From positions 1 to 64,000 of the forward strand of contig JAPPOV010000045.1 in assembly GCA_028873595.1 (NCBI GenBank): a stretch of DNA of 64,000 nucleotides, written 5' to 3'. The notes below the pieces were generated by a model. The model worked only from the letters and a program-made list of their open reading frames with translations, was not told where the DNA came from and did not search any database. The DNA is from Gemmatimonadota bacterium (GTDB taxonomy: Bacteria > Gemmatimonadota > Gemmatimonadetes > Longimicrobiales > Gaopeijiaceae). Numbering within the stretch: the first letter of the stretch is position 1; each line of letters starts with the position of its first letter. The position numbers and the translations under genes were made by a program. Shown here piece after piece: positions 1 through 64,000 of this stretch.

Positions 1-51
1 GAGGGTGGACGTACGGTCGGCGCAGGCGTCGTCACCGAAATCATCGAGTAG
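1..51 (+). CDS. tuf: Elongation factor Tu, C-terminal end only
   Basis: The window opens inside a gene. The first 16 codons read [16 protein letters not shown] and then TAG. This is the nearly invariant end of EF-Tu, the GTPase that delivers aminoacyl-tRNA to the ribosome. The rest of the gene lies upstream of the window. A tuf gene directly before rpsJ is the normal join between the str and S10 operons, so position supports the call. The fragment is too short to say anything else. Confidence 0.93.
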
Positions 52-173
52 CACACGAAAGAGCGGCTCCGGTCCGAAAGCGGCCGGGGCCGCCCCTTCG
101 AAAAAACGCTCGGCCGCGTGCAGTGGCCGCAGCGGGGACGCGGAACGAGGAAAAGGAATCCTGGACCAAGGCG

Positions 174-190
174 CCGAAGGGTGCCTTCGG
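174..190 (+). promoter_or_regulatory. Hairpin in the tuf-rpsJ spacer
   Basis: A perfect 7-bp stem (CCGAAGG / CCTTCGG) with a 3-nt loop lies 41 nt before the rpsJ start. There is no T-run, so it is not a standard terminator. It could be an mRNA leader structure of the S10 operon. Its function is inferred only. Confidence 0.3.
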
Positions 191-230
191 AGAACGGTGC
201 CCCGACCCTTTCCGCAACATGGGACAACGA

Positions 231-539
231 ATGTCAGACAGAATTCGAATTCGACTCAAGGCGTTCGACCACTGGGTGGTTGATCAGACGGCGGCGGACA
301 TCGTTCGCACGGCGCAGAAGACGGGAGCGTCGGTCCGTGGACCGATTCCTCTTCCGACGCGCCGGCAGCGTTGGACCGTTCTACGCTCGCCCCACGTCAA
401 CAAGAAAGCGCGCGACCAGTTCGAGCTGCGCACACACAAGCGCTTGATTGACATCGTGGACAGCCGCCCGCAGACGATCGACGCGTTGACCAAGCTGGAT
501 CTGCCAGCGGGTGTCGACGTCGAGATCAAAGTCGACTGA
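231..539 (+). CDS. rpsJ: 30S ribosomal protein S10
   Basis: The 102-aa product starts [13 protein letters not shown] and contains the S10 signature around [19 protein letters not shown], which matches the usual length and order. S10 sits in the head of the 30S subunit and also binds NusB in antitermination. The frame is open upstream to 123, but the family alignment places the start at ATG 231. It is the first gene of the S10 operon here, and rplC starts 16 nt after its stop. Confidence 0.98.
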
Positions 540-555
540 CGGAGGGACTCCGGAG

Positions 556-1173
556 ATGCCCGGATTGATTGGTAAGAAGGTCGGAATGACTCGGATCTTC
601 AATGACGAGGGAGTGCAGATTCCCGTGACCGTCATTGAAGCCGGGCCGTGCCCCGTCGTGAGCGTGCGCTCAGATGAGCAGGACGGCTACAATGCCGTGC
701 AGCTCGGCTTCGGAGCGAAGAAGGCGAAGCGGACGAGCAAGGCCGAGATGGGCCATGTGGCCAAGGCTGGACTCGAAGCTGCGCCGCGCCTGATGCGTGA
801 ATTTCGCACGCTCAATGGGGAAGAGTACGAGGTGGGCCAGCAGCTCACCGTGGAATTGTTCGAGGCTGGTGACCGGGTACGGGTCACGGGTCGCTCCAAG
901 GGTCGTGGTTTCCAGGGTGTCGTGAAGCGGCATGGCTTTAGCGGCCGTCCCGCGTCGCACGGACACCCAATGTCCCGTAACCCGGGTTCGCTCGGGCCGG
1001 GCACGGACCCCTCGCGTGTGATCAAGGGCAAGAAACTGCCTGGTCGCATGGGTGGGGATCGCCAGACCATCCGGAACCTGCAGGTGGTGCGCGTCGATGG
1101 TGACCGCAACCTGCTATTCGTGAAGGGCGGCGTTCCGGGCGCCCGTGATGGTTACGTCCTGATTTCGAAGTAA
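556..1173 (+). CDS. rplC: 50S ribosomal protein L3
   Basis: The 205-aa product starts [19 protein letters not shown], the classic L3 N-terminus. L3 binds 23S rRNA near the peptidyl transferase centre; the extended loop with [17 protein letters not shown], which contains the glutamine/glycine-rich L3 core, is visible mid-protein. ATG 556 is preceded by a GGAGGG-type ribosome binding site at 541. The open frame runs further upstream to 511 but that part overlaps rpsJ and is not family-like. Only 4 nt separate it from rplD. Confidence 0.98.
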
Positions 1174-1177
1174 GGCC

Positions 1178-1873
1178 ATGTTCAAGGCACGCTACTACAA
1201 GGCAGACGGCAAGAAGGGGAAGGCGCGTGAGTTGCCCGCGGCCATCTTCGACGGGACCGTCAACGAGAGCGCCATGCACCAGGTGGTGAAGGCATACCTC
1301 TCCAACCAGCGTCAGGGTACGGCCGCTGCGAAGACCCGAAGTGAGGTCCGCGGTGGAAGCCGGAAGCCGTGGCGGCAGAAGGGAACCGGTCGCGCCCGGC
1401 AGGGAACGATCCGTGCGGTGCAGTGGGCAGGCGGTGGTGTGGCCTTCCCGCCGATCCCGCATTCGTGGCGCAAACGACTCCCCAAGAAGGTGCGGTCCCT
1501 CGCCCGTCGCTCTGCGCTGAATGATCGCGCCGAGCACGATCGCGTGGTGCTCGCCGAGCTGCCCGCACTGGATGCGCCAAAGACGCGTGACCTGGTCGAG
1601 TTTCTGGGTGCGCTCGGGCTCGAGGGGAAGACGTTGATCCTGACCAACGGGAACAACACGAACGTCTACCGTTCTGCGCGGAACCTGCAGAGCGTCGAGG
1701 TGCTTCCGTTTGGAACCGAGTCTGTCTACGACGTGCTCTGGGCCCACACGGTCGTGATTGAACTGGACGCGCTTGCTGAGGCGAAGGCTGCTCCAGCCAA
1801 GAAGGCGAAGAAGGAAGAGCCTGAGGCCGAGGCTGCCGTGGATGAGGCGCCGGCCGAGGAAGAGGAGGAGTAG
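1178..1873 (+). CDS. rplD: 50S ribosomal protein L4
   Basis: The 231-aa product shows the L4 exit-tunnel loop at residues about 45-80, with GGSRKPWRQKGTGRARQG. L4 helps form the tunnel wall and in some bacteria represses its own operon. After the globular domain there is a C-terminal tail from about residue 203, first Ala/Lys-rich then almost wholly acidic, ending in five glutamates. That tail makes it longer than the usual L4 of about 205 aa. It lies between rplC and rplW. Confidence 0.98.
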   Translation: MFKARYYKADGKKGKARELPAAIFDGTVNESAMHQVVKAYLSNQRQGTAAAKTRSEVRGGSRKPWRQKGTGRARQGTIRAVQWAGGGVAFPPIPHSWRKRLPKKVRSLARRSALNDRAEHDRVVLAELPALDAPKTRDLVEFLGALGLEGKTLILTNGNNTNVYRSARNLQSVEVLPFGTESVYDVLWAHTVVIELDALAEAKAAPAKKAKKEEPEAEAAVDEAPAEEEEE

Positions 1874-1877
1874 TCCG

Positions 1878-2186
1878 ATGCGCGAACCCTACGACATCAT
1901 CATTGCGCCGGTGGTGACCGAGAAGTCCGCCGACCAGATGGAAAACAACACCTACAGCTTCGTCGTTGCCCCCGACGCGAACAAAATCGAGATCGGTCAT
2001 GCGGTCGAGAAGCTGTGGGACGTCACCGTGAAGGATGTCCGGACGATGCGCTATGCCGGTAAGGCGAAGCGAGCCTTCATGGGCCGCATGTCTCGAGGTG
2101 CCGGCATGGGTCGTCGTCCGTCCTGGAAGAAGGCTGTCGTCCAGCTGTCCGAGGGCGACTACATCGAGCTCTACGAGGCCGGCTGA
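1878..2186 (+). CDS. rplW: 50S ribosomal protein L23
   Basis: The 102-aa product starts [20 protein letters not shown], typical of L23, which sits at the tunnel exit and docks trigger factor and the SRP. The start at 1878 follows the rplD stop by 4 nt; an AGGAGGAG run just upstream, inside the rplD acidic tail, can serve as ribosome binding site. The open frame continues upstream within rplD but encodes only an arginine-rich shadow. Its TGA overlaps the rplB ATG by one base. Confidence 0.98.
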
Positions 2187-3028
2187 TGGGCATCAAGAAA
2201 TTCAGGCCGATGACTCCGGGTACCCGGACGCGGTCGCTCCTCGACAACGAGATCCTGACACGAAAGGGTCCGGAAAAGTCCCTGACCGAAGCGCTCCGAG
2301 GTTCGGGTGGCCGCAACCACCATGGACGCATCACGACGCGTCGTCGGGGTGGTGGCCACAAGCGCCGTTACCGTGTCATCGACTTCAAGCGCAACAAGCA
2401 TGACGTTCCAGGCACGGTCGCCCACATCGAGTACGATCCGAACCGGTCGGCCAACATCGCGCTGATCCACTACGCGGACGGAGAAAAGCGGTACATCATC
2501 CATCCGAAGGGTCTGAACGTCGGTGATACCGTCATGGCTGGCCCAAACGCCGATGTGCGGGTGGGTTCGTCGATGCCGATGGAGTTGATCCCGCTCGGTA
2601 CCACGATCCACTGCATCGAGCTGAAGCCCGAGAAGGGCGCACAGATGGCGCGCTCAGCAGGAACGAGCTGCCAGCTGGTCGCGAAAGAAGGGGATTATGT
2701 CACGCTTCGCCTCCCTTCGACCGAGATGCGCCGGGTGCACAAACGCTGCGTTGCCACGATCGGAGAGGTCGGAAACTCGGATCACGAGCTGACCGTGGTC
2801 GGTAAGGCCGGCGCGAACCGGTGGCGTGGTAAGCGCCCTAAGGTTCGTGGCGTCGCAATGAACCCGGTCGATCACCCCCTGGGTGGTGGTGAGGGTCGCT
2901 CATCAGGAGGGCGTCCTCCCGTCTCACCGTGGGGTAAGCGAGAAGGGAAGAAGACCCGAAAGAAGAAGAAGCATTCCAACAAGTACATCGTGCGCGGCCG
3001 CAAGCGCGGCAAAGCCACGCAGTCGTAG
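2186..3028 (+). CDS. rplB: 50S ribosomal protein L2
   Basis: The 280-aa product has the L2 RNA-binding core ([20 protein letters not shown] at about 41-60) and the C-terminal [20 protein letters not shown] segment with the conserved histidine needed near the peptidyl transferase centre. Length is normal. It starts by one-base overlap with rplW, so translation is probably coupled, and is followed 15 nt later by rpsS. Confidence 0.99.
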
Positions 3029-3043
3029 GCGGGAGAGCGAGCT

Positions 3044-3325
3044 ATGCCGCGTAGCGTCAAGAAAGGTCCGTTCATCGACGAGAAGCTTCTCGCGAAGATC
3101 GATGGGATGAACCACCGGGGCGAAAAGAAGGTCATCAAGACCTGGGCCCGGGCATCCATGATCTCGCCGGAGTTCGTCGGCCACACGGTCGCCGTACACA
3201 ACGGCAACAAGTTCATCCCGGTGTACATCACGGAGAACATGGTCGGTCACAAACTCGGAGAGTTCTCCCCGACGCGGCTCTTTCGAGGCCACGGGGGCAA
3301 ACTCGCCGACAAGCGGTCGCGCTGA
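3044..3325 (+). CDS. rpsS: 30S ribosomal protein S19
   Basis: The 93-aa product starts [19 protein letters not shown] and has the [19 protein letters not shown] signature of S19, a head protein of the 30S subunit that contacts S13 and the A-site tRNA region. Length and position between rplB and rplV are standard. A GGGAGAG ribosome binding site precedes the ATG. Confidence 0.99.
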
Positions 3326-3327
3326 TT

Positions 3328-3681
3328 ATGGAAGCCAGAGCCAAAGCCCGTCACGTCCGCATGAGCGCGCGCAAAGTGCGTCTCGTGGTGGACCAGATTC
3401 GGGGAATGTCAGTGAACGAGGCGTACGCACTTCTTCAGTATTCGAAGAAGCGTGCCGCGGAACCGGTCGGAAAAACGCTCCGGTCAGCCGTTGCGAACGC
3501 CCAGGTGAAGTCGCAGGACGAGGGTGAGATGGTCGATGTCGACGATCTCTTCGTGCGCGAGGCCTACGTCGATGAGGGGCCGACCCTCCGGCGGTGGCGC
3601 GCACGGGCCCAGGGCCGCGCGGCTCCGATCCGTAAGCGCACGAGCCACATTACCGTGGTCGTGGATTCAAAGGACGCCTGA
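3328..3681 (+). CDS. rplV: 50S ribosomal protein L22
   Basis: The 117-aa product has the L22 start ([20 protein letters not shown]) and the beta-hairpin loop ([20 protein letters not shown]) that lines the exit tunnel near the macrolide site. It begins 2 nt after rpsS and is followed 4 nt later by rpsC, so it is tightly packed in the operon. Confidence 0.99.
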
Positions 3682-3685
3682 GGAT

Positions 3686-4345
3686 ATGGGACAGAAGACA
3701 CATCCGGTCGGGTTTAGGCTCGGAGTCGTTAAGGACTGGAAGTCCCGCTGGTATGCAGAGCGCGACTTCCCACGCCTTCTGCACGAAGACGAGACGATCC
3801 GTAAGTATTTGCGCCGGCGCCTGACGCATGCCGGGCTCGCAATGGTCGAGATCGAGCGCAAGCCGAGCAAGATCGTCGTGACCCTGCACACCGCTCGCCC
3901 GGGCGTCGTGATCGGGAAGCGTGGTTCCGAGGTCGACAAGCTCCGCGACGAGCTCGCCGTTCTGACGAACGCAGAGATCTCCGTGAACGTGGAGGAGATC
4001 AAGCGCCCCGAGATCAGCGCCTACCTTGTGGCCGAAAACGTCGCCCATCAGCTGAGACAGCGAATCTCATTCCGGCGCGCCATGAAGCGTGCCGTCCAAT
4101 CTGCGATGCGGGCTGGTGCCGAGGGGATCAAGATCCAGTGTGCCGGGCGTCTTGGTGGTGCTGAGATCGCCCGTACCGAGGGATACAACGAGGGGCGCGT
4201 GCCGCTGCATACGCTCCGGGCCGACATCGATTATGCGGAGGTCCCGGCCTTCACCACCTACGGCGTCGTGGGTGTGAAGTGCTGGATCTTCAACGGCGAA
4301 ATCGTGGAAGAGCGCCGTGGCCGCACGTACTCGACCGGCTCTTGA
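3686..4345 (+). CDS. rpsC: 30S ribosomal protein S3
   Basis: The 219-aa product starts [18 protein letters not shown]. It contains the KH RNA-binding domain with the GxxG loop ([13 protein letters not shown]) at about 70-85 and the C-terminal S3 domain ending in [18 protein letters not shown]3 forms part of the mRNA entry channel. The start was chosen at ATG 3686, 4 nt after rplV; the open frame extends into rplV but that part is a shadow. Confidence 0.99.
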
Positions 4346-4367
4346 CCGAAGGATTGAGGATTAGACG

Positions 4368-4784
4368 ATGCTAGCGCCGAAGCGAGTTAAGCGCCGGAAG
4401 ACTCACAAGGGTCGGATGCGCGGGAAGGCCTACCGGGGGGGCAAGGTGTCCTTCGGGGACTACGGCCTCCAGGCACTCGAGCCGACGTGGATCACGAATC
4501 GACAGATCGAATCTGCTCGTGTCGCAATGACGCGTCACATCAAGCGTGGCGGTAAGGTCTGGATTCGGATCTTCCCCGATAAGCCGGTTACTCAAAAGCC
4601 GGCTGAGACCCGTATGGGTAAGGGGAAGGGTAACCCGGAGAAGTGGGTCGCCGTGGTCAAGCCAGGGCGCATCATGTTCGAGCTCGAGGGCGTGCCCGAA
4701 GATGTCGCCAAGCGCGCGATGGAACTTGCTGCGGCCAAGCTGCCGATCAAATGCAAGTTCGTCGCACGCGATCGGCAGCTCTAG
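4368..4784 (+). CDS. rplP: 50S ribosomal protein L16
   Basis: The 138-aa product starts [20 protein letters not shown] and carries the L16 motifs [19 protein letters not shown] and [21 protein letters not shown]16 organises the A-site region of the 50S subunit. Size and position after rpsC are standard. Confidence 0.99.
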
Positions 4785-4793
4785 GAGACTGAA

Positions 4794-4994
4794 ATGAAGG
4801 CTGAAGATATTCGAGACATGAGTGACGCCGAGGTTGAGGCGCGACTCAAAGAGCTCAAGGAGGAGCAATTCAAGCTACGCTTCTCCAGCTCGATGATGGA
4901 AGTCGAGAACAATGCCCTGATGGGGCAGGTGCGACGTGACATTGCGCGCATCAAGACGGTGATTCGCGAGCGTGAGCTCGCCCAGAAGGCGTAA
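4794..4994 (+). CDS. rpmC: 50S ribosomal protein L29
   Basis: The 66-aa product has the two-helix layout of L29, starting [20 protein letters not shown] and ending with [17 protein letters not shown]29 sits beside L23 at the tunnel exit. It is preceded by an AGGAGA ribosome binding site just after the rplP stop. Confidence 0.98.
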
Positions 4995-5002
4995 CGAAAG
5001 AC

Positions 5003-5275
5003 ATGACCGAGAACACCACCCTCGAGCGTAACCGTCGGAAGGTTCGTACGGGCGTCGTGGTCAGCGATGCCATGGACAAGACGGTGACCATCAATGTGGA
5101 GCGTCAATTCCCCCACCCGTTGTACGGGAAGGCGGTGAAGCGGACCAAGAAGTACCACGCCCACGACGAAAACAACGAATACCAGGTCGGCGATACGGTG
5201 CGCATCATCGAGACGCGCCCCTTGTCGAAGACGAAGCGGTGGCGCGTCGTCGAACTGATCGAGCGCCCGGTCTGA
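5003..5275 (+). CDS. rpsQ: 30S ribosomal protein S17
   Basis: The 90-aa product has the S17 OB-fold pattern: [19 protein letters not shown] near the start and [20 protein letters not shown] near the end. S17 is a primary 16S rRNA binder. It is the last gene of the S10 block proper; rplN follows after 26 nt. Confidence 0.99.
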
Positions 5276-5301
5276 CCGATAGCCAGAGCTAGAGAGACAC
5301 C

Positions 5302-5670
5302 ATGATTCAGCAAGAGTCGGTCCTTCGGATCGCCGATAACACGGGAGCCCGCGCCGCACTGTGCATTCGCGTGCTCGGCGGTTCCCGTCGGCGCTACGCC
5401 GGTGTGGGCGACGTGATCGTTGCGACCGTGAAGGACGCCATTCCGAATGCGGGCATCAAGAAAGGGACCGTCGTGAAGGCCGTGGTCGTGCGCACCGCCA
5501 AGGAGAGTCGCCGTCGGGACGGGACCTACATCCGTTTTGATGACAATGCGGCCGTGATTATCGACGACAACGGTGAGCCGAAGGGGACACGCATCTTTGG
5601 CCCTGTCGGTCGTGAGCTCCGCGAAAAGAAGTACATGAAGATCGTATCGCTGGCTCCGGAGGTGCTCTGA
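5302..5670 (+). CDS. rplN: 50S ribosomal protein L14
   Basis: The 122-aa product starts [20 protein letters not shown] and contains [20 protein letters not shown], the universal L14 signature. L14 lies at the subunit interface. Length is exactly typical. Its TGA overlaps the rplX ATG (ATGA), implying translational coupling. Confidence 0.99.
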
Positions 5671-5999
5671 TGACCAAGCGCAAGATCATGAAGGGTGACC
5701 AGGTGAAGGTCATTCGCGGGAACTACCGCGACATGGTCGGTGCTGTCCTGGAGATCTACCCTGACAAGGACCGCGTCCGTGTTGAGGGTGTGAACATGCG
5801 CAAGCGCCACACCCGTCCGAGTCAGGCCGATCCGGACGGCGGGATCATCAGCTTCGAGGCTCCGATTCACATCTCGAATGTGATGCTCATGGACTCGACG
5901 TCTGACCAGGCCAGCCGGGTACGCATCCAGGTCGGGGAGGATGGTACGAAGGAACGGATCGCCGTTAAGAACGGGAATCCGATCCCGAAGCCGCAGTAA
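5670..5999 (+). CDS. rplX: 50S ribosomal protein L24
   Basis: The 109-aa product has the KOW motif near its start (MKGDQVKVIRGNYRDMVGAV) and the L24 pattern VNMRKRHTRPSQADPDGGI. L24 nucleates 50S assembly and sits near the tunnel exit. It overlaps the rplN stop by one base. Confidence 0.98.
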   Translation: MTKRKIMKGDQVKVIRGNYRDMVGAVLEIYPDKDRVRVEGVNMRKRHTRPSQADPDGGIISFEAPIHISNVMLMDSTSDQASRVRIQVGEDGTKERIAVKNGNPIPKPQ

Positions 6000-6057
6000 G
6001 TCACGCGTGCCGGATACGCCCAGAGCGCCCGGCCGGTAACCGCCAAGAGGCAACGAA

Positions 6058-6639
6058 GTGGACAAGATTCAACCGAGAATGAAGACGCACTACGACACGT
6101 ATGTGTGTGCGAAGCTCCAGGAGGAGTTCGCGTTCTCGAATCCTCACCAAATCCCAAGGCTCGAGAAGATCGTACTCAACGTCGGGATCGGTGAGGCCGC
6201 CAAGGACCAGAAGCTTCTCGACAGTGTCGTCGAAGAGCTCGGTGTCATTACGGGTCAGAAGGCCAACACGAATCGCGCGAAGAAGTCGATCTCGAACTTC
6301 CAGCTGCGTGAGGGTATGCCGGTCGGCGCGTCCGTGACGCTGCGCCGCGACAGGATGTGGTTCTTTCTGGACCGCCTGATCGGCACCGCAATCCCGCGTA
6401 TTCGTGACTTCCGTGGTCTGTCCACGAAGTCCTTCGACGGCCGTGGCAACTACACCATGGGGATCCGCGAGCAGATCATCTTCCCCGAGATCAACTTCGA
6501 CGACGTCAAGAAGATCCACGGGATGGACCTCACGTTCGTGACGTCCACCTACAAGGACGACGAGGGCTTCGCACTACTGCGGGCGCTGGGCTTCCCCTTC
6601 CGTGGAGAGGTGCCGGTTCAGGTCGGCGCTTCCGCATAA
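6058..6639 (+). CDS. rplE: 50S ribosomal protein L5
   Basis: The 193-aa product contains the L5 core (PRLEKIVLNVGIGEA, then GQKANTNRAKKSISNFQLRE and FRGLSTKSFDGRGNYTMGI). L5 binds 5S rRNA and contacts the P-site tRNA. The start is taken as GTG 6058 because the family usually has a short lead before the KTHYDTYV-like helix; ATG 6079 is an alternative. The 58-nt spacer after rplX is the longest gap in this stretch. Confidence 0.97.
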   Translation: MDKIQPRMKTHYDTYVCAKLQEEFAFSNPHQIPRLEKIVLNVGIGEAAKDQKLLDSVVEELGVITGQKANTNRAKKSISNFQLREGMPVGASVTLRRDRMWFFLDRLIGTAIPRIRDFRGLSTKSFDGRGNYTMGIREQIIFPEINFDDVKKIHGMDLTFVTSTYKDDEGFALLRALGFPFRGEVPVQVGASA

Positions 6640-6653
6640 AGAGAGAGAGTTAG

Positions 6654-6839
6654 ATGGCCAGAAAGGCGCTCATCGAAAAGGCAAAGGGCAAGCTCAAGTT
6701 TGCCGTTCGCCACCGTAACCGCTGTCAGCGTTGCGGGCGTCCGCGCGCGTACATGCGCAAGTTCGGCATCTGCCGAATCTGCTTCCGTCAGATGTCGCTT
6801 CGGGGTGAAATCCCTGGCGTGCGCAAGTCGAGCTGGTAG
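6654..6839 (+). CDS. rpsZ: 30S ribosomal protein S14, zinc-binding type
   Basis: The 61-aa product is the short S14 form. It carries two CxxC pairs at residues 24/27 and 40/43 (CQRC and CRIC) that bind one zinc ion, and ends GVRKSSW. The longer zinc-free S14 of about 101 aa is excluded by length. It sits between rplE and rpsH as expected. Confidence 0.98.
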
Positions 6840-6853
6840 GAGAACGAAGAATC

Positions 6854-7246
6854 ATGATGACCGATCCTATCGCGGACATGCTTACCCGCATTCGCAACGC
6901 CGGCCAGGCGAAGCACAAGTGGGTCGACATGCCCGTGTCGAGTTTGAAGATCGAGGTCGCGCGGCTCCTTCAGGAGAGCCACTTCGTGCACGCTCACAAG
7001 GTGCTGGAAGATGGCCGCTTCGGTGTGCTGCGTGTCTACCTCAAGTACCACGACGATAAGCCCATCATCCGCCACCTCGAGCGTGTGTCTCGTCCCGGCC
7101 GCCGTCATTACGTCGGTAAGGACGACATCCCGCGCGTTCGCAACGGTCTCGGAATGGCGATCATGTCCACCTCTGCTGGAGTCCTCTCCGACCGCGAAGC
7201 CCGTGCTCAGGGCGTCGGTGGCGAGGTTCTGGCCAGGGTCTGGTAG
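6854..7246 (+). CDS. rpsH: 30S ribosomal protein S8
   Basis: The 130-aa product starts MMTDPIADMLTRIRNAGQAK and ends in the S8 signature STSAGVLSDREARAQGVGGEV. S8 is a primary 16S rRNA binder and in some bacteria represses the spc operon. A GGAG ribosome binding site precedes ATG 6854. Confidence 0.99.
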   Translation: MMTDPIADMLTRIRNAGQAKHKWVDMPVSSLKIEVARLLQESHFVHAHKVLEDGRFGVLRVYLKYHDDKPIIRHLERVSRPGRRHYVGKDDIPRVRNGLGMAIMSTSAGVLSDREARAQGVGGEVLARVW

Positions 7247-7262
7247 AACAGAGGCTTCGACG

Positions 7263-7802
7263 ATGTCCCGTATTGGAAGAATGCCTGTCTCGATCACCAA
7301 GGGTGTCGAGATCAAGCAATCGAACGGCACGCTCACGGTGAAGGGCCCGAAAGGAACCCTCGAGTTGAACGTGCACCCGGAAATGAAGGTGGTGGTCGAA
7401 GATTCCGAGATCCGCGTGGAGCGGCCTTCGGACCACAAGGACCATCGCGCGCTTCATGGTCTTACCCGCTCGCTGATCAACAACATGGTGGTCGGTGTTA
7501 CGGACGGCTTCTCCAAGACCCTCGAACTCATCGGTGTCGGGTACCGCGCTGAAGTGAAGGGAAAGGGACTGACGCTGCACCTCGGGTTCAGTCATCCCGT
7601 GGACTATGAGCCGACAGCGGGCGTGAAGCTCGAGTGCCCGAACCAGACCACTGTGGTCGTGTCCGGTCCCGATAAGCAGAAGGTTGGACAGGCCGCGGCC
7701 GAAATTCGGTCATTCCGTCCGCCCGAGCCGTACAAGGGCAAGGGCGTCCGTTATCAAGGCGAGCACGTCCGGCGTAAGGCCGGTAAGACCGCCGGAGCGT
7801 AG
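7263..7802 (+). CDS. rplF: 50S ribosomal protein L6
   Basis: The 179-aa product starts [19 protein letters not shown] and shows both L6 domains. The C-terminal signature [20 protein letters not shown] is clear. L6 binds near the sarcin-ricin loop. The open frame extends upstream through rpsH, but the family start is ATG 7263. Its TAG ends at 7802, directly before rplR. Confidence 0.99.
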
Positions 7803-7804
7803 TG

Positions 7805-8191
7805 ATGATCAAAGCAAGCAACCTCAAGAGAAGCCGCAGCCTGCAGCGGCAGCGCCGACACTGGCGTGTGCGCAACAAGGTCGAAGGGACCTCGGAGCGT
7901 CCGCGCCTCGTCGTGTCCCGTTCCCTCAAGAACATCGAGGGGCAGATCGTCGACGACTCCGCTGGCACCACGCTGGTTGGTGTGTCGACGCTTTCGGCCG
8001 ATTTGCGCGACTTCAAGCCCGAGGGTGGAAACCGTCGGACGGAGCATGCCTTCGCGGCCGGCAAGTTGCTGGCCGAGAGGGCCAAGAAGCAGGGAATCGA
8101 TTCCGTGGTCTTCGATCGCGGCGGATACAAATACCACGGGCGAGTGAAGGCTTTCGCCGATGGCGCCCGTGAGGGCGGCCTGGAGTTCTGA
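7805..8191 (+). CDS. rplR: 50S ribosomal protein L18
   Basis: The product of about 128 aa has the L18 pattern: [20 protein letters not shown] near the start and [20 protein letters not shown] near the end. L18 binds 5S rRNA with L5. A GTG codon at 7802 overlaps the rplF stop and lies directly before ATG 7805, so either could be the start. Its TGA overlaps the rpsE ATG. Confidence 0.97.
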
Positions 8192-8844
8192 TGGCAGACA
8201 ACGAGCAGAAGACAGACGCGAACGCTGAAGCCGCGAAGACCGCGTCCGCCGGTGGCCGGGGTGGCCCCGGTCAGGGTGGTGGCGGTCGAGGCCGTGGTGG
8301 TCCTGGTGGCCGTGGCAAGGGTGGCAAGAAGAAGCGTGACAAGCGTGGTGGTCGCGACAGTGACATGGTCGAGACCGTCATCTTCATCAACCGCGTTGCG
8401 AAGGTCGTGAAGGGCGGACGCCGCTTCTCGTTCTCGGCTCTGGTGGCCGTAGGCGACAAGAAGGGTAACGTCGGCGTTTCGCTCGCTAAGGCGAACGAGG
8501 TCGCGGAGGCCATTCGCAAGTCGTTCGAGCGTGCCAAGGGCAACATGGTCAAGGTCCCGATCGAGAACGGAACCATTCCGCATGACATCGTCGGCGAGTG
8601 GGGCGCAGGCCGCGTACTGATGCGTCCTGCTGCACCCGGTACCGGTGTGATCGCGGGTGGCCCAGTCCGTGCCGTACTGGAGGCGGCTGGGATAACCGAT
8701 GTGCTCACGAAGAGCCTGGGAACCAACAACCCGATCAACGTCGTGCGGGCAACTATGAACGGACTCGAGGAGCTCGTGACTGCTGAGCAAGCAGCCGAGG
8801 AGCGTGGCATCTCCGTCGAGGCACTTGGAGTACACCGTGGCTAA
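8191..8844 (+). CDS. rpsE: 30S ribosomal protein S5 with a Gly/Arg-rich N-terminal extension
   Basis: The 217-aa product has the S5 double-stranded RNA-binding domain ([20 protein letters not shown]) and the C-terminal domain with [21 protein letters not shown]5 shapes the mRNA entry channel and affects decoding accuracy. About 50 extra residues come first, mostly Gly, Arg, Lys and Ala (residues 15-52), not part of the core fold. The gene overlaps both neighbours: 1 nt with rplR and 8 nt with rpmD. Confidence 0.98.
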
Positions 8845-9037
8845 GAAGAGTGAGGCGAAGAAGGTCCGCATCACCCAGAAGCGGAGTGGTATTGGCAGGC
8901 AGGAAGGTCACCGCCGCACCATTCGGGCACTGGGGATCAAGCGCCACCAGCAGAGCGTAGTGCATGAACTCACGCCGGCCATTGAAGGGATGATCAATAA
9001 GGTCTCCTTCATGGTCGAGGTCGAAGAGGTCGAGTAA
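8837..9037 (+). CDS. rpmD: 50S ribosomal protein L30
   Basis: Translation from GTG 8837 gives 66 aa starting (V/M)[19 protein letters not shown]. This contains the L30 motif [15 protein letters not shown] and ends in the acidic VEVEEVE. The frame is open upstream within rpsE, but L30 needs only this part. The start overlaps the rpsE stop by 8 nt, and the stop overlaps the rplO ATG by one base. Confidence 0.96.
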
Positions 9038-9498
9038 TGGCGGAACTACATGATCTGAGCCCGAGCAGCGGCTCCCACCGCATGCACAAGCGGAAGGGAC
9101 GTGGTCCGGGATCAGGGAACGGCAAGACCGCCGGTCGCGGTCAGAAGGGTCAGAAGTCTCGTTCGGGTGGAAGCGTGCATCCGCGCTTCGAGGGCGGTCA
9201 GATGCCTCTCATCCGTCGCATCCCGAAGCGCGGTTTCAAGAGCATGAATCGCGTCGAATACCAGGTGGTGAACCTGCGGGACTTCGCGAAAGTTGACGGT
9301 TCCGACGTCTCGCCTGAGACGCTCAAGGCTGCCGGCCTCGTTCGGTCGCTGAAAAAGCCGGTCAAGATCCTGGCTGTGGGGGACGTGTCCGAGAAATTCA
9401 CGGTCAGTGCCCACAAGTTCAGCGCTTCGGCTCAGTCTAAGATCGAAGCCGCGGGTGGATCGGTCACGGTGATCGGTACCAGCTCCTCGGACGACTAG
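9037..9498 (+). CDS. rplO: 50S ribosomal protein L15
   Basis: The 153-aa product starts with the glycine/arginine-rich L15 segment (HKRKGRGPGSGNGKTAGRG, then QKGQKSRSGG). The C-terminal fold includes KILAVGDVSEKFTVSAHKFS. L15 is a late 50S assembly protein. It is directly followed, 14 nt later, by secY, as in most bacteria. Confidence 0.98.
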   Translation: MAELHDLSPSSGSHRMHKRKGRGPGSGNGKTAGRGQKGQKSRSGGSVHPRFEGGQMPLIRRIPKRGFKSMNRVEYQVVNLRDFAKVDGSDVSPETLKAAGLVRSLKKPVKILAVGDVSEKFTVSAHKFSASAQSKIEAAGGSVTVIGTSSSDD

Positions 9499-9512
9499 GA
9501 CACCGCTACGTC

Positions 9513-10829
9513 ATGGCGAACAACCCAGTCGCAAACCTTCTTCGGGCTCCGGAGCTGAAAGAGAAGCTTCTCTTCACGCTCTTCATCCTGCTGATCTACC
9601 GGGTCGGCGCACACATCACCGTGCCCGGGCTGGATGTCAACGCGCTTCGTCTGGCGTTCGGAAACCTTCAGAACACGTTCTTTGGCATCTACGACATGTT
9701 CGTGGGTGGTGGGCTTTCGCGTGCCACGATCCTCGCGCTCGGCATCATGCCGTATATCTCTGCGAGCATCATGTTCCAGCTCCTCGCTGCGGTCTTCCCG
9801 ACCATCGAGAAGCTGCAAAAGGAAGGCGAAGACGGGCGTAAGAAGCTGACACAGTGGACGCGGTACACGACTGTCGGTCTCTCCGCGGCTCAGGCATACG
9901 GATACTCCGTCTTCCTGCAGTCCATTCCGGGTGCCGTTTCGAGCCCGGGCTTCGCCTTCATGTTCACGACCGTCATCGTACTGACGGTCGGTGCGATCTT
10001 CGTGATGTGGCTCGGTGAGCAGATCACGGATCGTGGGATCGGGAACGGGATGTCACTCCTGATTTTCTTCTCGATCATCGAAACGTTCCCGGCGGCGATC
10101 GGCCGTACCTGGGAGTCGTTCACGCTCGGTGAGATCGGCGCGTTCAGTCTTGTTGCGCTCGTCGCGACGGTGGTGGCGATCACGGCCGGTGTGGTCGCAA
10201 TGACGATGGCCGCCCGGAAGATCCCGGTTCAGATCCCCCGGAAGGTGGTTGGGCGGGGCCGAATCCGTGAAGGTCAGAAGAGCTTCATTCCGCTTCGCGT
10301 GAACTCGGCCGGAGTCATGCCGATCATTTTCGCGCAGTCATTCATCGTCGTGCCTGGTACAGCCGCGGCGTTCGTGGATCTCGGTCCGCTGTCGACACTG
10401 GCGGAGATCTTCCAGCCTCAGACGATGACGTACTACGTCACGTACGGGTTGCTTATTCTCTTCTTCACGTACTTCTACACGGCGATCATCTTCAATCCGG
10501 TCGACCTGGCAGAAAATCTGAAGAAGCAAGGCGCGTTCATTCCTGGTGTGAAGCCAGGTGCGCGCACCGCGGAATACATCGACCGCGTTCTGACCCGAGT
10601 TACGCTCCCCGGCTCGATCTATCTGGCGATCATCGCACTCGTGCCGTTCTGGATCTTCGACATCTTCGGTATCCAGACCTTCTTCTTCGGTGGTACGAGT
10701 CTCCTGATCGTGGTTGGTGTCGGACTTGATACCGTACAGCAGGCTCAGCAACTCCTTCTCCTCAGGAACTACGACGGGTTCATGAAGAAGGGTCGCGTGA
10801 AGATGCGCGGTCGCCAGCGTTATATGTAG
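9513..10829 (+). CDS. secY: Protein translocase subunit SecY
   Basis: The 438-aa inner-membrane protein forms the channel of the Sec translocon with SecE and SecG; SecA, encoded at 42832, drives export through it. About ten hydrophobic segments are visible. Family motifs include GIMPYISASIMFQLL, LGEQITDRGIGNGMSLLIF and the cytoplasmic RKIPVQIPRKVVGRG loop. The C-terminus GFMKKGRVKMRGRQRYM is typical. It begins 14 nt after rplO and is likely co-transcribed with the spc genes. Confidence 0.99.
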   Translation: MANNPVANLLRAPELKEKLLFTLFILLIYRVGAHITVPGLDVNALRLAFGNLQNTFFGIYDMFVGGGLSRATILALGIMPYISASIMFQLLAAVFPTIEKLQKEGEDGRKKLTQWTRYTTVGLSAAQAYGYSVFLQSIPGAVSSPGFAFMFTTVIVLTVGAIFVMWLGEQITDRGIGNGMSLLIFFSIIETFPAAIGRTWESFTLGEIGAFSLVALVATVVAITAGVVAMTMAARKIPVQIPRKVVGRGRIREGQKSFIPLRVNSAGVMPIIFAQSFIVVPGTAAAFVDLGPLSTLAEIFQPQTMTYYVTYGLLILFFTYFYTAIIFNPVDLAENLKKQGAFIPGVKPGARTAEYIDRVLTRVTLPGSIYLAIIALVPFWIFDIFGIQTFFFGGTSLLIVVGVGLDTVQQAQQLLLLRNYDGFMKKGRVKMRGRQRYM

Positions 10830-10856
10830 CCTGACGGATCAGGTGAGGTAATTCGA

Positions 10857-11522
10857 ATGGTCGTTGTGCTCCTCGGGCCTCCGGGGGTGGGCAAGGGAAC
10901 TCAGGCCGTGCGCCTGGTCGACGAACTTTCCGCAGCGCACGTGTCGACGGGAGACCTCCTTCGGGCTGCGCGTCGTGACGGTACGGAGCTCGGCAAGATT
11001 GCCCAGGGATTCATGGATCGAGGCGAGCTCGTACCCGACGAACTCATCCTCGATCTGGTCAAGGAACACCTCGCCGGGATCGATGCCTCAACCGACGTGA
11101 TGTTCGACGGCTTCCCCCGCACGACGGATCAAGCCACGGGCCTGGATGGCGTACTCGAAGCGAGTGGTCGGAAGGTGGATTCGGTCGTTCTCTTCGAGGC
11201 ACCCGATGATGTGCTGATCAAGCGCCTGAGTGGGCGACGGAGCTGCCCGGATTGTGGGGCCGTGTTCAACACCTACTTCAGTCCACCCGCGGCAGAGGGT
11301 GTGTGCGATCGGTGCGGAGGTGCACTCGTTCATCGTGCCGACGACGAGCCGGAAACGGTGCAGCGTCGTCTGCAGGTATACCTCGATCAGACCGCCCCTT
11401 TGATCGCGTTCTACGAAGAACACCCGGCGATGATGACGAGTATCGCGGCGGATCGCGACGTGGATCAGATATACGGGGAGTTTCGCTCCGCGGTGACAGC
11501 CGGTGACGGGGCCGACTCGTGA
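10857..11522 (+). CDS. adk: Adenylate kinase, zinc-type long form
   Basis: The 221-aa cytoplasmic enzyme interconverts ATP + AMP and 2 ADP. The P-loop GPPGVGKGT is at residues 7-15, followed by the AMP-binding STGDLLRAA and DGFPRT motifs. The LID domain has four cysteines at 130, 133, 150 and 153, so it is the zinc-binding form. The start is ATG 10857, 27 nt after secY. Its stop overlaps the GTG of map by 4 nt. Confidence 0.98.
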   Translation: MVVVLLGPPGVGKGTQAVRLVDELSAAHVSTGDLLRAARRDGTELGKIAQGFMDRGELVPDELILDLVKEHLAGIDASTDVMFDGFPRTTDQATGLDGVLEASGRKVDSVVLFEAPDDVLIKRLSGRRSCPDCGAVFNTYFSPPAAEGVCDRCGGALVHRADDEPETVQRRLQVYLDQTAPLIAFYEEHPAMMTSIAADRDVDQIYGEFRSAVTAGDGADS

Positions 11523-12313
11523 TCAACCTGCGGACGCAGGGCGAGATGGACACGATCGCCCATGCCGGCTCGATCATTGGCCGTTGTCACGCCGAATTGA
11601 GCGCCCGCATCGTCCCCGGGGTCTCCACTCAGGAGATCGACACGTTCGTCGAGGAGTTCATCGTCGGTCACGAGGGTGCGATCCCTGCATTCAAGGGCCT
11701 GTACGGCTTTCCGGGGAGTGCTTGCATCTCGCTGAACGAAGAGGTCGTTCACGGCATTCCGAGTGAAGACCGGATCCTCAATGAGGGGGACATCGTCTCC
11801 GTCGACATCGGTGTCCGTCTCGATGGCTGGTATTCGGACTCGGCGCGCACGTTCGCCGTGGGGAGCATCTCATCAGAGGCTCGAGCGCTCCTCGACGTCA
11901 CGTCTCTCGCGCTCGACGCGGCCATGGAGGTCAGCGTCCCTGGGAATCATGTGGGTGACATCGGGGCTGCGGTCATCAGGACGTGCGAAGGCACGAACTA
12001 CGGGATCATACGGGAGCTCGTCGGTCACGGCGTGGGGAGGGAGCTGCACGAAGAGCCTCAGGTTCCCAACTATGGGCGGGACGGGCACGGACCGTTGCTT
12101 CGTGAAGGCATGGTCCTCGCGATCGAGCCGATGCTCTCCGCCGGCACACCCCGGATCAAGACACTCGAGGATGGCTGGACCGTCATCACGGCGGATCGTT
12201 CACTGTCGGCTCATTTCGAGCACACGGTGGGCATCACAAAGGATGGACCGAGGATTCTGACCCTGGCAGAAGGGCCGATCGCGGCAGGAAATCCTGCTTC
12301 CGAGACGTCTTGA
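11519..12313 (+). CDS. map: Methionine aminopeptidase, type I
   Basis: The 264-aa cytoplasmic enzyme removes the N-terminal methionine from new proteins. The metal ligands are in place: the two aspartates in [16 protein letters not shown], the histidine in [12 protein letters not shown], the glutamate in MVLAIEPML and the last glutamate in [11 protein letters not shown]. The start is GTG 11519, overlapping adk (GTGA). The C-terminal 12 residues are a short extra tail. The next gene is rpmJ and no infA lies between. Confidence 0.98.
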
Positions 12314-12338
12314 GAGGGGTCCCAGGGCTAGTTATACT
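12310..12338 (+). promoter_or_regulatory. Sigma70-type promoter before rpmJ
   Basis: TTGAGA (12310-12315) and TATACT (12333-12338) are separated by exactly 17 nt, close to the TTGACA/TATAAT consensus. The -35 overlaps the map stop codon. Transcription would start about 30 nt before the rpmJ GTG. It could give the alpha block (rpmJ-rpsM-rpsK-rpsD-rpoA-rplQ) its own promoter. Based on sequence only. Confidence 0.6.
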
Positions 12339-12374
12339 ACCAAGCTCTGCTACAAACGGATTTGGAGACGAGAA

Positions 12375-12491
12375 GTGAAGGTCCGAAGCAGCGTAAAACC
12401 GATCTGTGAGCACTGTAAAGTGATCCGCCGCAAGGGAGTGGTTCGCATCATCTGCTCACGAAATCCCAAGCATAAGCAGCGACAGGGTTAA
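12375..12491 (+). CDS. rpmJ: 50S ribosomal protein L36, zinc type
   Basis: A GTG-started frame gives 38 aa: [19 protein letters not shown] and on to a C-terminus rich in basic residues. The Cys-x2-Cys pair at 11/14, Cys27 and His33 form the zinc site of the C+ form of L36. Length is typical. It lies 2 nt before rpsM. A GGAGACGAGAA stretch upstream can act as ribosome binding site. Confidence 0.96.
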
Positions 12492-12493
12492 CC

Positions 12494-12874
12494 ATGGCAC
12501 GTATTGCCGGAGTCGATCTTCCGCGCGGTAAGCGCATTGAGATCGCCCTCACGTACATCTTCGGGATCGGCCCGACGCGGGCGAAGGAGATCCTCGACGC
12601 GTGCGGTGTGGACCCTGATCGTCGTACTCAGGATCTCGACGACGACGATGTGAATCGTCTCCGTCGCCAGATCGAGGGGAATTACAAGGTCGAAGGTGCC
12701 CTTCGAACTGAGCGTTCCATGAACATCAAGCGGCTGATGGATATCGGCTGCTACCGCGGCTTGCGTCATCGCCGTGGTCTGCCCGCCCGAGGTCAGCGCA
12801 CCAAGACCAACGCGCGGACGCACAAGGGCAAGAAGCGGGCAATCGCCGGCAAGAAGGCTCCGCCCAGGAAGTAA
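12494..12874 (+). CDS. rpsM: 30S ribosomal protein S13
   Basis: The 126-aa product starts [20 protein letters not shown] and has the S13 signature [20 protein letters not shown] with a lysine-rich tail. S13 sits at the top of the 30S head and contacts 50S and P-site tRNA. It follows rpmJ by 2 nt. Confidence 0.99.
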
Positions 12875-12969
12875 CCATGACGCCGCGATGCCATGGGATG
12901 GCTCTCCAGGCCCCCCGCGCTTGCGGCTTCTGATTCTACGAAGTGATCCGCAGCACAGGACATACAGAC

Positions 12970-13356
12970 GTGGCCACACCAGCACCCAAGAAGCGCTCGA
13001 AGAAGGTCGTCGAGGCCGAGGGCGTCGCTCACATCAAAGCGACGTTCAACAACACGACGATCACGATCACGGACAACGCCGGCAACACGATTTGCTGGGC
13101 TACTGCGGGCAAGGCCGGATTCAAGGGCTCCAAGAAGTCGACCCCGTTCGCTGCCACCGTGGCGGGTGAGCAGGTCGGCCGCGAGGCTGCGGCCATGGGT
13201 GTGAAGCGCGTGGACGTGCGGGTGCAGGGGCCGGGGTCGGGGCGTGAGTCCGCGATTCAGGCGCTCGCTTCAGCCGGAATCTTCATCAAGTCCATCCTCG
13301 ACGTCACGCCGCTACCACACAACGGCTGCCGCCCGCCGAAGAAGCGCAGGGTTTAA
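12970..13356 (+). CDS. rpsK: 30S ribosomal protein S11
   Basis: Translation from GTG 12970 gives 128 aa beginning (V/M)[17 protein letters not shown] and the S11 core [20 protein letters not shown]. It ends [18 protein letters not shown], the universal S11 end. S11 is in the platform near the Shine-Dalgarno helix. The frame is open to 12943, but the family favours the later GTG. The 95-nt spacer after rpsM holds no other gene. Confidence 0.97.
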
Positions 13357-13359
13357 GTC

Positions 13360-13995
13360 ATGGCTCGCTATACCGGACCCGTCTGCAAGCTCTGCCGCCG
13401 CGAAGGCCAGAAGCTGTTCCTGAAGGGTCAAAAGTGCTACACCGAAAAGTGTCCGATTGAGCGCCGCGCCTATCCGCCGGGACAGCACGGTCCGGCCCAG
13501 GCTCGTCGCCGTAAGCAGTCGGACTACGCGGTTCAGCTCCGGGAGAAACAGAAGGTGAAGAGGATCTACGGGCTGGCCGAGAAGCAGTTCCGGAGCCTCT
13601 TCGAGTACGCGAACCACATTCCCGGCGTCACGGGCGACAACCTGCTGATCGCGCTGGAGTCGCGTCTCGACAACATCATTTTTCGGATGGGCTTTGCGCA
13701 GAGCCGCAACCAGGCGCGTCAGATGGTGCGTCATCGTCACGTCGAGGTGAATGGCCGGACGGTCGATGTCCCGAGCTTCCGGGTGTCTGCGGGTGACGAG
13801 ATTTCGATTCGCTCGAAGTCGAAGAACATCCTTCCGGTCGAAGCCTCGCTCGAAGCCCGCACGCGGCCCGCTCTCCCCGAGTGGCTGGCTCTGGATGAGA
13901 AGGCGCGTGTGGGTCGCGTCGTTCGGGTGCCGATGCGCTCGGATATCTCGTTCCCGATCCAGGAGCAGCTGATCGTGGAGCTCTACTCGAAGTAA
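13360..13995 (+). CDS. rpsD: 30S ribosomal protein S4, zinc type
   Basis: The 211-aa product begins MARYTGPVCKLCRREGQKLF and has four cysteines in the first 31 residues (CKLC, then C and C in KCYTEKCPIERR), the C+ zinc form. The S4 RNA-binding domain is at about 100-160, with RLDNIIFRMGFAQSRNQARQ. S4 starts 30S assembly and in some bacteria represses the alpha operon. It starts 3 nt after rpsK. Confidence 0.99.
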   Translation: MARYTGPVCKLCRREGQKLFLKGQKCYTEKCPIERRAYPPGQHGPAQARRRKQSDYAVQLREKQKVKRIYGLAEKQFRSLFEYANHIPGVTGDNLLIALESRLDNIIFRMGFAQSRNQARQMVRHRHVEVNGRTVDVPSFRVSAGDEISIRSKSKNILPVEASLEARTRPALPEWLALDEKARVGRVVRVPMRSDISFPIQEQLIVELYSK

Positions 13996-14056
13996 TGCAC
14001 TCGCCGTGGCTCCTCTGGGGAGCGCAGGGCGTCAACGGAGCATTCAGGAGGGTACT

Positions 14057-15109
14057 GTGGAATTAGATCTGAACGGACTCGTACTTCCCGAGCGCGTCGA
14101 GCGCGTCGAGCGTGTCGACGCGATGGACAGTGCGCGGTCAGCTCAGTTCGTGATCGAGCCGCTCGAGCGTGGCTTCGGCCACACACTCGGCAACTCGGTA
14201 CGTCGAGTTCTTCTTTCGTCTCTGCGGGGTTCGGCCGTCTGGGCCTTCCGCATCGACGGTGTGGTGCATGAGCACCAGACGATTCAGGGCGTGGTCGAAG
14301 ACGTCCACCAGGTTATTCAGAACCTCAAGTCGTTGGTCGTCACGTTGGACGAAGACGTCGATCAGGTGGTTCTGGAACTGCACGTCGATAAGGCCGGCCC
14401 GGTGACCGCGTCGATGATTCAGGCGCCTGCTGGCTCCGAAGTCATGGACGACGACCACCACCTGTTCACGCTTCAGGAGGATCGCTCCCTCAACATGGAG
14501 CTCTACGTGAACAAGGGCCGTGGCTTCGTACTGGCCGACGCGCATCCGATTCCACGCAGTGCTCCGGTCGACCTGGTTCGGATCGATGCGATCTATAACC
14601 CGGTTCGTCGGGCAAACTTTTCCGTCGAGGAGACCCGCGTCGGTCAGCGCACGGACTTCGATCGCCTCACATTGCATATCGAGACGGATGGGTCCATCGA
14701 CCCGGAAGGTGCGGTTGCGTACGGTGCCGAGCTCGTGCGCAAGCACCTCGAGTACATGCTGTACTTCGGTGAGGGCGGAATCCCGGAGGTCGTACCGCAG
14801 GGTGCGTCCCCGGTGCCCGAGCGTCTGCAGGACCTTCTCGAGCGTCCGATCGAGGACCTCGCGGAGCTCTCCGTGCGTTCACGGAACTCGCTTCAGAAGG
14901 AGAGCATCCAATCTCTCGGTGACCTGGTGCAGCGGACTGAAGAGTCGATGCTCCAGATCGAGAACTTCGGAAAGAAGTCCCTCAAGGAAATCTCCGATTC
15001 CCTCGAGGAGCATGGTCTCCGGTTCGGCATGAAGCTCGAGCAGGGTGACGACGGTCGCCTCTTCTTCGTGGAAGACGAGGCTGAAGCCGCGGCTGGCGGC
15101 GAGGAGTAA
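14057..15109 (+). CDS. rpoA: DNA-directed RNA polymerase alpha subunit
   Basis: Translation from GTG 14057 gives 350 aa. A CAGGAGGG ribosome binding site lies a few bases upstream. The N-terminal domain with [20 protein letters not shown] dimerises and nucleates core polymerase. After a linker, the C-terminal domain at about 270-335 ([38 protein letters not shown]) binds UP elements and activators. It is slightly longer than E. coli RpoA (329 aa), with an acidic Glu/Ala tail. Only 2 nt separate it from rplQ. Confidence 0.99.
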
Positions 15110-15111
15110 CG

Positions 15112-15465
15112 GTGCGGCATCGCAAGAAAGGGAGGCAGCTCTCCCGAACTCGGAGTCACCGGAAGGCGACGTTGCGTAACCTCGCGACATCCCTGTTCCG
15201 CCATGAGCGCATCGAGACGACCACGGCCAAGGCCAAAGAGCTCCGCCCATACGCGGAGCGACTGATCACGCTGGCGCGTCGCGGTGACGTTCACGCGCGC
15301 AGACTGGCGGCCATGAAGATCCAGGATCGAGAGATTCTCGGTAAGCTGTTCGACGAGATCGCTCCTCGGTACATGGAGCGTCCGGGTGGCTACACCCGAG
15401 TGCTCAAACTCGGGAACCGGAAGGGTGATGCGGCAGAGATGTCGCTCATCGAGCTCGTCCGTTAG
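15112..15465 (+). CDS. rplQ: 50S ribosomal protein L17
   Basis: The 117-aa product starts at GTG 15112 as (V/M)[19 protein letters not shown] and ends [20 protein letters not shown], both typical of L17. It lies near the tunnel exit. It closes the canonical alpha operon. Confidence 0.98.
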
Positions 15466-15514
15466 GTTGCCCGCCTTCACACGCGCAGACTCTTCCAAAG
15501 GAAGGACGAAGGAC

Positions 15515-16081
15515 ATGTCGGACAACGCTTCACGACGCGGCGCAGTAGACATGGGAATGCTGCTGATGATCATGGCATTCCTGGTCATCGGCGGGTTCAT
15601 GTTCTGGCTGAACTCACAGGCCGCTGCAGAGCGACAAGCTCAGATCGACGCCGCGGCGGCCCTTGCCGCAGCGGAGGAAGCTGAGAACGCAGCCGCTACG
15701 GTCGAGACGGTCGCCATCGGTGACATCGAAATCGATCCCGGCCCGTTCGTCGGCACCAAGCTCCGTAGCGAAGGTGCGGTGGCCAGTATGCTTGGTTCCC
15801 AGGGGTTCTGGCTCGCGACACCGAGCGGTAACCCGTTCCTGGTTGCGTGGTCGGAGGAGCTCCTGGCCGAGGGTGCGAGTGTGGCGATGGGTGATACCAT
15901 TGCGGTCGAGGGTACCGTCACCGAGATGCAGGAGCTCACGCTCGTGCAGTGGTCGACGGCGCAGACGATCTCCGAGACGGACCGCATCGTCGCCGAATTC
16001 GCGACGCATTATATCGCTGCAGATCGGGTGGATGTCATGACCGGTCAGGGCGGCGAGAACGAAGGTTCCGAGGGCAACTAG
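15515..16081 (+). CDS. Membrane-anchored protein of unknown function (possible OB-fold)
   Basis: I do not recognise a named family. The 188-aa product has a basic N-terminus, one membrane segment at about residues 13-33 and an Ala/Glu-rich helix at about 35-62. A periplasmic-type domain at about 65-165 has alternating hydrophobic residues and short turns (GDTIAVEGTVTEMQELT), suggesting an OB-fold. ATG 15515 has an AAGGACGAAGGAC leader. It lies between rplQ and rpmB, facing the same way, so it is probably co-expressed with ribosomal genes. Function unknown. Confidence 0.75.
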   Translation: MSDNASRRGAVDMGMLLMIMAFLVIGGFMFWLNSQAAAERQAQIDAAAALAAAEEAENAAATVETVAIGDIEIDPGPFVGTKLRSEGAVASMLGSQGFWLATPSGNPFLVAWSEELLAEGASVAMGDTIAVEGTVTEMQELTLVQWSTAQTISETDRIVAEFATHYIAADRVDVMTGQGGENEGSEGN

Positions 16082-16123
16082 CCCCAACTCAACAGACGAT
16101 TCGAACGAAGCAGGTATAGAGAG

Positions 16124-16336
16124 ATGGCTCGAGTGTGCTATTCGTGTGGCAAGGGCCCCGCTACGGGGAACAACGTCAGTCACGCGCATAACAAGACGCG
16201 GCGCCGTTGGTTGCCGAACCTCCAGACGGTGAAGATCGTCGACGAGAATGGTGATCGTCGGCGAGTTCGGGTGTGCACCCGCTGCATCTCCGCTGGCAAG
16301 ATCACGAAGGCCCCTGCCTTGACGGTGGAGGCCTGA
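16124..16336 (+). CDS. rpmB: 50S ribosomal protein L28, zinc type
   Basis: The 70-aa product starts [20 protein letters not shown] and has the L28 pattern [16 protein letters not shown]. Two cysteine pairs (CYSC at 5/8 and CTRC near 51/54) mark the zinc-binding form. rpmB is more often next to rpmG, so its place after the alpha operon is a local variation. It is the last housekeeping gene before the polysaccharide locus. Confidence 0.97.
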
Positions 16337-16424
16337 CGGGGCGGACGCCGCACAGCGGCCGCGTGAGCGCGGTGCGCGACGGAACATCGAGGCCCTCCCG
16401 GATCGACGGGGGGGGCTCTACTTT

Positions 16425-16440
16425 TGGGGGTGGCACCCCC
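16425..16440 (+). other. G/C hairpin between rpmB and the first glycosyltransferase
   Basis: A perfect GGGGGTG / CACCCCC palindrome is present, forming about 6 bp around a 3-nt loop. It is preceded by TTTT and not followed by a T-run on the + strand. It could slow transcription leaving the ribosomal operon, but it is not a clear terminator. A run of eight G lies just upstream at 16408-16415. Confidence 0.3.
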
Positions 16441-16466
16441 GACCTTCGACCCTTCCGTGCCAACTC

Positions 16467-17604
16467 ATGAGTCGACCGAAGATCCTGTACGTGATGGGGT
16501 CCCTCGTCGCGAACGACGTGGGCGAGGAGATGGTGACCGTGCTCGGGCGGCTGTCACGGTCCAGCTTCGATCCCCGGGTGGTCACACTGGGTGGACGTGA
16601 GGAGCTCAAGGAGCGGATCGATGAGATGAAGGTTCGGACCTACTCCCTCGGGCTGGTAGGACCGCTGGGGGCGCTCAGGGCCGTGGGAAAGGTGCGGAAT
16701 CTGATCCGCACGACCGGTGTCGATGTCGTGCACGGGTACGGTTCCTGGGGTGGCGCCGTGGCGCAGCTCGCTGCCCCGCGGGATGTGGGCGTCGTGCGTT
16801 CGGTCTCGAGACCACCGAACCATGAAAAGGACCTTCGTGGCCGCATCCTGCGCGTGCTTGAGCGGAGGGCACGAGGACGTCACCGAACGCGCTTCGTCGT
16901 CCCGAACGAAGACTCCGTCGGACTCGCGGTTCGGGCCTACGCTGCTGCCGAGGGCCATGCCACCGTGTTGCCGACGTCGATCGATGTGGCGGCCATTCGA
17001 GAACGCGTGAGTCGCCTGACGCGAGAGGGCGCGCGTCGACTCATGGGGATCGGTGAGGCGGAGACGGTCTTCGTCCTGATGTCCAACTTCGACTCAGGCG
17101 CGGGGATGGATCGAATCCTGACGGGGCTCTCCGTGGCCCGGGTCGAGGACCCCCCAAATGCGCATCTTCATTGTCGGGTCCGGTCGGTACGAGGGCTCGA
17201 CGCGGTGGAAGGCGGAGGAGCTCAACCTCGGGGACTCCGTCGTCTTCCTCGGTCCTGGAGCCGAGTCCGACCCGATCTGGACGGCGGCCGATGTCTCGAT
17301 CGATGCGACGCCGTGGGCGTCTTGGTCCCGCTCTGCACTGATTGCCATCGCGGCCGGCCTCCCCGCGGTGAAGATGCAGGCCGGGGTTGGAGGGTGGTCC
17401 GAGGAACTCGACGAATCGCTGCCGATGATCTCGGGTCAGCCCGAGCCGTTTGCGGGGGACCTCATGCGTCTGGCCGGCGATGGGAGCCTGCGCGAGGACA
17501 TCCTCGCCCACGGCGCAAAGGTGTCGGAAGAGGTGGACGTTGGAAACGTGGTCGAGAAGCTCGCCGAGTTGTACGACTCGGTGATCGTGCGGGGGGACGG
17601 TTGA
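16467..17604 (+). pseudogene. Glycosyltransferase, GT4-like, frameshifted at a run of six C
   Basis: The frame from ATG 16467 encodes an N-terminal glycosyltransferase fold (KILYVMGSLVANDVGEEMV, DVVHGYGSWGGAVAQLAA). At about 17155 homology moves to the next frame, which encodes the C-terminal half: RIFIVGSGRYEGSTRW, VVFLGPGAESDPIWTAADVS, and stops at 17604. The switch lies at a run of six C (17150-17155). Removing one C joins the halves as VEDPQMRIFIVGSG. It may be a sequencing error, a true pseudogene or a slippage switch. As read, the first frame runs on to 17636 with arginine-rich nonsense. Confidence 0.65.
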
Positions 17605-17649
17605 GGGGCGTGGGACGAAGCTGCTCCTGCGCCTGATTCGCCGCACTCC

Positions 17650-18513
17650 GTGAAGCTGCTCGTGACGGGTGGGGCCGGTCTGCTCGGGTCCGAGTTCGTG
17701 CGTGCCGCCCACCAGCGCGACGGCTGGGATGTCGAGGCACCGTCGCGGACGGAGATGGATATCACCGACGCCAGCGCCTGTGCGCGCGTGGTCGCGGCGG
17801 CGTCTCCCGATTGGGTGATCCACTGCGCCGGGTTCACGAAGGTCGACCCGGCCGAGTCCGAGCCCGACGAGGCGATGCGTGTGAATCGAGATGGGTCCGC
17901 GAACGTGGCACACGCCGCGGCCGCTGCTGGCGCCGGGATCGTGCATGTCTCCACCGATTATGTCTTCGACGGGAGGAAGGGAAAGCCCTATCTCTCCGAG
18001 GATCCAGTGTCTCCGCTCGGCGCCTATGCGAGGTCGAAGGTGGCTGCCGAGGAGGCCGTGCTCGCGTCCGTGGGGGCCGGCCGTACGCCGTGTCTGATCG
18101 TGCGTACAGGATGGCTGTACGGGCACGGGCGGCGGGACTTCGTGGACCTCGTCCTGGATCGTACCGCGGCCGGGGAGTCGCTTCGGATCGTCAACGACCA
18201 ATGGGGGCGGCCCACGTGGACTCGCAATGTGGCTCGCACTGTTCTCGACCTGATCGAAGCGGGGGTGCGCGGCGTCGTGAACGTCAGCGACGGAGGAACC
18301 GCGACGTGGCACGCATTCGCCACGGCGATCGTGGAGGCGGGCGGACTGCGGGATGTACCGGAGGGCGTCTCATCGCGAGACTACGGTGCTCCCGCGGAAC
18401 GCCCGCTGTACACGGTCCTCGACTTGGCCGCGACGGAAGGAGAGCTTGGAAGGGAGATGATGCCCTGGCGCGAAGCGCTCAGCACGTACCTGGACGAACG
18501 GAGTTCGGCGTGA
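17650..18513 (+). CDS. rmlD: dTDP-4-dehydrorhamnose reductase
   Basis: The 287-aa cytoplasmic enzyme of the extended SDR family makes the last reduction to dTDP-L-rhamnose. The nucleotide loop GGAGLLGSE is at residues 7-15, HVSTDYVFDG supplies the active-site Thr/Asp, and the Tyr-x3-Lys pair is in YARSKVAAEE. Length is typical. GTG 17650 is the start. It overlaps the next gene by 4 nt (GTGA), suggesting an operon with the phosphatase-like gene, rmlA and rmlB. Confidence 0.93.
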   Translation: MKLLVTGGAGLLGSEFVRAAHQRDGWDVEAPSRTEMDITDASACARVVAAASPDWVIHCAGFTKVDPAESEPDEAMRVNRDGSANVAHAAAAAGAGIVHVSTDYVFDGRKGKPYLSEDPVSPLGAYARSKVAAEEAVLASVGAGRTPCLIVRTGWLYGHGRRDFVDLVLDRTAAGESLRIVNDQWGRPTWTRNVARTVLDLIEAGVRGVVNVSDGGTATWHAFATAIVEAGGLRDVPEGVSSRDYGAPAERPLYTVLDLAATEGELGREMMPWREALSTYLDERSSA

Positions 18514-19292
18514 GCCGTCAGAGTGACCTGGACCGAATCCTCGAGGGCCTGCGTGCCGCGGCGGAGGCCGTGCAGCCGTTCACGTCGGGGGAAGTCGAGT
18601 TCCGGACCAAGGAGGAGCGGGACGACCCCGTGACCGCGGCGGACGAGGCGGCGGATGCCGTGCTCAAGGAGATCCTGCCGCAATCGGGTGAGGGCTGGCT
18701 CTCCGAAGAATCGGTCGACGACCATGTGCGCCTATCCTGCCACAGGGTCTGGGTGGTAGACCCGATCGACGGGACGCGCGAGTTCATTCAGGGCATTCCG
18801 GAGTGGTGTATCTCGATCGGGCTCCTCGAGGGAGGGACACCGGTTGCGGGCGGCATCTTCAATCCGGCCACGGACCAGCTCATCGTCGGGTCCCTGGAGC
18901 AGGGCGTGACGCTCAACGGTGATCCTGCTCGCGTGACCGAGCCCGCCATCGATGGCCGGCAACGGGTGTCCGTGCTTGCGAGCAGGTCGGAGATCCGGCG
19001 AGGGGAGTGGGATCGCTTTCAGGAGGACGGCTTCGAGGTGAAGCCGTGTGGTTCGGTGGCGTACAAGCACGGGCTCGTAGCTGCCGGGCTGGCCGACGCC
19101 ACGTGGACTTTGGTCGGGAAGAGCGAATGGGACGTCGTCGGTGGCACGGCGCTGGTACGGGCCGCGGGTGGGATGGTCTGCCTCCGGGACGGGTCGGAGC
19201 CTGCCTTCAATCAGGAGCGGCCCGTGTACCCGAACTACGTCGCTGCGGGGAAGTCCGTAGGGCGGGCAGCCGTGGGGGGGTGGCTCGGTTGA
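18510..19292 (+). CDS. cysQ: 3'(2'),5'-bisphosphate nucleotidase / inositol monophosphatase family (CysQ-like)
   Basis: From GTG 18510 the product is 260 aa. It has the metal-binding motifs of the lithium-sensitive phosphatase family: EE in SEESVDDH, the central WVVDPIDGTREFIQG, and the C-terminal SEWDVVGGTALVRAAGG. CysQ removes the 3'-phosphate from PAP formed in sulfotransfer reactions. A longer open frame starts at 17811 but overlaps rmlD and is not family-like. Its place in a rhamnose operon could point to sulfated polysaccharide or only to co-transcription. The exact substrate is not certain. Confidence 0.82.
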   Translation: MSRQSDLDRILEGLRAAAEAVQPFTSGEVEFRTKEERDDPVTAADEAADAVLKEILPQSGEGWLSEESVDDHVRLSCHRVWVVDPIDGTREFIQGIPEWCISIGLLEGGTPVAGGIFNPATDQLIVGSLEQGVTLNGDPARVTEPAIDGRQRVSVLASRSEIRRGEWDRFQEDGFEVKPCGSVAYKHGLVAAGLADATWTLVGKSEWDVVGGTALVRAAGGMVCLRDGSEPAFNQERPVYPNYVAAGKSVGRAAVGGWLG

Positions 19293-19294
19293 TG

Positions 19295-19369
19295 GTCGTC
19301 CCGGTGAGAGCACTCCCGTTGGTGGCAGTCTCGTTGAGGGCAGTCTCGGTGGCGGCGGCTCGAGCTTCA
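19295..19369 (+). repeat. Degenerate 15-nt tandem repeat after cysQ
   Basis: About five imperfect 15-nt units lie side by side (19295, 19310, 19325, 19340, 19355). The clearest are GCACTCCCGTTGGTG, GCAGTCTCGTTGAGG and GCAGTCTCGGTGGCG. The - strand reading resembles pentapeptide repeats (ALNET, ATNGS, ALTGT), but there is no gene call to support a protein. The repeat fills most of the 118-nt cysQ-rmlA gap. Confidence 0.5.
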
Positions 19370-19410
19370 CGGGCGGTAGCGTCGCGCGGATCCTTCGGGG
19401 TGTCGACGAG

Positions 19411-20178
19411 GTGAAGGGTGTGGTGCTGGCGGGCGGCCTCGGAACGAGGCTGCTGCCGATGACGCGGGTCACGAACAAGCACCTGCTTCCCGTCTACGAT
19501 CGCCCGATGATCTTCTATCCGCTCCAGCAGCTGGCCGCGGCGGGTATCGACGATATTCTCGTCGTGACGGGCGGTGATCACGCCGGTGACTTTCTCAAGC
19601 TCCTCAGGAATGGCCAGGACTTCGGGCTCGAGCATCTCCGATATGCGTATCAGGAGGGCGAAGGTGGGATCGCGGCGGCCCTCGGGCTCGCGGAGCACTT
19701 CGCTGCCGGCGAGCCGATCGTGGTGATCCTGGGAGACAACATCTTCCAGGATTCGCTCGGCGAGGCGGTGGCGCAGTTCCGGGCCAACCCGCACGGTGCG
19801 ACGGTGTTCCTCAAGTCCGTATCGGACCCGGAGCGCTTCGGTGTCGCGACCGTCGAGGGTGACCGGGTCGTGCGGATCGTGGAGAAGCCCGATCGGCCCG
19901 AAACCGATCTCGCCGTGACCGGCTGCTACATGTACGACGCGCGCGTCTTCGACGTGGTTCGAGGACTGACCCCCTCCGGTCGAGATGAACTGGAGATCAC
20001 GGACGTGAACAGCCGGTACATTGAGTGGGGGGAGCTGCGGCACGTGGAATTGCAGGGATGGTGGACCGATGCGGGTACCGTGACCTCGCTTCAGAGGGCG
20101 GCGGATCTCGTTGCGGCCGACCGTGGCAATCGGATCCTGGCGGGTCAGATCGATCTCGGGCAGGCCGGGGGTAACTGA
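19411..20178 (+). CDS. rmlA: Glucose-1-phosphate thymidylyltransferase, short form
   Basis: The 255-aa cytoplasmic enzyme joins dTTP (or UTP) and glucose-1-phosphate, the entry to dTDP-rhamnose. The nucleotide signature GGLGTRLLPMTRVTNKHLLP is at residues 8-27, VVILGDNIF supplies the metal-binding Asp, and ERFGVATVE and VEKPDRPETDLAVTGCYMYD follow. It is shorter than the usual RmlA of about 290 aa, lacking the C-terminal part that forms the allosteric site. GTG 19411 is the start. It lies directly before rmlB. Confidence 0.92.
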   Translation: MKGVVLAGGLGTRLLPMTRVTNKHLLPVYDRPMIFYPLQQLAAAGIDDILVVTGGDHAGDFLKLLRNGQDFGLEHLRYAYQEGEGGIAAALGLAEHFAAGEPIVVILGDNIFQDSLGEAVAQFRANPHGATVFLKSVSDPERFGVATVEGDRVVRIVEKPDRPETDLAVTGCYMYDARVFDVVRGLTPSGRDELEITDVNSRYIEWGELRHVELQGWWTDAGTVTSLQRAADLVAADRGNRILAGQIDLGQAGGN

Positions 20179-20182
20179 GACG

Positions 20183-21244
20183 ATGCGCATCCTCGTGACC
20201 GGCGGAGCCGGCTTCATCGGCTCGTCGCTGGTCCGGCATCTTCGGGTGGAGTTTCCCGAGGCCGAGATCGTGACTCTGGATGCGCTCACCTATGCAGGTC
20301 ACCTGGAGAACCTGCAGGGGGTCCTGGACGATCCCCGACATCACTTCGTGCAGGGCGACATCTGTGATAGCGCAGTCGTGCGGAGCGTCGTGGTGGACGT
20401 CGATCTGGTCTTTCACCTCGCAGCCGAGTCTCATGTCGATCGGTCGATCGCGGGGGATCAGCCCTTCGTGCGGACCAACGTCGTCGGGACGGCCACCCTG
20501 CTTGCCGCGGCTGTGGACGGGGGCGTCGATCGCTTCGTCCACGTCTCGACCGACGAGGTATATGGGGAGCTACCGTGGTGGGATCCGGAACGGGACCCGG
20601 ACGCTGTGGGGGCGGACGGGTCGGGCGCGGACGGGGCAGCCGGGATAGAAGGCGCCGGACATCATGCGGCTGCCGGGATGAAGTTCACCGAGGAGACCCC
20701 GCTGGCGCCCCGCTCGCCGTACGCCGCGACCAAAGCTGCCTCGGACCATCTCGTGCACTCGTACCACGTCACCCATGGGCTCGACACCGTCATCACCCGT
20801 ACGTCGAACAACTATGGGCCGCGTCAGTATCCGGAAAAGCTGATCCCGCTGATGATCCGTACGGCGCTTCGGGGTGAGTCACTCCCCGTGTACGGAGATG
20901 GCCTGCACGTCCGCGACTGGATCCACGTCGACGACCACTGCAGGGGTTTGGTCGCCGCCGCCCGTGGTGGGCGAGCCGGCCGCGTCTACAATTTCGGGGG
21001 TGGGGCGGAGCACACGAATCTACACGTGGTACGTGCGATTCTTCAGGCGTTGGACGCGCCGGAGACGCTCATTAGATTCGTCGAGGATCGGCCTGGGCAC
21101 GACCGACGGTACGCCATCGACTTCTCGCGAGCGGAGGAGGAGCTGGGTTGGACCCCCGAGGTCACGTTTCGGGACGGGCTGGCCGAGACCGTGCAGTGGT
21201 ACCAGAAGAGTCGCGAGTGGATCGAGGCTGTGATGAATTCGTGA
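20183..21244 (+). CDS. rmlB: dTDP-glucose 4,6-dehydratase
   Basis: The 353-aa enzyme converts dTDP-glucose to the 4-keto-6-deoxy sugar using bound NAD. GGAGFIGSS is at residues 7-15, the catalytic Thr-Asp-Glu is in STDEVYG (123-125), and Tyr180/Lys184 form YAATK. Residues about 131-167 are an extra Gly/Ala/Asp-rich stretch between the two active-site segments, longer than the usual loop. ATG 20183 follows rmlA by 4 nt. rmlC, the epimerase needed for L-rhamnose, was not seen in the window. Confidence 0.95.
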   Translation: MRILVTGGAGFIGSSLVRHLRVEFPEAEIVTLDALTYAGHLENLQGVLDDPRHHFVQGDICDSAVVRSVVVDVDLVFHLAAESHVDRSIAGDQPFVRTNVVGTATLLAAAVDGGVDRFVHVSTDEVYGELPWWDPERDPDAVGADGSGADGAAGIEGAGHHAAAGMKFTEETPLAPRSPYAATKAASDHLVHSYHVTHGLDTVITRTSNNYGPRQYPEKLIPLMIRTALRGESLPVYGDGLHVRDWIHVDDHCRGLVAAARGGRAGRVYNFGGGAEHTNLHVVRAILQALDAPETLIRFVEDRPGHDRRYAIDFSRAEEELGWTPEVTFRDGLAETVQWYQKSREWIEAVMNS

Positions 21245-21328
21245 CGACGGGTTCGTCTCCCGGACCCCAGTTTCGACGCACAATCCGTTATTATTGGTCG
21301 CTTTCAAAAGAACGTTGATCAGGCAGAC

Positions 21329-22621
21329 ATGAACGACCAGTCACCTTCCACGACACTAGGCGTCATCGGCCTCGGGTACGTGGGGCTGCCGCTCGCCGTC
21401 GAGGCCGGCCAGGCTGGCATCAACGTGATCGGCTTCGATGTGAATCCGACCGTCACTGATCTCGTAAACTCCGGTGACTCGCACATCCAGGACGTGCCGG
21501 CAGAGCATGTAGCGGCGCTCCGCGATGCGGGCCTGCTGGAGGCCACGACCGACATGGCGCGCCTCTCGGAGTGTGACGTCGTTTCGATCTGCGTGCCGAC
21601 ACCGCTGTCGAAGACCCGGGATCCGGATGTGTCGTACATCCTCGCCGCGTCTGAGTCCGTCGCGGCCGGTCTTCGCCGAGGCCAGCTCGTTGTGCTCGAG
21701 TCGACGACTTACCCGGGAACGACCCGCGAAGTCATGCTGCCGGCCCTGGAGGCGACCGGGTTGCGGGTCGGACGAGACTTTAATCTTTGCTTCTCGCCGG
21801 AGCGTGTCGACCCCGGCAACGCGACGTGGCACACGAAGAACACGCCCAAGGTCATCGGTGGGATCACGGCGGAGTGCACGGCGTCGGGTGTGGCGTTCTA
21901 TGAGCGGTTCATCGATACGGTGGTTCCCGTCTCGTCTTCCGAGGCGGCGGAGATGACCAAGATTCTCGAGAATACCTTCCGAGCCGTAAACATTGGTCTG
22001 GTGAACGAGACGGCGCTGATTGCGGAGCGACTTGGGGTCGATGTCTGGGAAGTCATCGACGCGGCGGCCACAAAACCGTTCGGCTTCATGAAGTTCACGC
22101 CGGGCCCGGGGCTCGGCGGCCACTGTATCCCCGTGGATCCGCATTACCTGTCGTGGAAGATGCGGACGCTGAACTACAAGACCCGGTTCATCGAGTTGGC
22201 GTCCGAAATCAACTCGGAGATGCCGTACTTCGTGGTTGATAAGGTCCGCGAGGCGCTGAACCGACAGAGGAAGGCCGTGAACGGGGCCTCGGTGCTGCTC
22301 CTGGGCGTAGCCTACAAGCGGGACATCGACGATGTCCGCGAGTCGCCCGCGCTCGACGTATTGAAGCTACTGGCCGAGGACGGGGCGAGCGTGTCGTATC
22401 ATGATCCGTTCGTGCCCCAGCTGTATGAAGAGGGGGTCGACCTGGAGTCGGTCGAGTTGACCGATGACGCTCTCTCGGATGCGGATATGGTTGTCATCCT
22501 GACGGACCACTCAGGCTTCGACTACGACCGGGTGGTGAACAAGGCAGTTGTACTGGTGGACGCAAGACATGTTGCGCCGAGGCCAGACGGTACGGGGCGA
22601 GGATGGATCGTGAAGGGTTGA
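21329..22621 (+). CDS. wbpA: UDP-N-acetylglucosamine 6-dehydrogenase (WbpA/TviB type)
   Basis: The 430-aa cytoplasmic enzyme oxidises C6 of a UDP-HexNAc to the uronic acid with two NAD. It shows the Rossmann motif [13 protein letters not shown] (11-23), the central [20 protein letters not shown] helix and the catalytic cysteine in [17 protein letters not shown], wording typical of the WbpA branch rather than UDP-glucose dehydrogenase. It is followed by wecB with a one-base overlap. Upstream, TATTAT at 21289 may be a -10 element, but no convincing -35 pairs with it. Confidence 0.88.
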
Positions 22622-23748
22622 TGGCGATCAAAGTTCTTTCCGTCTTCGGCACCCGCCCGGAGGCCATCAAGATGGCCCCTGTCGTCAGGGCCCTCCAGGC
22701 CGACCCGAGCGTTCAATCACAGGTCTGCGTGACGGCCCAGCACCGAGGGATGCTGGACCAGGTCCTGGAGTTCTTCGACATCCAGCCGGAGTACGATCTC
22801 GACCTCATGAAGGCGGGGCAGACGCTGGCGGATGTGACGGCCCGGGTGGTCACGGGCGTCCTGCCCATCGTCGAAGAGGTCTCGCCTGACATCGTGCTCG
22901 TGCATGGCGATACCAACACGACGATGTCCGCGTCACTGGCGAGCTATTACGCCAAAGTTGCGGTGGGCCACGTAGAGGCTGGTTTACGGACAGGGAATCC
23001 GTACTCGCCGTGGCCCGAAGAAATGAATCGCAAGGTGACGGGCGCCATCGCGCACCTGCACTTCGCTCCCACGGAGGAGTCCCGGGCCAACCTGTTACGG
23101 GAGAGGGTTCCTGAGGACAGGATCGTGGTGACCGGCAACACAGTGATCGATGCGCTCCTCCTCACTCGTGGGCGGGTACTCGGTGACGACGTCAGGCTCG
23201 CATCGCTTTCCGAGAGGTTCTCCTTCCTCGACCCGGAGTGCCGGTTGGTGCTCGTGACCGGACATCGCCGAGAGAACTTCGGCTCCGGATTCGAGGCTGT
23301 GTGCGATGCCCTGGCGCGGATCGCGGATCGTGACGATGTAGATGTTCTTTACCCGGTGCACCTCAATCCGAATGTGAAGGGACCAGTAGAACGGCTTCTG
23401 GGAGCGCACCCGCGCGTACACCTGATCGACCCCGTCGATTACCCTACGTTCGTATACCTGATGGATCGAAGCAATCTCATTCTGACCGACTCCGGCGGAG
23501 TGCAGGAAGAAGCCCCCTCGTTGGGGAAGCCGGTACTCGTCATGCGCGACACGACAGAAAGGCCGGAGGCCGTTCGGGCGGGCACCGTGCGCCTCGTAGG
23601 CACGGACACCGATCTCATCGTACGAGAGTCGAATGCGCTTCTGAATGACCCCGACACTTATGAGTCCATGAGCCAGGCCCATAACCCTTACGGTGACGGG
23701 AATGCGTCACCGAGAATCCTGGAGAGGATCGTCCGTGAGTACGCCTGA
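22621..23748 (+). CDS. wecB: UDP-N-acetylglucosamine 2-epimerase, non-hydrolysing
   Basis: The 375-aa cytoplasmic enzyme interconverts UDP-GlcNAc and UDP-ManNAc. Motifs include [18 protein letters not shown] at the start, [45 protein letters not shown] and [23 protein letters not shown] 22621 overlaps the wbpA stop; the open frame runs 18 nt further up. It overlaps wecC by 14 nt. With wecC it makes UDP-ManNAcA. Confidence 0.95.
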
Positions 23749-24961
23749 GAAGGTCTGTGTCATCGGGCTAGGCTACATCGGATTGCCGACGTCGGTGGTG
23801 CTCGCACAGGCCGGAAAAAAGGTCGTCGGAGTCGACGTGAATCCGGATGCGGTCGCATCCATCAACTCCGGTAAGGCCCATATCGTGGAGCCTGACCTTG
23901 ATGGCCTGTTGCACAGCGTGGTCAGTAGAGGAGCGCTGGTCGCCAAGACCCAGCCTGAGCCGGCTCAGGTGTTCGTGATCGCGGTGCCTACGCCCTTCAA
24001 GGGTGATCACGAACCGGATCTCAGCTATGTGGAGTCGGCATCGAGGGCCATCGCGCCACACGTGGCTGAGGGCAATCTGATCGTGCTGGAATCCACCGTC
24101 CCGCCCGGCGCCACAGAGCGGATGGTGGAGTGGATCCTCGAGGAGCGGCCCGACCTGGCGGTTGACGATGGTGCCCGGTTCTATGCTGCTCACTGCCCTG
24201 AGCGGGTGCTTCCGGGTCGGATTCTGATCGAGCTGGTCGAGAATGATCGTGTCGTCGGCGGGGTGGATGAAGAGTCGACTCGGGTCGCGCGGGACTTCTA
24301 TCAGGGGTTCGTGCGCGGTGAGTGCGTAGGGACGACCGCTCGTACGGCAGAGTTGGCCAAGCTGAGCGAGAATGCGTTCCGGGACGCGAACATCGCCTTT
24401 GCGAACGAAGTATCCATGGTCGCCGACCGGCTCGACATCGATGTGTGGGAACTCATTTCACTCGCAAACCGTCACCCTCGTGTGAACATCCTTATGCCGG
24501 GAGCGGGCGTCGGTGGGCATTGTATTGCGGTCGACCCGTGGTTCATCATCGATGCAGCACCCCAGGACACGTCGTTCATGCGTTCGGCGCGAGAGACCAA
24601 CCTTCGCAAGACGGACTGGGTCGTTGAGCGCGTGGTCGAGGCGCTGGAGGGCGAGGGGAGGCAGGCGCTGGCGTGCTTCGGACTGTCCTACAAGCCCGAC
24701 GTGGACGATCTGCGGGAAAGCCCGGCGGTGGAGGTCGTGAAGAAGGTCTTCGACCGCACCGGTCTTCCTGTACTCGTGGTCGAGCCGCACATCGAGACGC
24801 TGCCAAGTGAACTGGTCGGAAAGGCAAGACTCGTCGCGGCCAACGAGGCGATCGAAAGCGCTCAGGTTCTCGTGCCGCTGGTGGCCCACAAGGCATTCGC
24901 TGGTCTGGCCAAGACTGGAGACAACCATCGGATCGTCGATCCGGCGGGCGTCTGGAGTTGA
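23735..24961 (+). CDS. wecC: UDP-N-acetyl-D-mannosaminuronate dehydrogenase
   Basis: From GTG 23735 the product is 408 aa. It has [19 protein letters not shown] at the N-terminus, the [20 protein letters not shown] helix and the catalytic cysteine in [17 protein letters not shown], all typical of WecC. It oxidises UDP-ManNAc from WecB to UDP-ManNAcA. Two dehydrogenases of the same superfamily, this and the WbpA type, flank the epimerase. It ends 7 nt from the convergent end of the SLBB gene, with no clear terminator between. Confidence 0.93.
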
Positions 24962-24968
24962 ACGGACG

Positions 24969-27161
24969 TCAGTTCCGATCGATCACGATGGCCAGCGTCG
25001 CAAGCGAACCGAGGATGGCCACCAGGTTGCTCGTGAATTGAACTTTATTGAACTGGTCTGTCGGATCCTTGACTGGCACGTTGATCGTGCTGCCGGCATC
25101 CGGCGTCGGGTAGCTCGACCAGAACAGGAACTTCGATCGGGACCGCGCGAGACCACTCGCGAGCTGCACGGACGTTCGCCCTTCGTCCGCATCATACCGG
25201 AAGCCGCCCGCCGCCTCAATGTAGTGGTGGAAATCCTGACCCTCTCGCCAGAGCACCGTCACCGGTGAGTTGACCGCTCCCTGGACTACGACGGTCGCCG
25301 AGTACTCGGGGATGTGGAGCGAGTCCCCGGGCTGAAGCACCACGTCATTCGTACCGTCGGGATTGGCCAATGCCGCAGCCAGATCCAGATCGATACGTCC
25401 CAAATCGTCTTGCGAGCGGATCAGCCGTGCCGCTTCGACATGTCCGGACGCAAGGATCCCACCGGTTCGCAAGATGAGCTCCGACACCTTGTGGCCCGTC
25501 ATTTGAAGAGTGTACTCACCCGGAACAGACACCTGACCAGTCACCCTGACCGACCCGAAACTGCGGAACTGCGGTTGTTGAAGAATCTGGACCTGGTCCA
25601 GAGGTCTGAGCACGAACTCAGGGGAAGAACCCGAGGCCGGAAACGAGATGCCAGGTATGCCGACAAAGCCGCCCTCCCGTAACGCTGGGCTGAGATAGCT
25701 CGAGTCCATCGGTACGCGCAGGAGATCGGCAACGCGTCCGTCCGTCCGGTCGTCGGGGAGCCTCGCGACTTCGGCTTCCCGCAGGTCTGCCCCGATGGCT
25801 GGACCCCGAGCGAGCAGGAACAGGTCACGCAGCGTCATACCCTCCCACCACGGGAAGATGCCCGGCTGCTGCACCGAGCCCACGATCGTCACGTGTAGAG
25901 CATTGGTCAGCGCTGGAACCGTATCCACGACAATGGAGTCACCGTCCTGCAAGCCGACCGGAGGCACAATGACCCCTCCGAGGTGATTCATCTCGTTCTG
26001 ATTCAGTGAGGCGCTGAGCGCCAGATCAATGGCCAGTCGATCCGAACCGACTGACCTGCGGTCCACGGGTTGTACGACCCGGAATACCGTCAGACGCTCC
26101 CGGTTCGCGTCGGGCGCGAATCCTCCACCGGCGGTCAGAACATCGATCAGGTCATCATCGCCCGCCAGCTCGTAGCTCTTTGGACGAACAACGGCCCCGG
26201 TCAGCTTCACTCGCCGGTCCTTGACCGGCACGAACACGACATCACCCTGCTCCAGCGTGACATCGCCTGAAATGTCACCCTCCAGCAGGTACGGGTAGAG
26301 ATCCAGGTTCGTGTCGTTTCCGTCACGTCGTCGTACCCGGATGTCTCGCAGATTACCCAGCAGGGTCGGCCCGTTCGCTGCGTACAGCGCATTCGTCACC
26401 GTCGCCACTGAGGAAAGCTGGTATGCTCCGGGCTGCTCGACCTCTCCCACCACGTAGATCTGGATCGTGCGTAGCTCCGTGATCGTCAGACTGACGGAGG
26501 TCGCACCACGCCGGATCCCCGAGTAGAAGCCAGCCAGCCGCTCCCGGAACAACGTCCGGACTTCCGCCATGGTGAGATTCGCCACGGAGACTCGTCCAAC
26601 CTCCGGAACCACGACGAAGCCCTCTCGGGTGACCTCGAGATCATGTGCCAACTCGGCTTCGCCCGTCAGCAGCAGGAGAACCCGGTCCCCTGGACCCAAT
26701 CGGTACTGGTCCGGGACTGGACCGGACAGGAGTGGCTGAAAGCGGGACGATGCACGCCGAAAGACATCGTGCCCGAAGACCGGCGAGGCTTCCAACGAAT
26801 CCACGGTCTCCTCCAGACCCGTGAGCGTCTGGACAATCTCCAGCCCGTCTGCCCCCTCGACGACCACCCCGAGTGATTCGAGGGCGGCGATGGCGCTGGG
26901 ATCGAGAGCTGCGTTCGGATTGATAGGGGTCCCACTCAGGAACGCATCGAGCGCACTGGCGGGGTAACCCATCGCAGACAGCTGCGCTCGGATCTCCGCG
27001 TCTGACAGCCCGGACTCCTGGAGGCGCTGACGCACGAGGTCGGGGTTGTCACGCAGAAGCTGCTGGGCCTGGGCAGGAGACACCGGAAGCTGACCGGACA
27101 CGGGCACAGCCGGCACGAGGATGGCCAGGGCCGTGAGGCTGAGTACGATCCGTCGGGTCAT
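24969..27161 (-). CDS. Polysaccharide export protein with several SLBB domains
   Basis: The 730-aa product has a signal peptide (residues 1-23, ending VSGQ). The Poly_export domain is at about 150-230 (QYRLGPGDRVLLLLTGEAEL), followed by about five SLBB-type units, recognisable by VGEVEQPGAYQLSSV, TGAVVRPKSYELAGD, VGSVQQPGIFPWWEG, TGQVSVPGEYTLQ and QGAVNSPVTVLWREG. A hydrophobic segment ends the protein (ILGSLATLAIVI). Such proteins form the outer part of Wza-type export channels. It is much longer than Wza (about 380 aa). No paired tyrosine kinase is nearby. Confidence 0.88.
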   Translation of the reverse strand: MTRRIVLSLTALAILVPAVPVSGQLPVSPAQAQQLLRDNPDLVRQRLQESGLSDAEIRAQLSAMGYPASALDAFLSGTPINPNAALDPSAIAALESLGVVVEGADGLEIVQTLTGLEETVDSLEASPVFGHDVFRRASSRFQPLLSGPVPDQYRLGPGDRVLLLLTGEAELAHDLEVTREGFVVVPEVGRVSVANLTMAEVRTLFRERLAGFYSGIRRGATSVSLTITELRTIQIYVVGEVEQPGAYQLSSVATVTNALYAANGPTLLGNLRDIRVRRRDGNDTNLDLYPYLLEGDISGDVTLEQGDVVFVPVKDRRVKLTGAVVRPKSYELAGDDDLIDVLTAGGGFAPDANRERLTVFRVVQPVDRRSVGSDRLAIDLALSASLNQNEMNHLGGVIVPPVGLQDGDSIVVDTVPALTNALHVTIVGSVQQPGIFPWWEGMTLRDLFLLARGPAIGADLREAEVARLPDDRTDGRVADLLRVPMDSSYLSPALREGGFVGIPGISFPASGSSPEFVLRPLDQVQILQQPQFRSFGSVRVTGQVSVPGEYTLQMTGHKVSELILRTGGILASGHVEAARLIRSQDDLGRIDLDLAAALANPDGTNDVVLQPGDSLHIPEYSATVVVQGAVNSPVTVLWREGQDFHHYIEAAGGFRYDADEGRTSVQLASGLARSRSKFLFWSSYPTPDAGSTINVPVKDPTDQFNKVQFTSNLVAILGSLATLAIVIDRN

Positions 27162-27480
27162 TGCGTCGGCGGTCCGGAGAGCTTGGGCACGAGACGCGCC
27201 AGTTCAGATCGGGGAATCAACAAGGAGTCCCCGGACGCTGTGCTCGTATTGTGTTTAGACGCCGCAATCTAGACCGGCCTGTGGCCGGTTACAACGACTC
27301 AGGCTTGATTCTCGATATCCTCAACCGAGAGAATTCGATCATGCGTCGGGACAGCCCCGCGATATTGAGGCGTCAGGGTACCCAGTCGCTGCACCGTTTT
27401 CCTTCAAAATCTCCGCTCGAGCCAGACGTGTACGGTCCACTTCAGTCCTCTTTGCTGAGAATTTTATCGAGGGCGGGTCA
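27162..27480. other. Divergent spacer between the SLBB and GT2 genes
   Basis: This 319-nt region separates two divergent genes and should hold both promoters. I see a perfect 7-bp hairpin, ACCGGCC-TGT-GGCCGGT, at 27273-27289 with no T-run, and AT-richer stretches near 27245-27270 and 27390-27470. No -35/-10 pair is convincing on either strand. A 107-aa open frame across it has no recognisable protein features. Confidence 0.5.
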
Positions 27481-28461
27481 ATGAGTTTTGGTCGGGTCGA
27501 CGTGATCGTGGTGCACTACGGCCACAAGGATCTCACCCGTCGGTGTCTCGGGGCGCTGGCGGCCGACACCGCTCTTCTCCGGTCCGTGACGATCGTTGAC
27601 TCAGGATCTCAGTCACCCTTGTCGGTGGCGGACGTACGCTCGTGGTGCCATGACCGATCCGGCTCCGGGGAATTCGACGCTGGCTCGGACGTACACCTGA
27701 TCAGCTGCAGCGACAACGTCGGCTTCTCAGCCGGAAACAACCTCGGATTGGCCGCTCGTCTCGGTGAGGGCGCGGACTATTACCTGATTTTGAATAACGA
27801 CGCCTATGTGGCCCCGGGAAGCCTGATGGGCATGGTGCAGGCGGCAGAGACCTCCGGGGCAGGTATGGTGGCGCCTGCGGTCTACTCAGCCAACGATACG
27901 GACGTGGTCGATCGTTTTGGGCTCACCCTGACCAGAACGGGAGCGGCATACGACCGGAAGTTCGAGGCTGACGGTCCTCTCCTTTGTCCCTCAGGATGTG
28001 CCGCACTGTATCGACGGGATGTCGTGCTGGCACTCATGGAGGATGCGGAGGGCTTCTTCGATCAGGGCTTCGTGGCGTACGCAGAGGATCTGGACGTTGG
28101 CCTGAGGGCCCGTGCTCGTGGTTTTGGCGTCGTGTTTGCGCCGAGTGCCGTCATCCTTCATGAAGGAGGCGGTAGCTTTGGTAAAGGCTCGGACTTGAGC
28201 TACTCGTTGCGCCATCGGAACACCGTCTGGGCGATCGCGAAGAACTATTCCCGTGATCTTCTTCTGAGAGACGCTCCGTTCCTGCTGCTGGGCCAGCTGC
28301 TCGCGCTGTTCAACGCTGCCCAGGCAGGGCGATTCCGCCTGTTCCTGAAGAGCAGGCGAGATGCAGCCAGTCTCGCCCTCAAGCTTCGGAAGGAGGCGTC
28401 AGGCAGACCTCGCTTCTCCGATCGACGTGCGCTTGACCGGAGGCTCTGGTTATCGCGCTGA
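27481..28461 (+). CDS. Glycosyltransferase family 2
   Basis: The 326-aa product has the GT-A fold: VDVIVVHYGHKDLTRRCL at the start, NVGFSAGNNLGLAARLG, the nucleotide-sugar motif YLILNNDAYV and the late acidic pair in AEDLDVGLRARARGFGVVF. This pattern resembles WbbL-type rhamnosyltransferases, though the sugar cannot be assigned from sequence. It would transfer a sugar to a lipid-linked intermediate at the cytoplasmic face of the membrane. It stands alone on the + strand between two export genes. Confidence 0.88.
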   Translation: MSFGRVDVIVVHYGHKDLTRRCLGALAADTALLRSVTIVDSGSQSPLSVADVRSWCHDRSGSGEFDAGSDVHLISCSDNVGFSAGNNLGLAARLGEGADYYLILNNDAYVAPGSLMGMVQAAETSGAGMVAPAVYSANDTDVVDRFGLTLTRTGAAYDRKFEADGPLLCPSGCAALYRRDVVLALMEDAEGFFDQGFVAYAEDLDVGLRARARGFGVVFAPSAVILHEGGGSFGKGSDLSYSLRHRNTVWAIAKNYSRDLLLRDAPFLLLGQLLALFNAAQAGRFRLFLKSRRDAASLALKLRKEASGRPRFSDRRALDRRLWLSR

Positions 28462-28478
28462 GGGCGCTGTCGCCATCT

Positions 28479-29147
28479 CTAGCGGATCACCGCCACGACG
28501 ATTCCGGCCACCCCCAGAACGGACGTCACGACGAAGTTCTGATTCCGTTCCCACCATCCCCGGCGATCCACGAAGATCTGATCACCGGATCGAACTCCGG
28601 TGGACAGCAAGTCGGTCGTAGGTTCGATCCCGGAGAGGAAAGGCTCACCGTCGCGTACGAGGGAAAGTTTGCGCAGATCACCGTCGCGGTTGGCGCCTCC
28701 GGCGAGGGCGACAGCGCTGGCGAGTGACGCGGTCGGGTCGAGTCCATAGAGGCCGGGTCGGTTGACCTCTCCCAACACGTACACGCGTCGCACGGGCGTG
28801 ATCGTGATGGAAGGGTTTCGGAGTTCGACCCGGTACATCTCGAGTAACTGGCCCCGAAGCTCCGGCACCGGAACGTCGATAGTTGGGATCCGGCCCAGCA
28901 TCGGAAGGGTCACGACACCCTCTTCATCGACAACAAAGTCCCCGCTGAGGTCGGGTTCAAGCCAGATCCTGATCTGGAGAGCGTCGCCGGGGAGCAGGTA
29001 CGACGTCACACTCGTACCTCGCGAAGACAGGCCGTGCGCGGATGTCTCCTGTGCCAAGACTGCCCCTGAGCCCAGCGACATCAGCGATCCAATCGTCAGG
29101 ATCGAGGGGAACATGATGCGGCGGCGGGGGCTGGTGGTCTGTCGCAT
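28479..29147 (-). CDS. Polysaccharide export protein, single-SLBB (Wza-like)
   Basis: The product of about 222 aa has a signal peptide (MFPSILTIGSLMSLGSGAVLAQ), the Poly_export domain (LLPGDALQIRIWLEPDLSG, GVVTLPMLGRIPTIDVP), one SLBB unit (VLGEVNRPGLYGLDPTASL) and a C-terminal hydrophobic segment (FVVTSVLGVAGIVVAVI). It probably works in outer-membrane polysaccharide export. The start is uncertain: 29192, 29147 and 29114 are all possible; 29147 gives a normal signal peptide with a basic N-terminus. Confidence 0.85.
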   Translation of the reverse strand: MRQTTSPRRRIMFPSILTIGSLMSLGSGAVLAQETSAHGLSSRGTSVTSYLLPGDALQIRIWLEPDLSGDFVVDEEGVVTLPMLGRIPTIDVPVPELRGQLLEMYRVELRNPSITITPVRRVYVLGEVNRPGLYGLDPTASLASAVALAGGANRDGDLRKLSLVRDGEPFLSGIEPTTDLLSTGVRSGDQIFVDRRGWWERNQNFVVTSVLGVAGIVVAVIR

Positions 29148-29277
29148 GGACGGCAAGCTACCCGACCCACCGATACGCAACAAGCCGAACATCTCACCAC
29201 GCAGAGATGAGGTGCCTCAGCTCTCGAGCACCGATAAATTTCGTGAGTTCGTGTTTTATCGCAGGCAAGGTGGAGAA

Positions 29278-29913
29278 TTGACCCCTACGAAGATCAGCCG
29301 ACGCCTACCTCTCGCTCTGATGGCGGTCGGCGTCGGTTGCAGCTCAGTCTTCACTGAGCCGTTCGCGTACGGCACCGTCGAGGTGGAGGTGACCCTCCCT
29401 GATGGGAATGGTGTGCCAGGTCTCGATCTGACCCTCTACTCGGGAACTCGTCACCTCGGTTATGCGACTACGGATTCGTTCGGGTCCGCCTTCTTTGACT
29501 TTGTTCCGGAGGGACCGACCGGGGTGAGTGTCCGTCCGGACTCGATTTTCCGTCCGGCACGTCACCCGGAGGGCTACTACCAAACCTTTCGCATGGTTGA
29601 AGGGGGGGGGATCCGCCTCACCTTCGAGTTCGTGGACACACGCGGTGTCATTCAGGTCCGAGTCGAGGACGCCTCGGGTACTCCGTTGGTCGCGCAAACG
29701 GTGGAGCTGTACAACGCTAGCGAGGCACTGGAGCGCGCTGGGACGGACGCAGCGGGTGAAGTGGTCTTCGACCGTCTTCCCAGAGGGGATTACGGAGTAC
29801 GCGTGGTCGCATCCCCGACCTGCAACCTTCCTCCAGGTGGTGCTTACCGTGACGGATTGGTAGTCGAGACAGGAAACCGCTTCAATGTGGTCATCGTCCT
29901 AGAGGAGTGCTGA
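29278..29913 (+). CDS. Secreted, probably lipid-anchored protein with two carboxypeptidase-regulatory-like (Ig-like) domains
   Basis: A TTG at 29278 with an AAGGTGGAG ribosome binding site gives 211 aa. The signal sequence RRLPLALMAVGVGC puts Cys21 at a possible lipid anchor; the lipobox is imperfect. Two beta domains follow, about 25-115 and 116-205 (VEVEVTLPDGNGVPGLDLTL, IQVRVEDASGTPLVAQTVEL), each resembling transthyretin-like repeats. The open frame extends to 28762 antisense to the SLBB gene, which is a shadow. A run of nine G (29602-29610) lies in the coding region. Function unknown. Confidence 0.68.
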   Translation: MTPTKISRRLPLALMAVGVGCSSVFTEPFAYGTVEVEVTLPDGNGVPGLDLTLYSGTRHLGYATTDSFGSAFFDFVPEGPTGVSVRPDSIFRPARHPEGYYQTFRMVEGGGIRLTFEFVDTRGVIQVRVEDASGTPLVAQTVELYNASEALERAGTDAAGEVVFDRLPRGDYGVRVVASPTCNLPPGGAYRDGLVVETGNRFNVVIVLEEC

Positions 29914-29931
29914 GCCTCGAGTCGCGTTCGA

Positions 29932-31569
29932 TCATGAACTTGGTGTCGGAGGCGCAGGGCGTGCAGGACGGCTCGAACTCTCCGAAAGGATCGCGTTGAA
30001 GAGCGCCACGAGCAGACCGAGGATGCCGGCCAGCAGCCATGTGATCGACCGTCTCGGGAACGCCGGCTTGTCTTCGATGACCCCGGTGTCGACCAACCGA
30101 ACCTCGGAGTCATCGACGGCCTGAGCGACCTGTGCATCGACGAGTCTGGCCTGGAGTGACAGGTAGACCTCACTCAAAAGCCGCTGGTCCCGCTTCCGCC
30201 GAGCGTACTCCAACTCCACGGCGGGCACCTCCTGCAGGAGTTCGTCGAAGCCCCGCAGAGACTCCTCCGTGGACGCTAACTGCGTATCCAGGCCACGCAG
30301 GTAATCGTCCGCGATGCTGAGTAGCTGCTCTTCAATGCTGCGGATTCGGCCCTGAAGTGCGGCCACGTCTGCGTTGGTTTCACTTCGCCGGACCAACAGG
30401 TTCGAGCGCTGGTTTTCGAGATCGATCAACGACAGAAGCAGCTGCTGCACTCCTTCGTTCGTAATGAACGAGGGAAAGCTGGCCAAGGCCCGAAATGGTG
30501 TCTCCTCACCCGGCCGGGGCTCCCGGGCCTCCAGTGACTCGAGCATGGAGGTCAGAGATGCGCGCTCCACTTCGAGCGCATCCCGCATCACCTGGATTTC
30601 AGCGATTCGCTCGATCTGAGCCGTGGCCTGCTCCTCGGGAGCAATCACACGCTCGCGTTCCTGAAATCGCTCGAGCGCCGTCTCCACGTTCGCGAGCTCG
30701 TCCGAGAAGTTGCCGACCTGTGCAGACAGAATCGCGACCTCCCGCCTGGCATCGCTCTGACTCGTGCTCAGAGAATAGGAGACAAAGTCCTGTGCCACTC
30801 CGTTCACGAAGGCCTGGGCAACGGCTGGATCCGGATTGCGATACTGGAACTCCACCAGTCGCGATCCCAGGTCTGACCTCTGGATCTTCAGACGCTTCCG
30901 AAGCGTGCGCATGGTACGCCGAAACGGCTGCACCGAGATCTTGATCACCCTAGGAGGGTCGGCCGCCAGTGAGTCGTGAATCGTGAGCGACATCGGACCG
31001 ATTCGAAATGCGGTCCCGGGCTCTGCAAAGTCGGGGAGGGTCACCACCTCACGTGTTCCCCGGGCCGAAATGCGGTACCGATTGTCAGCCTGGAGTTTCA
31101 AGGTGTACGTACCCCGCGGGGCGTCTTCTCCGGCCATGATCGACGAGAACACCTCAGACCGAAATGTTCTCCAGGGGCGCTTCAACGACACATGCAGGGC
31201 GAGTCCTTCGGCCCTCGGCTCGAGAATCGTGCGGCTGCGAAGAATCCCGATCTCGGTCTGGACGTCAGTCTCCCCCAGGCCACCAGGAAGGGAGAGGCCT
31301 CCGGGAAGGGCTTCTGCAACGTCCCCCAGTCCGCTCATGAGTGACGAGCCCAGGCCCGCATTGTCCTGCATCCGTACCCGGAACGAGGCCTCACTCTCAT
31401 ACACTGGCGTGATCAGCAGTGAGAGCAGGATCAATGCGACCGTGATTCCGGTGGCTGTGAGAACGAAGCGCGGTCCCTGTCGAACGACCACACCGGGCAG
31501 CGCCTGCAGAGGTACGCCGGGCTCGGGGGCATTGGGCTCTTGGGGCATGACGCTCGGGCGCGGAGTCAA
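29932..31569 (-). CDS. Wzz/GumC-type polysaccharide chain-length protein without a kinase domain
   Basis: The 545-aa inner-membrane protein has a proline-rich start, one membrane segment at about 35-55 (FVLTATGITVALILLSLLIT), a long periplasmic coiled-coil region (about 250-460) and a second membrane segment near 515-540 (ITWLLAGILGLLVALFNAIL). This is the polysaccharide co-polymerase layout that sets chain length with Wzy. No Walker motifs or tyrosine cluster follow, so the kinase part is absent. ATGA overlap with the next gene indicates an operon running 34462 to 29932. Confidence 0.87.
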   Translation of the reverse strand: MTPRPSVMPQEPNAPEPGVPLQALPGVVVRQGPRFVLTATGITVALILLSLLITPVYESEASFRVRMQDNAGLGSSLMSGLGDVAEALPGGLSLPGGLGETDVQTEIGILRSRTILEPRAEGLALHVSLKRPWRTFRSEVFSSIMAGEDAPRGTYTLKLQADNRYRISARGTREVVTLPDFAEPGTAFRIGPMSLTIHDSLAADPPRVIKISVQPFRRTMRTLRKRLKIQRSDLGSRLVEFQYRNPDPAVAQAFVNGVAQDFVSYSLSTSQSDARREVAILSAQVGNFSDELANVETALERFQERERVIAPEEQATAQIERIAEIQVMRDALEVERASLTSMLESLEAREPRPGEETPFRALASFPSFITNEGVQQLLLSLIDLENQRSNLLVRRSETNADVAALQGRIRSIEEQLLSIADDYLRGLDTQLASTEESLRGFDELLQEVPAVELEYARRKRDQRLLSEVYLSLQARLVDAQVAQAVDDSEVRLVDTGVIEDKPAFPRRSITWLLAGILGLLVALFNAILSESSSRPARPAPPTPSS

Positions 31570-32831
31570 GGCGAAGGGACGAGAGATGGCGAGGGCTCAG
31601 AGGGATGACCCGGCCCTCGGGATGGGCCTCGGAGAAGTTCGTGATTACCGGCGACCCACGCCAGACAGAGCAGGAGCCACGTCAGGGGCTCGGTATGCGA
31701 CTGCTGGAAGAGGTTGAAGACGAAGAGCCCCGCGATCACTGCCCGAAAGGTTGGGCCCCGTCGGAACGCAAGCAGGAAGATCGAGAGAGCGACAACCGCT
31801 GCCAGCACGCCGGCTTCCGCGAAGAAGGTGACGAACAGCGAGTGGAAGTTGCCGTACTCGTTTCCGGGGAAGAAGGATTGGGTCTCGAGAAACGCATTGC
31901 CGTACCCGACTCCGACAAGCAGTTGTTTGACATCCGCTGTGCCCACTTCTAGCCCTCGCAATATGAGCTGGGTGTGCTGGCTGCTCGAGCCTTCATCGAA
32001 GGTCAAGCGAGTGCCGAGCATACCTCCGAGCGTATCCAGCGCGTCGGCGCCCGAGGGGGAGAGGAGGTATGGCGCGAGCAGGGCGCCCACCAATACCGCT
32101 AGGGTACCGACGGCTCCCGGGGTGACGCGGAAGGATCGGCCGCTCAGGCTCGTCATTGTGATGATCACCACCCCCGCGAGAGCGGCGGAGCGGGACAGGG
32201 TGAGCAATACGCAAAGGATCCCGACTCGTACCAGGCGGCGGGTGCGGTCGTCAGCGGTCCCAAAGCGCCAGGCCAACCAGGTGAAGGTCACCGCTGCCAG
32301 ACCCCCGAGATTGGGGTCCAAGGCCAGACCCGTGAGTCGCGGAATCACGCCGAAGTACAGCCCGGGGGATAGGTCGATCGGGCCACTGGTCCCCCACTGT
32401 CCGCCCGAAACGAACACCAGTACCTGGAGGACGTTGCAGGTGGCGATCCCGATGATGCCCCAGCCCGCCCCCCGCGCGAGGATGTCCGTGCGATCCTCAC
32501 GCGTCAGGAGTATGAGCCCGACTACCGTGACGAGTCCCAGCTGAGCAATGAGCAGTGCCAGGCGGCGGCTCGAGGTTCCGAGGTCGTAGGCGAAAAACGC
32601 CGAGAGGGTAAGGAGGCTAACGAGCCCGATCAGCGCGAGTACGAAGGATTCAGCACCCGCATGCGAATGCGGGCGAGGCAACGTGCGAGAGGTGCTCCGA
32701 AGTCCGGCCAGGACGAGGGCGGGCGACAACACGAGAAAGGGTGTGAGCACCAGAGGCCCGCCGCCAAACAAGAGATCGATCCGCGTCGCTCCGAGCAGCG
32801 CGACCCAGAGAGAGAGAGCCGCCCCACTCAT
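31566..32831 (-). CDS. O-antigen ligase/polymerase family membrane protein
   Basis: The 421-aa protein has ten or more hydrophobic segments and the Wzy_C pattern: RLTGLALDPNLGGLAAVTF before a helix pair, then a large loop (LLVGVGYGNAFLETQSF, NEYGNFHSLFVTFFAEAGVL) with the conserved His near the end. It probably polymerises or ligates lipid-linked repeats on the periplasmic side. Polymerase and ligase cannot be told apart by sequence alone. It is coupled to its neighbours by 4-nt overlaps on both sides. Confidence 0.85.
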   Translation of the reverse strand: MSGAALSLWVALLGATRIDLLFGGGPLVLTPFLVLSPALVLAGLRSTSRTLPRPHSHAGAESFVLALIGLVSLLTLSAFFAYDLGTSSRRLALLIAQLGLVTVVGLILLTREDRTDILARGAGWGIIGIATCNVLQVLVFVSGGQWGTSGPIDLSPGLYFGVIPRLTGLALDPNLGGLAAVTFTWLAWRFGTADDRTRRLVRVGILCVLLTLSRSAALAGVVIITMTSLSGRSFRVTPGAVGTLAVLVGALLAPYLLSPSGADALDTLGGMLGTRLTFDEGSSSQHTQLILRGLEVGTADVKQLLVGVGYGNAFLETQSFFPGNEYGNFHSLFVTFFAEAGVLAAVVALSIFLLAFRRGPTFRAVIAGLFVFNLFQQSHTEPLTWLLLCLAWVAGNHELLRGPSRGPGHPSEPSPSLVPSP

Positions 32832-34462
32832 CGGCGGACGTAGCGCGCCATGAAGCGCAGCACGCGATTGCGCAGATCCACACCCCTGTACTCGTCGGGT
32901 CCCAGTCGTGTAGCCTGAAACAGATAGTTCAGTCGAATGGATGACGCATACGACGCCTCGAGCTCGAACGGCCCGACGTCGCCCGAGCTTCGGATCCCGC
33001 CGAGCAGAGTGAGGTCTGCCCGACGGAACTCGGGTGGGTAGGTGTAGAGCGCCTCATTCTCCCACCGGATACGTGTACCGAACAGCCCGATCCTCCACCG
33101 GGAAGCTAACCAGTCCACCGCCAGCCACTGACTGGAGCCACTAGGTCCGATTCCCGCGCCCAGGACCCGTCCACGGTGCGTATATCCCTGCGGCACCCGT
33201 CGGCTGGCGTACCACTCCCCGTGCTGTTTCGTCCTGAAGGTCTGACTGGGCTCGAGGCTCGTGTGTTCCGCCTCGACGGATATGTGCGAAGCAGCGCCGA
33301 AAGGTCGGGTATGGCGAAGCCCCATCGTGTATCCCCTGCTATGGTGTGGGGTCTCCAGAAAATCTCGAAACGAGGCGGGCTCCTCCGCACGTCCCCACTC
33401 TCCCCACGCTTCGAACCCTGCCTCGGGAAACACCCAGTGGGCGAACACCGAGAAGAGTTGGTCGGAGCCGGATGCGAGCAAGGTGTCGCCTGCGATCGAT
33501 GCCACCCGGCCTACGGGGATGACGAAATCCAGGGCGGCGCCGAGCAGGTCAGCGGTGCTTTCGGCGGGGGAAAAGACGACTCGGGCTACACCCACGGTCA
33601 GACCGGGCTCGAAGCCGGGAGTCAAGACGACCACGGCACCGCTCAAGGACCGAATGTCGTTGTCGGGATCCGCATCGAACTGATCGGACTCCTCGAGGCG
33701 TCCCAGAATCCATTTTGCGTGAACGGACCCGAGCGGTGTAGACACTGGGTTCAGTGTTTGTGCGAACACGTGTCCAAATCCCTCACCGTCCCCGCTCATG
33801 AGCAGGGGATTTCGAATCGCGGGACCCCACCGCAGCCGTTCCGTTGCGGCACCGAAAACTGCGGTCTGCGCACGGACCGCGAGACTGCTTTCGCCGGGCC
33901 GTACTTCAGCAAACGCATCGGTACGGGGCCTTTGCGGAAGATCCATCGAGTGGGGTGGGTAATGAAACGGGGACGCCAGAGGCGATCGTTGTCGCACTGG
34001 GGTGTTTTCTGGAAAGGAAAACGTCTGAAAGTCCCCGTTCTGTGCACCCCACACCTGCGGCACAAGAGTCGCCGTGACCGGTCCCCACCGTATCTCGGCG
34101 CCGATCTGGGCCCGCATGGAGAGGCCTCGGCCCGCCCAGACCACGCCCTCGTTGACCGAGAACGGAAGGTCGGAGTTATGCGCGAGGCCGTACTCGGGCG
34201 CAGCCCAGCGAACCCCGATGCCCAGAAAATTCTCGTGTGGATCCTGGCTGGTGCCCTCGCGCCAGGCATCGTCAGCGGCAGACCGGATGAGCACTGTCGC
34301 GGCTGCCCGGTCTCTGGAAAGCACGCCGAGCCGAGCCCGATCGAGGGTTACGTTGCGGGGGAGCCCAACCCTCAGGAGGGTGTCCGCAGCCGTTAGCGAC
34401 TGAGGCCCGGGGAGCTCAGCGCCTGCAAGCACGCTGACTAAAGCCAGCCAGGGAATCGTCAT
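32828..34462 (-). CDS. Wzi-like capsule assembly outer-membrane protein (copy 1)
   Basis: The product of about 544 aa has a signal peptide (MTIPWLALVSVLAGAELP) and a C-terminal beta-barrel pattern. Motifs shared with the other two copies are EGVVWAGRGLSMRAQ, MDLPQRP, WGPAIRNPLLMSGDGEGFGH and the late FAHWVFPEAGFEAWGEWGR. Wzi binds capsule polymer at the outer membrane. The start is placed at the ATG before the signal peptide; a TTG 36 nt further up is possible. First gene of the wzi-wzy-wzz operon. Confidence 0.75.
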   Translation of the reverse strand: MTIPWLALVSVLAGAELPGPQSLTAADTLLRVGLPRNVTLDRARLGVLSRDRAAATVLIRSAADDAWREGTSQDPHENFLGIGVRWAAPEYGLAHNSDLPFSVNEGVVWAGRGLSMRAQIGAEIRWGPVTATLVPQVWGAQNGDFQTFSFPENTPVRQRSPLASPFHYPPHSMDLPQRPRTDAFAEVRPGESSLAVRAQTAVFGAATERLRWGPAIRNPLLMSGDGEGFGHVFAQTLNPVSTPLGSVHAKWILGRLEESDQFDADPDNDIRSLSGAVVVLTPGFEPGLTVGVARVVFSPAESTADLLGAALDFVIPVGRVASIAGDTLLASGSDQLFSVFAHWVFPEAGFEAWGEWGRAEEPASFRDFLETPHHSRGYTMGLRHTRPFGAASHISVEAEHTSLEPSQTFRTKQHGEWYASRRVPQGYTHRGRVLGAGIGPSGSSQWLAVDWLASRWRIGLFGTRIRWENEALYTYPPEFRRADLTLLGGIRSSGDVGPFELEASYASSIRLNYLFQATRLGPDEYRGVDLRNRVLRFMARYVRR

Positions 34463-34557
34463 GCGCTGAAAGGTTGGCAGTAGTCCGAAGGGTGGCAACG
34501 CCGCTGGCCACTCGGCCGCCGGATTGGAAGTGGCGGCGCGATGTTGTAGGGTAGTTT

Positions 34558-36294
34558 ATGAGCGAATCAGACCGTCGGCACCATGGATCTCAAGAGGGTG
34601 TCACACCTGCATGCGCGAGGTCTTTAGACCGCGCCCTTCGGACGGTCTTTCATATGTGTGCTGCACTTTCTATTTGCGGCATTATCTCGGCGGTACCGGC
34701 AAGGGCCCAAACGGTGACGAGTGACTCGATTCACCCTTGGCTCATGCCTGTGCCGGGCACGACCGCCGAGCGATACGTCCGGTCGCTGGAAGTCGGCGGG
34801 TTACGTCCCACGCGGAGCGTCGCTGTTCGCGATGGCTTCGAGCAGTGGGTCGTTATCGAGGGGAGCGGACCGCGGGAGTCCGGTCCGTGGGGTGGCGTTT
34901 ACCGGTCGGTGCCAGCCGGCTCCACCCGATGGGGTCCCCTGCCTGCCCGGGCGATGACGGCGTTCAACTCGGCATTCCCATACCAGCGCGGCGAGGGTCC
35001 GGTCTGGTTCGGGCGAGGGTTCACGTACGCAGTCGAGGCCGGGGTTCATGTTCGCTGGGGTGCGCTGCGAGCTGTCCTCAACCCAATGTGGTTTCGAGCT
35101 GAGAATGAGCCGTTTGAGCTCGCTGAGACTCGTAGCGGCGAGGGTGACTATGTCCTCCAGTCCCCGCTCCAGACGGCGGGTCTGGACGTTCCACAACGCT
35201 TCGGGTTTGGGGCCTACGAGGGACTTGCCTGGGGCTCGTCGACCCTGCGTCTCGACGTGGCGGGTGCGAGTCTGGGGCTTTCCGCGGCCCCGCAGAAGTG
35301 GGGACCCGCAGATCTGCATCCCCTGGTACTGGGAGATGCGGCGGGCGGGGTGCCTCACCTCTTTGCTGGGACACAGCGACCCATCCGTGTACTGATCGGC
35401 CGGCTGAGCGCCCGATACGTGGCCGCGCGCACTCGGCAATCCCAATGGTCCACGGAGGGCGGACTCGCTCGTGAGCGCCTCTTGAATGGCCTCGTCATCG
35501 CACTTCAGCCTCGAGGGCTGAAGGGCCTGGAAGTCGGAGGCACGCGGCTCTTCCACTCACCGTGGCCTCAGGGGGGCTCGGAGATGGAGGCGCTCCTTCT
35601 GAGACCGTTTGAAGGACTACTGAAGGGTGGCCTGTCAGAGACGGATCGTCGAGCTGATGATCAGTTCGCCTCTATCTTCTTCCGTTGGGTGCAGCCATCC
35701 GCCCACTTCGAGATCTTCGGTGAGTATGCCCGGGTCGATCACTCGTGGGATGCGCGCGTGGCCGTTCTGGAGCCTGATGACATTGCTGGTTACACGTTGG
35801 GCTTCCGGAAAGTCTGGGTCTTGGATTCCCAGCATATGACCGCCCTGCGCGGCGAGAGCATCACTTCAGGTTCCACGCACCGCGAGCGCGGTGGAGCGCG
35901 GTTAACCCTCGCGGAGCGGGCCTTCGTCTTCTATTCCGGAGCGGGTGGTTTGGGTGGTCTCACTCACCGAGGCTTGATCCTGTCAAGCACGGCGGGCGCC
36001 TACGGCAATGCTCAGTCGCTGGGCCTGGACCGCTACTCACCAGTGGGCAGATGGACGCTGGAGGTGGATCGGACTGTCGTTCGGGATGAGACGCTTGGGG
36101 TCGCACCCGACGAGCCTTCGGGCCCCGACGTCCTCTACGCCTTCACCGGTGAGTTCTCGCGCTTCGTCGGAGCCTGGGACGTGGAGGTATCCAGTTCCTG
36201 GCTTCTCAATCTCAATCGCTATCTGGCGCGGGACGCCTCGAGCGTTCGTTTTCGGCTCATCGTCTCCCGAAGATTCGGGCGGCCCCCGCTCTGA
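34558..36294 (+). CDS. Wzi-like capsule assembly outer-membrane protein (copy 2)
   Basis: The 578-aa product starts at ATG 34558; the real signal peptide may begin later, near HMCAALSICGIISAVPARAQ. Motifs line up with copies 1 and 3: EGPVWFGRGFTYAVEAG, GLDVPQRFGFGAYE, WGPADLHPLVLGDAAGGVPH and FASIFFRWVQPSAHFEIFGE. It is divergent from copy 1. Its last 38 nt overlap the convergent flippase gene. Likely binds exported polysaccharide at the cell surface. Confidence 0.75.
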   Translation: MSESDRRHHGSQEGVTPACARSLDRALRTVFHMCAALSICGIISAVPARAQTVTSDSIHPWLMPVPGTTAERYVRSLEVGGLRPTRSVAVRDGFEQWVVIEGSGPRESGPWGGVYRSVPAGSTRWGPLPARAMTAFNSAFPYQRGEGPVWFGRGFTYAVEAGVHVRWGALRAVLNPMWFRAENEPFELAETRSGEGDYVLQSPLQTAGLDVPQRFGFGAYEGLAWGSSTLRLDVAGASLGLSAAPQKWGPADLHPLVLGDAAGGVPHLFAGTQRPIRVLIGRLSARYVAARTRQSQWSTEGGLARERLLNGLVIALQPRGLKGLEVGGTRLFHSPWPQGGSEMEALLLRPFEGLLKGGLSETDRRADDQFASIFFRWVQPSAHFEIFGEYARVDHSWDARVAVLEPDDIAGYTLGFRKVWVLDSQHMTALRGESITSGSTHRERGGARLTLAERAFVFYSGAGGLGGLTHRGLILSSTAGAYGNAQSLGLDRYSPVGRWTLEVDRTVVRDETLGVAPDEPSGPDVLYAFTGEFSRFVGAWDVEVSSSWLLNLNRYLARDASSVRFRLIVSRRFGRPPL

Positions 36295-37750
36295 CCTCGG
36301 TGCGCCAGGCGGGAGTGAGGAGAGCAGTCCACGCCCAGAGCAGTGACAGCGAGGTGACGAAGGTAGCTGCCATCACCGGGTTTGTGACGTTGGACAGACC
36401 GGCTGCAGCCAGAATCAGAAGACCTCCGATGCCGACGGAGCGAATCACGAGAGATCTCTGGCCCAGTGCAGCTGGCTCGAGTGCAGCGGTCGCGGCGAAG
36501 AGCGCCGCCGCATCGAGAGCTGATCTCGCAGCCCATGCCATCCCCGCTCCAACGATGCCATAGATCGGTAGCGCCCACGCGAGAAGTGCGACGTACACGG
36601 GTAGTTCGAGCAGGTGGAGGGTGGCGACCAACTTAGGGCGTCCCCGAGCATAGAGGAGAGCGAAGGGGATCTGGGCGATACCGTTGAAGAGGACCCCGAG
36701 CGCCAGCCATCTCAGTACTGAGACTCCAGTGATCGCGAACTCCGGCCCAGCCCAGATTCGCAGAAGGGGTTCAGCGAGTGCCGTTGCAGCCACCAGAGGG
36801 GGCACCAGACTCGCGAGGAGCAGCCGTAGCCCCCGCTCGGAAAGGTCTCGAACAGCTCGAGTGTCGGTACGGGTTGAGCGGGCGAAGGCGGGTAACCAAA
36901 CCGCGCCGATGGCAATTGGGGCGAGGAGGAGCCGCGTGACGATTTCGCCGGGAATCGCGTAGAAGGCGACCGCCGACGCAGAGATCATTGATCCGATCAC
37001 GAAGCGGTCGGCGTATACCATGGCGCTGGACACCACATTGCTGACCGTAGTCCATCCCCCGAAGACCAAGATCTCGGACAGAATCCTCCTGCGATGGGTG
37101 ACGGGGTGGTGGGCTTTGGGCAGGACTCGGATGACCAGAAGAGCCAGCGCCAAGAGTCCGAGAAGCCGCACGACCAGGAGGAGGCCCATGACGGCGTCGA
37201 CTCGAGGGGTGATGGGCACGAGCAGAGCTGGGCCGGCGAACGTCAGCACGCCGATGGTGATCCGCACGTGCGCGGAGAGATCGAAGCGCTCGAATCCCTC
37301 CAGCACGCCCCGAAGTGCGCTGGCGACGACCAGCATGGGAAATGCCGCGCCCAACAGAATCGCGGTCCGCCGAGCTTCCCCGTGAAGGTCTGGCGCTAGA
37401 CCCAGATAAGCGGAGAGACTCGGAGCCATGAGCATGAGGCCAAGTCCACCCGTGAACCCGAGGACCACGGCTACCGATATTCCCATGCCCGCCAAACCTC
37501 TGAGGTCACTCGCATCTCCCCGGGACCGCCGGGTCGCCACCAGCTGTGTGAGGCTGCGTCCGATCCCGAGGTCTGCGACGCCGGCCATGCCGAAGGTGGT
37601 CCAGACGAGAAGCAGGATCCCGAAGCGCTCGGGCCCGAGTGCCCGGGTCAGGATCGGTACACACGCAACCGCAGCGATCGCCGGCGATCCCTGCGCGAGT
37701 AGACTCCATGCGGTCCTCGTTCTGAGACGCAGAGGTGGTGCCTCAGGCAC
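36257..37750 (-). CDS. wzx: Oligosaccharide flippase, Wzx family (copy 1)
   Basis: The product has about 12-14 membrane segments spread through about 497 aa. The first helix pair starts TAWSLLAQGSPAIAAVACVP, followed by the MATE/Wzx-type ADLGIGRSLTQLVATRRSRG loop. Wzx flips lipid-linked repeats across the inner membrane. The open frame extends to 37915, but that end overlaps the divergent GT4 gene. GTG 37750 fits the family; 37819 (ATG) is an alternative. The 3' end overlaps wzi copy 2 by 38 nt. Confidence 0.85.
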   Translation of the reverse strand: MPEAPPLRLRTRTAWSLLAQGSPAIAAVACVPILTRALGPERFGILLLVWTTFGMAGVADLGIGRSLTQLVATRRSRGDASDLRGLAGMGISVAVVLGFTGGLGLMLMAPSLSAYLGLAPDLHGEARRTAILLGAAFPMLVVASALRGVLEGFERFDLSAHVRITIGVLTFAGPALLVPITPRVDAVMGLLLVVRLLGLLALALLVIRVLPKAHHPVTHRRRILSEILVFGGWTTVSNVVSSAMVYADRFVIGSMISASAVAFYAIPGEIVTRLLLAPIAIGAVWLPAFARSTRTDTRAVRDLSERGLRLLLASLVPPLVAATALAEPLLRIWAGPEFAITGVSVLRWLALGVLFNGIAQIPFALLYARGRPKLVATLHLLELPVYVALLAWALPIYGIVGAGMAWAARSALDAAALFAATAALEPAALGQRSLVIRSVGIGGLLILAAAGLSNVTNPVMAATFVTSLSLLWAWTALLTPAWRTEVRAGAARIFGRR

Positions 37751-37859
37751 GTAATGTCGGAGTTGAGAGGGCAGGGTGCACGGGCGCTCGCAGAGGAGGT
37801 GGCTACGGTGCCCGAACATTACCTTGGAGTGGTTCGTTTCCAAGGAGTAGCCCTTACCA

Positions 37860-38975
37860 ATGCGTATCGAAGTCGACGCACGGATGCTGATGGCCGGGGG
37901 GATCGGCCGTTTCATCCGCGAGACGTGTGGACGGTGGGTAGAAGACCGTCGTGTCGAAGCCGTGCGTCTCTTCGGTCGACCGGACGAGTTGGAGCCATGG
38001 CTTGCGGGGCTGGACTATCACGGCGCCATAGAGATCGTGCCCTGGCTTGACCCCCCCTACCGCTTCAGAGCACAACTTCGCTGGCTGGGACCCTTGGCGC
38101 GGCGTAGGAGCTGGCAGCCCGATGTGACCCTCTTCCCGCATTATGACGCGCCCGCATTCAAGCACCCTCTCCCTTCGGTCACCGTCATCCACGACTTGAT
38201 CCAGCTGCAGCTTCCGCGGCTTTTTCCCGGGTGGAAGCGACTGCTGGCAGCAGGGCTGCTGCGAAGGGTCGCCTCCGAGTCCGCGCACCTTGTCACAGTC
38301 TCGGATGCCAGTCGAACGGCGCTGGTCCGTGGACTTGGGTTAAGGCCTGATCAGGTCACGGTCGTCGCGAACGGGGTGTCCCGGATATTCACCGCTGGCC
38401 GTCGTCCCGCCCCGGCGCTTGCCGCGGTGGAGCGAAGGGGAGTCCCCTTCGTCCTGTGCGTGGCGGAGCACCGTCCCCACAAGAATCTTGCTCTTGCTGT
38501 TCGAGCGATGGCCAAGTTACCGGAGCGCGAGGGTTGGGAACTCCTGGTGGTAGGGGCATCGGAGCGGGACGTGCGCGCGCTCACGATCAACATCGGCTGT
38601 CGCGGTGTCCTGCCCCGAATTCGAGTGCGTCCACACGTCACGGATGCTGAGCTTCGCGACCTGTACAGCTCGGCTCACTCGGTTCTTGTGCCTTCCTTGG
38701 AGGAGGGGTTCGCGCTTCCGGCGTGGGAGGCCAGGGCCTGCGGTGCCCCCGTTCTCGTCCTGGATCGGCCGTGGTCTCAGGATCTCGCCAAGCTGGGGGT
38801 CACTCGAGTTCGGTCTGGGGACCCGAGTGCGTGGGCTCGCCATATTCGGCGGATCTCCTCCGAGCCACGGACCTTTCCACCGCTGGAGGCGATCCCATCG
38901 TGGGACGAAACGGCGTGTCGGTTGCTGGATGTACTCGATCAGACTGCTGCACTGTGCGGCCCCCGCGGGACGTAG
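37860..38975 (+). CDS. Glycosyltransferase family 4
   Basis: The 371-aa cytoplasmic enzyme has the GT-B fold. The N-terminal half starts MRIEVDARMLMAGGIGRFIR with SVTVIHDLIQLQLPRLFP. The C-terminal half shows FVLCVAEHRPHKNLALAVRA and the retaining EX7E motif in PSLEEGFALPAWEARACGAP. The sugar is unknown. It is divergent from the flippase. Confidence 0.9.
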   Translation: MRIEVDARMLMAGGIGRFIRETCGRWVEDRRVEAVRLFGRPDELEPWLAGLDYHGAIEIVPWLDPPYRFRAQLRWLGPLARRRSWQPDVTLFPHYDAPAFKHPLPSVTVIHDLIQLQLPRLFPGWKRLLAAGLLRRVASESAHLVTVSDASRTALVRGLGLRPDQVTVVANGVSRIFTAGRRPAPALAAVERRGVPFVLCVAEHRPHKNLALAVRAMAKLPEREGWELLVVGASERDVRALTINIGCRGVLPRIRVRPHVTDAELRDLYSSAHSVLVPSLEEGFALPAWEARACGAPVLVLDRPWSQDLAKLGVTRVRSGDPSAWARHIRRISSEPRTFPPLEAIPSWDETACRLLDVLDQTAALCGPRGT

Positions 38976-39258
38976 ACCGCTCTGGTTGTCCTCCTCTGTT
39001 GAGCGCAGCTGGACCTCAAGAGCGCAACGAAATCGGAGAGAGGGTCACGGAGGCACATGCTGCTGCGGCGTCGCAGGCTCTGCAAAGCGACGCTCGACAG
39101 CGGTGTGACGTCAGGTGCATGCTGTGACCGCGTCATGCTCCCATTTGGATGATTCCAGATGTAGTGTCGGAGTACCTCTTGGTAAGAAGCGCAAACACCT
39201 CTACCGTATAGAGTTTGCCGATCTCCGACTCTTCCGAATTGTCCTCGACATCTACCCA
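38976..39258 (+). other. Spacer with an inverted repeat before the sugar transferase
   Basis: About 280 nt contain no convincing gene. A 7-bp inverted repeat (GCGTCGC at 39068-39074, GCGACGC at 39087-39093) is the clearest structure. From 39115 to 39258 the frame of the next gene is open, so part of this may be coding if translation begins at the ATG 39115. Confidence 0.4.
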
Positions 39259-39861
39259 GTGAAACGCTTCTTCGACATCCTCGGCTCCTCCGTCCTTCTG
39301 GTTGGAGCGGTACCCCTGCTCGCGGTCATTGCGGTCGCCGCTCGGCTGGGCTCGGGAGCACCGGTCTTTTTCCGGCATGAGCGGATCGGGCGAGACGGCC
39401 GAAGCTTCGAGTGCCTGAAATTCCGAACGATGGTCGTGGACGCAGAGGAGTGGTTGGAGCGAGATGAAACCCTCGCCAGACAGCACCGCGAGGAGGGATT
39501 CAAGCTTTCGCTGCGCGATGACCCACGGATCACGTCCATCGGACGGCTTCTTCGACGGACTCAACTCGACGAGTTGCCCCAACTTTGGAATGTCCTCGTG
39601 GGGGACATGTCGCTCGTGGGTCCGCGACCCCTCGTCACGGAAGAACTCGAGTGGTTCACCGAAGACGAGCGTCGTCGGCTACTTTCGGTACGGCCGGGGA
39701 TATTCGGGCCATGGACAGCCAAGGGTCGTCGAAGGCCGGGTTATCCAGAACGTGCTCAGTTGGATCTGAGCTATACGGACTGCGCCGGTCCTGCCCGCGA
39801 CTTCCGACTGCTGCTCGCGCATGTGCCCGTCGTGCTCAGAGGGCAGGGAGACGACACCTAG
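39259..39861 (+). CDS. Sugar transferase (polyprenyl-phosphate phosphoglycosyltransferase, PglC/WcaJ C-domain type)
   Basis: From GTG 39259 the product is 200 aa. It begins VKRFFDILGSSVLLVGAVPL, a re-entrant membrane helix, then FFRHERIGRDGRSFECLKFR, the Asp-Glu pair in RRTQLDELPQLWNVLVGDMS and SLVGPRPL. It starts assembly of a repeat unit by moving a phospho-sugar to undecaprenyl phosphate. The frame is open to ATG 39115, so the start is not firm. The stop shares the bases CTAG with the convergent GT4 stop. Confidence 0.88.
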   Translation: MKRFFDILGSSVLLVGAVPLLAVIAVAARLGSGAPVFFRHERIGRDGRSFECLKFRTMVVDAEEWLERDETLARQHREEGFKLSLRDDPRITSIGRLLRRTQLDELPQLWNVLVGDMSLVGPRPLVTEELEWFTEDERRRLLSVRPGIFGPWTAKGRRRPGYPERAQLDLSYTDCAGPARDFRLLLAHVPVVLRGQGDDT

Positions 39862-40976
39862 GCAAGACCGGTGAATCCGATGTCTCTCAGGACCTCGAGC
39901 ATCTCTTCTTCGAACCGGGAGCGTGAGAATCGCTCGGCGTTCGCTCGGCAGGCTTTTGCGTCCCAGCCTCGGCTCTCAGATGCGAGCATGGCGTCGAGCA
40001 GGCACGTTACTGAATCCTGGTCGAAGAGGAGCCCGGTCGTCCCGTCTACGACGGTTTCCAGGGCACCTCCCTCAGCCAGGGCCACCACCGGGGTGCCCGC
40101 GGCTTGAGTCTCGACCGGCAGAATTCCGAAGTCCTCGACACCGGGAAAGACGAGGGCGATCGCACTTTGGATGAGTCGAAGAAGCGTGGGGTCGTCGCAG
40201 GCCCCCACGAAGCGGACCGTCGGGCCCGCCAAGGATCGCAACCTGATGAGGTCGGGACCCTCTCCGAATACGACGAGCGGAAGAGCCCCTTGGTTCGCTG
40301 CTTCGATCGCTCGGTCGATCCGCTTGTAACGGACGAGCCTTCCGCCTGCCAGGAAGTGGGTTCTCGGCCTGTCATGTCGGACGAATCGCTCCACGTCGAC
40401 AGGAGGATACACGACTCGGGATTCGCGGTCGTAGAGACGACGGATGCGCGCTGCCACGAACTGGGAATTGGCTACGAAGTGGTCGACCCGCTGGGCGGCC
40501 TCGAGGTCTCGCCTTCGTAGATATCGGAGTAACGGCGTGGACATTCGACGAACGAAGGCCGGCTGATACTCGTGCGCGAGATCCCAGATATACCGTGGAG
40601 GAGTGTGGCAATAGCACACGTGCACCGCGTTCCCGGTGTCGACGCTCTTGCAGAAGGCATGGCTGCTCGAAACGACGAACTCCGCGTCGGGAATCCGGGT
40701 TCGGCGCCAGACCTCAGGCATGAGGGGAAGCATGGTCGGGTAGATGCTTCCCGCTCCCGGAAGTCGGCTCAACGGGGTTGGAATCACATTCCGACCATTG
40801 AAGGCGGCGGAGACCCGCGGATCGGGGCGGTGCACCAGCGTGTGGATCGGTGCGCCGGGCAGAATCGAACTCAACGAGGCCAGAACGCTCTCGGAGCCAC
40901 CCCATCGCACCAACCACTCATGCACGAGTGCTGCAGACGGCATCGAAGTTTCCTGGGGTGTCACGATAGTATTCAA
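39858..40976 (-). CDS. Glycosyltransferase family 4
   Basis: The 372-aa product has ALVHEWLVRWGGSESVLASL at the start, VCYCHTPPRYIWDLAHEY, FVANSQFVAARIRRLYDRES and the EX7E site in FPGVEDFGILPVETQAAGTP. This resembles WbaZ-type mannosyltransferases, but the donor cannot be proven. It is convergent with the sugar transferase and divergent from wzi copy 3. Confidence 0.9.
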   Translation of the reverse strand: MNTIVTPQETSMPSAALVHEWLVRWGGSESVLASLSSILPGAPIHTLVHRPDPRVSAAFNGRNVIPTPLSRLPGAGSIYPTMLPLMPEVWRRTRIPDAEFVVSSSHAFCKSVDTGNAVHVCYCHTPPRYIWDLAHEYQPAFVRRMSTPLLRYLRRRDLEAAQRVDHFVANSQFVAARIRRLYDRESRVVYPPVDVERFVRHDRPRTHFLAGGRLVRYKRIDRAIEAANQGALPLVVFGEGPDLIRLRSLAGPTVRFVGACDDPTLLRLIQSAIALVFPGVEDFGILPVETQAAGTPVVALAEGGALETVVDGTTGLLFDQDSVTCLLDAMLASESRGWDAKACRANAERFSRSRFEEEMLEVLRDIGFTGLA

Positions 40977-41104
40977 CCGGCCTTAAGTTCCGAACGCAGA
41001 TGATGTTCACACGCTAGACGCACTAGAATAAAGAACCTTTCCACTCGCTGCCCACTCCGCATGATGTTCGAACTCATGTTTGCCCGCTCGGTACGATCGA
41101 TCGG

Positions 41105-42700
41105 ATGATTCGCCGTCGCCCCCTCCGGTCGTCACGTGGTTGCGCCGTTGCGATTCTCGCGCTGTTGATTTCGAGTCCACTCGGGGCTCAGGGGGTCGGA
41201 GTGCAAGATCCCATGCAGCGGTATCTGCGCATGATGCAGCTCGCAGGGGCGTCGGAGCCGACGTCCATGACGCTCCTGCCTCTGACTCCCCCTGATCTTG
41301 CGAACACCGATTCTGCTCTGTCGGGACCGTGGCGGTCCGGCCCGGCCGTCGACCGGCTGCGTGCCTGGTCCGGTGCCTCGGTGAGTTGGGATACGGAAAC
41401 GCGAGGCTTCTACAACTCTTCTCACCCTCGGAGGGCGAATGACGGATCTGTCTGGCAGGGGCGGGGCCTCACGACAGCGGTAGAGGGTGGAGGGTCGCTT
41501 CGATGGAAGGCGCTTTCGGTCACGCTGCGGCCCTCGGTCCGATGGCATGCGAACGACGCGTTCTCGATCGCGCCGCATGATCTCCCGGGACAGTCCGAGT
41601 GGTCGTATCCGTGGCGGCCCATCGACCTGCCCCAACGTTTTGGGCCAGACCCGTTCTGGGCCGCGGATCTTGGTCAGTCTGAGCTCCGACTTGATGCTGG
41701 GCCCGTTGCAGTTGGGCTGAGTTCACGCGACGCCTGGTGGGGGCCAGCGCAAAAGAATGCGATCGTGCTCGGGAATGCCGCTGGCGGTGTTCCACGAGCG
41801 TTCATCGGCTCCTCACGCCCCGTCGATGTGCCCTTCGCCAGCGTCGAATGGCGTTGGATTTTCGGCCGCTTGAGCCGGAGCCATTGGTTCGCTCCCGGGA
41901 CCGCCGACCCGGGCCGCTACCTGACCGGGGCGATCGTCGCTGTCTCGCCCGAGGCCGTATCCGGGCTTCACCTCGGTGCGTCTCTGGTGAGTTACGGCCG
42001 ACCCTCCGATCGTGGCCTTTCGGTCGACGATTACCTCTCGCTCCTCGTTCCGACCGACACCTCGACCGCGGACCAGCTCGGATCGGTCTTTTTCCGATGG
42101 GTGCTTCCCCGGAGTGGCTTCGAGGTCTACGCGGAGTGGGCGAGAAACGATCGTTCGGTCGACTTCGAGGACTTCCTGCTCGAACCCCAGCACGCTCAGG
42201 GGTTTACTCTCGGACTCGAGAAATTGTTCGACTGGGGCCCCGAGCGACGTGTTTCGGTGCTCGCAGAACTGACCCACCTCGAAGCAGAAGGGACCTCTCG
42301 GCTGCGGGACAACCCGACCTTCTATGCGCACTCCGTCGCTCTCGAGGGATATACCCACCGGGGCCAGCTGCTTGGTGCCGTCGTCGGACCGGGCGGCTCG
42401 CAGCAATACCTCGGGGCGACCATCTACGGTCGAAGAGGTCGCACAGAGTTCTGGGTTCGACGGTCGGTCAGGGACAACGATGCCTTCTACGAGTGGGCCG
42501 ATACGACCAGCTTCGATGGGTGTCTCTTTTGTCAGCACGATGTCTCCTTCGAGGCCGGAGCAGATGTCGTGCTGTTCCATGATTCGTGGGAGACGGGCTG
42601 GTCGGGAGCGCTGACTCGCCAGCGTAATCGCTGGTTTACCGGACCGGACGTATGGAACCTGTCTCTGGGTCTGCGCTTCCGCCGGTCGGGAAGCCGCTGA
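41105..42700 (+). CDS. Wzi-like capsule assembly outer-membrane protein (copy 3)
   Basis: The 531-aa product has a signal peptide (GCAVAILALLISSPLGAQ) and the same motif order as the other copies: DGSVWQGRGLTTAVEGGGSL, PIDLPQRFGPDPF, WWGPAQKNAIVLGNAAGGVP and GSVFFRWVLPRSGFEVYAEW. A beta-barrel is likely. The upstream spacer (40977-41104) is AT-richer and may hold promoters for both divergent genes. A strong hairpin follows it before secA. Confidence 0.77.
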   Translation: MIRRRPLRSSRGCAVAILALLISSPLGAQGVGVQDPMQRYLRMMQLAGASEPTSMTLLPLTPPDLANTDSALSGPWRSGPAVDRLRAWSGASVSWDTETRGFYNSSHPRRANDGSVWQGRGLTTAVEGGGSLRWKALSVTLRPSVRWHANDAFSIAPHDLPGQSEWSYPWRPIDLPQRFGPDPFWAADLGQSELRLDAGPVAVGLSSRDAWWGPAQKNAIVLGNAAGGVPRAFIGSSRPVDVPFASVEWRWIFGRLSRSHWFAPGTADPGRYLTGAIVAVSPEAVSGLHLGASLVSYGRPSDRGLSVDDYLSLLVPTDTSTADQLGSVFFRWVLPRSGFEVYAEWARNDRSVDFEDFLLEPQHAQGFTLGLEKLFDWGPERRVSVLAELTHLEAEGTSRLRDNPTFYAHSVALEGYTHRGQLLGAVVGPGGSQQYLGATIYGRRGRTEFWVRRSVRDNDAFYEWADTTSFDGCLFCQHDVSFEAGADVVLFHDSWETGWSGALTRQRNRWFTGPDVWNLSLGLRFRRSGSR

Positions 42701-42749
42701 TTCAACCGCACGAAGGTCGGCGGAGACGACACCTGCAAATGGCCCTGAG

Positions 42750-42770
42750 ATGGTGGGAGCGTCCCACCAT
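42750..42770 (+). terminator. Strong hairpin between wzi copy 3 and secA
   Basis: ATGGTGGGA (42750-42758) pairs perfectly with TCCCACCAT (42762-42770) over a GCG loop. Only three T follow. It is a likely terminator for the gene before it, or an mRNA leader structure for secA. Termination is inferred. Confidence 0.5.
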
Positions 42771-42831
42771 TTGGGTTACCTTCTGCTGCTAACCTCGTCA
42801 TGCCGCAACACTGCTGTCTGAAGCCACCTGC

Positions 42832-45800
42832 ATGCTCAAGTCTGCCCTCAAAACCCTTCTCGGCGATCAGCACAAGCGCGAGGCGAAGAAGCTTCAGCCC
42901 CTGGTCGATGAGATCAACGAGATCTACGCCGGACTTTCTTCGCTTTCCGACGACGCACTGAAAGCGAAGACCGACGAGTTTCGCGCGTATATCGAAGAGA
43001 AGACCTCCGATCTGAAGGGTGAGATCGAAGAGCTTCGCGAGGAAAAGAGGAAGTCGGAGGACGGCAACGAACGAGAGCGTCTTCAGCTCCAAATCGGCGA
43101 ACTCGAAGGCAAGCTCCTCGAGGAGCTCGAAGAGTCGCTGGAAGACCTCCTTCCCGAAGCATTCGCTGTCGTCAAAGACGCCTGTCGGCGCCTGCAGGGC
43201 ACGGAGATCACGGTCACCGGCCAGACGCTGGTCTGGGACATGGTCCCGTACGACGTGCAGCTCATCGGCGGTATCGCATTGCATCGGGGCAAGGTCGCCG
43301 AGATGGCAACGGGCGAGGGGAAGACCCTCGTCGCCACCATGCCGCTGTACCTGAATGCGCTCACCGGTCGGGGATCCCACCTCGTGACGGTGAACTCCTA
43401 CCTCGCCCAGCGAGACGCTGAGTGGATGGGGACGGTGTTCCACTTTCTCGGGCTCACCGTGGACGTCATCGACCAGTACGATCCCGGCTCCCCCGAGCGG
43501 CAAGCCGCGTATCGGGCCGATATCACCTACGGCACGAACAACGAGTTCGGATTCGACTACCTGCGCGACAACATGGTTCACCAGCTCGCGCAGAAGGTGC
43601 AGCGCGAGTACGCGTACGCGATCATCGACGAGATCGATTCGATCCTCATCGATGAGGCGAGAACGCCGCTGATCATCTCCGGGCCCGTAGGTCGCGACAC
43701 GTCGACGCCGTTCAAGCAGTTCAACCCGCTCGTCGCCTCGCTCTACAAGAAGCAGAATCGCCTCACGACCCAGCTCGTCAGTGAAGCGGAGGCGCACCTT
43801 GAAGCCGGTGAGGAGTTCGAGGCGGGGGAGAAGCTGCTCGCCGTGAAGCGAGGCTCGCCGCGTCACCGAAAGCTGATGAAGCTCTTCGCGGACGACCCGG
43901 CGCTACAGACCCTCGTGAACCGGGTCGAGGCGGATTACATGCGAGAGAAGCGTCTCTTCGAGGTCGACGAGATGCTCTACTTCGCGATGGATGAGAAGGG
44001 GCACAACACCCACCTCTCGGACCGCGGTCTGGACGAGCTGTCACCGAATGATCCGGAGGCGTTCACGATCCCCGACCTGTCGGCGGAAATGGGGGAGATC
44101 GAGGAGTCCGAGACGCTCTCGGTGGATGAGAAGCGGGAGCGGATTCAAGAGCTCGAGTCCGAGTACGCGGGCAAGAGTCAGAAGATGCACGTCATCCATC
44201 AGCTCCTGAAGGCGTACACGCTCTTTCACAAGGACGAGCGGTACATCATTGGCGAGGACGGACAGATCGTCATCGTCGACGAGTTCACCGGTCGTCAGAT
44301 GGCAGGCCGTCGCTGGAGCGATGGGCTGCACCAGGCGGTGGAGGCGAAGGAAGGGGTCGAGATTCGTGGGGAGACGCAGACGCTCGCGACGATCACGATT
44401 CAGAACTACTTCCGGATGTACGACAAGCTGGCTGGCATGACCGGGACGGCAGAGACGGAAGAGAGCGAGTTCCATCAGATCTACGGACTCGATGTGCTCG
44501 TCATCCCCACGAACCGCCCGATTGCGCGTGACGATCGCGACGACCTGATCTTCCGCACGAAGCGGGAGAAGTACGTCGCGATCATGGACGAGATCGAGCG
44601 GCTCAATCGTTTAGAGCTACCGGTACTCGTGGGCACCACTAATGTGGACGTGTCCGAGACGCTCTCTCGTATGCTCAAGCGCCGCGGAATCACGCATCAG
44701 GTGCTCAATGCGAAACACCACAAGTCGGAGTCGGAGATCGTCCGGGATGCCGGTCAGCCGGGCGCCGTGACCGTCGCGACCAACATGGCCGGGCGTGGGA
44801 CCGACATTAAGCTGCATGACAGCGTGAAGGAGGCACGGACGCTGGCCTGGGTTCAGGAGCGGGGTGTCGATCTCGAGGACGTTCTTCCCGTCGACCCAGT
44901 GCGTTCAGAGAAGCTGAAGATCGAGGACGATGATGACGTTCTGGAAGAGGGCGGCCTTCAGATCATCGGATCAGAGCGCCATGATTCGCGCCGGATCGAC
45001 CGGCAGCTGCGTGGCCGGTCCGGTCGCCAGGGCGATCCGGGTGCATCGCAGTTCTATCTCTCGCTCGAGGACGACCTCATGCGTCTCTTCGGGTCGGAGC
45101 GCATCGCGAACGTGATGGACAAGTGGGGAGCCGAGGAGGGCGAGGTGATCACCCACGGGCTCGTCACTAAGTCCATCGAGCGCGCGCAGAAGCGGGTCGA
45201 AACGAACAACTTCGAGGCCCGCAAGCGCCTGCTGGATTATGACGATGTCATGAACCAGCAGCGCGAGGTCATCTACGATCTCCGACTCTTCGCCCTGGAA
45301 GGCGGGGAGGATCTGAAGGGCGAGATCTGGGAGATGATCGAGCTCGCGGCGCAGGACGCGATCGATGAATACGCACCGGCGGAGGACAATCCCGAGCACT
45401 GGGATCTGGCTGGGCTGCGTCGCCGCCTGATTCTCGACTTCTTCCTGATGGTTGCCGAGCTGCCCGAGGAGAACGAGGCCGAGCACGAGATCGAGCGACA
45501 CGAGGTCGAGGAGTGGGTCCTGAGCGGACTCCGCAACTCCTTCCACCACAAGATCGACACCCTTGGGGAGCACGCCGAGCAGATCATGAGCTTCATCATG
45601 CTCTCGGTGATCGACGAGAAGTGGAAGGATCACCTCTACGACCTCGATCACCTCAAGGCGTCGATCGGCTTCCGCGGCTGGGGCCAGAAGGACCCGCTGG
45701 TCGAGTACAAGAAGGAGGCCTACGACATGTTCGTGGACCTCATGAGCGACCTGCGGAAGACGCTTTCGAGCTACTTCTTCCGGGCGCAGTTCGGACAGCC

Positions 45801-46137
45801 ACAGCAGCGCAGGGCGCCCCAGCGGATGGTCTACTCAGGGCCGACCGAGCCGCAGACGGGGGTCGTAGATGAGGCTGCGTTGGCTGCACGGCGCAGGGGT
45901 GGGGCGCCTCCACGCACGCCCGTCGTGGACGAGCTGGGGATCTCCGCCCGTGCGGCTTCGGGTGGTGCGGCTGGGGCCGCGGTGCCGGCGGGGCCGGATC
46001 CGCGGCAGTTGGCGACGAATCGGGGGGAGGGGCCGCGTGACCGGACCCCCGTTTCGGTAGACAAAGAGCCGGGGCGGAATGATCCCTGTCCGTGTGGGTC
46101 AGGGAAGAAGTACAAAAAGTGTCACGGGCGGGGCTGA
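42832..46137 (+). CDS. secA: Protein translocase ATPase SecA, long form
   Basis: The 1,101-aa motor pushes secretory proteins through SecYEG using ATP. Walker A (MATGEGKT) is at 158-165, with the helicase motif IIDEIDSILIDEARTP and GRGTDIKL further on. Two features make it long compared with E. coli (901 aa): a charged coiled-coil insertion at about 58-105 and a long acidic segment after the first nucleotide domain. The linker near 990-1080 is Gly/Ala/Arg-rich. It ends with the zinc-binding CPCGSGKKYKKCHGRG (SEC-C) motif. Such long SecA proteins are typical of the FCB group. Confidence 0.99.
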   Translation: MLKSALKTLLGDQHKREAKKLQPLVDEINEIYAGLSSLSDDALKAKTDEFRAYIEEKTSDLKGEIEELREEKRKSEDGNERERLQLQIGELEGKLLEELEESLEDLLPEAFAVVKDACRRLQGTEITVTGQTLVWDMVPYDVQLIGGIALHRGKVAEMATGEGKTLVATMPLYLNALTGRGSHLVTVNSYLAQRDAEWMGTVFHFLGLTVDVIDQYDPGSPERQAAYRADITYGTNNEFGFDYLRDNMVHQLAQKVQREYAYAIIDEIDSILIDEARTPLIISGPVGRDTSTPFKQFNPLVASLYKKQNRLTTQLVSEAEAHLEAGEEFEAGEKLLAVKRGSPRHRKLMKLFADDPALQTLVNRVEADYMREKRLFEVDEMLYFAMDEKGHNTHLSDRGLDELSPNDPEAFTIPDLSAEMGEIEESETLSVDEKRERIQELESEYAGKSQKMHVIHQLLKAYTLFHKDERYIIGEDGQIVIVDEFTGRQMAGRRWSDGLHQAVEAKEGVEIRGETQTLATITIQNYFRMYDKLAGMTGTAETEESEFHQIYGLDVLVIPTNRPIARDDRDDLIFRTKREKYVAIMDEIERLNRLELPVLVGTTNVDVSETLSRMLKRRGITHQVLNAKHHKSESEIVRDAGQPGAVTVATNMAGRGTDIKLHDSVKEARTLAWVQERGVDLEDVLPVDPVRSEKLKIEDDDDVLEEGGLQIIGSERHDSRRIDRQLRGRSGRQGDPGASQFYLSLEDDLMRLFGSERIANVMDKWGAEEGEVITHGLVTKSIERAQKRVETNNFEARKRLLDYDDVMNQQREVIYDLRLFALEGGEDLKGEIWEMIELAAQDAIDEYAPAEDNPEHWDLAGLRRRLILDFFLMVAELPEENEAEHEIERHEVEEWVLSGLRNSFHHKIDTLGEHAEQIMSFIMLSVIDEKWKDHLYDLDHLKASIGFRGWGQKDPLVEYKKEAYDMFVDLMSDLRKTLSSYFFRAQFGQPQQRRAPQRMVYSGPTEPQTGVVDEAALAARRRGGAPPRTPVVDELGISARAASGGAAGAAVPAGPDPRQLATNRGEGPRDRTPVSVDKEPGRNDPCPCGSGKKYKKCHGRG

Positions 46138-46145
46138 GCGTAGCG

Positions 46146-46161
46146 CCCGAGTGTTCTCGGG
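46146..46161 (+). other. Hairpin after secA
   Basis: CCCGAG-TGTT-CTCGGG forms a perfect 6-bp stem 9 nt after the secA stop. There is no T-run. A second hairpin, AGCGCG-GGAG-CGCGCT, is at 46259-46274. They may end or separate transcription before gmd, but proof is lacking. Confidence 0.35.
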
Positions 46162-46301
46162 AGCCCTATTCCGCCGGGCTTCTGCGACGGTAGACAGGCG
46201 CTGCCTCATGCCCCATCCTGCCATGGTTCCGCGCGCCTGCAGTCTTCCCGATTTCCCGAGCGCGGGAGCGCGCTAGCCTATCGTATAAAGGATAATCAAG
46301 A

Positions 46302-47275
46302 GTAAGGGCTCCCAAAGCTCTCATTACAGGCATCACCGGGCAGGACGGTGCTTATCTGGCCCGTCACCTTCTCGGTAAGGGGTACTCGGTCATCGGAGCC
46401 GAGCGGCGGACGAGCAAAAAGAACCGATGGCGCCTCGCCGAACTGGATGTACTAGATCGGATCACGCTGGTCGATATGGACATCACCGACTTGGCGTCGG
46501 CCATTCCGGTTCTGGAGTCCGTGGGGCCGTCGGAGGTGTACAACCTCGCCGCGCAGAGCTTCGTCGGTCTCTCCTTTCACGAGCCTCTTCACACGCTGGA
46601 TGTGACGGCTCTCGGGTGCGCCCGTCTCTTGGAGGCGATGCGCATCGTTGACCCGGGGATTCGATTCTATCAGGCGTCCAGCAGCGAGATGTTCGGCAAG
46701 GTGCAGGCCGTACCACAATCCGAGACGACGCCCTTTTACCCGCGCAGTCCCTACGCCGCCGCTAAGTTTGCGGCGCACTGGCTTGTGGTGAACTATCGCG
46801 AGGCGTGCGGGCTGTACGCTACCTCCGGGATCCTCTTCAACCACGAGTCGCCTCTTCGCGGTGAGGAGTTCGTCACCCGCAGGATTTCGCGCGCGGTGGC
46901 GCGAATACGGGCCCGGCTGGATGACCATGTAGAACTCGGCAACATGGACGCGAAGCGCGACTGGGGGTTCGCCGCGGAGTACGTCGAGGTCATGCACTTG
47001 ATGCTGCAGCTGGACGAACCGGAGGACTTCGTGATCGCGACGGGTCGTACGTATTCGGTCCGCGACTTTGCCGAGCAGGCGTTCGCACACGCTGGCCTGC
47101 ACTGGGAGGAGCACGTGCGGACATCCGAGGCACTCCATCGTCCGGCTGAGGTCGACCTGCTTGTAGGCGACGCGACGAAAGCCGAGGAGCAACTGGGCTG
47201 GTTCTGGCGGAACTCTTGGCGATCATGGTTGACCGGGATCTGGAGCGCGTCGAGGCGATAGCCGCCAAGACATGA
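46302..47275 (+). pseudogene. gmd: GDP-mannose 4,6-dehydratase, start codon lost and 3' frameshift
   Basis: The GMD sequence starts upstream of any ATG/GTG/TTG: codons from 46302 read [20 protein letters not shown], but the first codon is GTA. An AAAGGA site lies 10 nt before it, and a TAA is at 46293. The first in-frame ATG, 46476, would delete the NAD loop. The middle is well kept, including YAAAK. After LGW (about 47200) the natural ending, [18 protein letters not shown], continues in another frame to a stop at 47273-47275 that overlaps the rmd ATG. As read, the original frame stops at 47261. It looks like a decaying gene. Confidence 0.7.
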
Positions 47276-48148
47276 AGTTTCTGATCACGGGGTGCGGTGG
47301 CTTCGTTGGAAGATACCTATGTGAAGAACTGGAGTCCGAAGAGCATGAAGTGGTCTGTATGGGGTATCAAGAGAGTGAAGCGTCTGAACTCGAAGCCCTG
47401 GACGTAACGAAGCTGGACGAAGTGCGGGTCATCTTCGACACTGAACGCCCCGATGCTGTCCTCCATCTGGCTGGATTGAGCCGCGCCACGCATGACACCC
47501 TTTCCCGGGCTCTGGCCGTCAACGTCTGTGGCTCCGTGAATGTGGCGCGGGCTGCTCAGGAGGTGTCTGCCCACGGTGTCGTGGTAAACGCGTGTTACGT
47601 CTATAAGCCGGTACCGGGGGCCCTCGGTGAGGACGCGGAGTTGGCACCGAGCACACTGTACGGTATTACGCGACTCGCCATGGAGCAGGCTGTCAGGCTC
47701 ACTGCCGCGCCCGAAATGCTGACCCTTGTGCGCGCGTTCAACCACACTGGGCCCGTCCAGAGCGACGACTTCCTCGTACCCAGTCTGGTGCAGCGGGCAC
47801 TTGCGGTTCGGGCCGGAGATCGGAGTGAGCTTGAGTACTGGTTAGGGAGTCCGGTCCGAGATGTCTCCGACGTGCGAGATATCGTGCGCGCCTACCGGCT
47901 CTTGGCCGAAAGCAGAGTGTGTGGAACGTACAATGTCGGGTCGGGCGTCGGTCGGAGTGTGCGAGAGATCGTCGCGATCGTGTGTCGCGAGGTGGGCATT
48001 CCCGAGTCCGTGTCCCGAGAGAAATTGCTCGAAGCCCCGGCGGCAGACAGCGTCCTGGCCCGACGCCGGGGCTCTCCGCCGAGCAGTCTCGTGGCTTCCT
48101 GAATGGGACTTGCTAGGGACGATCCGCGCCATGTCTGAGCAGGGCTGA
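47272..48148 (+). pseudogene. rmd: GDP-6-deoxy-mannose reductase-like, frameshifted near the end
   Basis: The ATG 47272 frame encodes a short SDR reductase (MKFLITGCGGFVGRYLCEE, VRAFNHTGPVQSDDFLVPS). The expected ending, DAGALRRAVSWLPEWDLLGT and on to SEQG stop (48146-48148), is in another frame, with the shift near 48050-48065. As read, the frame stops at 48102 with a nonsense tail. The active site is also damaged: YxxxK is YGITR. With gmd it would make GDP-D-rhamnose, so this branch is probably dead. Confidence 0.7.
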
Positions 48149-48200
48149 CGGGTGGAAGCTCGAAGCGGTCGTTTACGACCGCCTGTGCACGAGCGTTGGC

Positions 48201-48269
48201 TCCGAGTGGAATGATCCCTGCCCGTGTGGGTCGGCGAGAAAGTGTAAGAAGTGCGACCAGCCCGGGTGA
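48201..48269 (+). pseudogene. Second SecA-type SEC-C zinc motif, degenerate fragment
   Basis: A frame ending in TGA at 48267-48269 reads EWNDPCPCGSARKCKKCDQP, close to the SecA end NDPCPCGSGKKYKKCHG. At DNA level 48208-48232 matches 46076-46100 (secA 3' end) at 24 of 25 positions. The frame opens only after a TAG at 48114 and has no ATG/GTG/TTG start, so it is not a normal gene. The last ligands differ (C-x-K-K-C, no His). It lies just after rmd. Confidence 0.6.
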
Positions 48270-48655
48270 GAGACCCAGATGCGAGCAATTGCAAGAAGCT
48301 TTGGTTCGGGATGGTTCCCTAAATTTGCGCGACTCGGTCGTGATACCCTAACTCATCCTACACTTCTTTGTGGTCGCGATGACCCGCAGGGACGAAAAAG
48401 GGCAATGTTCTTGGGGGACGTTCTGCTCCACCTCAGCTCGTGCCTCCGGCCCCGCGAATCAAAGATGCTCGGCGTGCCGGCTCGCTCTTGGGATCTCTCT
48501 CCGAAGCCTGGACCGCTCTCACCGGGGCGATGACCCATGACCCCTATGGGGGGAGGACCTGGGGACAGAGTTGATCGTCCTTACCTCAAATGCTACCCCG
48601 ACCACTCTTGTCGAGAAGCTGGGTCCGCGTGGACGTGCGCATTGAGGGCGGGAGG
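48270..48655. other. Spacer without a recognisable gene
   Basis: About 386 nt separate the SEC-C fragment from the heparinase-like gene. An 84-aa frame at 48279-48533 has no recognisable features. An AT-richer part near 48320-48370 (TTGCGC at 48325) is vaguely promoter-like, but no good -10 follows at the right distance. No transposase, tRNA or repeat was seen. Confidence 0.45.
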
Positions 48656-50272
48656 CTAGAGCTTAGTATGGGAGGATCTGATCGGGTGGATCTGGGTGAG
48701 GAGATGATCATCAAAATCGATCTCTAGGCAGCGCGCAGTCCTGAGGGTGTTGAACTCAGGGGCGTAAAGATATTCCACGTTCCTCACCGCAAGTGCCCCC
48801 TCGACACGAATCTGCAGGCCCTCCGCGGACCATAGGTCGCCGCGGCCGGCTAACTTCACATCTGGGTGAAAGTGCAGCCGGGTGGTGGCGGGGAGGCCGG
48901 CGGGGTTGGACAGGATCCGATCCTCTATCTGCATCGACTCGCCCCGGGAGAACCGCCAATCCCGATGAAGGCGCGACCAGGCCGCTGGAAAGGCACGAAT
49001 CTGGGCGGAGATCTTACCGGCCTCGGCAACGACGTCTTCGACCCGGGCTCTACGAGCCACCCGGAACCCCGCCCAGATCTCAGTCTGCTCCAGTCCGTTC
49101 AGCTGGACAGTGTTATGGGCAGCCGTGCCTCGCTCGGCGCTTCGACGCGGGCTGATCTCGTAGGTGGAGGTCCCGGTGTCCACGATGAGTGGCCGATCTT
49201 CCCAGCACAGCTCGAAGCTGAGCATATCGCAATGGGCGTGGCCTGGCTGATAGCTGGGCCCGATCTGTCCGACGTCCCCCAGAACGAAGAGCCTTCCACT
49301 CCGATACCGGAAATATCCAGATCCTTCGAGGTAGTGGAGACCATCCCCGGGGGCGGGAGCGGGACCAAGCATCCGCTCTGTTTGTGCGAGGACTTCGGCA
49401 GCTCGCGGTCCTTGATCGTAAGCAGCGTCATTCAAGAGGGGGACGCGCCCATCGGGACGGATCATGTGGGCAAGCCAGTCTGCCGCGGATCGCACTCTCG
49501 ACTCGACCACAGAGGGGAGCCCCACGCCGAGACGCCGGGCGACGATCATGAGATCCAGAAGATCTTCGAGGATCACCGAATGGTAGATCGGGCTCAGCTC
49601 GAAGTGCGCGCCATCTGGAAGAAACTGCTCATCCAACTGCTGCTCGAGGAGTGCGCTGCCCCGTGCGAGCCAGCCATCTCCCTCCCTTCCCGCGAAGAAG
49701 GCGCCTGCCATAGTGATCGCAACCGCGTTGGCCAGGAGGTGGTTTGCCATGAGGTGGTATTCCAGGGTCCTCTCCAGGTGCCTCACCTGGGAGGCCAAGC
49801 TAGGGAGGAGCCCCGGGAGTTCATGGCTTCCTGAGGATAGGGACCACTTGATCCAGTTGCAGACTCGGCGGGAGACGGGGTACGGGTCCCAGGCCGGTCG
49901 ACTTCCAACGGGGACGTGTGCAAGCCATTGCTCCACCCACCGGGCCTTGGCATCGTAGTCGGGTAAAGGGGCCAGCAGACCGTCGAAATAATGAAAGTTG
50001 TAGTCCCAAAGCAGCCCGTCCTTTCTCTTGCCAAAGTCCTCCGGGTACACCGTCCGTTCCTGGTTCAGGAAACGAAAGCGGCCTGAGCCCAGGCAGGAGA
50101 TTGGCCGCGGGAGGAAGGAGCGCGTCGTCGGTGTACCCTCCGACATCCGGGCAGGCGGGGCGTCGCCCATGAGCGGTTCGGGTGCGAATCGTCGTGTGAG
50201 GCGGTTGAGGATCTGCCGGGCCTGAAGGTGTCGAACGGTTCGGAGTAGGAGCAACATCCGGGTCACGAACAA
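48656..50272 (-). CDS. Heparinase II/III-like polysaccharide lyase family protein
   Basis: The 538-aa product matches the alginate lyase/heparinase II/III type. The alpha-helical toroid includes DYNFHYFDGLLAPLPDYDA, WDPYPVSRRVCNWIKW and NHLLANAVAITMAGAFFAG. The C-terminal beta part has YQPGHAHCDMLSFEL and AAHNTVQLNG, which supply typical active-site histidines. No clear signal peptide; inner-membrane-associated or cytoplasmic forms are common in polysaccharide loci. Substrate unknown. Last gene of the five-gene - strand run beginning at 56038. Confidence 0.87.
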   Translation of the reverse strand: MFVTRMLLLLRTVRHLQARQILNRLTRRFAPEPLMGDAPPARMSEGTPTTRSFLPRPISCLGSGRFRFLNQERTVYPEDFGKRKDGLLWDYNFHYFDGLLAPLPDYDAKARWVEQWLAHVPVGSRPAWDPYPVSRRVCNWIKWSLSSGSHELPGLLPSLASQVRHLERTLEYHLMANHLLANAVAITMAGAFFAGREGDGWLARGSALLEQQLDEQFLPDGAHFELSPIYHSVILEDLLDLMIVARRLGVGLPSVVESRVRSAADWLAHMIRPDGRVPLLNDAAYDQGPRAAEVLAQTERMLGPAPAPGDGLHYLEGSGYFRYRSGRLFVLGDVGQIGPSYQPGHAHCDMLSFELCWEDRPLIVDTGTSTYEISPRRSAERGTAAHNTVQLNGLEQTEIWAGFRVARRARVEDVVAEAGKISAQIRAFPAAWSRLHRDWRFSRGESMQIEDRILSNPAGLPATTRLHFHPDVKLAGRGDLWSAEGLQIRVEGALAVRNVEYLYAPEFNTLRTARCLEIDFDDHLLTQIHPIRSSHTKL

Positions 50273-50281
50273 GGAACTCGC

Positions 50282-52411
50282 TCAGCGACCACGAGCCGCC
50301 TCGGCCAATGCCACTGTCACGCGCGATACCTCCAGGAGCTCGTCGAAGGGGATGGGGTCCTCGCCGCCGCCCCGCACCGCCTCCAAGAAGGCGGCGGCAC
50401 ATGGGTTCTGTCCTTTGTCCTGCTTCCAGGCACGTCCCTTGAGGTCGGAGCCGAAGCCCTTCACCGATCGAAAGTTGTCCAAGGTCAGGATGCGCCCGTC
50501 TTGAAAAACTTCTACCCGCTCCTTGGGGAAGGCTCGGTTCCCGTTAGCGAAATAGTGCACGGTGGCGATCGACCCATTGGCAAAACGCAGCGAGAGCGTC
50601 GCCGTGTCCCCGAGTCCGTGGTGATCATCCATGACCTCGACGGACCACGACTCCATCGGGCTCCCCGCCAGGAACCGGGCGATGTCGATGAAGTGACATC
50701 CCTCACCAACGATCCGGCCGCCTCCGGCCGCCGGGTCGTGAACCCAGGAATCCGCGGGGATGGAACCGGCGTTGCAGGTATACACCAGGGCCAGGGGTGC
50801 TCCGGATCGCTCCACCTCGGCCTTCAGCTTCACCATGAGGGGGGCGAACCGTCGGTTGAAGCCCACCATGACGCGCCCTCCAGCCCCAGCCTTCAAGGCG
50901 GCAGCGCGGGCTTCCGCGACGCGCTCCAGATCCTCAATCGTCATGGCCAAGGGCTTCTCCACGAAGACGTGCTTGCCGGCTTCCAGTGCTGCCACCGTCA
51001 TGCGGGCGTGCGAATCATGGCGAGTCGCGATGACGACAAGGTCGACCTCGGGATCCTGAAGCACCAGATCGATGTCCGTGCTGTTGAACTCGAACCCCAA
51101 TCGATTTCCCACGTGTGTTCCGGATTTACCCTGGGAGGTCACGATAGTCTTTAGTCGGGCTCCCGCCTTCTTGAAGGCGGGTAGGAGCACCCGCCCCGCG
51201 TAGTTGCCTGCCCCGATGGCGCCCACAACTCCTCTCCCGACCGTCGTGGAGGTGGAGGGCCGGGACGCAATCCGGATAGTCCGCGACGTCTCTCCCGACT
51301 CCTCCGAGGGATACTTCAGGATCACGCCCAGGGCGCCGCGATCCTGCAGAAGCAGTTCGTAGGCCTTCCCTGCGCCCAGGATGGTGTAGCGCGCGGAAAT
51401 CAGTTCCGACACCCTGAGGTGCCCAGACCTCATCAGCCCGAGTACGGCTTCGATGTTACGGTTCTCGGTCCAGCGGACGAATGGGAGTGGGTAGTCCCGG
51501 CCTTCCTCTTCGTACACTGGATCGTATCGTCCGGGCCCATACGAGCAGGAGACCTGGAAGGTCAGCTCCTTCTCGTAGAAATCAGAGCGACGTAGGCTCA
51601 GTCCCACCACGCCAACCAGGATAATCCGTCCGCGCTTGCGGCACATCGTGGCGGCCTGGTGCATCACCTCGTCGGACTTGGCCGAAGCCGTGACGATCAC
51701 TCCATCCACTCCCACCCCGCCCGTGATGCGCTCCGCCTCCGCCACTGGATCCTGTCCTCTGTCGAGGCGCACCACCTGCGCCCCGTAAGACTCCGCCATG
51801 TCCAGCTTGGCGGTGTCGAAGTCGATCCCGATGACACGACACCCGTTAGCCCGCAGAATCTGAACTGCCACGAGGCCGATCAGGCCGAGCCCGGTCACTA
51901 CGAACGTCTCTCCGAGAGTGGGCTCCGAGAGCCGAATTCCTTGCAGCGCGATAGCTCCCAGGACTCCGAAGGAAGCGGACTCGTCATCCACGTCGGCAGG
52001 GATTCGCGCGCAAAGGTTTCGGGGAACGCAGACGAACTCCGCGTGGTTGCCGTTCGAGAGCACCCGGTCCCCCACTTGGAAGTCCTCGACCCCTCGCCCG
52101 ACTTCTACGACTACACCCACGTTCGAATACCCCATGGGCATGGGCTCGCCAAGCTTGGAGCGAACGGCTTCGACCGTAGTCATCAGCCCATCGGTTCGGA
52201 CCTTATCCAGGACCATCTTCACCTTGTCGGGCTGCTGCCGAGCCTTTTCCAGGTACCCGGCCTTTCCGAACTCCACAAGGGACCTTTCCGTGCCCGCAGA
52301 AATCAGCGAGCAGATGGTCCGGATCAGAACGTGCCCTGCCTTGCAGCGCGGCACAGGGACCTCGGAGACGAGCGTCTCGCCGGAGGAAACGTCTTGAAAG
52401 AGATGCTTCAT
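50282..52411 (-). CDS. Bi-domain oxidoreductase: zinc-type alcohol dehydrogenase fused to Gfo/Idh/MocA dehydrogenase
   Basis: The 709-aa product has an MDR dehydrogenase half (about 1-365), with SLISAGTERSLVEFGKAGYL and the nucleotide loop VVTGLGLIGLVAVQILRANG. The second half is Gfo/Idh/MocA (about 385-709), with GVVGAIGAGNYAGRVLLPAF, LVVIATRHDSHARMTVAALE, HVFVEKPLAMTIEDLE and VGEGCHFIDIARFLAG. This fusion is known from polysaccharide loci beside heparinase-like genes, as here. It likely modifies a nucleotide sugar; the reaction is not established. Confidence 0.9.
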   Translation of the reverse strand: MKHLFQDVSSGETLVSEVPVPRCKAGHVLIRTICSLISAGTERSLVEFGKAGYLEKARQQPDKVKMVLDKVRTDGLMTTVEAVRSKLGEPMPMGYSNVGVVVEVGRGVEDFQVGDRVLSNGNHAEFVCVPRNLCARIPADVDDESASFGVLGAIALQGIRLSEPTLGETFVVTGLGLIGLVAVQILRANGCRVIGIDFDTAKLDMAESYGAQVVRLDRGQDPVAEAERITGGVGVDGVIVTASAKSDEVMHQAATMCRKRGRIILVGVVGLSLRRSDFYEKELTFQVSCSYGPGRYDPVYEEEGRDYPLPFVRWTENRNIEAVLGLMRSGHLRVSELISARYTILGAGKAYELLLQDRGALGVILKYPSEESGETSRTIRIASRPSTSTTVGRGVVGAIGAGNYAGRVLLPAFKKAGARLKTIVTSQGKSGTHVGNRLGFEFNSTDIDLVLQDPEVDLVVIATRHDSHARMTVAALEAGKHVFVEKPLAMTIEDLERVAEARAAALKAGAGGRVMVGFNRRFAPLMVKLKAEVERSGAPLALVYTCNAGSIPADSWVHDPAAGGGRIVGEGCHFIDIARFLAGSPMESWSVEVMDDHHGLGDTATLSLRFANGSIATVHYFANGNRAFPKERVEVFQDGRILTLDNFRSVKGFGSDLKGRAWKQDKGQNPCAAAFLEAVRGGGEDPIPFDELLEVSRVTVALAEAARGR

Positions 52412-52428
52412 GGGATTTTGACCGGACC

Positions 52429-53688
52429 TCAGGCCCTAGCTGTGCGGGCCTTTAAGAGATGCCCGACCATGATGAGTAGATAGATGACGACACCCAAGCC
52501 ATGAGAACCCAGCACCGCCCAAGCGGCCCCTACGGCTCCGTGTGCTGGCACCAAGACGGATAGAAGGATCATGCTTAACAACGCCGTCAAGAGCAGGGTC
52601 ACGCCATAGGCCCACTCGATTCGGGCGGCGATAAGGTATTGTAGGCCCACCTGCCCGACGCCGATCAGCACCACATACAGACTCAGGATCCTCATGGCGG
52701 GGGCCGCCGCCATGTACTCCGGGCCGAGCAACCCCAAGAGAGGCGTGGGGGCCAGCAGTGCAGGTACTGCCACGAGTCCAGCCACTCCGATCATGGCCAA
52801 AAGATAGTTCCTCAGGAACCTCTCTCGCTCGATCGGGGCGCCATCGCGGACTAACGCTACGAGGCGGGGGTTCCCTATCCGACTCGCCTGTGCGGTGACA
52901 AGGGAGCCCACGGTCACGACCTGCCAAGCGATGGCATAGCCTCCCAAGGCCGTATCACCCGCGCCATTTCCAAGGACAATCTTGCTGAGCGTTCCGAAAG
53001 AGAGCTGGGCCAGCGCAGACCCCCAGATCCAACCATTGCGCTTGATGAGGATCCAACCCAGCCAGAGGTCCGACCTTTCGAGCGTCGGACGAAACCTCGA
53101 GAGAGCCGTTTTTGCCTGTAAGACCAGGCCGACCACTCCCGCCAGCCCAAGTGCCACTGCCACTGCACCGACCGAGAGGATAGAAGGAGTGAGGAGGAGT
53201 ATGCCCCAAATCACGGCGAAATAAACCGCCCGCTCGACGACATACAGGAGGGTATGAAGTCGAAACTCCCCCCAGGCGTCGAACAATGGCGCCAGAGTCA
53301 GTGCCGAAAGAGCAAAAGCCAGGATCAAGCCCCAATCTTCGACATCCAATGGGCGCACGAGACCGGTGAAGGCTTCAACTCCCAGAAGTCCGAGTGCACC
53401 CACGGCCAGGAGGATCATGCGCCAGAGCAGGCTCGACGAGACGAGTCTGGACCTCAGTCTCGGTCTTTGGACGAGATCGCGGAGGAGTGTCTGATCGAAG
53501 CCTCCGGCGGCGAGGGTGAGCAGGTAGCCACCAAGGGCCAAGGCGTAGGCTAGCTCTCCAAACCCTTGAGCCCCCATGGTCTTCGCCAGGGCCAAAGACG
53601 TGAAAAGAGAGGCGCCGGCAAGAGCTAGGTTGGCGCTCACCAGAGACGCGAAAGTGTGTGCGAGACTTCGCACGACAGGTTGGCTCAC
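52429..53688 (-). CDS. wzx: Oligosaccharide flippase, Wzx-like (copy 2)
   Basis: The 419-aa protein has 12 or so hydrophobic helices, starting LAGASLFTSLALAKTMGAQG with the ELAYALALGGYLLTLAAGGF loop typical of the flippase superfamily. It would move lipid-linked repeats across the inner membrane for the second polysaccharide. It overlaps the gene before it by 4 nt. It is not close to copy 1 in sequence. Confidence 0.85.
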   Translation of the reverse strand: MSQPVVRSLAHTFASLVSANLALAGASLFTSLALAKTMGAQGFGELAYALALGGYLLTLAAGGFDQTLLRDLVQRPRLRSRLVSSSLLWRMILLAVGALGLLGVEAFTGLVRPLDVEDWGLILAFALSALTLAPLFDAWGEFRLHTLLYVVERAVYFAVIWGILLLTPSILSVGAVAVALGLAGVVGLVLQAKTALSRFRPTLERSDLWLGWILIKRNGWIWGSALAQLSFGTLSKIVLGNGAGDTALGGYAIAWQVVTVGSLVTAQASRIGNPRLVALVRDGAPIERERFLRNYLLAMIGVAGLVAVPALLAPTPLLGLLGPEYMAAAPAMRILSLYVVLIGVGQVGLQYLIAARIEWAYGVTLLLTALLSMILLSVLVPAHGAVGAAWAVLGSHGLGVVIYLLIMVGHLLKARTARA

Positions 53689-54887
53689 TCGGGGACACCG
53701 GCTCCGATCCGAGAGTCAACCAGAGCGCGGAATATCGGAGCAACGGCTAGCGGCTCATGGGCCGCCGCCGCCCGCCGCGTGGCCGTGGCCTGTTCTCTGT
53801 ATTCCTCAGGGTCGTACTCGTCGTAGGTGCGAACGAGTCCGGACACCAGGGCGTCAAGGGAAGGGAAGACCTCGCCAGTGCCAGGGAAGGCCCGAAGCCG
53901 CTCGGTGATGTATCCACTCTCCAGCTGTAGCGAAGGTTTTGAGAAGGAGAAGGTGTCGTGGAGTGCGCTGCTTGGGCAGAAGTCGTATTTGGCGTCCCCG
54001 TTCAGCCCGAAAACGTAGGTTGCCCGCCCCAGTTGCTTGGCGAAGTCGGCATCCGAGAGTGGCTCGGCGGGCAACTCTCCCAATAATCCACCGATCGAGC
54101 GAGTGACCTCGGGATGCGCATATCCCACGTACTCGAACCGACACCGAGCGTCGGGCCGCGCCCGGAAGAAGCCGCGCGCTACCTCTGCGGCCTCCGGTAG
54201 ACGCGCCCCCCCCCCGCCCACGACGGCCAAGACCATTGAGTCCCGATTTTTCGGCACGACGGGCGCCGTCGGTAGGAGCTCGTCCGGCCAGGACCAGGGA
54301 ACAGGAAGGGTGTCGAAGTGGGGGGCGATCCGCGGATCCACCGACCTTAGCGCTTCGGCAATGGATGGCCCAAGCGCGAGGAAGCGGAGCGCCTGGGGCT
54401 GTGGCCACCGAAGAGTGGCTCCCGGGGAGAGGATCCGTCGTGGGAGGCTGGTCTCATGAACCGCAACCTTGGCTAGGATGGCGTGGATGATTCCCCAGGT
54501 CGGGGTACGGTTGGAGCTCATGAGGAGCCGAAGCTTCGTGATGGCGAGTCCAAGCTGGGAGAATCCGCAGATCAGCCCCAACTGACTCTCATACAACTCC
54601 TCGCGGAAGCGCCGGGTCCACGCTAGTTCGCCGGCGATCCTCAGTGGCCCCTCGCGTTGGTCGTAACGCGGGATCTCGATCGGTTCCCCTTCAATCCCAA
54701 GCTCCTTATCGAGGCTGCCGAGGACAAAGTCGAGATGAGAGGGGTCTGCAAGAAACCGGAGCTTTGCCCGCGGGAAGGCGGCCGAAAGCATCTGTAGAAG
54801 GGCAGTATTCAGCTTGGCATGAGCGTAACCTTCGACGACCGGCTCGATGGCGACAATGCGGCGGATCTCTGCGGCCGGCCGGCTCAC
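53685..54887 (-). CDS. Unrecognised protein, possible glycosyltransferase, with a ten-base poly-G run
   Basis: I do not recognise a family with certainty. The 400-aa soluble product has a layout like a GT-B enzyme: an N-terminal half (RRIVAIEPVVEGYAHAKLNT, LIVCGFSQ-like segment), a linker and a C-terminal half (YVFGLNGDAKYDFCPSSALH, KPSLQLESGYITERLRAF). A Gly-rich stretch VLAVVGGGGARLPE is encoded by ten consecutive G on the coding strand (54206-54215), a likely slippage site. It is coupled by overlap to both neighbours, a GT4 and a flippase, so a role in making the same glycan is inferred. Confidence 0.7.
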   Translation of the reverse strand: MSRPAAEIRRIVAIEPVVEGYAHAKLNTALLQMLSAAFPRAKLRFLADPSHLDFVLGSLDKELGIEGEPIEIPRYDQREGPLRIAGELAWTRRFREELYESQLGLICGFSQLGLAITKLRLLMSSNRTPTWGIIHAILAKVAVHETSLPRRILSPGATLRWPQPQALRFLALGPSIAEALRSVDPRIAPHFDTLPVPWSWPDELLPTAPVVPKNRDSMVLAVVGGGGARLPEAAEVARGFFRARPDARCRFEYVGYAHPEVTRSIGGLLGELPAEPLSDADFAKQLGRATYVFGLNGDAKYDFCPSSALHDTFSFSKPSLQLESGYITERLRAFPGTGEVFPSLDALVSGLVRTYDEYDPEEYREQATATRRAAAAHEPLAVAPIFRALVDSRIGAGVPE

Positions 54888-56038
54888 GGACGTGGCTCAC
54901 TTCTTCCGTCGTCACCGGTGAGTGCAGTGTCCACGTGCTCCTGGATCATCGCAAAGACGGCTGGCCAGTCGGGCATGGCGGACACTATATCTCTTCCCGT
55001 CGCCACACGCTCCCTCAACAGCTCCGGAGCCCGCCCCATCCCCTCCATCTTGTCGTGGATCGCCACCGGATCGAGCGGATCGACGTACCACGCGGCTTCC
55101 CCACACACGTCATGTGCGAATGGGAGGTCAGAGGTGAGGATCGGACATCCATGATACATGGCCTCCACATACACGCCGGAGAAGCTCTCCAGGAGGGTCG
55201 GCATCACGATGCCATCACAACGCTGGATGAGGGAAGGCACGTCTGCATGGGACACCGGACCGAGGTTCACGATCTCCTTTCCCAGACCCTCTCTCTGGAT
55301 ACGCTCAAGAAGTGCTGCCGCAGCCGGGTCCTGATCGGCGGCGATCGTCAGCAAGATCGTGGTTCCGGAATTCCTCGCCCGGGCAAGGGCCGCGACATCC
55401 ACAAGCACCTCAAGGTTCTTGTGGGCGTAGTAGTGACTCAGACAAAGAAACAATCTCCGACCTTCAGGGAGGGGAAACGACAACTCGGCGCGAGTCGAGG
55501 TGCTCTCGAACGAGACTGCGTTGGGGACTACCTTCACCGTCCGGATACCGTAGAGATCCTGGAGTCGCCGACCGATCCGCGCGGTTTGAGCCATCGTGAG
55601 ATCTACGTGTTTTACAAAGCGTCGATAGGCGCTGAGCTTGATTCGGCGTGCCAACCGATCCTTGCGTCTCATCCGTCTCCATGCCGGACTCTCTGGCTCC
55701 GCGGCATACGGCCAGTCGAAGAGTTGGACCTGGGGAAGTTCCGTAGGGATCGGAACGTCCCCGAAGTTGAGAACTCCCTCAATACGGTGAGCCTTCAGAA
55801 GACGCGGAAGGGCCCAGAAATACAGGAACAGGAAGGCGGCATTCCGGCCGTAGAAAGCCGGGACCTGAAGAATTTCAAGCCCCGGGCGGCCGTAGTTCAG
55901 GTACTCATCTCGGTCGGGTGTCAGGACGAAATATTCATGGACCCTTCGTGAGCCCGCGAGGAGACGCAGGTAGTTATGCAGTATGCTGCGTCCACCCCCG
56001 GTCTTCGCCTGCAGGCCATTGATCAGAACTCGACTCAT
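54884..56038 (-). CDS. Glycosyltransferase family 4
   Basis: The 384-aa product starts MSRVLINGLQAKTGGGRSIL and carries RRLFLCLSHYYAHKNLEVLV and the EX7E motif in TLLESFSGVYVEAMYHGCPI. It is a retaining GT-B enzyme of unknown sugar. It is first in the - strand run that continues through 48656. A broken relative of its N-terminus lies upstream at 56224-56370. Confidence 0.9.
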   Translation of the reverse strand: MSRVLINGLQAKTGGGRSILHNYLRLLAGSRRVHEYFVLTPDRDEYLNYGRPGLEILQVPAFYGRNAAFLFLYFWALPRLLKAHRIEGVLNFGDVPIPTELPQVQLFDWPYAAEPESPAWRRMRRKDRLARRIKLSAYRRFVKHVDLTMAQTARIGRRLQDLYGIRTVKVVPNAVSFESTSTRAELSFPLPEGRRLFLCLSHYYAHKNLEVLVDVAALARARNSGTTILLTIAADQDPAAAALLERIQREGLGKEIVNLGPVSHADVPSLIQRCDGIVMPTLLESFSGVYVEAMYHGCPILTSDLPFAHDVCGEAAWYVDPLDPVAIHDKMEGMGRAPELLRERVATGRDIVSAMPDWPAVFAMIQEHVDTALTGDDGRSEPRP

Positions 56039-56114
56039 GCTCAGCTTGGGTTAGTGGGGGCGCCTTTGGAAAGCGCTGGTGCTCACGTGACGTGCCCCCA
56101 GGTGCTTTACGACC

Positions 56115-56146
56115 GCCTAGGGAGCGGGCGGTGGTCCGCCCTAGGC
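56115..56146 (-). repeat. Inverted repeat at the transposase remnant
   Basis: GCCTAGGG (56115-56122) and CCCTAGGC (56139-56146) form an 8-bp inverted repeat; inside it GGGCGG-TGGT-CCGCCC makes a second possible hairpin. It overlaps the end of the transposase fragment. It could be a terminator-like structure or chance GC-richness. Confidence 0.4.
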
Positions 56147-56198
56147 GCTGTGCGGTCTGACGGTATTGTACAGCCTTCTCCACCGCTCCAGGAAGAGA
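56117..56198 (-). mobile_element. IS3-family transposase, C-terminal fragment
   Basis: On the - strand this reads LFLERWRRLYNTVRPHSA, then TAG, then GGPPPAP and TAG. The YNTVRPHSA-x-GxPPPAP end is the hallmark of IS3-family OrfB transposases. The internal TAG stands where Leu or Tyr is expected (HSALGYRPPAP in relatives), so the fragment is dead. The matching 5' part is at 60080-60293 in the same orientation. Confidence 0.7.
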
Positions 56199-56223
56199 AC
56201 GGTCCCGGGAAGGAGGCCGCCGT

Positions 56224-56370
56224 CGCAAATGCCGCACAGCTATCGTCGGGGACGATCAAGCGGAAGCGATGCCCCGACCCCTTGGCGAGAGGGAGCGCCA
56301 GCCAGTTGGTCAGGATGCTACAGCCACTACCAGATTTACTGCTGATGTCGTCGACGAGGACGTGCCCCAC
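56224..56370 (-). pseudogene. N-terminal remnant of a GT4 glycosyltransferase
   Basis: From GTG 56370 the - strand encodes VLVDDISSKSGSGCSILTNW and then RFRLIVPDD, about 49 aa. This aligns with VLINGLQAKTGGGRSILHNY and EYFVLTPDR at the start of the intact GT4 at 56038. After residue 49 similarity stops and transposase-like sequence begins. It is a truncated relative, cut by the IS fragment. It directly abuts the stop of the cassette glycosyltransferase. Confidence 0.55.
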
Positions 56371-57411
56371 TCATCCCTCACCGTCCGCCAGCGCTATCCG
56401 AAACCCATCGACCATATTCTCGACGGACGCGCGCTCGCGGTAATGGGTGTAGGCGTTGCTCCCCATGGTGCGCGCCGCGGCATCGTCGGTCGCCAGATAC
56501 AGCATCGCCTCCTCGAGGGCGGCGCTGTCGTCTTCGCAGAAGATGCCGTTGTAGCCGTCGATGATGTTGTATTTTTCGCCACCCGAAATTGCCGACTTCT
56601 TGGTGACGAAGGGCACACCGAACGCCATGCTCTGCAAGACCGCGAGGCCGGCCTGGCCGAACGACACCGACGCTATCGCGCGCGCGTAATACTCTTCGAG
56701 CACCGCGGGATCCTCGATCTTGCCCGGCAGGAACACACGATCGTCGAGCCCGAGGTCGCGCACCAGCTGGGTGAGCATCGCGCGATCGCGTCCCTCACCG
56801 ATCAGATACAGCGAAAGGTCGCAGCCGGTTTTGTCGAGGACGTTCTTGAAGGCCCTGATCGTCACGTCGTTCTGCTTGCGCGGATCGAGGGTACCGACAT
56901 TGAGGAAGATGTCCTTCGGTCGTGACTCGTGGAAAGACCGGTGGTTCTCCACGTGAAAGGTATTGTTGGCGACATGAAGCCGGTCGGGATCGAGCCCCTG
57001 CTCAACGAAAAAGTCACGGATTCGGTGGTGGTAGAAGACGATCGGCGCCTTCCCGTGCGCGAGCCACGTCTTGATTCGCAGCGCCGCGTCGCTCGCTCCC
57101 TTATCGAGACCCCACCAGACCCAGCGCACGCGCGACCCGAGCCGAGCCTTGGCCGCAAAGGACATGAGGTTGCGCAGGTTGAACTCGGCGATGATGGTGG
57201 TCGGCCGGTGCTGGCGGATGACGTCCATCAGCCCCCGCTGCAGCAGGAACGGCCCGACCTTCCGCATCGGGACGAGCACCTCGGCGAAGCGGTCGCCCGG
57301 CTCGCCGGCGCGCTCACCCGAGTGCACGACGATCACGTCATCGACCTCGCTGAGCTTGTCGAAAAAGCCCCGGCGATAGTGCGGGAACTGGCCTTGGATG
57401 ACGAGGATTAT
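56371..57411 (-). CDS. Glycosyltransferase family 4, apparent ATA start
   Basis: The C-terminal GT-B half is clear: FLNVGTLDPRKQNDVTIRAF, YLIGEGRDRAML and SFGQAGLAVLQSMAFGVPFV (Gln in place of the first EX7E Glu, as in some subgroups). The obvious frame starts at GTG 57336. Homology-like sequence continues upstream, IILVIQGQFPHYRRGFFDKL, to codon ATA at 57409-57411, with GGAGGG 7 nt before it. No ATG, GTG or TTG is in that stretch. The natural start was probably ATG; either the codon mutated or ATA is used. 28 nt after the FkbM stop. Confidence 0.8.
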   Translation of the reverse strand: MILVIQGQFPHYRRGFFDKLSEVDDVIVVHSGERAGEPGDRFAEVLVPMRKVGPFLLQRGLMDVIRQHRPTTIIAEFNLRNLMSFAAKARLGSRVRWVWWGLDKGASDAALRIKTWLAHGKAPIVFYHHRIRDFFVEQGLDPDRLHVANNTFHVENHRSFHESRPKDIFLNVGTLDPRKQNDVTIRAFKNVLDKTGCDLSLYLIGEGRDRAMLTQLVRDLGLDDRVFLPGKIEDPAVLEEYYARAIASVSFGQAGLAVLQSMAFGVPFVTKKSAISGGEKYNIIDGYNGIFCEDDSAALEEAMLYLATDDAAARTMGSNAYTHYRERASVENMVDGFRIALADGEG

Positions 57412-57439
57412 GGAGTTGCCCTCCGCCTTCGAGCCCGGT

Positions 57440-58129
57440 TCAGGCGCGCCAGAAGAGATAGTTGTGGTTGTCCAGCGAGAAGGACTTGAAGCCCATTCCG
57501 ACGATGCGGTCGGCGATACGCTTCGTGTCGGCCTCGCTGTAGCTCACGACGGCGTGATGATGGAATTCGATGAAGATCTGGTCGAACGCGGCAAGATCCT
57601 CGGCGGTCGCGTCGCGCAGTAGCGGATACTCCGCGCCCTCGATATCGAGCTTGAGGATCGCCACGCGGTCGCTGTCGAGCTCCTTCACGAGGTTCTGCAA
57701 CGTCACCGCGCGGACGGTGTAGTTCACCACCTGGTCCGACGTGACGTTCGTGTGGTCATCCATCAGAGAGCCGCTGTCGTTCTTCTCGCTCTCGTGGAAG
57801 GTGAGCTCGCCATCGGTCGGGCCGATAGCGATCGGTAGATGGACGAGCTTGCCGCCGTGCTTTGCCTCGAGCGCCGCGAGCGCGGGGCGGTGCTTGCGCG
57901 TCGGATCGACGGCGTAGCTGCGCGCATCGTAGCGATCCATCATAGCCAGTGAAAAATCCGCCTGAGAGCTGCAGCCGGCGTCGATGACGGTGTCGCCGGC
58001 CTTGATGCGCGGCCAGTAGATGAAGTCGGGCGCGACATAGGCGATACCGGCGGTGCGCGCTTTGCGCAGGCGAAGTTGCTTGCGAATGTCGCGGACGATT
58101 CTACGGACGATACGGTGGATGATGGACAC
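57440..58129 (-). CDS. FkbM-family SAM-dependent methyltransferase
   Basis: From GTG 58129, with a GGAGAG site upstream, the product is 229 aa. It has the SAM motif GDTVIDAGCSSQADFSLAM, then VRAVTLQNLVKELDSDRVAI and the FkbM hallmark ILKLDIEGAEYPLLRDA. It probably O-methylates a sugar of the glycan. The open frame extends to 58201 over the asnB stop. Middle gene of the three-gene cassette. Confidence 0.88.
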   Translation of the reverse strand: MSIIHRIVRRIVRDIRKQLRLRKARTAGIAYVAPDFIYWPRIKAGDTVIDAGCSSQADFSLAMMDRYDARSYAVDPTRKHRPALAALEAKHGGKLVHLPIAIGPTDGELTFHESEKNDSGSLMDDHTNVTSDQVVNYTVRAVTLQNLVKELDSDRVAILKLDIEGAEYPLLRDATAEDLAAFDQIFIEFHHHAVVSYSEADTKRIADRIVGMGFKSFSLDNHNYLFWRA

Positions 58130-58145
58130 GGAATCTCTCCGATCG

Positions 58146-59999
58146 TTAAAGCTGCGGCGGACTGGGGATGGATTCTTCGGTGCGCTCGATGAAGATCTCA
58201 TTCCACAGGTGAACCTGGTACAGGCGGAAGAGGAAGCGCTCGTACTTCGAGCGCTTCGGCTCTTCGGACGTGACGAACGCGCGCATCCGATCCGAGAAGA
58301 TCGGCCAGTCGAGGATCGGCGAGCGGCGAAGGTCGGCGATCATCGATGCCTTGGTGGCGGGCCGGATGTCCGACGAAAAACCGACCTTGTCCCGCTCCAG
58401 CACGTCCCGGAACGGCTCGTAGGCCGCCGAGTTGCGCAACACGTACTTATCGATGGCGTCGTTCAGCTTCAGCTTGTCGTCATGGCGAAAGGCGAACTCG
58501 ACCAGCCGGTGATCCATGAACGGTGAGCGGTTCTCGACGCTGCTGCGCATGGCGACGATATCGCCATAGTAGAGCAGATTCTCGAGACCGAGATTGTGGT
58601 GCCAGATCAGATGGCGATTGAGCAGATTGGCGTGCGCCGGCACCGGCTTCGCCTCCATCCAGCGCGGCGTCGCATTGCCACGATAGTGCCGGAACAGCGG
58701 TTCGTAACCATAAACATAGCGCATGACCTTGCGCAGCGACGGCGGTAGATTATTGCGCAGGAACAGCAGAACCGATGAGACGAAGCCGAAATGCAGTTGA
58801 TCCTTGAAGGCCAGCCAGGCCTGGCGGAACTGGCCACGCATCAGATACCAGGGGATGACCAGCACGAAGTAATTCTTGTAGCCGGCGAGTAGCTCGTCGG
58901 CCCCCTGTCCGTCGAGCGCCACGCGAACGCCGTTCGCGCCGACCGACTCATAGAGATAGTCGACTGAAACGATGGCCGGCGAAGAGTGGCCGCGCCCTAG
59001 ATGCCGGACGAGGGCCGCCAGCCGCGCCTTGTATTCGCTTGGTTCTTGCTCTTGGTAGCGGACGTGGAGATCGAGGTTCAGGCGCTCGGCCACGGCCTCG
59101 GCGAACTCACGCTCGTCATGCGCGTCGCGCGAGGAGAAGGTGAAGGCCGGAATGGGCTTGTCGCCGCCGCTGTGCTGTCGCGCGTAGGCTGCGACCAGTG
59201 TACTGTCGACGCCACCCGACACCAGCAACCCGAACGGCACGTCCGAGCGGAGACGCAACCGCACCGCGTCGCTCAGGAGGTCGGAGAATGCAGCGAGCGT
59301 GTCCGGCGTCGTCCGCTCGATCTTGCCGACGGGATAGCGCCAATACGGCTTGCTCTCCCACGCTCCGTCGGTGCTGATGCGCAGATAATGCGCCTTCGGA
59401 AATTCCTGCACAGAGGCGAGGAAAGTGCGGCCGTCACCTTCATACGTGCCTTCCTTCAGGAACATCTGGATCAACTCGAAGTCGATGTCATTCGCAACGA
59501 GGCCGGCTAGTTCCTGGAATTCACTGGCGAAGAAGACGTCGTCACCTGCCTTCGACAAGAACAGCGGCTTCTGCCCGAAGCGATCGCGCGAGACGACGAG
59601 TTCGCGGCGCGCCGCGTCGTAGATGGCAAGCGCCCACATGCCGTTGAGGCGGGAGAAGCTCTCCACGCCCCATTCGGCGAAGGCATGAATCACCACCTCA
59701 GTGTCCGACTCGGTCTCAAAGCTGTGCCCGAGCGCGCGCAGTTCCTCGCGCAGCTCCTGATAGTTGAACACCTCGCCATTGTAGGTGAGCGACAGATCGC
59801 CGAATCGGAACGGCTGGTTGGACACCGCGTCGAGATCGAGGATCGTCAGGCGGGTATGGCCTAGGAAGCAGGCTTCCTGCGCGAAATAGCCCAGATTGTC
59901 AGGGCCGCGATGGCCCACCTTGGCGATCGCCGCGCGCAGCCGTCTCGCGGGCAGATGCGCGATACCGTTGTGATTGAAGGCGACGAATATTCCGCACAT
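58146..59999 (-). CDS. asnB: Asparagine-synthase-like glutamine amidotransferase
   Basis: The 617-aa product starts MCGIFVAFNHNG, so Cys2 is the glutaminase nucleophile after Met removal. The N-terminal GATase domain runs to about 200. The synthetase domain has the PP-loop LLVSGGVDSTLVAAYARQ, then LDGQGADELLAGYKNYF. In polysaccharide loci such enzymes usually amidate a uronic acid or similar sugar carboxyl rather than make asparagine; that is inferred. First gene of the cassette between the IS3 halves. Confidence 0.92.
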   Translation of the reverse strand: MCGIFVAFNHNGIAHLPARRLRAAIAKVGHRGPDNLGYFAQEACFLGHTRLTILDLDAVSNQPFRFGDLSLTYNGEVFNYQELREELRALGHSFETESDTEVVIHAFAEWGVESFSRLNGMWALAIYDAARRELVVSRDRFGQKPLFLSKAGDDVFFASEFQELAGLVANDIDFELIQMFLKEGTYEGDGRTFLASVQEFPKAHYLRISTDGAWESKPYWRYPVGKIERTTPDTLAAFSDLLSDAVRLRLRSDVPFGLLVSGGVDSTLVAAYARQHSGGDKPIPAFTFSSRDAHDEREFAEAVAERLNLDLHVRYQEQEPSEYKARLAALVRHLGRGHSSPAIVSVDYLYESVGANGVRVALDGQGADELLAGYKNYFVLVIPWYLMRGQFRQAWLAFKDQLHFGFVSSVLLFLRNNLPPSLRKVMRYVYGYEPLFRHYRGNATPRWMEAKPVPAHANLLNRHLIWHHNLGLENLLYYGDIVAMRSSVENRSPFMDHRLVEFAFRHDDKLKLNDAIDKYVLRNSAAYEPFRDVLERDKVGFSSDIRPATKASMIADLRRSPILDWPIFSDRMRAFVTSEEPKRSKYERFLFRLYQVHLWNEIFIERTEESIPSPPQL

Positions 60000-60079
60000 T
60001 TCTGTTTACCGAGGCTCCAGAGCGACTGGATTTGGGATTCAGATCTTTCGGGAACAATGAACACGCTGCTCGGGACAAT

Positions 60080-60293
60080 CTAGTCGTGGCGACCGAACCG
60101 GCTCGCGAGCCGCACCACGTCGCTTCGCAGAGCCCCCTCGTCGACGCACACCCTCCGACTCCGTCGCTGCGTCGTGTGGGGCTGAGTTTCCCCTCGCCGC
60201 TTCCTCCCGAATCAGCTTGTCGAGTGCCAGGTTTGCCACCGCTCGCTTCAGCCGGGCGTTCTCTCCAGGTACTTTGGCTGATGTGCGTAGCTC
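60080..60293 (-). mobile_element. IS3-family transposase, OrfA end and OrfB start
   Basis: On the - strand, 60293-60186 reads ELRTSAKVPGENARLKRAVA and NLALDKLIREEAARGN, the coiled-coil end of IS3 OrfA. The sequence then shifts frame and reads QRRSRRVCVDEGALRSDVVR and LASRFGRHD before TAG at 60080-60082, matching the start of OrfB where GRYGYRRI is expected. The catalytic DDE core is missing. The C-terminal OrfB end is at 56117-56198, on the other side of the three-gene cassette. Confidence 0.7.
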
Positions 60294-60294
60294 C

Positions 60295-61815
60295 CTAGAA
60301 ACCCATCGTAGGGTCGGCCGCACTAGGACGTTCAGGCTGGCCGACCGTCGGTCCCTCGGTGTCACGTTCCAAGTCAGAGCGCACGAGGAGACAGAGGATC
60401 GTCAGCAGCATCATTTCTTTATTGTTGGTGAGTACCGCCGCGAGAAGGATGAAAGCGAGAAAGCCCACCGCCCCCCCCTCCACAGTCAGACGGTGGAGTA
60501 AGCGGAGGTAGAAGAAGACACCGAGGGCTCCCGCCTTGAGGGCGATTTCAAAGACAGGGAGGTGGAATCGGAGGAACTCGTTCCGCGCCGCATCCTCAAG
60601 GGCATACCCGCCGGCTCCCGCCCAGGGCGAAAGGTAGCCATATAGATCGGGGATTCCAGCGCCCATTCCTCCTCCGAACAGGGCTGCCCCCGGGTGGGAG
60701 ACCCAGTATCCGACCAGCGTGACGGCCTCCCCGGTGAGGTTCCCCAGGCTGGACCGAGCGGAGGCGACGAAATGGAGGTCGACAATGGTCAACAGGCTCA
60801 AGACCTGCCGCAATTTGCTGGCGAGGAGGGAGCCCTCCGGGAGGGTGGCTTCGGCGGAATACACCAATCCTTGCACACCCACGGCGGCCAGGATCGCCAG
60901 GCCCGCGGCCCCGAGTAGCCACATCCATCTTCCCGAGATCAGCCACACTCCGGTCACCAGGAGAAGGGCAATTGTCTTGGCCCCCAGGAAGACGTCTCCG
61001 GTGAGAAGCAGGGCCAACATCACCACGGCTAGGGTCAGAGCCTGCGCTCGCGGGAGCAGTCCGCGAATCGCTGCGAAGGCCCCAAAAACCGAGAGCCAGC
61101 CGAAGGAACTCAGAGGGAGGAACGGATAACCCTCGGCATATTCGAAGCGTAGCCCGAGGACCAGTGATGCGGCCATGGTAACCACTCCTAAGGCCAGCCC
61201 TGCAGCCAGTATTCGCCGGCGCTCGTCGGGTGGTACGAGCATCACAAGAGGAAGATAGAGCACGAATGGGACGAAGACGGCGAGGTCCCGGTAGAGGTTG
61301 TCCAGGTAGACAGTACCGAGAATGACCCCGGCCAGCCCCAGAGCGAGGGAGTAGAGGAAGAACGCGCTTAGGAACCCGATGCCCTCGACACGCCAACGGT
61401 ACTTGCTTCGGACGTCCCAGGTGCTCAGGGCGACCGCGAGGAGTCCTGCGGTCGCCAGGGCGTTTACCGAGACACCTGCCAGGCGGAGGCCCCAGAAGTT
61501 GCCTGGTGCCAGGTCAGGGAGAACGAACGTCCAAGCACCCAGGGCAAGGAGGGTGAACGCGACGAAGTAGCTGATGGCCAGCCGAAGATTCACGATGCAG
61601 AGGATCAGAACGAAACCGTACTCTGCCAGCGCGATTCCCCGCTGGAGTGCTCCTCCCGTACCGTAGCCCAGCAGCTCCCCGGCGACGAAGACCGTAAGAA
61701 CTGTGATCGACACGCGACTGAACCGGGGCCGGCGCTCCTTCTCGTGGTCTGGGTCCGAGGACTGCTGCACGCGCACCGGGGTGGCGTCTTCTGGTGCCCG
61801 TAAAGCTGTCTCCAT
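60295..61815 (-). CDS. O-antigen polymerase/ligase-like membrane protein (second)
   Basis: The 506-aa protein has about 12 hydrophobic segments. After a hydrophilic start (residues 1-35) helices follow, with a larger loop near 330-420 (SLGNLTGEAVTLVGYWVSHP, GGGMGAGIPDLYGYLSPWA) and a short tail. This is the Wzy/WaaL layout, but sequence motifs are weak. Eight C in a row (60471-60478) fall in its coding region. It stops 2 nt before the IS3 OrfA fragment. Confidence 0.72.
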   Translation of the reverse strand: METALRAPEDATPVRVQQSSDPDHEKERRPRFSRVSITVLTVFVAGELLGYGTGGALQRGIALAEYGFVLILCIVNLRLAISYFVAFTLLALGAWTFVLPDLAPGNFWGLRLAGVSVNALATAGLLAVALSTWDVRSKYRWRVEGIGFLSAFFLYSLALGLAGVILGTVYLDNLYRDLAVFVPFVLYLPLVMLVPPDERRRILAAGLALGVVTMAASLVLGLRFEYAEGYPFLPLSSFGWLSVFGAFAAIRGLLPRAQALTLAVVMLALLLTGDVFLGAKTIALLLVTGVWLISGRWMWLLGAAGLAILAAVGVQGLVYSAEATLPEGSLLASKLRQVLSLLTIVDLHFVASARSSLGNLTGEAVTLVGYWVSHPGAALFGGGMGAGIPDLYGYLSPWAGAGGYALEDAARNEFLRFHLPVFEIALKAGALGVFFYLRLLHRLTVEGGAVGFLAFILLAAVLTNNKEMMLLTILCLLVRSDLERDTEGPTVGQPERPSAADPTMGF

Positions 61816-61916
61816 ACACGCCGACCCCTCCGTAGCGCGTCAATCTAGTCGGCGGCCATGGGGGATGAAAGGTCTGCCTTGGTTGCGGGAAGAGCTGTCG
61901 AGGTATTGCTCCTACT

Positions 61917-62037
61917 TCACCGCTTGACCCAGGCGAAAAAGAACGTTTGACTCTCACGACCCGGTCCCTTCAACAGCTCGTCCGCGCGTCTGCGATCGAA
62001 ATGCTCTCGGACCGTAGCCTCCAGAATTGGCCCACTC
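61917..62037 (-). pseudogene. Possible C-terminal remnant of a methyltransferase
   Basis: A short - strand frame ends REHFDRRRADELLKGPGRES then QTFFFAWVKR stop. This looks like the conserved C-terminus of a SAM-dependent methyltransferase, but I cannot confirm it. Its upstream part would overlap the start of wbpG, so a complete gene is impossible. It sits in the 222-nt divergent spacer that must also hold promoters. Confidence 0.3.
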
Positions 62038-63189
62038 ATGTCCTCCACATCATCGGCTTCGGAATACCAAATCTGCCAGAAGTGCGTCATGGACACCTCT
62101 GACGCCGCCATCACCTTCGATGAGGGCGGGCGCTGTGATCACTGCACCACCTTCTATACTCACACACTCCCACAATGGAGGACGGACGAGGAGGGGCGCA
62201 GACAGCTCGACGCCCAGGTTGCCGAGATTAAGAGGGAGGGTGTGGGGAAGGACTTCGACTGCATTATCGGGATGAGTGGGGGAATCGACAGTTCGTACCT
62301 AACCTATTTGGCAAGGGAGGAGCTGGGTCTCCGCCCGTTGGTTTTCCATGTGGATGCGGGATGGAACTCCCAGATCGCCGTCAACAACATCGAGAAGCTG
62401 ATCGACGGGCTGGGGCTGGAGCTTTACACCGAGGTCATTAACTGGGAGGAGATGAAGGATCTTCAGCTCGCCTTCTTCAAGTCTGGAGTTCCGCACATAG
62501 ACGTACCTCAGGATCATGCCTTCTTCGCGACCATGTACAAGTTCGCAGAGCAGTATGGCGTCAAACATATCCTTACTGGTGCGAATCTCTCGACGGAATG
62601 CGTTCGTAACCCGGTGGAGTGGATGTACTTCCAGTCGGACTCCCGTCAGCTTCGAGACATTCACCGGAAGTTCGGGAGCCGTCCTCTCAAGACGTACCCC
62701 GTCACCTCCATCCTTTGGCACAAGATCTGGCTTCCGTATGCCAAGGGGATCCGTGTGCTGCGCCCCCTGAACTTCATGCCCTACGTGAAGAAGGAGGCCA
62801 TGCAGCTGCTAGAGGACCGCTTCGGTTGGCAGCCGTACCCCCAGAAACACTTCGAATCACGGTTTACCCGGTTCTATGAGAGCTACTGGTTGCCGGAGCG
62901 GTTCGGGTACGACGTTCGTCGGGTCCAGTTCTCCAGCCTGATTCTGACAGAGCAGATGACCAGAGAGGAGGCCCTTCTCGAACTGGACGCTCTGCCCTAC
63001 GATCCGCACTCCATTCGTCACGAGACAGAATTCGTGGCCAACAAGCTCGGCATCTCCTACGACGAGTTGATGGCTTTCATGAAGCTTCCCCCCAAGAGCT
63101 TCCGGGATTTTAGGTCGCAGTGGTGGCTCTATCAGGTCGGATCCCGGACGATGAAGGCACTGGGTCTGGAGGTGGGGGGGAAGCGATGA
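62038..63189 (+). CDS. wbpG: N-acetyl sugar amidotransferase (WbpG/PseA-like)
   Basis: The 383-aa enzyme has a zinc-like N-terminus (CQKCVMDTSDAAITFDEGG then CDHC), the PP-loop CIIGMSGGIDSSYLTYLARE and KHILTGANLSTECVRNPVEW. WbpG works with HisH2 and HisF2 to turn an acetamido group into acetamidino, as on ManNAc3NAmA in Pseudomonas. Both partners follow directly: hisH2 overlaps by 4 nt. Confidence 0.92.
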   Translation: MSSTSSASEYQICQKCVMDTSDAAITFDEGGRCDHCTTFYTHTLPQWRTDEEGRRQLDAQVAEIKREGVGKDFDCIIGMSGGIDSSYLTYLAREELGLRPLVFHVDAGWNSQIAVNNIEKLIDGLGLELYTEVINWEEMKDLQLAFFKSGVPHIDVPQDHAFFATMYKFAEQYGVKHILTGANLSTECVRNPVEWMYFQSDSRQLRDIHRKFGSRPLKTYPVTSILWHKIWLPYAKGIRVLRPLNFMPYVKKEAMQLLEDRFGWQPYPQKHFESRFTRFYESYWLPERFGYDVRRVQFSSLILTEQMTREEALLELDALPYDPHSIRHETEFVANKLGISYDELMAFMKLPPKSFRDFRSQWWLYQVGSRTMKALGLEVGGKR

Positions 63190-63818
63190 TCGCCGTCGTC
63201 GACTATGGTCTTGGAAATGTCCAGGCATTTCTCCACATCTATAAGAAGCTCAACATTCCGGCCCGGACGGCCTCAGTTCCTTCCGACTTCGACCACTGTA
63301 CTGGGGTAATTCTCCCTGGAGTGGGAGCGTTCGACTGGGCCATGGCTCGTCTCAACGGGTCCGAGATGCGGCAATGCCTCGAGTCCCTGGTCGTCCACGA
63401 CGAGATTCCGGTGCTCGGTGTGTGTGTAGGGATGCAGATGCTCTTCGATGAGAGCGAGGAAGGCTCGCTCCCGGGACTCGGTTGGGTCGCCGGGCGGGTC
63501 CGCCAGTTTAAGGCTTCGGGACCTTTGGCCCTGCCTTACCCTCATATGGGGTGGAATGAGGCTGTACCGAAGAAGGAGGGGGGGCTGTTCCGAGGCATGG
63601 AGGGGTCGTCTCGCTTCTACTTCCTTCATTCCTACTACGTCGAGGCAAGCCGATCGTCGGACGTTCTCGCCGAGACGTCATACGGGATTGATTTTGCTTC
63701 CGCCGTGCAGGCGGGACACATCTTCGGAACCCAGTTCCACCCTGAGAAAAGCCACGACTGGGGGACCCGCCTCCTGAAAAATTTCGCTGAACTCCGATCG
63801 TGCTCCGTCCCCGAATAA
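63186..63818 (+). CDS. hisH: Glutamine amidotransferase subunit HisH2 (WbpG partner)
   Basis: The 210-aa product starts MIAVVDYGLGNVQAFLHIYK. Its class I glutaminase site has Cys in VLGVCVGMQMLF and His-Glu in GTQFHPEKS. It supplies ammonia to HisF2/WbpG rather than to histidine synthesis, judged by context. ATG 63186 overlaps wbpG (ATGA), and the end overlaps the start of hisF2. Confidence 0.92.
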   Translation: MIAVVDYGLGNVQAFLHIYKKLNIPARTASVPSDFDHCTGVILPGVGAFDWAMARLNGSEMRQCLESLVVHDEIPVLGVCVGMQMLFDESEEGSLPGLGWVAGRVRQFKASGPLALPYPHMGWNEAVPKKEGGLFRGMEGSSRFYFLHSYYVEASRSSDVLAETSYGIDFASAVQAGHIFGTQFHPEKSHDWGTRLLKNFAELRSCSVPE

Positions 63819-64000
63819 TCCCCTGTCTCTTGGTCCACCGCCGTGGGTTGGTCAAGACGGTACGGTTCAGTAACCCGAAGTATGTCGGCGACCCGATCAA
63901 CGCAGTCCGCATCTTCAACGAGAAGGAGGTCGACGAAATAGTCGTACTGGACATCGATGCGACGGTGGAGAAGCGTGATCCGGACTACGATCTTGTCTCC
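63800..64000 (+). CDS. hisF: HisF2-like cyclase/ammonia channel subunit, N-terminal part
   Basis: GTG 63800 starts LRPRIIPCLLVHRRGLVKTV, then FSNPKYVGDPINAVRIFNEK and EIVVLDIDATVEK. This is the barrel start of HisF, in the form paired with WbpG and HisH2. The window ends after 67 codons. It overlaps hisH2 by 19 nt. Confidence 0.9.
   Translation, partial: MLRPRIIPCLLVHRRGLVKTVRFSNPKYVGDPINAVRIFNEKEVDEIVVLDIDATVEKRDPDYDLVS

Follow-up and report, generated by a model that had tools for sequence, protein, structure and literature searches.

Gene content of the locus

The window (the whole stretch of 64,000 nucleotides that was analysed) is part of an 82.9-kb contig from a metagenome-assembled genome of 3.23 Mb in 52 contigs. 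On its - strand, a cassette of three genes and the stub of a fourth lie between two fragments of an IS3-type insertion sequence (IS), in the order IS fragment, asnB, fkbM, GT4, fourth-gene stub, IS fragment. A preliminary description had given this order for 60293-56117 and had overlooked the stub between GT4 and the second IS fragment. The features of the region are listed below (all on the - strand; IS positions are those of the intact 1,268-bp copy described in the next section, L018).

60295-61815 (-): polymerase-like flanking gene, on one side of the IS/cassette region
60185-60265 (-): IS positions 270-350, end of OrfA; 85-87.5% identical to intact or partial copies in G012, G101, G132 and G016
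60081-60184 (-): IS positions 438-542, a frameshifted start of OrfB that follows an internal deletion of 87 bp
60000-60080 (-): non-IS leader upstream of asnB, 81 bp; IS homology stops at 60081
58146-59999 (-): asnB-type glutamine-dependent amidotransferase, 617 aa (PF00733, E 2e-53; PF13522; TIGR01536 above cutoff)
57440-58129 (-): FkbM-family methyltransferase, 229 aa (PF05050; TIGR01444 above cutoff)
56371-57411 (-): GT4 glycosyltransferase, 346 aa (PF00534, E 1e-19)
56228-56370 (-): 5' stub of a GT4-like gene, 47 codons, which opens with GTG immediately behind the GT4 stop
56111-56212 (-): IS positions 1069-1170, OrfB C-terminus with YNTVRPHSA; 82% identical to L018, E 5e-24
56088-56110 (-): 3' end of the IS (from within 1237-1268), carrying an exact copy of the terminal inverted repeat TGACGTGCCCCC
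54884-56038 (-): GT4 flanking gene, on the other side of the IS/cassette region

All three cassette genes are full open reading frames whose identities were confirmed by Pfam and NCBIfam, and AsnB has both the N-terminal MCGI and the SGGVDS motif. The cassette GT4 has ATA at its expected start (57409-57411, - strand), preceded by a GGAGG eight nucleotides upstream (GGAGG-N8-ATA). This codon reflects loss of the original start, use of a rare start or an error of assembly; initiation at the next in-frame start, a GTG at 57336, would cost the protein its first 25 residues. Because of the ATA at the start position, the cassette GT4 may be poorly expressed or even silent.

According to Pfam and NCBIfam, the neighbouring genes encode a Wzx-like flippase, a GT4 enzyme, a WbuX-type N-acetyl sugar amidotransferase, HisH and heparinase-like/lyase-like proteins, so that the surroundings make up a polysaccharide locus. 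The WbuX-type amidotransferase lies beside the HisH-type glutaminase at 62038-63818 (+ strand) as a second amidation system of the locus. The flanking protein encoded at 60295-61815 (-), polymerase- or ligase-like and 506 aa long, is without any Pfam or NCBIfam family. Amidotransferases of the AsnB type, methyltransferases of the FkbM family and GT4 enzymes are typical glycan-modifying enzymes, and the likely role of the cassette is to amidate and methylate a surface glycan and to extend or modify it. The cassette had been suggested to be a polysaccharide-modifying module; it does lie in a polysaccharide locus, but the role itself is plausible from domains only.

A foreign cassette between collinear halves of one IS type that lacks its core

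When 98 relatives were searched with the whole region, both IS fragments were found together at one place, an intact IS3-type element of 1,268 bp in the same-genus genome G012 (L018:1512-2779, the same as G012:C37:175011-176278). Its OrfA (with HTH_Tnp_1) and OrfB (with HTH_21 and rve) lie in overlapping frames, and OrfB scores 231 bits against NF033516 (cutoff 160), which assigns the element to the IS3 family. The intact copy ends in TGACGTGCCCCC...GGGGGCACGTCA; these terminal repeat ends, set from four IS copies, are common to the copies in G012:C93 and G132 and slightly changed in G016. IS copies or relics are present in 18 of the 116 family genomes (own genome counted), which makes it a resident element of the family. 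Internally deleted relics are found in other family members (e.g. G057:C22, G101:C113 and G106:C224), and decay is thus a routine fate of this IS.

Both fragments in the window are collinear with the intact copy, without overlap and at 82-85% identity (BLASTN E-values of about 1e-20 and 1e-24 against L018). They are thus real halves of a broken IS3 transposase that point the same way, as had been proposed from the letters, and they join into one element. Upstream of the cassette, IS positions 270-350 are joined directly to 438-542 at 60185, with 351-437 gone (the 87-bp deletion); the 438-542 piece shares 72% identity with L018 over 105 bp and 81% over the last 63 bp. Downstream of it, positions 1069-1170 are followed by 1237-1268, with 1171-1236 gone (a 66-bp deletion). 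Positions 543-1068 are absent, which removes approximately OrfB residues 66-241 and with them the whole DDE domain (rve is at residues 122-216); the loss of the DDE core between the halves was therefore read correctly at the outset.

The ends of the element are preserved unequally. At 56088-56099, just beyond the interval first noted, the 3' inverted repeat survives without a mismatch, whereas positions 1-269 are absent together with the 5' inverted repeat, for which no match within 2 mismatches was found near 60265-60900. The flank of the 5' end is deleted too, which leaves the flank at 56087 without a counterpart in which a target-site duplication could show. A 12-mer that resembles an IS end with 2 mismatches (56358-56369) was put down to chance, 10.6 such matches being expected in the window. 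By OrfA/OrfB alignment, both fragments are of the same IS3 family type (NF033516) as the intact reference with its overlapping OrfA/OrfB and rve/DDE domain; unlike that reference, the window copy keeps only one of the two inverted repeats, is missing its 5' end and its catalytic core, has stops or frameshifts in both fragments and holds ~3.9 kb of foreign DNA. Since its 5' repeat is absent, the window IS copy is only a relic. No further copies of the IS were found in its own genome, where the fragments are unique.

With the 3' inverted repeat intact and the cargo standing in the position of the transposase, one could think of a mobile insertion cassette, or an IS with passenger genes, in which the ends are kept, cargo takes the place of the transposase and a transposase supplied in trans moves the unit. 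MIC231-type mobile insertion cassettes (cited in PMC2266710) likewise have an IS-derived end and non-transposase genes within; unlike those cassettes, the window has one inverted repeat and is not mobilizable. This reading fails because the IS 5' end is gone: the first 269 bp have been lost and the inverted repeat with them, the cargo is not bounded by both inverted repeats, and the present state of the region contradicts it. The genome has no second copy of the unit either, and we regard this origin as very improbable.

Codon usage and homologues of the cassette

The cassette differs from its neighbours in codon usage: CGC accounts for 0.63 of the Arg codons in the cassette vs 0.26 in the neighbours, and CCG for 0.71 vs 0.39 of the Pro codons. 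The leave-one-out codon score is positive in all three cassette genes and negative in all 27 neighbouring genes. Codon usage of a Sphingopyxis plasmid fits all three cassette genes better than that of the host, whereas the six neighbours tested all fit the host better; this suggests an alphaproteobacterium-like source.

Homologues were searched for in samples of same-phylum and other-phylum genomes, which do not represent the whole. There was no match to asnB at E<=1e-110 among 375 same-phylum genomes and none to fkbM at E<=1e-25 among 395, and fkbM was not found among 399 other-phylum genomes either. The best asnB relative found (51% identical) is in a gammaproteobacterial MAG and has a different gene neighbourhood; the DNA searched around it contains no credible fkbM or matching GT4, and its genome contains no fkbM match. 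Among the matches listed, all plasmid matches for fkbM and GT4 are below 30% identity, and no match to the cassette was found in viral contigs. The preliminary description had considered that the cassette genes might occur together in related genomes with no IS nearby; no three-gene donor was found in the genomes searched, and the collections searched gave no other instance of the asnB-fkbM-GT4 combination. As judged from its deviant codon usage and the lack of close homologues in the sampled relatives, the cassette is foreign.

A compositionally foreign cassette could also come from misassembly, if unrelated contigs of the metagenome-assembled genome had been joined at IS sequence, IS repeats being common joining points. 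Such an artefact, however, would need false joins twice over, each at a different internal position of the IS, and the IS fragments are unique in the genome and decayed, hence offer no repeat to collapse on; we consider it very improbable.

Junctions and origin of the arrangement

The left junction of the insert is at about 60080, where the leader of asnB begins. At the right junction, the stub breaks off against IS position 1069. It shares 33% identity over 42 aa (E 7e-6) with the N-terminus of the neighbouring GT4 (54884-56038); the tight spacing between the GT4 stop and the stub start suggests that it came from the same donor operon as the cassette. No inner IS end was found at the cassette edges (60080 or 56213), and no duplicated IS segment. 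Because a gene cut at an arbitrary codon meets an arbitrary internal IS position, the junctions look like illegitimate joining rather than transposition.

The explanation that we put slightly above an even chance is that one resident IS had its middle replaced by a piece of a foreign polysaccharide operon through illegitimate recombination and then decayed. A single copy of the IS3-type element would first have sat in the polysaccharide locus. A foreign, proteobacteria-like operon piece of ~3.9 kb (asnB-fkbM-GT4 and the start of the fourth gene) would then have replaced the middle of the IS by non-homologous recombination, removing IS positions 543-1068. Loss of the 5' end of the IS and of two short stretches inside it would have come later, and nothing is mobile now. 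We infer the single copy, the order of events and the illegitimate mechanism. Three points count against this explanation: neither an empty site nor a donor was found, the codon score of the stub is intermediate and host-leaning, and two decayed flanking copies would look similar.

This last point leads to a possible, clearly less probable origin, in which the cassette lay between two direct IS copies (as a composite, transposon-like unit, or as a segment acquired through homologous recombination between copies) that both decayed later, so that one is left with its 5' part and the other with its 3' part. Two non-overlapping partial IS pieces that flank cargo are compatible with one copy or two, and the similarity of the fragments to different IS copies does not clearly separate the two cases. 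Relatives hold several IS copies per genome, and related OrfB proteins (65-68%) are found on sphingomonad plasmids; sphingomonad codon usage fits the cassette better than that of the host. Against two copies, the retained pieces do not overlap and no inner IS end is left at 60080 or 56213, and for these reasons the account with a single interrupted IS is mildly favoured.

The locus comparison with related genomes showed no empty site, since orthologs of the two flanking genes are both lacking from the sampled relatives: the polymerase-like gene (60295-61815) has no match at E<=1e-20 among 116 genomes of its own family, and the flanking glycosyltransferase (54884-56038) none at E<=1e-40 among 26 relatives. 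Of the original proposal, the part that the cassette replaced or entered the middle of the IS holds, with the core replaced by the cassette, the IS resident and the cassette foreign; movement by recombination at an IS copy was not shown, as the searches yielded neither an empty site in relatives nor a donor, no segment of the IS turned up in duplicate, and the right end of the insert is a gene broken off at an arbitrary codon.

We found no described case of this arrangement in the literature. Like horizontally acquired modules of O-antigen and exopolysaccharide clusters, it places foreign glycan-modifying genes among Wzx-like, GT4, WbuX/HisH and lyase-like genes; unlike them, the module in the window lies exactly inside an IS relic. 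That IS3-type copies might serve as repeated landing sites in a trade of foreign polysaccharide modules between phyla, which in the window would have left a module in place of the transposase core, with asnB-fkbM-GT4 as a new tradable glycan-modification unit, seems to us a long shot. The arrangement is ordinary in kind, debris that horizontal transfer left in a variable polysaccharide locus. It is a clear case, datable in principle, of surface-glycan genes of foreign origin inside a decayed IS, and it shows how highly variable polysaccharide loci get patched together, though it brings nothing new in mechanism.
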